This document shows positions 1 through 31,543 of a stretch of DNA of 31,543 bases, one piece after another. Each line of letters begins with the position of its first letter. Within the stretch, counting starts at the first letter, position 1. A program made the position numbers and the translations under genes. The stretch comes from a virus, in the IMG/VR virus record IMGVR_UViG_3300025132_000172, positions 1 through 31,543 of that record; one strand, given 5' to 3'. Below the pieces are notes generated by a model. It had not been told where the DNA came from. It did not search any database and saw only the letters and a program-made list of their open reading frames with translations.

Positions 1-4
1 GATA

Positions 5-517
5 TTATTTCGATTGATTCTTATGTTCTTCGGAATCAGAAGGCTTTTGAAGTTCCTTCTTCAGAACCTTAGTAAAGATCTTCTTGAATATCTTCTTTAA
101 GTAATTAACAACAGTTTGTGTAGCCATACCACCAGCTACCGTGATAATTGAAGCAGTACCAGCTGCTACAACACTGGTAGTAATGACCTCTGGAGTAGGT
201 ATAGCCATCTCCATTCCCAAAAGAGGTATAGTGAACGTAGCTAGAACTTCTTCAGATGGTACGGTTTCTTTGGGTGTTGGCAGGGGGATCTGTGGCAGTG
301 GTTGCTGCACTTGTGATGTTTCCTTTGAATTTGAATTATCTTCTGATTCTTCGGACTCTTCAACCTTCTCTTCCTCAAGTACCGACTCCATCTGTTCCTT
401 CGTTGGAATCAGGATTGGATCGTGAGAAGCTGGAGTTACCAAAGGTAAATCAAATGATACCCTCCCAGGAATAAACATTGATCCTAGAGAGGGTATATCA
501 ATTGATGGTTTATCCAC
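5..517 (-). CDS. Putative membrane protein with acidic middle and cationic C-terminal tail, function unknown
   Basis: A 170-residue protein that I do not recognise as a named family. Residues 1-40 are rich in proline and hydrophobic residues, and residues 42-66 are very acidic (runs of Glu and Ser). Residues 109-140 form one long apolar Ala/Val/Ile/Thr/Gly stretch that could span a membrane. It is followed at once by an amphipathic lysine-rich helix (residues 140-157, KKIFKKIFTKVLKK). That layout resembles small membrane-active phage proteins such as holins, but nothing proves it. The start codon is GTG, directly abutting the TAG stop of the upstream coiled-coil gene. An internal ATG at 478 preceded by AGGA is an alternative start that would remove 13 residues. 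Last gene of the window in transcription order. Confidence 0.75.
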   Translation of the reverse strand: MDKPSIDIPSLGSMFIPGRVSFDLPLVTPASHDPILIPTKEQMESVLEEEKVEESEESEDNSNSKETSQVQQPLPQIPLPTPKETVPSEEVLATFTIPLLGMEMAIPTPEVITTSVVAAGTASIITVAGGMATQTVVNYLKKIFKKIFTKVLKKELQKPSDSEEHKNQSK

Positions 518-742
518 CTAACTAAGATCTACTAAATCTTCGTTACCAAAACCTTTAGTTGTTACAGGTTTCTTCTTTTTAGGCTTAGGTTTTACTTCTT
601 CTAAGGCTGCTAAAGCACCTTTTAGTTCTGCATAGCGTCTTTTGGCTTTATTCAATCCTGCTAAATGATTGTCATGCTCTAGTCTGACTCTTTGTTGTTC
701 AGCCTGGAGCTTATCAATTTTAGTTTGAATAGAAATAGCCAT
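518..742 (-). CDS. Small coiled-coil protein, paralogue of the gene just upstream
   Basis: A 74-residue protein. Residues 4-50 look like a continuous coiled coil with charged heptads; residues 51-60 are a Pro/Lys cluster (KPKPKKKKP), followed by a short tail ending in DLVDLS. Residues 4-49 align without gaps to residues 5-50 of the preceding gene, sharing SI, K, L, E, V, EH, L, N, RY, E, L, L and E at matching positions, so the two look like a tandem duplication. The start ATG shares one base with the TAA stop of the upstream gene (TAATG), which suggests coupled translation. Small coiled-coil proteins like this are common near cyanophage fibre genes. Function unknown; an accessory tail or lysis role is only a guess from position. 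Confidence 0.75.
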   Translation of the reverse strand: MAISIQTKIDKLQAEQQRVRLEHDNHLAGLNKAKRRYAELKGALAALEEVKPKPKKKKPVTTKGFGNEDLVDLS

Positions 743-951
743 TACTCAACCACGGTAGCTTCTGCTGTAGTAGTTTCCTCTTGTTCTGCTTCAGAACTTA
801 ATTCTGCAAGAGTTTTTAAAGAAGCTTGTATCTCAGTATATCTTTTATATTTAGCATTTTTTAGTTCCAAAGCTTCATTATGCTCTTTAACTACTTGCTC
901 TAGTTCTTTAACTAGTTCAGCTTTTTTAGCTTCTATAGAAGTGTGATGCAT
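742..951 (-). CDS. Small coiled-coil protein with acidic tail
   Basis: A 69-residue protein. Residues 5-50 are a predicted coiled coil, and residues 51-69 form an acidic, Thr/Ala-rich tail, in contrast with the lysine-rich tail of its downstream paralogue. It is the first gene after a 99-base gap that carries a repeated 17-bp element, so it probably heads its own short transcription unit with the next two genes. No Shine-Dalgarno match stands out before the ATG. The reading frame is open, shares its stop with the next start, and is clearly related to the following gene, all of which supports it being real. No family recognised. Confidence 0.75.
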   Translation of the reverse strand: MHHTSIEAKKAELVKELEQVVKEHNEALELKNAKYKRYTEIQASLKTLAELSSEAEQEETTTAEATVVE

Positions 952-963
952 TTTAGTGTTATA

Positions 964-976
964 ACTGGAATCCAGT
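964..976. promoter_or_regulatory. 13-bp perfect inverted repeat, operator-like
   Basis: ACTGGA-A-TCCAGT is a perfect palindrome around one central base, lying 13 bases upstream of the coiled-coil gene start at 951. The centre is too short for a stable RNA loop, so a protein-binding site is more natural than a hairpin, but chance occurrence is not excluded. Confidence 0.3.
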
Positions 977-1011
977 ATAGCTGAAGGTGGTTTTATTGCA
1001 GGTACGGTTTG

Positions 1012-1028
1012 AGACGTACTAACGGTCT
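1012..1028 (-). promoter_or_regulatory. Copy 1 of repeated intergenic element (candidate phage promoter or RNA-processing site)
   Basis: On the minus strand this reads AGACCGTTAGTACGTCT, identical at 16 of 17 bases to 2849-2865. The similarity continues downstream (AAAC then CGTACC here, AAAC then CGCACC there). AGAC and GTCT at the ends are complementary. It lies in a 99-base gap between genes, 60 bases before a start codon. The octamer CGTACTAA inside it (plus strand 1015-1022) recurs at 1041-1048. Conservation of a long element in two gaps, each ahead of a gene, fits a promoter for the phage RNA polymerase or a processing hairpin. Confidence 0.45.
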
Positions 1029-1050
1029 GATAATTTTATTCGTACTAAAT

Positions 1051-1296
1051 TTATGATTTTGTTCCTGGATTTGATGCAATATCATCATCTAAATCTTTAA
1101 AAATACTTTCATCTAAATGAGTTTGTAAAAATTCTTTAACTTTTTCGGTTGATTGCCTATCAGCTATTGCAAGAGAACTGAGATTTACTGCTGTTGATAC
1201 ACCTCTTGAATTAGAGTCTGTACCATAAATCCAATCAACAATGTAATTTTGCATTGTTTGTGGTGTGATTTTTGTAACCACCATTTCATTAGCCAT
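1051..1296 (-). CDS. Small protein of unknown function downstream of fibre genes
   Basis: An 81-residue soluble, acidic protein (C-terminal segment KDLDDDIASNPGTKS) with no motif I recognise. An AGAGG Shine-Dalgarno at 1305-1309 sits 8 bases before the ATG, one of the best in the window, which makes this start and the gene itself secure. It follows the second fibre-like gene by 15 bases and is followed by a 99-base gap, so it appears to be the last gene of the fibre unit. It could be a fibre chaperone or a virion component; nothing in the sequence decides this. Confidence 0.75.
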   Translation of the reverse strand: MANEMVVTKITPQTMQNYIVDWIYGTDSNSRGVSTAVNLSSLAIADRQSTEKVKEFLQTHLDESIFKDLDDDIASNPGTKS

Positions 1297-1304
1297 TAGT
1301 TTTA

Positions 1305-1309
1305 CCTCT
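1305..1309 (-). promoter_or_regulatory. Strong Shine-Dalgarno (AGAGG)
   Basis: AGAGG with an 8-base spacer to the ATG at 1296. Most starts in this window lack so clear a ribosome-binding site, so this gene is probably translated independently of its neighbour. Confidence 0.6.
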
Positions 1310-1311
1310 TT

Positions 1312-2490
1312 TTAACCTGTTGTTGGAGCTGTAGCTATTAATGTAGCAACATTAACAAGTATTGTACCTGAATGATTATGACTTATTTGTAAATGACCTG
1401 ACGAAGCAGACCATGTCACTGTTGGTGCGTTTGCACCATAAGTGTTATAAAACAATTGAGTAGCAACACTCCATCCGTGACTCATCATAAACGTCATTTG
1501 AACATCAGCTACACCAGAATCAGGTACAAGAGTAACAAGAACCATTGAACCTCCATAACCCCCAACTAAATTAATAGTAGTGTTTGCAGGAACACTAATT
1601 CTTGCTCTTGCAATAGTTAAGGCGTTCGTAACGCCAGAACATTCAGCAGTATTAGGTGTACCATTTGTACCAAAACAAGCTAATCTTCCAGACGTAGAAT
1701 TGTCTTTTCTTACATCTAAAGGCATTGCTGGACTTGTCGTACCGATACTGAAATCCCCGGCTGCTGTAATTCTGGCTAAACTTCCTGTCGTACTATTTTC
1801 AAAAGAAAAATCATTTTTACAGGCTAAAATAGCCGTTCCAGTAGTATCTTTTATTCTTACTTGTGCTTCTGCATCTGTGCTTTCAAACAAAGCACAAATA
1901 TTATCATTACCAGAACTTACGTGTAAAATATTAGATGGAGTTGTATTTATACCTACGTTTCCACTCGAATCTATACGGAGTCTATCATCAGAACCAGCTG
2001 TCCTGAAACTCATGTAGTCGCCGTTATGTTGATATATAACTCCTCCCTGATTTGCACCATCGTTAAAGTAAATACCACTATCTGTATTGTTTGCGCCAAC
2101 TATAGTGACTGCAGTTGCTGCTGTGTGTCTAACTGTTATTCCACTTGAAGTTGTCTCCAACTTATTATTACCCGCATAATATAGCTCCACTCCTGCACCA
2201 GAATTAGTATTAATCCAAGAGGCATTGCTATTACCAGCATCTCTCCAACCTAAAATTGAACCTCTTATATATAATCCACCAGCCCCACCATCGTGTATAA
2301 AACTATTACCACCGGAATGATAGATTTCTAAATCTCCTGCATTATCTGTACCAAAACTTATTTTATGGTCATCAGGGAATTGAAGAGGATTATCTAATTT
2401 ACTAGCTTCGATAGCAGCATCGCTTTTAATATCGACATTAACTATAGAATCGTCTTTAATGCCGCCTGAGTATACTGTAGTTAATGCCAT
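1312..2490 (-). CDS. Second tail-fibre-like protein
   Basis: A 392-residue protein. The N-terminus (ALTTVYSGGIKDDSIVN) continues into repeated beta-rich fibre cassettes of the type LRIDSSGNVGINTT (near residue 170) and LARITAAGDFSIGTT (near residue 238). The same cassettes occur in the large tail fibre encoded upstream, and the shared similarity is visible in the DNA (plus strand near 1950-1985 against 3736-3765 and 3945-3975). The C-terminal 110 residues are a Gly/Ser/Thr-rich beta domain, probably the tip. It lacks the gp17 N-terminal tail-attachment domain, so it may bind the main fibre or another site. Cassettes of this kind are common in cyanophage fibre and structural proteins. The exact attachment point and receptor role are unknown. 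Confidence 0.75.
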   Translation of the reverse strand: MALTTVYSGGIKDDSIVNVDIKSDAAIEASKLDNPLQFPDDHKISFGTDNAGDLEIYHSGGNSFIHDGGAGGLYIRGSILGWRDAGNSNASWINTNSGAGVELYYAGNNKLETTSSGITVRHTAATAVTIVGANNTDSGIYFNDGANQGGVIYQHNGDYMSFRTAGSDDRLRIDSSGNVGINTTPSNILHVSSGNDNICALFESTDAEAQVRIKDTTGTAILACKNDFSFENSTTGSLARITAAGDFSIGTTSPAMPLDVRKDNSTSGRLACFGTNGTPNTAECSGVTNALTIARARISVPANTTINLVGGYGGSMVLVTLVPDSGVADVQMTFMMSHGWSVATQLFYNTYGANAPTVTWSASSGHLQISHNHSGTILVNVATLIATAPTTG

Positions 2491-2496
2491 TGATAA

Positions 2497-2799
2497 TTAA
2501 GGAGTTGTAGATTTGTTAGCGACTAAGAAAGCGGTGTAGTCGGTCTTGACTTGAGATGTCCACGCTGCTTCCGCAATTGCTTTTACGTCAGCGTCTTCAC
2601 CACTCAAATCAGTTTCAACCAAGGTGTCTTTATCTGCACCATCGCCACCTTTAAGTTGTCCTGGTGTTAATACTTTACGATGGAAACTACGAGTCAGTTC
2701 TACACCATCTTCTTTGATGATCGTTGCGGATCTCACTTGAATGTTGAATTTATTAACGACCTCTATTTTGTCGTTTTCTAGTGTTTTTGTAATTGCCAT
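2497..2799 (-). CDS. Small protein between the two fibre genes, unknown function
   Basis: A 100-residue protein starting MAITKTLENDKIEVVNKF and ending in a Ser/Thr/Pro tail. I prefer the ATG at 2799 to an upstream in-frame start at 2889. The longer version would overlap the 3' end of the tail-fibre gene, and its extra residues cover a stretch holding the repeated 17-bp element and a hairpin, which looks noncoding. The middle (residues 20-60) alternates hydrophobic and charged residues like a beta fold; the C-terminal third (KAIAEAAWTSQVKTDYTAF) looks helical. Small proteins of this general type occur next to fibres in many cyanophages. It may be a structural or assembly factor, but no family assignment can be supported. 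Confidence 0.7.
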   Translation of the reverse strand: MAITKTLENDKIEVVNKFNIQVRSATIIKEDGVELTRSFHRKVLTPGQLKGGDGADKDTLVETDLSGEDADVKAIAEAAWTSQVKTDYTAFLVANKSTTP

Positions 2800-2807
2800 T
2801 TTAAGGA

Positions 2808-2820
2808 AGCTCTCCGAGCT
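2808..2820 (-). promoter_or_regulatory. Small hairpin presenting GGA ahead of the start at 2799
   Basis: AGCTC-GGA-GAGCT on the minus strand forms a perfect 5-bp stem with a GGA loop, 8 bases before the ATG at 2799. The only Shine-Dalgarno-like bases ahead of this gene (GGAG) are in the loop and the first base of the stem, so folding could change ribosome access. Confidence 0.35.
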
Positions 2821-2848
2821 AAATAGGTTTAAATGGTGCGTAGTTTTT

Positions 2849-2865
2849 AGACGTGCTAACGGTCT
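2849..2865 (-). promoter_or_regulatory. Copy 2 of repeated intergenic element (candidate phage promoter or RNA-processing site)
   Basis: On the minus strand AGACCGTTAGCACGTCT, one mismatch to the copy at 1012-1028, again followed by AAAC and CGYACC. It lies in the 74-base gap between the end of the tail-fibre gene and the start at 2799. Confidence 0.45.
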
Positions 2866-2873
2866 AGGTTTGT

Positions 2874-5800
2874 TTAAGTAGAATACCAACCACTAAAATC
2901 CATATACCAAGAGCTAGCATCGAAATCTCCTACAGACCAATCAGCCCAATTTCCATCGCTGACAGAATACTGACCTAGCCAAGCTCCTCCATAACCAGTT
3001 GTACAACCCCAATAATAATGATAGCTAGAGTTAAAGTTTACTAAATGTGTTCCGAATTCAGTCGATTTCGGGTAAGCCGTAGGAGATCCATACATTGTAG
3101 GCGCAAAAGGTAAATTATAAATCATTGCAACTCCAGCGGCACTAGCGTTTAAAGTGACTCCGTTAAATCTACAAACTATATAAACCATTTTTCCTATTTT
3201 TCTATAAAAGCCTCCTCCGTCAACGTGGTAAGTAGAGTAATTAGTAACACCACCAAATTTAGGCGTAAAAGTTCCTTCTTCATACGAGTTCAACGTCTCA
3301 CTTGTCATCCCTCCCGCATTTGTCTGAGCAGCAGCGAAGTTAATACCGTGACCAGTACCTCCCATTACTAGATCACCGTCAGATATTGTTACACTTCCGT
3401 CAGATTTTAAAAGTAAAACATCAGTATCCGCATCTGTTGCGGAACTTGATGCTCCATGCCCTAATGAAATCATCAAACTTGATCTTGCGTGATTATTACT
3501 AGCTTCTTCCCAACGACCTACAGAAAATTGAGCTTGGCCTCCCCACTCAGTTCCATCATTTAAAGCAATTTTAAACCCTTTAAAGTAATCCAAATCAACA
3601 CCACCATCGCCAATATGATCACCTCTAACTTCTAGCAGTGTGGCAGCATTAGTAGCGTGATCTAATGCTGTGCTTTGGTTAACTCTTATAGTACCAACTA
3701 CATTTAAGTTGTCAGGTGGTGCGGTTGTACCTATACCTACGTTTCCAGTCGAAGTTATAGATAATCTTTCTTCACCTGCATCATCATCCATAAATCTCAG
3801 ACGATCATTAGCGACAATTGTCCATTCACCGTCTGAGTTCTTCATCTTTACACCAGCATTACCACCACCAGTATTTTGTGCATAGAAATAAGTATTAGAG
3901 GTATCTATATTGTTGTATAGATGTACTTGATTTGTTGAAAATTTTGCATTTCCACTCGAATCAATGCGCAGTCTTTCAGTTTCAGAACCCCCTGAAGGTG
4001 TTGTAGTGAATTGCAGTTCTCCTTCATCCTTATTGGTATCATCAGCACCAGTTATAATATTAAAAGATCCAATAGTAGTGCCATTCCATTTTCCTGAGAA
4101 ACTTGTACAGTAAACACTATCATTAGTTCTATTTGAATCTCCAACAAAAGCTACCCAATGATCACCAGCTGCTGTAAGTTTTACTCCTTCTCCACTAGCA
4201 TCTATTGTTTGAGCAAGATTGTTTCCATCAAAGGTAAGATTGGCTTCACCGTTTAAAGTATTAGCAGTTCCAGATCCAGTAATAATTCTGTTATCAGCAT
4301 TAGTATTTATTGTGGTTGTTACATCATTAACAGTTATCCAACTAGGATTACTACCACTACCGTTTGATCTTAAGAATTTACCGTTATCTGGAGCTAATCT
4401 TTGAGGAACTGTGCTTGTATCCCAGTAAAGAATACTACCAGCTGCAGCGTGTTCAAGTTCATCTAAACCTACAGTATTATTACTAGGAGTTCCTACGTCT
4501 ACAGTACTACCTATTAATACGATGTGATGAGGAGATGCTGTAGCAGGAGCAGCAGTAAATATAATATCTGTACCGTTAACAACAAAACCCTCAAGTCCTG
4601 AAGGATTAGTACCTGTATTAGGTTTTTGTATAACACCATTAACACTAACTATTAATTGAGCTGCAGATTCAGGAGTAACAGCAGCTCCACCTGCTACTTT
4701 GACTAACTTAAACCTTGTCTCAGAATTATTAAAAGAAGCACTAGAACCATTAGCTGATTGAGCTATTGTTAGATATTCATAGCTACCAACTGACTGAACA
4801 ACAACCCATTGATTTGAAGAGTTATAAACCTTCATATCATTACTGGATGTATTGAAATATAAATCACCAACTGAATGTGAACCAGCAGGATCAGTCGCAC
4901 TAGCAGCTAAGTATCTATCTAAGAAATCATTTATATCGTTTGATAATTGAATAACATCAGATTCTTTAGCTAATAGTTTGTGGTACTTATATTTATGAAC
5001 AGCTGGAGTACCACTAGTACTATTATCTTTATCAGATGTAATTTGTAAGCCAGTATCATCAGCTATAGTTGTTCTTAAATCAGAAGGGAATCCTGATATT
5101 TCTACGTTTTTATTAGTACCAGCAGCATTAGTAATAGTTATAACACCACTGTTATTTACAGTGAAACCTGAGCCAACATCTCCAATACTTACAACAACAC
5201 CTTGGTCAGGCTGTGTACCAGCATTAGTTCCATCTCCTTTTAAGTCACTAAAATCAGTATCACTTCCAGTTGCTCCACTAGGTAAGTTAATAGCAAAGAA
5301 ACCACCAAAAGCTGCTGATTGGTTATTTACATAATCAGCTACTGCTTTAGAAGTTGGTATCTTTGTATTATCAGTTGTACTTAAACTTGTTTCTAAAGTT
5401 TGACCAGATGTACATATACTTTGTATTGCAGTTTTATTTGCTGTTGTTAAACCATCTAAAACGTCTAATTCTGAAGAAGTAAGTGTAGCTAATTCTGTAG
5501 AAGCTCCACTTTGCATACTACTGATATTTGTTAAATCTTGAGCAAAGGCTTGGACGTTAGTTCCAATAGTTAAGCCTAAAGTCGCTCTTTGATCAGAAAC
5601 ACTAGTATCGTCAAGTAATGCTCTAGCAACTGTAGTTATATCAGTAGTAGCCATAGCTGACGCACTACTGAAGTACGGAAGCTTATCTGTAGCTTGAGTT
5701 AAACCAGCTAAATCATCTAAAATATCGTTCTGAACTTGAGCACTAAGAGTTGTTCTAGCAGCAGTAGCACTAGCATCATCAAGTAAAGTCCTAGCAAACG

Positions 5801-6650
5801 CAGTTAGATCAGTGACATTAGCTGCATCACTTCCTGTAAAATAAGGGATTTTATCAGCAGCAGAAGTGACACCTGCTAAAGCTGTTAAAGTTGCATCGCT
5901 AGCTTGCTTATTATCTAGCTGCGTTTGAATAGCAGAACTAACACCAGTTACATAGTTTAACTGTGTAGTGCTAACTGTAGCTCCATCTAATATTTGAAGT
6001 TCTGTAGCAGTTAAAGCAGCAAGAGCACTTGCAGCTCCTGTTTGCATATTTCTAAGAGCTGCTATATCAGCATCTAAATCAATCCTTATTTGACCTGACC
6101 CTGGGCTATTATCAACAATCGTTACACCATCACCACCTGAGACATCAGTAGTAAGAGCTGTATCAATCTTGCTATCTACCCTGTTATCTATAGCTAAAGT
6201 AGTAGCAGCTCTATTATCATTACTTACCCAGGTATCAGCTCCTGCTAAGAACGAACTAAATGCAGTAGGAAGATTACCTGTTGTAGTTATTAGAGCAGCA
6301 TATTTATCTGAAAATTCTTGTAGACCATATCTAATCTGGTTATCAGCATTGTTAAGGTCTATAGCTGTAAGAGTTGAACCAGCCGTGTAAGTAACAGTAG
6401 GATCTTGAATTGCAGTAATACGCTGCAACAGTACAGTTACACCACTTACGCTACTGTTTAAATTAACTTTTGTTTTATCAGTAGAAATGGTATATGTACT
6501 AGTACCACTATTAGCGTTAGTCCACTCAACACCGTTGACATAAACAGAAATATCATCTTCTTTAATAAAGAATATCTGTTTACCATCACTATTTGTTAGT
6601 GCAAATTCAGTACCACTTGCACTGCTATAAGTCCTTTCAGCGTAAGCCAT
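2874..6650 (-). CDS. 17: Tail fibre protein, T7 gp17-like
   Basis: A 1258-residue fibre, roughly twice the length of T7 gp17. Residues 1-115 match the tail-attachment domain of T7-type fibres: an opening MAYAERTY, a beta-sandwich, then IDLNNADNQIRYGLQEF. After that come modular cassettes: TELQILDG (216-223) and SELDVLDG (393-400), and two tandem copies (about 254-302 and 311-358) of a repeat built around LAG.T.A.DK.PYF and LLDD. The second half holds LRIDSSGN and LSITSTGNVGIGTT cassettes. The last 150 residues, rich in Tyr, Trp and Gly, are the likely receptor-binding tip. It starts within the TAATG of the gp16-like gene behind a strong AGGAGG. It should bind the host surface and decide host range. 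Confidence 0.92.
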   Translation of the reverse strand: MAYAERTYSSASGTEFALTNSDGKQIFFIKEDDISVYVNGVEWTNANSGTSTYTISTDKTKVNLNSSVSGVTVLLQRITAIQDPTVTYTAGSTLTAIDLNNADNQIRYGLQEFSDKYAALITTTGNLPTAFSSFLAGADTWVSNDNRAATTLAIDNRVDSKIDTALTTDVSGGDGVTIVDNSPGSGQIRIDLDADIAALRNMQTGAASALAALTATELQILDGATVSTTQLNYVTGVSSAIQTQLDNKQASDATLTALAGVTSAADKIPYFTGSDAANVTDLTAFARTLLDDASATAARTTLSAQVQNDILDDLAGLTQATDKLPYFSSASAMATTDITTVARALLDDTSVSDQRATLGLTIGTNVQAFAQDLTNISSMQSGASTELATLTSSELDVLDGLTTANKTAIQSICTSGQTLETSLSTTDNTKIPTSKAVADYVNNQSAAFGGFFAINLPSGATGSDTDFSDLKGDGTNAGTQPDQGVVVSIGDVGSGFTVNNSGVITITNAAGTNKNVEISGFPSDLRTTIADDTGLQITSDKDNSTSGTPAVHKYKYHKLLAKESDVIQLSNDINDFLDRYLAASATDPAGSHSVGDLYFNTSSNDMKVYNSSNQWVVVQSVGSYEYLTIAQSANGSSASFNNSETRFKLVKVAGGAAVTPESAAQLIVSVNGVIQKPNTGTNPSGLEGFVVNGTDIIFTAAPATASPHHIVLIGSTVDVGTPSNNTVGLDELEHAAAGSILYWDTSTVPQRLAPDNGKFLRSNGSGSNPSWITVNDVTTTINTNADNRIITGSGTANTLNGEANLTFDGNNLAQTIDASGEGVKLTAAGDHWVAFVGDSNRTNDSVYCTSFSGKWNGTTIGSFNIITGADDTNKDEGELQFTTTPSGGSETERLRIDSSGNAKFSTNQVHLYNNIDTSNTYFYAQNTGGGNAGVKMKNSDGEWTIVANDRLRFMDDDAGEERLSITSTGNVGIGTTAPPDNLNVVGTIRVNQSTALDHATNAATLLEVRGDHIGDGGVDLDYFKGFKIALNDGTEWGGQAQFSVGRWEEASNNHARSSLMISLGHGASSSATDADTDVLLLKSDGSVTISDGDLVMGGTGHGINFAAAQTNAGGMTSETLNSYEEGTFTPKFGGVTNYSTYHVDGGGFYRKIGKMVYIVCRFNGVTLNASAAGVAMIYNLPFAPTMYGSPTAYPKSTEFGTHLVNFNSSYHYYWGCTTGYGGAWLGQYSVSDGNWADWSVGDFDASSWYMDFSGWYST

Positions 6651-9600
6651 TATTTATTACCTCCTCTTCTGTTGCTTAAGATGGCTTGTTTTAGCTTTTC
6701 GGGAGCTTTATACTGCTGCCCTTCTTGTTCTCCTAGCATAAAGTCCTCTTTAGCTTTAGTGATTAAGGTTCTAACGTAGTTACTTAGATACGTCCTTCTT
6801 ACGTTCTTTGAACGATCCCAATCAGGTTGTTCAGGTCCGAATGGAACAGGTATCCCTGGAAGTATTCTATAGCCTCCTGTTGCATAAGGGCTATCTAATT
6901 TTGGAAGAGATTGATAATATTTACTATTAATTAAATCCTTTAAGGCAGCGTGCATACCTACATAGTCCTTCTTAGTTATAGGGTCATAGTATTGAAACTC
7001 ACTGTTTAAAAAGTGATTAAAATCATTTAATACAGTTTTGTTCACACCTCTAATACCATCTTTAGCGTATAAGTTTTGTTTAGGTGGTTGTATTAAATTA
7101 ACAACCATCTCACTTTTAACTTCATCATCTAATTTATCAGGAAAAAGCCAGTAACGACCTAAAGCACCTTGAATTGGATACCATTTACCAGCATGAGAAG
7201 CATTAATAGTTTCTCCTGGTTTTCCGTAGTACAAAGCTCTACGACTCTTGCCTTCTGGATGCTTTTTAACAATTGAAACAATTTCATCAGTTATAAAACC
7301 TACAGCTGAATACTCATTGGTATAACCCATAAGTGATCCAAATGTATCTGTAGCCATATTGGTAACGTAAGCAGCTGCAGCAGTACCACTTGGTCCTGTA
7401 TAGTCTGGATCTTCTTCCCAGAATTGTTGAGTCTGATACTTACTCCATGTATCAGCTGGTTTTCTAGGATCAAGACCTTGAGTAACAAACTTTCTAAACT
7501 GTAAATAAGGATCTCCAGAAGCAGCAAAAGCTTGACTAGCAAACTTACCTAATCTATCAAAATTACCTTCAGCTGCTGATTGAACAGCTTTTATAATCCT
7601 TTCTACACTAGCTAATCCTGGTGTTTCTAAAATGTAGTTAGCTGTAGCCGCTGCTACTGCACCCATGAGGTTACCAGCTCCTTTAGTCATACCAAACTGT
7701 TCAATGTCTCTCATCGTTGCCTGATAAGCCATAGCTTGACCATAAATAGGTATCCATCTATAAGGCATTCTCCACGGACCCCAAGGTGTTTGAATCAGCA
7801 TCGTAAATAAGCCTACTTGTCCTTTTTCTTCTCTATAAGTATTTTCAAGTCCTCCACTAATCTCTTGATTAGGATCTCTTAATTGGAAGAATATAGTTGA
7901 ATGTATTCCTGTAGCTATTGCTAGAGCACCTTGAGCTTTAACTCTTGTATTTAGATCTTTACTAAAGTACTTACTTTCAAAGTCTTTAATGTGTTTCTGG
8001 AAAGCAGCGTTTTGAGTAACACTTTTCTGTAAAGCTTCTGGTAAATGATCTGTTAATTTCTTAGCTCCCATTCTTAACCCATCAACACCTACTTGATATA
8101 TATCAATACCAGTACCCCATCTAATTCCCCATTTAATACCGTTAAGTGGTGACGTAACAACACCAGCCATCGTATTAGCAAAAGCTGAAAGGGTAGGATG
8201 ATCTTCGTTATACCTAGCACTATTTATTAAATCTCCTACACCTTTATAATTACCTTCCAGTTCTTCAGTTAAGTTAACAGCTCTAGTCATCTCTTTGATT
8301 TGTTCATCTAAGATCTCATAACCAATAACTTCGTTATCTAAACCAGCAGTAATAGGTCTATAAAGTTCTTCATTTGACTTGTTTATGTATAGTTTTAACT
8401 GATCAGCTCTATCTTTTATATCTATTAAACCTGCAGCTATATCTTCATCTACTTTTATTTCAGCTAAAGCTCTAGCTCTAGCATTTCCCCACCAAGCAGA
8501 GTTAAATTCATCACCTAGAGCCGATAACTGGAAAGGAAGAGTTAAGTTAACTTGTTGACCATTTGAATAGTAACTAGTTTTACCAAAGCCTAATTTCTGA
8601 GCAGCCGAAGTAGTAGGAGCTAATAACCACTTACTAAACCAAGAACGTTTACCCCAAGCTTCACCAGCTATAGCATAGTCATGAAAAACTTTAGTAAAGA
8701 CACGGGCTTTATTTAAAGTATCAAAAAGTACGTCTTGTTCTTCTGGGCTTTTCTTTAAAACGTAGTTAATAAAAGGTAAGTTAAATTCTGCTGCTTTTAA
8801 GTCAGATGTTATTTCATCTTCTCTTAAAAGACCTGCACTATTAATTTCCCAAGCTCTATTAGACGTACCTGGGTCTGCTATTGATTTACCGTATAAGAAG
8901 CGGTTAAGAGAAGAATCAAGAGCTTCACCAAAAGTAAACCTTAAATTTAATATAGTTTCTTGATGCATACGAGCTTTCATAATGGCTTTTTCATAGCCAT
9001 CTAAATTTTTAGTAATCCATCTAGCAGTACCAGCGTTTAAATAACTAGCACCTGTGTACATACCTTCTCTTAATAGAGAATCTGGTATAGCTTGTGTAGG
9101 TATAGAAACTATAGTAGCTGGATTGGAAATCATTCCACCACTCTGAACTCTTCTTAATAGTTGAGGTCCAGTTACGTCTAACTGCTTAAGCTTTAATAGA
9201 TCACCTTTAGCTTCATAAACTCTTTGTACTAAATTATTAATACCTTCCCATTTTTCAGGAGGAATAGGTGCATCATCTTCAACTAATTTAAAGAAGTCTT
9301 CAAACTGAGTTTCTATTTCTTCTGAAGCTTTCTTACTAGCAGTAGCTAACTCTTCGTAGAATTTACTCTTATCACCCCATCTTTTAGTAAAATCAGCAAA
9401 AGCTTTCATTGTAGGGTTAGGTTGACCCTCAATATAAGCAAGACGGTTTTGTTTTTGGAATAGACGTAAACCATTACCAAAACCTTCAAATAGTTGAGAA
9501 ACAACCTTTACCGTACTAAATAAGGTTTTATATCTATCTTTAAAGTTCTTAAGAAGTGCTCTTTCATCCCAACCACTTCCTACGTCTCCTTGCTTACTTA

Positions 9601-12508
9601 AATCCTGGTAATTTCTTAAATCTCTAGTAGCCTTCAAAAGGTTAGCTGATTGACTATCGAATAAGGAAGTAAGTACAGGAATCATAAATAACCCCTCTTT
9701 TACCTCTTCTGAATACTTTTCACCTGCATTAATTATCTGATCTAATATCTGAGGATTACCAGCTAAGTCAATTAAGACTTGTGTAGCTCTTGTTAAAGCA
9801 TATCTATTAGCATTAAATCCTCTTTCTCCTAGTACATCTACAGCTGCTTTAATAACTGCAGCCTGATCTATAGTTGGAGCATACTTAAGAGTAGACGTGT
9901 TATACCAAGTAGAATCTTTATCTAAGAAATCAGTACCATGTAGTTTGTCGTGTTTAGCATCGTTTGTAGTCTTAACTATACGGGCAACTAAATCATTAGC
10001 AGCTTGCTTTATTTGAGGTTCAGTTTTAGGTAAAGTAAACTGTCTATTATCTTTATTTAACTTCTTAGTTTTAATATCTATATTATCTTGCTTTGGTGGT
10101 GGAGGATTATTAACAGCTCTTCTCTTATTTATAGTTTCAGTATCAATTTTAGGGTTTCCTTCTGCATCAGCCTTCATAGGCACTTCATTTTTAATAGGAG
10201 CTTCTCTAGGTGGTATTAGTTTTTCTCCTTCTTCGTACTTTTTAAAAGGAGAACCATCAATTAATCTCTTTAACATATCTTCTGCTCTTGGACCTTTAAA
10301 TGCTGCATAAATCTCATCTGCAGGTATCCCAAATTCTTCTGAAGCAGCTATTGATAAATTCTCAATTGATTCATCTACACCTTGTTCTAAAGCTCTTTCT
10401 ATTTCTTCAAAACCTTGTTTAGCTTTACTTACTTCTTCAATAGTTAACTTAGGTGGTGTAGTATCTATTGCTTTTGGTCCTTTAGAAGATGAAGCAATAT
10501 CTTCAGCACCCTCCATTATGTCTGGAGCTGTACCACCACTTCTTATAACTTTATTGTGTATATCATCTGCTTGTAATACTAACTTTTGAACATAACCTAT
10601 ATCCCATTTCTTTTGCTGTAAGCCTTCTTGAATTAGTTTTCTAAATTCTAAATAAGCTAAACCTCTTTCATCTTTAAGATTTAAGTTAGGATTTATTTCA
10701 CTAGCTTTACCTTCATAAATTAATTGAGCATTCTTGCTCTCTTGCATTTCAATACGTTTTACATTTATAGCATCTAACTGATTTAATTCTTGTTGAGTTT
10801 GAACTAATAATTTTCTAAGACCAGTAACACCACCAGTAAAAAGACTATCACTATAGCCTTTCATTTCTTCTAAACGTGCCTGTCTTGCTGCGTCACCTTC
10901 ATCAAGCTGTGATACAGCTCTATGTAGTTCATCTAACTCATCTAATTTAGCTATATTATTTCTTAAATTTCTTAGTTTAGTTCTATTAGTAGTTCTCCTA
11001 GCTTTCGGAGATTTAGGGTTTACAGATGATTTGCCTTTAATCCAGTCAGGATCGTTTTGTAAAGCTTCTTCATAATCAGTCAATCTATTCTGATATAGCT
11101 CACGTTTCTTAGCTCTAGCTTCAGGAGTTTTAGCAACTAAATCAAATTCAAGCTCTTTAATTCGATCATAAGCTTCTGTAAAATCAGCTTTATTCTTAAT
11201 AGCTAAATCTTTTTGAATTTGTAAAGCTAACTGACCTATAGCTGTTTCTTCATCAATACCTTTATTTAAGAAAGATTCACTTACATTTCTAGCAGCTCCT
11301 GAGAAGTTCCTTGTAATATCATCTATACCTTTATAAAGTTCTGTAGTTACTTTTCCTAACTCATCTTCACGAATTTCATGAGCTTTATTTAGAGCTTGTA
11401 ATTCTTGTATTTTCTGAGCTTCAGGTGCTACTTCATCTAGAGCTTTATCTAATGTGTTAGTTATACCTTCTTTTTCAATTAAGCCTTTACTCTTTCTTAA
11501 TACCTTATTACCAGCTCTAAATAGTGATCTTAAACCTACAACAAATCCTGCACCATAAGCTACCTCTTCAAACTGTTTCCAAGCATGACTCCATTCACTA
11601 TCTGTTGTAGCTACTAAAACTCTCATCGCAGCTTCACGCTGGTCTTGAGGTAACTTCTGTATAGCTTCTAATGGTTCTTTTAAATCTGGGTTATCTCCTG
11701 GTTGGAAATAAACTACATCTTCTACAGCGTTTGGTACTAATTCCCTAATAAGGAAATGAAGACTATTCCTCATTCCATCTTTCCAAACTTTTAAATTACC
11801 TTTGTTTTTCCAAAGATGTTCAAAACCTTTAAAAGGTGCTATCTGTCTTACATTACCAACTTGTGTAACTTTTGCAGGAGCTAATACAGCACCAACTAAG
11901 GCGTTAGAACCAAATACAGAAAGTACGCTTGAAGTAAGTTTTCCTGCTTTTGTAAGTGGTTGTATATGATCTTTTACAAAGTCACTATCGTCACTCATTA
12001 CCTTTCCTAAAACAGGAAAATCTTGTGGTACTCCATAGCTAGAACCATCTGCTTTTCTTCCTGTCTTTTCTAAAGCTTCTACTGCTTCAACTCTTGCCTT
12101 TTCATACTTATCAATTGATTCTTGTGAAGGAATAAGACTATCCTTACCTACTGTTCCTAAAGCCCAACTAGAACGAGTAGCTGACTGTGTTGTATCAGCA
12201 AACTTTTGAAGAAATTTTACAGGATCATTAATTATTCTTCTAGGAACATTAGTGATCTGCCTACCTAAAGGTCTAGCCGTACCCCACGGAACGTCTTTTG
12301 TAGATTCACCTGATCTTACATAATCTCTAAACATATCCCACTCTTCTTCTGTTTCAGGTCTTCTTTCCCTTGATGAAGGATCATAAACATCTCTAACTTC
12401 TTCTACCTCTGGAGTTTCAAAACCCCAAGACTCCTCATATTTCTTTTTAGCTTCCTCCGCATCATCAATCCATATACTTGGACCGTTCTTTATAGGGACG
12501 TAAGGCAT
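6650..12508 (-). CDS. 16: Internal virion (ejection) protein, T7 gp16-like
   Basis: A 1952-residue protein, much longer than T7 gp16 (about 1318). It is assigned by size and position: last of the internal core genes, directly before the fibre gene. In T7, gp16 is ejected into the cell and helps form the trans-envelope channel and pull in the DNA. Residues about 350-800 are highly charged and helix-rich, with long coiled-coil stretches. The C-terminal third alternates amphipathic helices with apolar segments (GVVTSPLNGIKWGI; ALAIATGIHSTIFFQL) that could insert in membrane. I do not see the lytic-transglycosylase ES...GxxQ signature that T7 gp16 carries at its N-terminus. Start is an ATG 4 bases after the gp15 stop; the end overlaps the fibre start (TAATG). 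Confidence 0.85.
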   Translation of the reverse strand: MPYVPIKNGPSIWIDDAEEAKKKYEESWGFETPEVEEVRDVYDPSSRERRPETEEEWDMFRDYVRSGESTKDVPWGTARPLGRQITNVPRRIINDPVKFLQKFADTTQSATRSSWALGTVGKDSLIPSQESIDKYEKARVEAVEALEKTGRKADGSSYGVPQDFPVLGKVMSDDSDFVKDHIQPLTKAGKLTSSVLSVFGSNALVGAVLAPAKVTQVGNVRQIAPFKGFEHLWKNKGNLKVWKDGMRNSLHFLIRELVPNAVEDVVYFQPGDNPDLKEPLEAIQKLPQDQREAAMRVLVATTDSEWSHAWKQFEEVAYGAGFVVGLRSLFRAGNKVLRKSKGLIEKEGITNTLDKALDEVAPEAQKIQELQALNKAHEIREDELGKVTTELYKGIDDITRNFSGAARNVSESFLNKGIDEETAIGQLALQIQKDLAIKNKADFTEAYDRIKELEFDLVAKTPEARAKKRELYQNRLTDYEEALQNDPDWIKGKSSVNPKSPKARRTTNRTKLRNLRNNIAKLDELDELHRAVSQLDEGDAARQARLEEMKGYSDSLFTGGVTGLRKLLVQTQQELNQLDAINVKRIEMQESKNAQLIYEGKASEINPNLNLKDERGLAYLEFRKLIQEGLQQKKWDIGYVQKLVLQADDIHNKVIRSGGTAPDIMEGAEDIASSSKGPKAIDTTPPKLTIEEVSKAKQGFEEIERALEQGVDESIENLSIAASEEFGIPADEIYAAFKGPRAEDMLKRLIDGSPFKKYEEGEKLIPPREAPIKNEVPMKADAEGNPKIDTETINKRRAVNNPPPPKQDNIDIKTKKLNKDNRQFTLPKTEPQIKQAANDLVARIVKTTNDAKHDKLHGTDFLDKDSTWYNTSTLKYAPTIDQAAVIKAAVDVLGERGFNANRYALTRATQVLIDLAGNPQILDQIINAGEKYSEEVKEGLFMIPVLTSLFDSQSANLLKATRDLRNYQDLSKQGDVGSGWDERALLKNFKDRYKTLFSTVKVVSQLFEGFGNGLRLFQKQNRLAYIEGQPNPTMKAFADFTKRWGDKSKFYEELATASKKASEEIETQFEDFFKLVEDDAPIPPEKWEGINNLVQRVYEAKGDLLKLKQLDVTGPQLLRRVQSGGMISNPATIVSIPTQAIPDSLLREGMYTGASYLNAGTARWITKNLDGYEKAIMKARMHQETILNLRFTFGEALDSSLNRFLYGKSIADPGTSNRAWEINSAGLLREDEITSDLKAAEFNLPFINYVLKKSPEEQDVLFDTLNKARVFTKVFHDYAIAGEAWGKRSWFSKWLLAPTTSAAQKLGFGKTSYYSNGQQVNLTLPFQLSALGDEFNSAWWGNARARALAEIKVDEDIAAGLIDIKDRADQLKLYINKSNEELYRPITAGLDNEVIGYEILDEQIKEMTRAVNLTEELEGNYKGVGDLINSARYNEDHPTLSAFANTMAGVVTSPLNGIKWGIRWGTGIDIYQVGVDGLRMGAKKLTDHLPEALQKSVTQNAAFQKHIKDFESKYFSKDLNTRVKAQGALAIATGIHSTIFFQLRDPNQEISGGLENTYREEKGQVGLFTMLIQTPWGPWRMPYRWIPIYGQAMAYQATMRDIEQFGMTKGAGNLMGAVAAATANYILETPGLASVERIIKAVQSAAEGNFDRLGKFASQAFAASGDPYLQFRKFVTQGLDPRKPADTWSKYQTQQFWEEDPDYTGPSGTAAAAYVTNMATDTFGSLMGYTNEYSAVGFITDEIVSIVKKHPEGKSRRALYYGKPGETINASHAGKWYPIQGALGRYWLFPDKLDDEVKSEMVVNLIQPPKQNLYAKDGIRGVNKTVLNDFNHFLNSEFQYYDPITKKDYVGMHAALKDLINSKYYQSLPKLDSPYATGGYRILPGIPVPFGPEQPDWDRSKNVRRTYLSNYVRTLITKAKEDFMLGEQEGQQYKAPEKLKQAILSNRRGGNK
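6660..6665 (-). promoter_or_regulatory. Strong Shine-Dalgarno (AGGAGG) for the tail fibre gene
   Basis: AGGAGG, 9 bases before the fibre ATG, lies inside the last codons of the gp16-like gene (Arg-Arg-Gly-Gly-Asn-Lys). It is the best ribosome-binding site I found in the window and fixes the fibre start. Confidence 0.7.
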
Positions 12509-12512
12509 TTAA

Positions 12513-15401
12513 TTATCCTGGTGGTAAAGGCTGACCTTTTGGTGTATTTAAGGCTGATTGCTTTCTAGAGTCTACTTGCTTCTTCTTATAAATAGAAGGG
12601 AACATTTGATTCCAAAAAGTACGTTGTCTGTAAAGACTATATGCAGAAACTTCAGTAGGATTTGGTCCTGTACCTGGGTGATACATCTGAAAACGTACAT
12701 GACCTGGGTTACTGGATAGACCAGTAGAGCTTTGTCCTTGGATACTGTTAATATCTGAACCATCGCCTTGTAGTCCTATTGTTTGTCCTCTTGTTAGTTG
12801 AGTACCTTCTGTTAAAGAAGTACGAGCTAAATTAGAAATACGGATTAAAGAACCTTTTTTGTTGTTAGTACCACCTATACCTGCACTTATTACTACGTTT
12901 ACACCAAACTTTTCATCTTCTCCTACATAAACAACAGTACCTGAAATAGGTGTTGGTACATTATTAGCTAGTTGTTTATCTCCTACTCTTTCAAGAACAA
13001 AGTCAATAGCTTGTGAATCACCGTCTGAAACAGGAGCCATTCTTATACCAACATCAGAAATGTTATGACCACTCATTATATCTACAGAGTTTATAAGCGA
13101 AGCTATTTGTCTTAACCTTGCATCTGCTTCTTCAGGGAATAAACCACGATCATAGGTATTACCTTCATAAAGGTTAAGCTGTGATTTAAGAGCTTCCCAA
13201 GCTTTTACGTCACCATCGGTAGCTGTTTCAGAGATGTTATGTAACCATTTCCTAGCTTGTTCACTAACAACAATATCTTCACCACCACTTAAAGCATGAC
13301 TAAATTCTTTAAGATAAGGCTCAGGTATAACAATTGTTCTGTCTAAAACTTCACTTTTATATAGATCACCTTTACCTGCATAAGCCGTAGCAGCTTGCAT
13401 AGACCAACCAAAAGCACTATCTGTATCTGTTATTTCTATAACGTGAGGTTTAGTTATTACCTGACTAGTTTTACCTTTTATTTGCTTAGTTTCATAACCT
13501 AATTCAACTATTCCTAAATCTGGTACTTTTTTAGTTTCACCAGTACGAACATTTGTCCAAGCATTTATATCAGATAAAGTAGGATCGTTCTCTACCATTC
13601 TTATAACTTCTTGCTGAATCCTAGCTCTATTCTGTGCATTAGTAATATCTACACCGTTTAAAACTGCTTCAGTATATTTCTTATTTAGGATTGGTTCGAG
13701 AGTACTTTTTAAAGTAAGTTGCATTCTAGTTTTAGCTTCTTTAATTAAGCGTTCAGCATCCTTAGCACTTTGTCCACCATGTGTTCTTTTTCGCTTTATT
13801 TCTTCGTCTTCACCAAGAATACGATCTAAGTCATCATTAATAATCTTATAATCACTAGCTACATTAGCAGATATAGCAGATCTATTTGCTCCTATAAGTT
13901 TAGCCCTAGCTTCACCAAATAGTTGTTGTACCTTTACTGCAGCAGTAGTTCCTGCTACTTGTTCAGAAATGTGTTGAGGTATTTCTGTATCCTGTGTTAA
14001 CGCTATATATTCTCTAGCATCTTGTAGAATTCGTTCTTCTTTTAATGGTGGCATTTCTGTACCACCTATAGGGTACATATCATCTACCATTTTTAGTGCT
14101 TCTGTTAGAGAAACACCTGGAGGTAATAACTGAGCTTCAGCTGCAGCTTTCATCTCTTCTTTAACTTTTTCTCTTTGCTGTTGTACTATGTCTTCAAAAT
14201 CAGTGCCTGTGTAGTTATGATATTTTAACCAAAACTTATTACCTTCTTTTTCTAATTTGTGGTCAATCTCTTTTTTACCTCTAGCTACTTTTCTGTCATA
14301 TTGAGTATTAACAAATTCAGCCATCTGTCCAGCTTTATAGAAGGCTTGTTCTAGATGCTTCCTCATTGAAACACTTTCTGAATCTTGTAACTTTAAGAAT
14401 GGTATACCATCAAATTTTAAGTCTTTTAAAGAATCAAAAATCATTTTCATATTGCCCCACTCACCTATATCGTTTAACTGATTATTATCAGTATCTATAA
14501 ATATGGAACCATTTTTAATAGCTTGTGCTAAAAATTCTGTAGCTTCTTTCTTGTCATAACCTCTAATATCTATTAAATAGTTTCTATAATCAACTATTCC
14601 TTTTGGGATATTAGTAGCAGCTAATGCTTCACCATTTGGAACTTTTGAGAATATACCAGCAGTATTCCAACTAGCTTCTAACTTTTTTAATGCTGTTTTT
14701 TGATCAGTTTCAATTACAAACTCTTTAGATTTTAGGAAAGCTGCTTGTTTTAAATCCCAAGATACAGAAGCTATATACTTATCTATCTTTGCTGTTCTAA
14801 AATTTTTAGGTATCTCTTCAGATCCTTGTAGGATTTGGTTAGCTTTTTCTTGTATTGCTAAACCTCTTTGAGTTTCATCTAAACGTGCTAAATGATTTAT
14901 ATCCTTTGAACCCCAAGCTTTAAGCTCCAGAGCTGCATTCCTTCCTACATCATCAGAAACAGCATCCCAATAGTAGAAGTTAACCCAAGGATCATTTAAT
15001 CTGTTTTCTTTTGCTTTTTCAAACTCTCCTTTCTTTTCTAATAGTTGTGTAGCTTTTGCGTTTTTCTCACCTGCGTCATAGGCTTTAGCAGCTGACTTAT
15101 AAAAGTTTTCAGTTTGACGTAGTTTATCTGCTTTTTCTTTAGCTCCTTTTTTATAAGTCTCATGAATCCTTCCTGTTGCGTTATCCCAAACACCACCCTC
15201 TTGTAAGAAATTTTCTATTTGTTGGAAAGCACTAAAAGCAGCTTTATCTGGCTGAAAAGAAGAATGATCAAGTAATTGACCACCACCTCTACGTTGCTGT
15301 TGATATGGCTGATCAGGAGCTTTTACCTGATCTGGTTCTGCAGGTCTAACCTCTTGACTACGTCTTTGTCTCTGAGGTGTAATACCGAAACTACTGGTCA
15401 T
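12513..15401 (-). CDS. 15: Internal virion (ejection) protein, T7 gp15-like, with degenerate M23-like C-terminal domain
   Basis: A 962-residue protein between the gp14-like and gp16-like genes, the gp15 position (T7 gp15 is about 747 residues). Residues 1-60 are Gln/Arg/Pro-rich and low in complexity; residues 60-700 are mostly charged helices. The C-terminal part, about 775-910, looks like an M23 (LytM-type) peptidase fold: HNISD (His779, Asp783), GTVVYVG, GVNVVISA, GSLIRISNL, LTEGTQLTRGQTIGLQGDG and GHVRFQM. The usual catalytic YAHL is ISNL here, and the zinc HxH is H-V-R (901-903), so two expected histidines are gone and it is probably not an active metallopeptidase. Starts in an ATGA overlap with gp14. 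Expected to be ejected with gp14 and gp16. Confidence 0.85.
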   Translation of the reverse strand: MTSSFGITPQRQRRSQEVRPAEPDQVKAPDQPYQQQRRGGGQLLDHSSFQPDKAAFSAFQQIENFLQEGGVWDNATGRIHETYKKGAKEKADKLRQTENFYKSAAKAYDAGEKNAKATQLLEKKGEFEKAKENRLNDPWVNFYYWDAVSDDVGRNAALELKAWGSKDINHLARLDETQRGLAIQEKANQILQGSEEIPKNFRTAKIDKYIASVSWDLKQAAFLKSKEFVIETDQKTALKKLEASWNTAGIFSKVPNGEALAATNIPKGIVDYRNYLIDIRGYDKKEATEFLAQAIKNGSIFIDTDNNQLNDIGEWGNMKMIFDSLKDLKFDGIPFLKLQDSESVSMRKHLEQAFYKAGQMAEFVNTQYDRKVARGKKEIDHKLEKEGNKFWLKYHNYTGTDFEDIVQQQREKVKEEMKAAAEAQLLPPGVSLTEALKMVDDMYPIGGTEMPPLKEERILQDAREYIALTQDTEIPQHISEQVAGTTAAVKVQQLFGEARAKLIGANRSAISANVASDYKIINDDLDRILGEDEEIKRKRTHGGQSAKDAERLIKEAKTRMQLTLKSTLEPILNKKYTEAVLNGVDITNAQNRARIQQEVIRMVENDPTLSDINAWTNVRTGETKKVPDLGIVELGYETKQIKGKTSQVITKPHVIEITDTDSAFGWSMQAATAYAGKGDLYKSEVLDRTIVIPEPYLKEFSHALSGGEDIVVSEQARKWLHNISETATDGDVKAWEALKSQLNLYEGNTYDRGLFPEEADARLRQIASLINSVDIMSGHNISDVGIRMAPVSDGDSQAIDFVLERVGDKQLANNVPTPISGTVVYVGEDEKFGVNVVISAGIGGTNNKKGSLIRISNLARTSLTEGTQLTRGQTIGLQGDGSDINSIQGQSSTGLSSNPGHVRFQMYHPGTGPNPTEVSAYSLYRQRTFWNQMFPSIYKKKQVDSRKQSALNTPKGQPLPPG

Positions 15402-16252
15402 GATACTTTCTCATTTTGGGTCATGTCTTCATCGGATGGTTGGTAGTCTTTATAATTCATATAGGCATCAAAAGCAGTAGAAACTAAATCTAAACCTATT
15501 GTAAGAGAACTAGCAGGAGCCATAGCAGCAGTAGGTTCTACACCTTCTACTGGTAATGGTGTAAGTGGTTTTACTGGATCTTGAACAGGAGTAGGTGTGT
15601 AGTACTTGACTTGGTTTACAGTGTTTTGTCTTGCAACGTCTGCAGCTGCAATAGCTTTCTGTTTGTCAGCTAATCTAAACTCCCTAGTAATCTGTCTATT
15701 ACTCAAGTTTGTTAGCCATTGTTGGTCTTTTGCACTTTGTATAGCTTGTACACTATTACCTACTTGTCCTCCTGCTATCTTTTTAACTCCTTTAGCGTGT
15801 ATATCTCTTCTAACATTTTCTAACTCAATGATCTCTTTAGCTTCTTCTTCATAGAACCTACCTTCAATATCAGCCATTTGACGTTCAAAGTTTTTCATAG
15901 CTGATAAAGCTACTTCTCCTTTATAACCAGCTTGTAGTTCTTGTTTTAAACTTTCAAATTGTCTACGAGTCTCAGCCCAAGTTTTATTATTATAGTAGTT
16001 GTTTAGTTGTACTTCATAGTCTCTCCAGTTACTAGCTTCTTGATTAGCCCACTCTCTCCAGTACTTAGTTTGAGCTACAGCGTTTTGACGTTTAGTTTCG
16101 TATTTAGCTGCTTGATAAGCGAAGTATTTAGTACCTACTTCTAGTCCTGTTCCAATAAGAGACATAGTCCCACCAGAGAAGAAGGTGTTTGAGCTTCCTG
16201 TAGTTTTTGCTCCTCCTGTTAATTCTCCTAGATTTGCACTTGGATTAGCCAT
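15398..16252 (-). CDS. 14: Internal virion (ejection) protein, T7 gp14-like
   Basis: A 284-residue protein in the gp14 position between tail tube B and gp15. Residues 1-45 are Gly/Ser/Thr-rich with an apolar stretch (TMSLIGTGLEVGTKYFAYQAA). Residues 45-210 are a long charged helix rich in Gln, Glu and Arg, as expected of the ejection protein that T7 places in the outer membrane. The C-terminal 70 residues hold a proline-rich linker (TPTPVQDPVKPLTPLPVEG) and a short Ala/Leu helix. It is longer than T7 gp14 (196 residues). The start ATG directly abuts the TAA of gp12, and the stop overlaps the next start as ATGA. Assignment rests on position and composition more than on recognised residues. Confidence 0.8.
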   Translation of the reverse strand: MANPSANLGELTGGAKTTGSSNTFFSGGTMSLIGTGLEVGTKYFAYQAAKYETKRQNAVAQTKYWREWANQEASNWRDYEVQLNNYYNNKTWAETRRQFESLKQELQAGYKGEVALSAMKNFERQMADIEGRFYEEEAKEIIELENVRRDIHAKGVKKIAGGQVGNSVQAIQSAKDQQWLTNLSNRQITREFRLADKQKAIAAADVARQNTVNQVKYYTPTPVQDPVKPLTPLPVEGVEPTAAMAPASSLTIGLDLVSTAFDAYMNYKDYQPSDEDMTQNEKVS

Positions 16253-19200
16253 TTAGCCGTACTTCCTCGCAACGTCAAAATACAGTCCAGTCCATTCTAA
16301 AGCTACAAACTTAGCTTGGTCTATACTGTTGTTTACTACTTCTATAGTAACTTGGTCGTTCTTACTTTGGATATAAGCTCTGAATTTAGCTTCTTCAAAG
16401 TCTGATACTTGACCAATAATAATATTTCCATTTAAAGGATCTCTACGATCAAATTCATAAGTACTCTTATCTCTAAACTTAGGTGTTACGTCAACTGTGA
16501 AGTATCTAGCATCATTGTAGTAAACATCCAAATATCGTAACTGAAGGCGACCAGTACGATTACCGATAAAAGTATTGTCTGTAGCTGTTTTACTGTAGGG
16601 CATAAGCTGTGGCGGCTCAAACTTGAAAGAGAACTGCTCACCGAAGACATAAGAGCACTGCCTAAAATCCCCAATACTGCTAAGGGTAAAAGAATTGACA
16701 CCCGCAGGAATAGCATCAGCCACGATCCAGCGTTTCTTAGCTTCGTTAGCATCGTTCTTATCCTGTTTAATAACAACGAATTGACTCGGATTAACTGTAT
16801 AGAAATTAGCAGGTAGAGTTACTGTTGTAATATTTGTCAGGTTATTGTAAGCAAACGTAGGTAAACCTATATCAGTCTCAATAGAATCTGATAATTGTCT
16901 ATCAACTAAGAATAGATCACTACTTTCTTGTGGTGGTCTAGAAGCATTAAGTGCTTCCAAGTAGTACTGACTATTACTATTTTCTACATATTTAGATAGC
17001 TTAAATAAAGTACCTTCTACAAAGTCACACCAATAAATACTCTTATTAGGGAAAGTCCATTTAGACCAAGCATTCTGTCTGTTAGTTAAAGAACCACCAG
17101 CTGCTTCCCAAAAGAATTGATAAACATATAAAGCATCAGGATCATCCTTACTAAGTACTACTAAATATTGATCAGTTCTACTAACAGCTAGAGAGTCTAC
17201 ATTTTTAGGTATGTACTTAGGTACTGTTTCTGTGATAACTGCAGTCTGACCTAAGTTAATACCAACAGTACGATCAGTTGTTATAAAAGTATGTAGTCCT
17301 GTGTAGTCACCTTCTTTAACAGGGAATATAACTTGTGGTCCTACTTGCTGTGGTTTAACTTGAGATTCCATACTAATGGAACTAATACGACCTACAGAAG
17401 CTGTTTCAGGAGAGAAAGTTACGTTATCACCTGAATATAGTCGGAACTGGTTTTCATTAGAGAATAGAACTAATTCATCTTGCTGCTGTAAAGCGTAGTT
17501 AAGTACAGCAACATCATTACTAACTGCGGTTAAATCGATAGGATCATTATCTAAAACTTGTAGAGCTGATTGTCTCCAGAAGTTGAAATAGGAACCAGCT
17601 TCACTAAGAATAATATTCTCACCACTTATTACACCAAGTCTATTTTTAAAGAAAACTAAGTCATTTACTTTCTTATTTAGAAATGAAGGTTGTTTTACTT
17701 CATCGTTATCACCAGATAAACGAGAGGTCCATCCTGGTACATCTAAACTAAAACCTCCATCTGTATAAGCAGCACCACTAAAAGGTTGGAAAGTAAACTT
17801 AACTACACCACTATCGTTTCTATAGTAAATGAAAGAATGAGGCATTGACGCATCTTCTAGCTGCCCTTGTGTACCCCAACCTGATACTTCTTCCCAAGTA
17901 CCTCTAGCAAAAGTACCAGCAACAGTAGTGTTTTCAGCGTTAAATTTTAAGTAATAAGAACTCTTATCAGCAGCTCCGTCTGGAGCAACAATAATTGTGT
18001 ATCCCTCCCAAGAAGTAGAAGGTAACTCTGTAATACTAGTAACCCTACTTGAGAAACCAGACATCAAAGCATTACCTCTAGCATCAGAAGCTACAAAACT
18101 TTTGAAATAGCGAGAAGCATTAGTTAAACCAACAATTAATTGAGAATCTTTTACTTCAAAAGTAAGTTCACCACCTGTATCTAGATCATCTAAACCATGA
18201 GCAAGTGTAAGTGTAGTTCCTGTAAACGTTAATGTTGTACCTGCACCAGTAGCAGTAGCCTTTTGACTTAAAGTTACCGTGTTACCAGATACAGCTGTAA
18301 CCCAAGTACCTGCTGCTATTCCTGTACCTGTAACAGTACGACCTACAACTACATCAGTCATACTGCTGATATTTTTAACTGTTGTTAAATCTGCCGTTGT
18401 ATCTGCTGTAGGAGTTACAGCTCCTGAGTTAGCTGTAGCATTAACAGCAGCACCTGCAGAATTAACAAGGGTAAAGCTATCTTCACCTACAGTTCCTACA
18501 AAAGTATTAGCTGGTATACCTGCTCCTGTTATAACTTCCCCACCATGAACACGCTTTATTAATGAACTATGTACTTCACTAATAGTTGCATTAGCGTTAG
18601 TAGTTTTTCCTACAACTGTATCTGAATAACTTTGTAGTCTTGAAGCAATTTCAGCAGAACTTACAACATTAGCATTACCAACATCATCTGTTAATGATGG
18701 GGTCATATAATGACCGTTAATTTTAGTACCGTTATCTAGTTCTATATCAATTGAATAAAGAGTATCGTAATCAACTAATTTAACCCATACTTGTGCTTTT
18801 ATAGGCTGATAAGCAGAACTTATAGATCCTATATTGTATCTAGTTAAAACTTCAGAAGCATCAAAAGTTACATCTTTTTGTATGTTAGTTACAAATACAT
18901 AGTCTTGAAAGGAAGTAGCTCTAAACCTATCTCTAGCTCTACCTGCACCTCTTAAGTATTCAAGATTAGTATTAGTTACATTTTGAAATCCTTGCTCAAT
19001 AGGTATAACACTAGGTACTGCTCCACTAAGAGGTTCAATATTAGATACACCAGAAACAAACGTATAGTTAGATTCAATAGTTAAGGTAACACTATTATTT
19101 GTAGCAGTAGCAGCTTTATCTAAAGTAATAGTATTAGTTCCTATATCTACAATTTTTGTACCAGTAGGTATTCCTGTTCCGCTTATTTCTGATCCTATAA

Positions 19201-19570
19201 ATATATCAGTTACGCTATTAACACTACTAATTGTATAACTATTATTTGCAACATTACCAGTCTTAGAAACAGTTCTACTATCATCAACTACAAATAGAAT
19301 AAAACGCTCATCAGTACTACGGTTATAAACATATACCCATGCTTCATCCCATTTAATAGTACCTACTAAACTATTACCACCAGAGTTCTTAGTAAGTGTA
19401 TCAACCCTTTTAACAGGAACAGAACCTAGTCTTTTCTTTAAACCTTCTACAAGATCACAGTTACCATTTTCAAGTGTTTTAGCAAAACCAGGAAGTATGA
19501 AACTATTTGCTTGTTGATTGACACCTTTGTTTAAAGGTCCAATAATTTGACTAAAGATTTCTTTTGCCAT
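16253..19570 (-). CDS. 12: Tail tubular protein B (nozzle), T7 gp12-like, with three inserted repeats
   Basis: An 1105-residue protein, against about 794 in T7. The start MAKEIFSQIIGPLNKGVNQQ and segments such as GRARDRFRATSFQDYVFVTN, DLVFFKNRLGVISGENIILSEAG and QQDELVLFSNENQFRL are typical of the T7-type nozzle that closes the tail tube. The extra length comes mainly from three related beta modules of about 60 residues, at residues 104-164, 321-381 and 392-450. Each has a core like V.G..I.GTGIP.GT.V......T.TL...A.AT followed by alternating small residues. They probably decorate the outside of the tail. It is coupled to gp11 by a TAATG overlap and followed with no gap by gp14. Confidence 0.92.
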   Translation of the reverse strand: MAKEIFSQIIGPLNKGVNQQANSFILPGFAKTLENGNCDLVEGLKKRLGSVPVKRVDTLTKNSGGNSLVGTIKWDEAWVYVYNRSTDERFILFVVDDSRTVSKTGNVANNSYTISSVNSVTDIFIGSEISGTGIPTGTKIVDIGTNTITLDKAATATNNSVTLTIESNYTFVSGVSNIEPLSGAVPSVIPIEQGFQNVTNTNLEYLRGAGRARDRFRATSFQDYVFVTNIQKDVTFDASEVLTRYNIGSISSAYQPIKAQVWVKLVDYDTLYSIDIELDNGTKINGHYMTPSLTDDVGNANVVSSAEIASRLQSYSDTVVGKTTNANATISEVHSSLIKRVHGGEVITGAGIPANTFVGTVGEDSFTLVNSAGAAVNATANSGAVTPTADTTADLTTVKNISSMTDVVVGRTVTGTGIAAGTWVTAVSGNTVTLSQKATATGAGTTLTFTGTTLTLAHGLDDLDTGGELTFEVKDSQLIVGLTNASRYFKSFVASDARGNALMSGFSSRVTSITELPSTSWEGYTIIVAPDGAADKSSYYLKFNAENTTVAGTFARGTWEEVSGWGTQGQLEDASMPHSFIYYRNDSGVVKFTFQPFSGAAYTDGGFSLDVPGWTSRLSGDNDEVKQPSFLNKKVNDLVFFKNRLGVISGENIILSEAGSYFNFWRQSALQVLDNDPIDLTAVSNDVAVLNYALQQQDELVLFSNENQFRLYSGDNVTFSPETASVGRISSISMESQVKPQQVGPQVIFPVKEGDYTGLHTFITTDRTVGINLGQTAVITETVPKYIPKNVDSLAVSRTDQYLVVLSKDDPDALYVYQFFWEAAGGSLTNRQNAWSKWTFPNKSIYWCDFVEGTLFKLSKYVENSNSQYYLEALNASRPPQESSDLFLVDRQLSDSIETDIGLPTFAYNNLTNITTVTLPANFYTVNPSQFVVIKQDKNDANEAKKRWIVADAIPAGVNSFTLSSIGDFRQCSYVFGEQFSFKFEPPQLMPYSKTATDNTFIGNRTGRLQLRYLDVYYNDARYFTVDVTPKFRDKSTYEFDRRDPLNGNIIIGQVSDFEEAKFRAYIQSKNDQVTIEVVNNSIDQAKFVALEWTGLYFDVARKYG

Positions 19571-20208
19571 TAGCGATCAAGAATATCAGGACCAAAAGTT
19601 GTTAATACACGACCACCATAAAGATCATTAGGACCACTAATAAAGTTATGGTTCTGTGCTAAATCTTCAGTACGTTTAAGAGTTTGAAGAGCTTGTACTT
19701 CATCCTCTTGTGTATATGCTTCTATCGTAGATGAAGTTAGCACTCTATTAGCAAACATTCTTCCAGCTCTAATCATTATATATCTTCTACCTGTTTCAGG
19801 TATTTCATCCCAAGCTAGCTCTGCTACTACTTCTGCTTCAATATCACTCTGCGTTAAACCTGTTAAAGCAACACCTAAACTTTTCCTTAAGTCATAAGTA
19901 TTTTGAATACGATCATAAAGTTTTGTACCTCTTAAAACAAATCTTTGAGAGGGATATGCAAGTGGATTGAAACGTACAGCAAGAGCGTTAGCAGGAAGAG
20001 AAGAATGCCCATTAGAGTCTAAGGGTATGTTTTTATAAATATAGGTATTCCACGACCATCCCATACTTTGTACTTCTGTTATTACTTCATCTATTGTTGT
20101 GTCTGCAATACTTACATCTCCTGTTAAGGGAGGAGTTAATGAGCTTACAGGAGCTTCTCCAATAATAGAAAGAAGTGTATTAACTGCTTTTAGTTTAGTA
20201 GTTGCCAT
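19570..20208 (-). CDS. 11: Tail tubular protein A, T7 gp11-like
   Basis: A 212-residue protein (T7 gp11: 196). The N-terminal LKAVNTLLSIIGEAPVSSL followed by a repetitive W-containing segment (VQSMGWSWNTY), and AELAWDEIPETGRRYIMIRAGRMFANRV near residues 128-155, are typical of the gp11 adaptor that joins portal to nozzle in T7-type tails. It is the first gene after the capsid terminator, and its stop overlaps the gp12 start (TAATG). This is the same gene order and coupling as T7 genes 11 and 12. Confidence 0.92.
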   Translation of the reverse strand: MATTKLKAVNTLLSIIGEAPVSSLTPPLTGDVSIADTTIDEVITEVQSMGWSWNTYIYKNIPLDSNGHSSLPANALAVRFNPLAYPSQRFVLRGTKLYDRIQNTYDLRKSLGVALTGLTQSDIEAEVVAELAWDEIPETGRRYIMIRAGRMFANRVLTSSTIEAYTQEDEVQALQTLKRTEDLAQNHNFISGPNDLYGGRVLTTFGPDILDR

Positions 20209-20213
20209 TATTT

Positions 20214-20246
20214 AATAAAAAAGGGGAAACTAGAGCCTCCCCTTAT
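20214..20246 (-). terminator. Intrinsic terminator after the capsid gene (T-phi position)
   Basis: On the minus strand AAGGGGA (20244-20238) pairs with TCCCCTT (20227-20221) across a 10-base loop and runs into a T tract (20222-20217). It lies between the capsid stop and the gp11 start. T7 has its main terminator, T-phi, at the same place, where it limits expression of the tail genes relative to capsid. Confidence 0.85.
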
Positions 20247-20269
20247 TGTATTCGTAATTAAGGAATTAA

Positions 20270-21682
20270 TTACCAGCGGTTTGTTCCATCATGCTTGATG
20301 CTAACACAACAGTCTGGACGGAGAATACCGTGACCAACTGCATAAGAAGCAACCATCATTGTGGACTGAGTCATTGCCTTGTACTCAGCTCCAGTCATCT
20401 GCATATTGAGATCCTTAAGAGCTACTGTACCAACTGCTTCTTTTGTAAAGCATAAGGCAAACATATTAGCAATACTTGAAGTATTACCTTGCTCATCTTG
20501 CCAGTAGTCGTTAGTACCAGCGGCTGTAGTACCATCGGAACCGTCATTACCATTAATGTAATTAGGACGTTCTCCTCTAGTAGTAGCTGCCTGGTTAGCC
20601 TGACCTACATATCCCTGACGTGCAGAGTTGTAAGCATTGTCACCAAGATGGTTAGATACTCTGATATCAAAACCAGCAACACTAAGAACTTTATTACCCT
20701 TGAAGGATCCGTTCTCACCACCACCTGAGTTCCAATCAGTGTTAATAGCTCTATCAGAAGCTAATAAATCGTAATAACAACCTGGGCCAACTACAGCTAC
20801 ACGACCATCTCTAGGAGCATCTTTCTCATCAAGTGCCTGACACGCTTGATAGAAGTACTCAACAATCTCATTACCTCTAGTACCTCTAGTTGCGTTGAGT
20901 GTTGAAGTTGTAATTGCTGTACCACCTGGAAGGCTATTAAGAACGAATAAACGCTCTCCAACCTTGAAGGTTGAATCAGTACCAGTACCAATAGAACCTA
21001 TTGGGTTAATTACAAAGGTAGCTGCACCGTTTGAAGGAGCTGTAGTAATAACAGCGTAAGCACCTGAATCTTCACCGTAAACAACCTCACCAGCTGCCCA
21101 ATAAGTAAGTTCAGCAGTTTGGAAGTTAGCAGAAAGAGTAACTGTGTTTGTACTTACAGAAGCATAAGTACCACTGTTTAGCTGGAATCTCTTAGAATCC
21201 CAGTCCTTAACACGACCATCAGACTCAGAAGCTGTTTGGAGTGTACGGACTAGACGCTTATCGTAAGCTCTTGATAAAGCCCTTCCTAATTCCTTACTGT
21301 AAATGCTTCTAACGTCCCAATGAAGTTTGGCTTCATCTAAATCATAAATTGAAGCATCAGCAATAAGTAGATCATCAATAGTGATAATCTTACTTCCTGT
21401 CATTCCCTTGTTACCTTGGCCTGTTATCCAGTCACCTGGGCGGTGGTAGCGACTTGAAAAACGACCCGTGATTGGAAATTCAGCGGATTTTCCTGATGAT
21501 ATTGTACGCTTTTGAGTTAGATCCTTAAAGATTGTCTCTCTATTAAAGACAGTTAGAACCTCACCTGAGAAGACTTTCAGAAAATTTGCATTCTCCTTTT
21601 CATAGTTACCAGCAGCAGAACCAGCGTTATATTGAACGCCATTAATGCCACCTAACCTGGAGATGCTTGAAAAATCTGGCAT
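20270..21682 (-). CDS. 10: Major capsid protein, T7 gp10-like, with insertion
   Basis: A 470-residue protein, longer than T7 gp10A (345). The N-terminal half is typical of T7-type capsid proteins: KVFSGEVLTVFNRETIF (36-52), a central segment with FPITGRFSSRYHRPGDWI (69-86), IDDLLIADASIYDLDEAKLHWDVRS (102-126) and ELGRALSRAYDKRLVRTL (131-148). The P-domain and C-terminal part resume with EYFYQACQALDEKDAPRDGRVAVVGPG. Between them, about residues 165-262, lies a Thr/Ser/Gly/Ala-rich beta segment that reads as an inserted surface domain. It is preceded by a 98-base gap and followed by a strong terminator, as expected for the most highly expressed phage gene. No clear Shine-Dalgarno is seen before the ATG. 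Confidence 0.95.
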   Translation of the reverse strand: MPDFSSISRLGGINGVQYNAGSAAGNYEKENANFLKVFSGEVLTVFNRETIFKDLTQKRTISSGKSAEFPITGRFSSRYHRPGDWITGQGNKGMTGSKIITIDDLLIADASIYDLDEAKLHWDVRSIYSKELGRALSRAYDKRLVRTLQTASESDGRVKDWDSKRFQLNSGTYASVSTNTVTLSANFQTAELTYWAAGEVVYGEDSGAYAVITTAPSNGAATFVINPIGSIGTGTDSTFKVGERLFVLNSLPGGTAITTSTLNATRGTRGNEIVEYFYQACQALDEKDAPRDGRVAVVGPGCYYDLLASDRAINTDWNSGGGENGSFKGNKVLSVAGFDIRVSNHLGDNAYNSARQGYVGQANQAATTRGERPNYINGNDGSDGTTAAGTNDYWQDEQGNTSSIANMFALCFTKEAVGTVALKDLNMQMTGAEYKAMTQSTMMVASYAVGHGILRPDCCVSIKHDGTNRW

Positions 21683-21780
21683 CGAATTAATTGGTTAAAT
21701 GATAAAAACGCTCAGTATGACAACCGCTGTTATCTGCTCACAGGCAGCAATATTAATACATAAGCTATTCTAATACTAGC
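21683..21780 (-). promoter_or_regulatory. 98-base intergenic region upstream of the capsid gene, likely promoter or leader
   Basis: The largest gap in the structural block apart from the one at 952-1050. It holds a weak hairpin (CTGC and GCAG around a 6-base loop, 21747-21760) and AT-rich -10-like stretches (TAGAAT near 21768). A segment GCGGTTGTCATAC resembles the start of the repeated 17-bp element only loosely. In T7 a strong class III promoter lies here, so one is expected, but I cannot point to its exact bases. Confidence 0.4.
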
Positions 21781-22401
21781 TTAAGTTGGAGTTAATACGT
21801 TACTTCTGTTTAGTTTTTCCTCAACATCCTTAGTGTAAGCAGGATCTTGTAGATACCTAGAATCACTCATAGCAGTTACAACTTCCTCAGGACTACGGTA
21901 CACATCCGTAGATCTGGCTGAAAGTTTACCACTTACTAATTCAGGTTCTACACCAGAGTTTTCGTTGTAAGCAAAAGTCAAAGACTGTAAAGCATTTCTA
22001 GCTCTGTAGTAATCACCACTATTAACCTCTCTATTAAAGGCTTCTAGTTCGTCACCATCTAAAGCAGTTCTAGCCCAATCTTGTATTTGGTCATACTTTT
22101 CCTGACCTCCTACGCTTTCTAGGATAACCTGCTCTTCCTCCGTGGATAGTACTGAAACATCTGTCTCCTCCGTACTCTCCTCTGATGCCTCCTGAGTTTC
22201 CTCATCACTGGGATTCGATCCCAACTTTTTCTCAAGTTCCTGGTAAGCCTGGAGAAGATCGTCAGCGGATTTAAACTTGCCACCAATAAGTTCCTCCTGT
22301 GGTTGCTGTTCACCAATAGGTTCCTTACCTTCTAAGACTTGTTGATCCTGTTCGTTGTAAGGTCCAGTTTCTTGGGTAGGACTGATTGTGTTAACTTCCA
22401 T
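21781..22401 (-). CDS. 9: Capsid assembly scaffolding protein, T7 gp9-like
   Basis: A 206-residue, strongly acidic protein directly before the capsid gene. Residues 1-95 are Glu/Gln/Ser-rich and probably disordered, apart from GGKFKSADDLLQAYQELEKKLG (40-61), a helix often seen in cyanophage scaffold proteins. Residues 95-180 are helical. The C-terminus (EEKLNRSNVLTPT) may be the capsid-binding hook. Scaffold proteins co-assemble with gp10 into the procapsid and are then released. The identification rests on position between portal and capsid, size, charge and the SADDLLQAYQELEKKLG helix. The start ATG lies 2 bases after the stop of the 66-aa gene. Confidence 0.88.
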   Translation of the reverse strand: MEVNTISPTQETGPYNEQDQQVLEGKEPIGEQQPQEELIGGKFKSADDLLQAYQELEKKLGSNPSDEETQEASEESTEETDVSVLSTEEEQVILESVGGQEKYDQIQDWARTALDGDELEAFNREVNSGDYYRARNALQSLTFAYNENSGVEPELVSGKLSARSTDVYRSPEEVVTAMSDSRYLQDPAYTKDVEEKLNRSNVLTPT

Positions 22402-22403
22402 GC

Positions 22404-22604
22404 TTAACCGATTCTAAGTGAGAGATCGTCACCAATCTTAACTCTTTTACCAGCTTTAGCAGCCTGTTGAAAAGTTTCATAAACTGCAGGTTTCTCTTTC
22501 TTTAACTTTTCAATTAATTGAGAGTATTCATCTAAGGGAGCTTCTTCCTTAGTTACCTCCACCACCTTCTGTTGTGGTTTCTTGCTCTGTCCTGACTGAG
22601 TCAT
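22404..22604 (-). CDS. Small helical protein between portal and scaffold, unknown function
   Basis: A 66-residue, lysine- and glutamate-rich protein. Its first 19 codons overlap the end of the portal gene in another frame. It ends GKRVKIGDDLSLRIG, two bases before the scaffold start. Residues 25-52 (YSQLIEKLKKEKPAVYETFQQAAKAGK) form a probable helical hairpin. No family recognised. The tight fit between portal and scaffold and the non-random C-terminal half, which lies outside the overlap, support a real gene; a role in assembly is inferred only from position. Confidence 0.7.
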   Translation of the reverse strand: MTQSGQSKKPQQKVVEVTKEEAPLDEYSQLIEKLKKEKPAVYETFQQAAKAGKRVKIGDDLSLRIG

Positions 22605-24147
22605 TTTCTGCTTTTAATAGGGCGGCTTGCTTTGCAGGATCATTTTGAGGATCTTGCGCAGCAGCTTGTTGCTGCATCATCATAGCTCTTTGTTGCTCTT
22701 CCATCATCAATTCTTCTTCTGATTTAATCAGCTTGTAAGTTTCTAAACCATCAGAAGCTGCAAGTCTTGTTATAAGTTCTCTGCTATTTAAGAATTTAGC
22801 CATAGCCTCTGGACCTATTGTCTGAGCTAGGGTTTGGATGAATTGAATAAGTTTTGCTTTATCGTTACCTCTACCTAAAGCATCTAATCCTGTAGTAATT
22901 CTAGGCTTAACAACATCCTTAGGAAGTTTCGGTAATCTACCCTGACGTTCCATTAAAGCCATCTTTCTATGAACTAGTGGTAGCTGTAGTTCAACACTAA
23001 GAACTGAGTACACTCCACCTAATCCTGTTTCTAATTCCTGTGCAACCATTCTGATTTCTTCTGCAGTAACCCTGTCTCTACCAGAAGCACCAGCTTGAAT
23101 AGCACTATTAAGTAAGAAAGCAAAGCTAAGTCTTTGTTCAATTCTTGCAATCGTATTTAAGGCAACCGTAAGATCCGCTTGCTTCTGCATTTGCAGGGGA
23201 GCTACGTCATTAGGATTACCAGCCACAATGCTACCATTAGCGGCTCTAGCCAGTGAATCTGGTCGTGTAGTTCCATTTGGGTTACATAAGAATATAATCT
23301 TAGCGGCAGCCGCACTACCCTCAACGATTGCTTTTGAGAGATACTCTAAAGATTTAAGGTCACCTAGTATCTCTTCACAATAAGAACGTCCGTAAGCTTC
23401 ATGAGCTACCCTAAACATCCTTAATGGGATCCAAGGAGACTTTTCTATAGGAGTTGAACCTTCCTTACCTATACGTTTTCCATAAGCCTCTTGATACCAA
23501 TTACATTTATCTTTCTTATAGTTCCAAGAAATATGAGTAAAGACAAAGACTGTTTGATCTGTAAACTTATTATCAGAAGTCTTAGGAGCTACACCAGCAG
23601 GTAGTACTTCAGGATTAACTTCCTCTCTTAATACAACTTCTAAAATATTACCTTCTGGATCTCTTCTTAAACAAAAAGATTTAAGTGGATAAACTCTTGT
23701 ACCATTCTCAGCTATGTAGAGTAGAGCGTTACCACTAACAATGAGATGTTTAAGAGCTTCAAATAATGCTGTTCTATCTCCTGACTCTTCTATATCTCTC
23801 ATCACTGCTCTTTCCATTAGAGACAGTTGCTGATCAAATTGAGACTGAACATCTTTATAGTTATCTAACTCCTGTTGGAGTTTCATATCATCTACAGACA
23901 ACCTAAAGAATGCTTGATTAGGAGGTAGTAAAGCTATTAAAAGTTTTGACGCTAAGTTATTAACACCTCTGGCTCCCAAGCCTTGATAGGTAGTAGTAAT
24001 TTTTGTGTAAAGGTTTTTACCAGAACTTCTATCGTTATCTGTAATAAGAGTAGGTAGTGTGTATTTACTACACTCAATGCCCCTATCTAAATAAATAGCC
24101 TTTTCAGGTTCTAGTGCTTGATATAAAGCTTGTGCAGTGCTAGACAT
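22549..24147 (-). CDS. 8: Portal (head-tail connector) protein, T7 gp8-like
   Basis: A 532-residue protein, almost exactly the T7 gp8 length (536). Typical segments: an N-terminal region followed by YQGLGARGVNNLASKLLIALLPPNQAFFRL (54-83), DRTALFEALKHLIVSGNALLYI (122-143), PWIPLRMFRVAHEAYGRSYCEEILGDLKSLEYLSKAIVEGSAAAAKI (about 238-285) and GRDRVTAEEIRMVAQELETGLGGVYSVLSVELQLPL (about 353-388). The C-terminal tail is Gln/Met-rich (MMMQQQAAAQDPQNDPAKQ). The portal forms the dodecameric vertex through which DNA is packaged and ejected. Its start overlaps the end of the gp7.3-like gene by 8 bases, and its end overlaps the 66-aa gene. Confidence 0.96.
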   Translation of the reverse strand: MSSTAQALYQALEPEKAIYLDRGIECSKYTLPTLITDNDRSSGKNLYTKITTTYQGLGARGVNNLASKLLIALLPPNQAFFRLSVDDMKLQQELDNYKDVQSQFDQQLSLMERAVMRDIEESGDRTALFEALKHLIVSGNALLYIAENGTRVYPLKSFCLRRDPEGNILEVVLREEVNPEVLPAGVAPKTSDNKFTDQTVFVFTHISWNYKKDKCNWYQEAYGKRIGKEGSTPIEKSPWIPLRMFRVAHEAYGRSYCEEILGDLKSLEYLSKAIVEGSAAAAKIIFLCNPNGTTRPDSLARAANGSIVAGNPNDVAPLQMQKQADLTVALNTIARIEQRLSFAFLLNSAIQAGASGRDRVTAEEIRMVAQELETGLGGVYSVLSVELQLPLVHRKMALMERQGRLPKLPKDVVKPRITTGLDALGRGNDKAKLIQFIQTLAQTIGPEAMAKFLNSRELITRLAASDGLETYKLIKSEEELMMEEQQRAMMMQQQAAAQDPQNDPAKQAALLKAENDSVRTEQETTTEGGGGN

Positions 24148-24628
24148 TTAGTTTACTACTTCCTTTTGAAGATTTAGTGCTTCCACCAAAGGCTAAAGCA
24201 GAGTTTGCTTGGACTCCTGTTCTAAGTTTAAGCGGACTACCTACTCGTTTCCTAGTTTTAGTACTAACATTCTGACCGCCTTGCTGTCGCTGCATAGCAG
24301 TTTGTAGGTTCTTTTGCTGAATAGCTAAGCTTGACTGTGCTCTTTGTTGGTTGATCTGCTTAATAGCTGATTGTTGAGCAGCAGTAGCAGCTGCACTTTG
24401 GGCAGCAGTACGTTCTTTAATAGCTGCTATATCTGCAGCGTGTTGATCAGCTCTATCTGATTGCTCAGATTTTAGCTGTGCAATCTTATTTATAGAAGCT
24501 GTTTTTGTTTCTTCAGCTTGCTGTCTAGCTGCAGCAGCTTGTTTCTTAGCACCTTTAGCGGCTTGCCAACCTGAATAAAGTTGAGCACCTCCTAAAATTA
24601 AAGAACCTAATACTATGGGGGCGACCAT
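24140..24628 (-). CDS. Putative virion or tail assembly protein, T7 gp7.3-like by position
   Basis: A 162-residue protein just before the portal gene, where T7 has gene 7.3 (a small ejected tail-assembly protein). Residues 3-20 are apolar and could insert in membrane. Residues 24-118 are a long Ala/Gln-rich coiled coil with regularly spaced Lys and Arg. Residues 123-162 are basic and Gly/Ser-rich (KTRKRVGSPLKLRTG near 124-138, ending SSKLNV), recalling the basic Ser/Gly-rich tail of T7 gp7.3 that ends GINI. The similarity is one of composition and place; I cannot claim homology. An AGGT lies 8 bases before the ATG. It overlaps the portal start by 8 bases. Confidence 0.6.
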   Translation of the reverse strand: MVAPIVLGSLILGGAQLYSGWQAAKGAKKQAAAARQQAEETKTASINKIAQLKSEQSDRADQHAADIAAIKERTAAQSAAATAAQQSAIKQINQQRAQSSLAIQQKNLQTAMQRQQGGQNVSTKTRKRVGSPLKLRTGVQANSALAFGGSTKSSKGSSKLNV

Positions 24629-24645
24629 AATTAATACCTAGTAAA

Positions 24646-24819
24646 TTAGTTGTACTTAGTTTCCTCTTGAAGATTGTACTTGTCTTTTAAATGACGTACA
24701 ACTGAAACTTGTCCAGCATTAAACCAAATAAGTTTCTCTTCCATACTAAGATCAGGAGCCTTATCTGGATAGAGGTCATCCAAATATTCTAAAATGTCTT
24801 TGTCAAGAATAGGAATCAT
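24646..24819 (-). CDS. Conserved-looking 57-aa small protein
   Basis: A short gene of 57 codons: ATG at 24819, TAA at 24646-24648. It begins MIPILDKDILEYLDDLYPDK and continues with PDLSMEEKLIWFNAGQVSVV, then a helical charged tail. The pattern of a short acidic start, an IWF.AGQ core and VVR.L is one I associate with small proteins of marine podoviruses, though no function is known to me. The start overlaps the TGA of the repeat-protein gene (ATGA), and the gap to the next gene is only 17 bases, so it fills what would otherwise be an empty 187-base space. A helical fold with an exposed aromatic cluster is likely. Confidence 0.7.
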   Translation of the reverse strand: MIPILDKDILEYLDDLYPDKAPDLSMEEKLIWFNAGQVSVVRHLKDKYNLQEETKYN

Positions 24820-26009
24820 ATGTTAATAGCTACAGGATCAACTTCTGTTTCTTCAGTACCACTATAGCCACCAAATCTTTGACGTTTAAGTTTAGTTCGC
24901 TGGACCCCAGGTCTTCTAACAGTATCTGCAGCACTTTCATCTACTGCTCCTTCATCTAAACCTGGACCAGATCTAGCCGATTCTAGTTCTGCGTTTATTG
25001 ATTGTTGTTTAGCTAGAGCAATTGAAGCTGTACCAGACTTATCAAGGACTGCTTTTTGTTCTGCTATTTCTTGTTCTGCATAACCAGCAGATGTTATTTG
25101 TTCTTGTTGCGCCTTCGTTGCTTCTGTCATTGCAGCTACCTGTGCATCAAGATCAGCTTGTGCTAGACCTTCAGCTGTTAATAAGTCAGCTTCAGCTGCT
25201 TGCTGTTCAGCAAAGGCTGCTTCAAAAGCTTCTTGTGCTTTTTCAGCTGCAGTTATACCAGTTATATCTTCATAAAGATTCACAATACCTCCTACTATAT
25301 CTTCACCTAAGTCCCAAATACCTTCACCTATATCACCCACTGTATCTAGAATTCCTTGACCTATATCACCTGCTATATCAAATAAATCTTCCCCAACATC
25401 CCATGCAGTTTCAAATACGTCAGTAGTTACATCCCATATACCACTACCAACATCTTGAAGAGTATCATAAATACTACCTCCAAGATCTAAACCTGTTTGA
25501 ACAACATCTTGACCAACGTTATAAATACCTTCACCAACATTTAAAACAGTTTCACCAACATTACCTGCAGCTTCAAGAATACCTTCACCTAAATCACCTA
25601 CAACCCCTAAGACATCTTCACCAACATTTACTAAATTTTCTGGAATGTTTAAAACAAATTCACCAACATCTCCAGCTACATCTAAAACAGTTCCACCAAC
25701 ATCTCCAGCTACATCTAAAACAGTTTCACCAATATCTCCTACAACGTCTACACCTGTTTCAACAACATCAGTAGCAACGTCCCAAACTGTTTCTCCTACG
25801 TCAGAAACTACATCTATAACAGTATCAGCCACATCAGTAACTACATCAACAACAGTATCAACAGCACCTGTTACTTGATCCCAAACCCATTTATGAAACC
25901 AACGCATCTCCATACCAGAAAATGCTAAGTCACCAGACCAATCATAAAGAGGTGATTCTAAAGGTACTACTCTATGATTGGGATTAAAACTGTCTGGTAA
26001 TCTAAGCAT
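24816..26009 (-). CDS. Acidic protein built of eleven-residue repeats, function unknown
   Basis: A 397-residue protein from the ATG at 26009, which overlaps the TAG of the reductase small subunit; an in-frame TTG at 26039 is less likely. Residues 1-45 hold several Trp (MEMRWFHKWVWDQV). Residues 46-248 consist of about 18 units of 11 residues, typified by GDVGETVLDVA, strikingly without Lys or Arg, rich in Val, Asp, Gly, Glu and Thr. Residues 254-345 form an Ala/Glu/Gln coiled coil. Residues 360-380 are basic (RRPGVQRTKLKRQR), and the tail ends VAINI, like the GINI end of T7 gp7.3. It lies ahead of the portal gene, where T7 has gp6.7-7.3, so it may be a virion or ejected protein. No family recognised. 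Confidence 0.8.
   Translation of the reverse strand: MLRLPDSFNPNHRVVPLESPLYDWSGDLAFSGMEMRWFHKWVWDQVTGAVDTVVDVVTDVADTVIDVVSDVGETVWDVATDVVETGVDVVGDIGETVLDVAGDVGGTVLDVAGDVGEFVLNIPENLVNVGEDVLGVVGDLGEGILEAAGNVGETVLNVGEGIYNVGQDVVQTGLDLGGSIYDTLQDVGSGIWDVTTDVFETAWDVGEDLFDIAGDIGQGILDTVGDIGEGIWDLGEDIVGGIVNLYEDITGITAAEKAQEAFEAAFAEQQAAEADLLTAEGLAQADLDAQVAAMTEATKAQQEQITSAGYAEQEIAEQKAVLDKSGTASIALAKQQSINAELESARSGPGLDEGAVDESAADTVRRPGVQRTKLKRQRFGGYSGTEETEVDPVAINI
25266..25874. repeat. Tandem 33-bp repeats encoding eleven-residue units
   Basis: The protein repeat is visible in the DNA as a 33-bp period. The closest pair is identical over 32 bases, 25661-25692 and 25694-25725. Other units have diverged to different degrees, which implies older and more recent duplication. 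Confidence 0.85.
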
Positions 26010-26712
26010 AGCTTGGTAGATCTTGGTTACTTGTCTCAAAGAACGCTGGCATTCTAGCTCTCTGAGTATCTTTTAGACCCTTCGCCTTTCCAGCATACAT
26101 CAGATTATCACTTTGATCTAGCCAGAACTGTCTATTAAAGTAACGATCTTCTGAAGTACCTAAAGGTTGTAGTACCCAGTTAATAGTGGCTTTCCTAAGT
26201 TTGTCCAGAGAAGGACTCCAGCGTAAACCCATATCAGCACATACGAGAGAATTAGCGGCAACGTGTATCTGTTCGTCTCTGGAAATATCAGCCGATACTG
26301 TGCGTAGACCAGAATCACCAAGATAACGAAACATTGGAAGTAGAACGAAGAAGATAGCACGTTCAGCTACTAAGGCTTTGAGGATGGTGTGATCTGGGTG
26401 GGAAGTCCAGGCATCTCTGATTCTGAAAGCCTCTGCCTCCGCTTTCGGATCTTCACCATGAGCATCGATAACAAAGTTAAGAGCAATGTCATGTCTTATT
26501 TCATCCTGAACGTTTGATAAGAGTAATTTTCTAGATGCCTCTGGAACTTCAGTAAGTGCTTCTTGGATAAAATCCCCCACTGGTAATTCCATATGCCGTA
26601 TTGCCAAAGCACGTTTAACAACATCGACTGCTTCATCCTTTATAAATCCTTTGCTAGTTTTTACAGGAGTCCAAGTCCTTTTTCTAGACAATAGCTTATC
26701 GTATGGGTTCAT
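26002..26712 (-). CDS. nrdB: Ribonucleotide reductase class I small (beta) subunit
   Basis: A 236-residue ferritin-like protein from the ATG at 26712, which overlaps the stop of the large-subunit gene (ATGA); a TTG at 26727 is the alternative. Metal ligands can be read as Glu42, Glu71-x-x-His74 (DEIRH), Glu117 and Glu147-x-x-His150 (DEQIH), the EX(28-30)EXXH pair pattern of class I beta subunits. The residue seven after Glu71, which is the radical Tyr122 in E. coli NrdB, is Leu78, so no tyrosyl radical can form there. It is shorter than cellular NrdB (about 320-375). It pairs with the large subunit to make deoxynucleotides for phage DNA synthesis. Cyanopodovirus reductases of this kind were once called class II and later re-read as class I. 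Confidence 0.88.
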   Translation of the reverse strand: MNPYDKLLSRKRTWTPVKTSKGFIKDEAVDVVKRALAIRHMELPVGDFIQEALTEVPEASRKLLLSNVQDEIRHDIALNFVIDAHGEDPKAEAEAFRIRDAWTSHPDHTILKALVAERAIFFVLLPMFRYLGDSGLRTVSADISRDEQIHVAANSLVCADMGLRWSPSLDKLRKATINWVLQPLGTSEDRYFNRQFWLDQSDNLMYAGKAKGLKDTQRARMPAFFETSNQDLPSYA

Positions 26713-28154
26713 TCTGCACAATCGCAAGTTGGAGTGTTATCATCGGTCAAAATCTGACCACCTTCAGCCAGAATTTCACTCAAATAATCGTCAACATCTA
26801 CTTCATCTAAAGCAGCATATACGTCAGATTTATCTTGAGTATCAGGCATTACCTGTAAAGAATAGTATAGACTTTTTAGCGGAGAATTTAACCATCTTGC
26901 CATAAATTCCCTATTCATTTCTGTCATATCTGACCACCAATTCATTGAGATGGCATGAGCCTTATGGGTTTTATCCATCATGACTTGCCATTCTGCATTT
27001 AATTCAAAGAAAGTATCCCAACCTACTTCTTGTGCGATCTCACACTTAGGATTAAATTTATAACTTGTTACTCCAAGTGTAGAACTATCACGATCTATTT
27101 CTCTTGAGATTGGTGGAGATATTTCAGGTGAAGTTGTATAACCTTCTCTATCTGTATAGCGATAAGCACAAGACGCTGTAGGAGCAATAGTAAAAGCTCT
27201 AGACATACCAAATCTTTCAGCTACTTTAGTTGCTTCTTTATAACCACACTCCAAAGCAACAACGATTGCATGAGCCATAGTTATACCAGATGGAGGCTGT
27301 GTATGTGGATGGAGATTTCTAAATCTTAAAGCTGATACAAAAGCGTTATAAGATACACCTTCAATTGCTAATAGATTAGATAAACCTAATACTCCTAAAC
27401 CTACTTGCTTATCTTTTCTCTTATAAATACCTGACTGATCAGCACCAGTTTGTTGATAAAGAGAACAAAGAAATTCCATACCATGAACAAAAGCACTAGG
27501 TATCTCACTAACAGCTCTAGTACCAGCCAAATTTATATGAGAAAGAAGGCAAGTATCTCTGGACTTAATTAAAATTTCTTGACAAACATTGTGATAAATT
27601 CTTTCACCTTCATCATCGTATTGTTTCTTAACAATCCATATATCACCTTTTCTAGCTCCTTCCATTATTGCTTTTAAAACATCAGGCTTATTAATTACCT
27701 CATGATCAACATTGACACAACGTTTAACCCAAGGTATTCGACCACGATCATACTGAATAAACTCAATAACATCAGCATGATCCCAATCGCAATGGACACA
27801 AATTGCACCATTTCTGTAGGTACCACCTCTTCTAAGGACTTCGTTGAACTTACTATAGATCTCCATGAATCCGCATGGTCCTGACGCAACCATCCCATGT
27901 TCATTCTTTGTACCTTTAGGACGCAACTTACTTAAATGTATAGCAACACCTGCCCCATAACGTAAAGCTTTAGAAGCGAACAAAAAACTAGCCTCAATAC
28001 CATCCTCATGTTCGTCCATTGTATCTTCAACAACGAATACAGTACATGACATCGGATAGCGTCTTGTAGGCTCTTTTAGCCAGCTATCTACACGACCTGT
28101 TACTGCTAATGCTGGAGTGAAATGATCTGTTAATTGAATTTCTTTGAGTTTCAT
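26709..28154 (-). CDS. nrdA: Ribonucleotide reductase class I large (alpha) subunit, compact
   Basis: A 481-residue catalytic subunit that reduces ribonucleoside di- or triphosphates. Landmarks: PMSC with Cys37 and TCLLSHINLA with Cys202 (redox pair), N-V-C-Q-E with Asn189, Cys191 (thiyl) and Glu193 in the finger loop, LGVLGLSNLLAIEG (253-266), TIAPTASCAYRY (322-333), the tyrosine pair Tyr430-Tyr431 that carries the radical from the beta subunit in class I, and a C-terminal C-x-C (477, 479) in place of the usual CxxxxC. There is no N-terminal ATP cone, so overall-activity control by dATP is probably absent. It starts in the ATGA overlap of the MazG-like gene and ends in the ATGA that begins nrdB. 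Confidence 0.93.
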   Translation of the reverse strand: MKLKEIQLTDHFTPALAVTGRVDSWLKEPTRRYPMSCTVFVVEDTMDEHEDGIEASFLFASKALRYGAGVAIHLSKLRPKGTKNEHGMVASGPCGFMEIYSKFNEVLRRGGTYRNGAICVHCDWDHADVIEFIQYDRGRIPWVKRCVNVDHEVINKPDVLKAIMEGARKGDIWIVKKQYDDEGERIYHNVCQEILIKSRDTCLLSHINLAGTRAVSEIPSAFVHGMEFLCSLYQQTGADQSGIYKRKDKQVGLGVLGLSNLLAIEGVSYNAFVSALRFRNLHPHTQPPSGITMAHAIVVALECGYKEATKVAERFGMSRAFTIAPTASCAYRYTDREGYTTSPEISPPISREIDRDSSTLGVTSYKFNPKCEIAQEVGWDTFFELNAEWQVMMDKTHKAHAISMNWWSDMTEMNREFMARWLNSPLKSLYYSLQVMPDTQDKSDVYAALDEVDVDDYLSEILAEGGQILTDDNTPTCDCAE

Positions 28155-28468
28155 AGGTCTGACAAAGTAGGTGGTACATAATTTTTACCTTTTTGAACCT
28201 TACCGTCCTTATAAGTAAAAGGTAATTTAGATAGGTTGGAAGAATATAACCTATCGAAGGCTACATCTGGATCAACACCAAGTAAATGTAATAAGCCATA
28301 AGTAACCCAAAGTACATCGGTTGCTTCCTTAATAACATCTTTACGCTCTTCATGCTTCCAAGCATGGAGTAGTTCGTAAAACTCTTCTTCTACAAAAGTA
28401 AGCTGAAGCTCCTTATTATCAGAAGAATGCGTGCTATTACGACTGGTTAATTGGCCCGCTTGTTTCAT
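28151..28468 (-). CDS. MazG-like nucleotide pyrophosphohydrolase
   Basis: A 105-residue protein with the MazG/PRA-PH all-alpha NTP pyrophosphohydrolase signature: E28/E29-F-Y-E32 followed 16 residues later by E48-A-T-D51 (E..E...E..D), which binds magnesium. Then come an apolar helix (VLWVTYGLLHLLGVD) and a typical FDRLYSSNLSKL segment (71-82). I chose the ATG at 28468 because GAGG lies 6 bases before it (28475-28478). The longer frame, from 28567, would overlap the DUF3310 gene by 131 bases with no ribosome site. Phage MazG proteins hydrolyse (d)NTPs and have been proposed to alter (p)ppGpp or dNTP pools. It is coupled to nrdA by ATGA. Confidence 0.85.
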   Translation of the reverse strand: MKQAGQLTSRNSTHSSDNKELQLTFVEEEFYELLHAWKHEERKDVIKEATDVLWVTYGLLHLLGVDPDVAFDRLYSSNLSKLPFTYKDGKVQKGKNYVPPTLSDL

Positions 28469-28754
28469 CCATATCCTCACCAATTCCGCATTGGTACTTT
28501 GGGTCATCATGTACAATAAGAGACTTGTATAAGGATACATCGTGAGGCTCCATTTTGGCTTCTTCACGTTGGATTAAGCGTTCAAGATACCATTTAGCTT
28601 TTCTTAAATCTTCTAAGCCATTTTTGTCTTCATATCTAGTGACGTATTTTATTACGTTACCCTCTAAGAAATCAAAGGCATGACTTTCAATGTAATCAAT
28701 ACATTCAACTACAGATCTATCGTGTCCATAGTAGGAAGGGTTAGTGGGGTCCAT
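28437..28754 (-). CDS. DUF3310 family protein
   Basis: A 105-residue protein. The core YYGHDRSVVECIDYIESHAFDFLEGNVIKYVTRYEDKNGLEDLRKAKWYLERLI (residues 8-61, given here in parts: SVVECIDYIE, FLEGNVIKYVTRY, EDLRKAKWYL) is the hallmark of DUF3310 phage proteins. T7 gp1.7, a nucleotide kinase, is often grouped with this family, so a role in nucleotide metabolism is possible, in keeping with its MazG and reductase neighbours, but it is not shown by the sequence. The C-terminal 35 residues are unrelated and acidic. The start at 28754 overlaps the exonuclease by 46 bases; no other in-frame ATG precedes the core. Confidence 0.85.
   Translation of the reverse strand: MDPTNPSYYGHDRSVVECIDYIESHAFDFLEGNVIKYVTRYEDKNGLEDLRKAKWYLERLIQREEAKMEPHDVSLYKSLIVHDDPKYQCGIGEDMDETSGPINQS
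28475..28478 (-). promoter_or_regulatory. Shine-Dalgarno deciding the MazG start
   Basis: GAGG 6 bases before the ATG at 28468, inside the end of the DUF3310 gene. It favours the 105-residue form over longer in-frame versions. Confidence 0.55.
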
Positions 28755-29482
28755 AGTTCTACTTGATCAAAGGTGTACTCCGTATCACGAAGAATACGGG
28801 CAAGTCTAGCTTGCGTTAGAGCTTGCCTACCACTTAATCCTTTCTTTCTATATGTATCAACTACAGTTCGCCATGCGGAGGCAGCGTTGAATCGTTCCAA
28901 TGGTATGAGCTTTTCTGCCGTCTTTGGACCAATAGACGGACAGCCACCGTAGCCGTCAACAGCGTCCCCAATGAGGCACTGACGATAGAAAAAGGCATCG
29001 GCTTCATCCTCCGAAATAGTATAAGTATTACCGTTGTCATCTAAGTGACAACCTGGGATCTGTTTAAGGTCTTTATCACCTGACCAAATAATTGGATTCT
29101 TATCTGGATGACGAGTACTTAGTATTCCTAGTACATCATCTGCTTCTAGAGAAGTCCAACATTCAGAATCATAAGAATCTTCTATTAGTTTTCTAGCTGA
29201 TTTAAACCCAACTGGTTTTAATCGATGATTAGTAGCCCTTCTATTCATCTTATAAGAAGGATCAACTTTTTTACGAAAGTTATCTGGAGCAGTCCAACAT
29301 AAAGTAACCTTATCTGCTTTTACTTGTAATTGTTTTCTATTAATAGCTGTATCAACTAGAAATTTAACTTCTCTAATATTGGTATGAGTTGTTATTACAT
29401 CAGGCATCCATTCAATCTCTGCTTCACAAGCTTTAACAGCTGTAAAGAGTTCCATATCTGCATCTATTAGAAGCCAAGTCAT
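28709..29482 (-). CDS. 6: 5'-3' exonuclease, T7 gp6-like
   Basis: A 257-residue FEN-type nuclease. Metal-binding acids are visible in the expected order: LLIDAD (Asp7, Asp9), LEADDVLG (Glu113, Asp115, Asp116), SGDKDLKQ (Asp136, Asp138) and GDAVDGYGGCPSIGPKTAEKL (Asp173, Asp176, then the helix-hairpin DNA-binding region). FRKKVDPSYKMNRR (69-82) gives the conserved basic/Tyr patch. In T7, gp6 degrades host DNA and removes primers during replication. I prefer the ATG at 29482, in an ATGA overlap with a possible 30-codon ORF. A GTG at 29488 would add two residues and has a GGGGGG only three bases away. Confidence 0.93.
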   Translation of the reverse strand: MTWLLIDADMELFTAVKACEAEIEWMPDVITTHTNIREVKFLVDTAINRKQLQVKADKVTLCWTAPDNFRKKVDPSYKMNRRATNHRLKPVGFKSARKLIEDSYDSECWTSLEADDVLGILSTRHPDKNPIIWSGDKDLKQIPGCHLDDNGNTYTISEDEADAFFYRQCLIGDAVDGYGGCPSIGPKTAEKLIPLERFNAASAWRTVVDTYRKKGLSGRQALTQARLARILRDTEYTFDQVELWTPLTLPTMDTIDL

Positions 29483-29571
29483 CTCCACTTACCCCCCAGT
29501 AATAAAGCTTTAGGCAACCTTAACTCAGTCTTACTAACCTTTGGTGGTTGTTTCTTATTTTTTGAAGTCAT
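29479..29571 (-). CDS. Possible 30-aa basic peptide
   Basis: ATG at 29571, TGA at 29479-29481, overlapping the exonuclease ATG as ATGA. It encodes MTSKNKKQPPKVSKTELRLP and ten more residues, basic and helix-poor. It exactly fills the space between the endonuclease stop and the exonuclease start, which suggests it could couple translation to the exonuclease. Too short to judge by composition; no clear ribosome-binding site. Confidence 0.35.
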   Translation of the reverse strand: MTSKNKKQPPKVSKTELRLPKALLLGGKWR

Positions 29572-29591
29572 CGCCAGCTTTAATTCATCGA

Positions 29592-29948
29592 CTAGATTTT
29601 ATACGCTTTAGCTAAATAAGTAGCAGCATTTAGGACACCTTCTACATTGTCACCTAGTTTTCCTATAGCTGTATTGCAGTTATTACAAAGCCAACCTCTA
29701 TGCTCTGTAGTTTGGTGGCAGTGGTCCCAAGTTAGTAACTGGTCTGTCTTACCACAACACTGACAAGCTGTTCCTAACTCAGGAGTTGGATGATCTTTTC
29801 TTAAATGCCAATACTTTCTAATAAGTTCTTTGTAACATTCTTTACATTCAGGTCTTTTCCAAGTTCCATTTTTGTAAAACTCAGAAAGAGATTTTAGTTC
29901 GCCACAAATCTTACATTTCTTAGTGGCATTCGGCCCAATTGTTCCCAA
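29592..29948 (-). CDS. Endonuclease VII-like HNH nuclease
   Basis: A protein of about 118 residues from a TTG at 29948. Two zinc sites are visible: CKIC (12-15) with CKEC (35-38), then CQCC (62-65) with CNNCN (88-92). Between the second pair lies DHCH (75-78), the active-site motif of endonuclease VII (PF02945-type: C..C...DH.H....C..CN). The family includes the T4 Holliday-junction resolvase as well as free homing nucleases. It lies between DNA polymerase and exonuclease, a position unlike T7 gene 3, so it may replace or add to gp3 as a resolvase, or be a homing intruder. The frame is open to an ATG at 30074, but that would overlap the polymerase by 155 bases; the zinc domain begins right after the polymerase stop. 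The start is uncertain. Confidence 0.78.
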   Translation of the reverse strand: MGTIGPNATKKCKICGELKSLSEFYKNGTWKRPECKECYKELIRKYWHLRKDHPTPELGTACQCCGKTDQLLTWDHCHQTTEHRGWLCNNCNTAIGKLGDNVEGVLNAATYLAKAYKI

Positions 29949-31543
29949 CTTTATATTCTGATTCAATCGGTATTCGCATTCTAAACTGATTTCCTGCTTT
30001 AACGGAAGCTTTGGTGGCAAGTTCGGCAAGCTGCTGTGAATGTTCAGCTCTAACTGCAAATTGGATTTCATCATGAATGTGAGCTAGAAAGGTCCAGTCA
30101 GTGCCATATCTTAAACCTACTTTTGTTATTTCGTCATAGCAAATGTTATACCAAGCTTTACTAAGAATTGCACCCATAGATTGTAAGCAGAAATTTAAAG
30201 CTGAATGAGGTGATCGGATCTTAATAGGTCGTCCATCCAATCCTTTAATTTTCCCTTCAGACTCTGCCTTAGCTGTTATTCTTTTAGTAAGCTCTGCTAA
30301 AGCTGGCATATTTTTGTAATATCTTCGCTTTAGTTCCCTACCGTTTTGACCAGTAATCTTGCCTAGCTTTTCTGCTCCAGCTCCATAGATGAGGCCGTAG
30401 AAAAAAGTTTTGGCAAGATCACGAGTTTCTAAACCAGCCGCCAACTGATTTGCTGTGTGAATGTCGCCCTCAATGACCTCCTTAGCAAATCTTCCGTTGT
30501 CGAATGGAAATAACACATGAGCCAATGCTCTTGCTTCAATTCCAGAGAGGTCCACACCCACCTGTTTGGTTTTGGCAGTCTTGTCTGCTCTTAAGGACAA
30601 AACGTTAGGTCCAAACAATGAACGCATCTCTTTTCCAAAGGCCGACCTAACAGCAACACATTGGGCAACGTTCGGACTGGTGTGGGCACATCTCATAGTG
30701 GCACATCCAACCGTAATCACACTTCCATGAATACGATTGTCAGACCCGACCAATCTTAACCAAGCATTAGTGCCAGTACTCAGCTGTCCGAGTCTTTTTT
30801 GAAGAGTAAGCGAAGATAAGAATAACTCCGCCCCTGGTATCTCTTTAAGAACCCCCTCATCGATTTTAGGTTTCCCCGTATCAGTGAAACTTTCTGGATT
30901 CCACTTGAGATGGGTCTTTAAAACCCAAGCTATGTGATCTCTAGAGTTCGGGTTCAAGGGAACCAGACGACACATAGTGGCTTTAGCTATGTATCCCCTA
31001 GAAGAATCATTACGCTTAGGAGTGAAGAGTCCACCATCAACGAAAGGGAACCGTTGTCGCAATCTTTCGTCAATGTCCTTCAATTTTGAAACAATCTCAG
31101 CTTCTAGTTTCATTGCCCCTTCGCAATCAAACGCAAAACCCGATTGTTCCTGCTTAGAGATGAGTTCTGCAAATCTCATCTCAAGGTCAACAGCAGAAGG
31201 GTACTTATTAACCTTGGGCTGCAGCCTACGCCAAAGGCTAGCAGTTACATCAACATCTGACTTGCATCGTTGTGCCAGTTCTTCTGTAAGTTTGCTGAAA
31301 TCTTCTAAGCCAGCGTGCTGTTTTTCCAGTCCCAGTCTGAATCCATAGGCTTCTAACTTGTGTCTTCCGTACATCTGAAGTGGCATACCCTTCCACTTAT
31401 GGTTGTAGTCGATTTCTAATATATTTGGATAAAACATTCTGCCAAGAATAAGAGTATCTAATACTTTTCCTCTTGGTTTGAATCTTGGATATAGATGTTT
31501 GATAGCTACAAGGTCATACTGGATAATATTGTGACCTATGATA
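29920..31543 (-). CDS. 5: DNA polymerase, T7 gp5-like family A (5' end outside window)
   Basis: The frame stays open to the window edge, 35 codons upstream of the ATG at 31437. Those codons read GHNIIQYDL and VLDTLILGR, matching the Exo II region and the IDTLVLSR segment of T7 gp5, so that ATG is internal. Downstream come YGRHKLEAYG and DVDVTASLW of the 3'-5' exonuclease, then the polymerase: motif A VGVDLSGIEARALAH, motif B RDLAKTFFYGLIYGAG, and motif C AHIHDEIQF. It ends NNWAECH, like T7 gp5. The position equal to E. coli Pol I Phe762 is Tyr (30397-30399), as in T7. It replicates the phage genome with the primase-helicase and host thioredoxin, in T7 at least. Confidence 0.95.
   Translation of the reverse strand, partial: IIGHNIIQYDLVAIKHLYPRFKPRGKVLDTLILGRMFYPNILEIDYNHKWKGMPLQMYGRHKLEAYGFRLGLEKQHAGLEDFSKLTEELAQRCKSDVDVTASLWRRLQPKVNKYPSAVDLEMRFAELISKQEQSGFAFDCEGAMKLEAEIVSKLKDIDERLRQRFPFVDGGLFTPKRNDSSRGYIAKATMCRLVPLNPNSRDHIAWVLKTHLKWNPESFTDTGKPKIDEGVLKEIPGAELFLSSLTLQKRLGQLSTGTNAWLRLVGSDNRIHGSVITVGCATMRCAHTSPNVAQCVAVRSAFGKEMRSLFGPNVLSLRADKTAKTKQVGVDLSGIEARALAHVLFPFDNGRFAKEVIEGDIHTANQLAAGLETRDLAKTFFYGLIYGAGAEKLGKITGQNGRELKRRYYKNMPALAELTKRITAKAESEGKIKGLDGRPIKIRSPHSALNFCLQSMGAILSKAWYNICYDEITKVGLRYGTDWTFLAHIHDEIQFAVRAEHSQQLAELATKASVKAGNQFRMRIPIESEYKVGNNWAECH

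Follow-up and report, generated by a model that had tools for sequence, protein, structure and literature searches.

A protein with a long acidic hendecad array is encoded upstream of the portal gene in a P-RSP2-like phage

Introduction

In phage T7, small genes directly ahead of the portal gene encode virion components of the channel that delivers the genome. One of these components, gp6.7, links the core to the portal and at a later stage strengthens the extended channel, while cryoEM places the C-terminal loop (residues 84–98) of the other, gp7.3, in six copies at the junction of nozzle and adaptor, with its basic N-terminus in the channel near the DNA (PMC11784390). Both proteins are ejected on infection, and gp7.3 has been proposed as a scaffold for nozzle–adaptor assembly (PMC11784390). 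Counterparts of both were found in the virions of a T7-like Pseudomonas phage (PMC4517105). Outside the enterobacterial phages they are hard to identify, as has been stated for Peru-2 and ICP3: no counterparts were readily identifiable, and small ORFs upstream of the portal were suggested to be analogous (PMC13320782).

Helices with 11-residue repeats are known from unrelated proteins. The lipid-binding helices of alpha-synuclein and perilipin form a long straight hydrophobic stripe and carry lysines on the polar face. The DNA pilot protein H of phiX174, a DNA-conduit protein, also has helices that contain hendecads (PMC7354561).

Here we describe a protein with a long acidic array of such repeats, encoded upstream of the portal gene of a T7-like phage. 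The protein is real and unusual, and it has a clear place in phage biology. Synteny and shared C-terminal tails delimit a family of this kind in P-RSP2-like phages, in which the present member stands out by a helix of envelope-spanning length. If it is part of the virion, it offers a natural variant in length and charge for asking how podoviruses build a trans-envelope conduit.

Results

Gene neighbourhood

The window, meaning the entire 31.5-kb stretch of DNA that was analysed, is the whole virus record of a T7-like phage. Its minus strand carries portal, scaffold, capsid, tail, nozzle and ribonucleotide reductase (RNR) genes, and the nozzle (16253–19570) is of the T7 type (Pfam Phage_nozzle), with the adaptor at 19570–20208. 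As the portal shares ~86% identity with its counterpart in Prochlorococcus phage P-RSP2, the closest isolate and an outlier cyanopodovirus (PMC9860041), the host is likely a marine picocyanobacterium. The gene studied here, which we call the slot gene after its position, lies in the order RNR-beta / slot gene / 57-aa ORF / 162-aa ORF / portal:

26002..26727, minus strand: RNR beta subunit (phrog_6799, E = 1e-118); synteny anchor
24816..26009, minus strand: slot gene, encoding a 397-aa protein; shares 8 nt with the end of RNR-beta and 4 nt with the start of the next ORF
24646..24819, minus strand: 57-aa small ORF, conserved (phrog_4970, no assigned function); synteny anchor
24140..24628, minus strand: neighbouring 162-aa ORF, product ending ..GSSKLNV; in some relatives it bears the slot gene's N-terminal module
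22549..24147, minus strand: portal (head–tail adaptor; phrog_449, E = 1e-164)

The extent, strand and start originally predicted for the slot gene all hold, the ATG at 26009 being supported by conservation with the P-RSP2 protein PRRG_00038, which begins there. T7 encodes gp6.7 and gp7.3 at the same genomic position. This supports the earlier hint, drawn from gene position, at a tail or ejected component, with a virion location suggested by analogy.

The 57-aa ORF is mostly 65–80% identical among relatives, although it is flanked by two fast-evolving genes, and it shares 38–47% identity with krakvirus S39C11 and pelagiphage HTVC120P. Judged by these comparisons, it is a conserved T7-like gene without an assigned function.

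Modules of the slot protein

The slot protein is modular:

25875..26009, minus strand: N-terminal module, residues 1–45 (MLRLPDSFNPNHRVVPLESPLYDWSGDLAFSGME followed by the Trp-rich WFHKWVW); matches P-RSP2, and relatives L093–L096 have the same layout
25266..25874, minus strand: acidic hendecad/heptad array, residues 46–248; no Lys or Arg, net charge −46
24969..25265, minus strand: Ala/Gln/Glu-rich helix, residues 249–347; helical in the AlphaFold2 model and alignable with relatives
24819..24920, minus strand: conserved C-terminal tail, residues 364–397 (RRPGVQRTKLKRQRFGGYSGTEETEVDPVAINI); found with an HMM of the relatives

The N-terminus is 48% identical to that of P-RSP2 over 48 aa. The Trp-rich segment and the basic tail noted at first inspection are both present, at residues 37–43 and 364–380, respectively. 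When an HMM was built from the tails of relatives, with the window protein left out, it recovered the window tail at E = 4e-6 and ranked it ahead of 5000 shuffled decoys; the tail's mean identity with the family tails is 40% over 34 aa. The AlphaFold2 monomer is helical over most of residues 33–347, with high confidence confined to ~253–347 (pLDDT mostly ~90 or above) and values of only ~40–70 across the array.

The acidic array

Residues 46–248 include 31 Asp, 15 Glu, 35 Gly and 43 Val, and lie within a stretch free of Lys and Arg that spans residues 41–256. Autocorrelation, composition and shuffling bear out the predicted 11-residue period and the lack of basic residues: at lag 11 the identity is 0.41 and the hydropathy autocorrelation 0.71, and either value was reached in 0 of 20,000 shuffles. 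Since hydropathy is negatively correlated at lag 2 (−0.49) and positively at lags 4 and 7, the pattern is alpha-helical and not beta. A beta-solenoid is ruled out by the lag-2 anticorrelation together with the helical period.

The hydrophobic period of the array is 3.62. Taking a hendecad amphipathic helix to be a predicted helix with a period of 11/3 to 18/5 over many units, the array falls into this class, in support of the long amphipathic hendecad helix proposed at the outset, which AlphaFold2 also predicts at low to moderate confidence. With a period near 3.6, the hydrophobic stripe would barely wind around an undistorted helix. In a helical-wheel projection, most acids lie at 120–270 degrees, Val/Ile/Leu are opposite, and most Gly fall between. 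If the array formed one straight helix, its 203 residues at 1.5 Å each would measure ~30 nm.

Lags 18 and 29 match lag 11 in strength, and segmentation gives 20 seven-residue and 15 four-residue steps, equal to ~15 hendecads and ~5 extra heptad steps. The hendecad pattern stands, but this count replaces the original one of about 18 eleven-residue repeats.

At the DNA level, TRF reports a 33-bp unit repeated 6.4 times at 25650–25860. A near-identical pair of units had been placed at 25661–25725; the pair is real, with 32 of 33 positions identical, but its coordinates are 25659–25691 and 25692–25724 (minus strand). This adjacent pair suggests turnover of the array. Among six units, 34 of the 88 codon pairs that encode the same residue differ synonymously, suggesting that the protein pattern is under selection. 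A single other copy of the array was found, 100% identical, in IMG/VR contig 3300002488_000794 (L002/L007); no long array of another length was found among the contigs retrieved by portal and N-terminus searches.

A family of slot proteins

Whole-protein searches returned a sole match, an identical copy in another IMG/VR contig. No close relatives were found among isolate phages (tblastn with the whole protein, L056 or L037), no relatives in GTDB genomes, and no family match in Pfam, NCBIfam or the PDB. Relatives were gathered instead via the portal, which yielded 80 contigs with portals of 84–100% identity. The order RNR-beta / slot / 57-aa / 162-aa / portal is kept in all contigs that span the interval, and also in P-RSP2. 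These loci encode 52 distinct slot proteins of 166 to 397 aa, the window's being the longest. Their last 34 residues share 63% mean identity and the remainder 32%; the gene is fast-changing. They have in common an Ala/Gln/Glu helix and a C-terminal tail of the type GGYGGT..NPTGLNI; their N-terminal part varies. The family is defined here by gene position and C-terminal tail, and the window protein has both. The earlier view that it resembles no named family is correct for Pfam, NCBIfam and the PDB, but by synteny and sequence the protein is a member of a modular family of P-RSP2-like phages, not an orphan.

A hendecad helix occurs in a minority of slot proteins (L010, L012, L014, L015, L018, L056 and L059). 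It is Val-rich, lies at the start, spans 46–79 residues and contains Lys/Arg, and these proteins lack the N-terminal module. Against the window helix, L056 scores 115 (maximum of 500 phase-preserving shuffles, 78) and L012 scores 100 (maximum of 500, 64), while shorter hendecad helices are borderline in such shuffles. This is good evidence, though short of proof, for a common origin of the arrays: the 7-residue steps of the window array depart from the strict 11-residue phase on which the shuffle relies. If the origin is indeed shared, the window array would be an expanded form of these shorter helices that has lost its basic residues. The original description of a polar face made purely of Asp and Glu is true of the window array but not of the same helix in relatives; as some of these have a shorter hendecad helix with Lys/Arg, the purely acidic state is probably derived.

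A module of the type HDxKF..P.FYVDPL...F.GV opens ten slot proteins (L009, L026, L032, L035, L036, L038, L048, L052, L070 and L073) and, in other relatives, the neighbouring 162-aa gene, which implies that the two genes exchanged parts or inherited them in common. What follows the N-terminal module differs: an R/V-rich segment in P-RSP2 and L082, a Cys/Trp-rich one in L009 and L035, a hydrophobic, transmembrane-like one in L070, L073, L093 and L106–L108, and the array in the window. The N-termini of L106–L108 are intermediate, as judged by eye. Searching with the N-terminus added four more P-RSP2-type relatives (L093–L096), none with a long array. The P-RSP2 slot protein itself (PRRG_00038, HQ332139) shares the gene position, the N-terminal module and an A/E/Q-rich helix, but has ~20 R/V-rich residues in place of the long acidic array. 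It has neither the array nor a clear GLNI tail, and both are thus dispensable.

In relatives (L009, L027, L032, L035 and L064), the product of the 162-aa gene ends in RVGTP..LRT.LEIQS...GGLNV, and some versions carry the HDAKF N-terminal module of the slot gene. This suggests paralogy or module exchange with the slot gene.

Comparison with T7 and other systems

Like the slot protein, gp7.3 is encoded just upstream of the portal and has a helix with a period of ~3.6 (hydrophobic period 3.64 over residues 1–42), followed by a Gly-rich C-terminus. This ends in GGGINI, where the slot family has a tail of the ..GLNI type. gp7.3 differs in being strongly basic and only 99 aa long; its location in the portal–tail channel serves as a model for the slot protein. 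gp6.7 occupies the same genomic slot and is an ejected minor virion protein that bridges portal and core, but has 88 aa and no helix array. Both T7 proteins score below decoys in hmmsearch (gp7.3 in both directions), hhalign gives gp7.3 and the slot protein a probability of 2%, and the slot protein has no Pfam or NCBIfam hit. Orthology to gp7.3 or gp6.7 is unsupported by these profiles. Because the layout matches but profile methods find no homology, we say that the slot protein works like gp7.3, not that it is a gp7.3. A C-terminal pattern G..[LI]N[IV] is found in 4 of 228 ORFs from seven phage regions, all four portal-adjacent; it is only suggestive, because it was chosen after seeing the proteins and the end of the window slot protein does not fit it.

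The alpha-synuclein and perilipin helices share the 11-residue repeat with the array, but their Lys-bearing polar face is unlike it and they are unrelated. Protein H belongs to an unrelated phage and has only three hendecads, followed by heptads, and an inner surface of amides and guanidinium groups rather than acids; the comparison is one of physical principle only.

Discussion

We judge the chances about even that the slot protein belongs to the portal–tail DNA channel of the virion as a minor and probably ejected component, its amphipathic helix having expanded and turned acidic. It would act as a modular tether, with a short N-terminal motif, a variable hydrophobic or amphipathic middle, an Ala/Gln/Glu helix and a Gly-rich C-terminal tail. 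By analogy with the gp7.3 C-terminus in the adaptor–nozzle junction, the conserved ..GLNI-type tail would dock on the phage tail, and the variable middle would contact a hydrophobic surface, either a membrane or neighbouring helices. In the window phage this middle may have grown by tandem duplication to ~203 residues, losing all Lys and Arg. The likeliest role of the long helix would be to leave with the ejected proteins and to form a lining or an extension of the channel through the envelope, with its hydrophobic stripe against neighbours or lipid and its acids facing DNA or water. In other phage tails, an acidic lining of the channel is believed to ease the passage of DNA, and the acidic face could do the same here.

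This channel role is favoured by the kept synteny, with overlapping genes leading into the morphogenetic cluster, by the conserved tail and the related shorter hendecad helices, and by the position of gp6.7 and gp7.3 and the period of gp7.3. Against it count the lack of detectable homology to either T7 protein, the P-RSP2 slot protein without array or clear GLNI tail, and the low AlphaFold2 confidence over the array; the change from a Lys-containing to a purely acidic helix is also awkward for binding to DNA or anionic lipid.

The main rival, which we regard as unlikely, is that a short amphipathic or hydrophobic linker expanded into low-complexity sequence that the protein tolerates, with the N and C ends doing the work and no length-dependent job for the long helix. 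The nearest relatives do without an array, one adjacent 33-bp pair is nearly identical, and slot proteins vary widely in length and are poorly conserved in their variable part, all of which would suit a linker. Yet the hydrophobic stripe keeps its phase along all 203 residues, across 7- and 11-residue steps alike, the array has no Lys or Arg at all, and the synonymous codon differences suggest selection on the protein pattern. Of similar, rather low probability is an assembly factor that acts no later than tail assembly and helps to attach the nozzle or adaptor to the portal, with the helix as a spacer. The scaffold role proposed for gp7.3 (PMC11784390) and the fact that the tail, not the helix, is the conserved element fit such a factor, but gp7.3 is still ejected on infection, and mounting does not need a 30-nm amphipathic helix.

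More doubtful is a bolder form of the channel role, in which several acidic helices would thread the portal–tail channel and assemble at ejection into an envelope-spanning tube with an acidic, DNA-repelling lumen, its length tuned by gain and loss of 33-bp repeats. A non-virion protein, such as an acidic mimic of DNA that targets host or defence proteins, appears improbable: 46 acidic and no basic residues among 203 would suit a mimic, but the gene sits in the late morphogenetic cluster, the same helix in relatives contains Lys/Arg, and the conserved tail resembles portal-adjacent virion proteins. Least credible is a true tape-measure protein captured from a long-tailed phage, since the array's matches to PHROG tape-measure families (E = 1e-6 to 1e-9) are equalled by the reversed array (E = 3e-9, same families) and reflect composition and periodicity only, and the genome encodes a T7-type nozzle, with no long-tail genes noticed in the 31.5-kb record. 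That control rules out tape-measure homology as an outcome of the profile search proposed for the array; the likeness lies in Gly/Val-rich amphipathic helical stretches of similar pattern in proteins of another morphotype.

Other features of the genomes

In the P-RSP2 record (HQ332139, L003:4545-6671), the RNR alpha and beta genes are each split into two unannotated ORFs, whereas both are intact in L095, whose slot protein is identical to that of P-RSP2; either a sequencing error or recent decay may explain the split. Contig IMGVR_UViG_3300030382_001515 (57 kb; L056 / L013) contains two portal genes, of which one has a TAA in frame, and may be a chimeric or joined assembly or represent two phages. 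In the window, the internal protein at the gp15 position (12513-15401, minus strand) matches Peptidase_M23 weakly close to its C-terminus (E = 2e-4, short of the Pfam cut-off); this may be a domain for cutting the cell wall that is packed within the virion.
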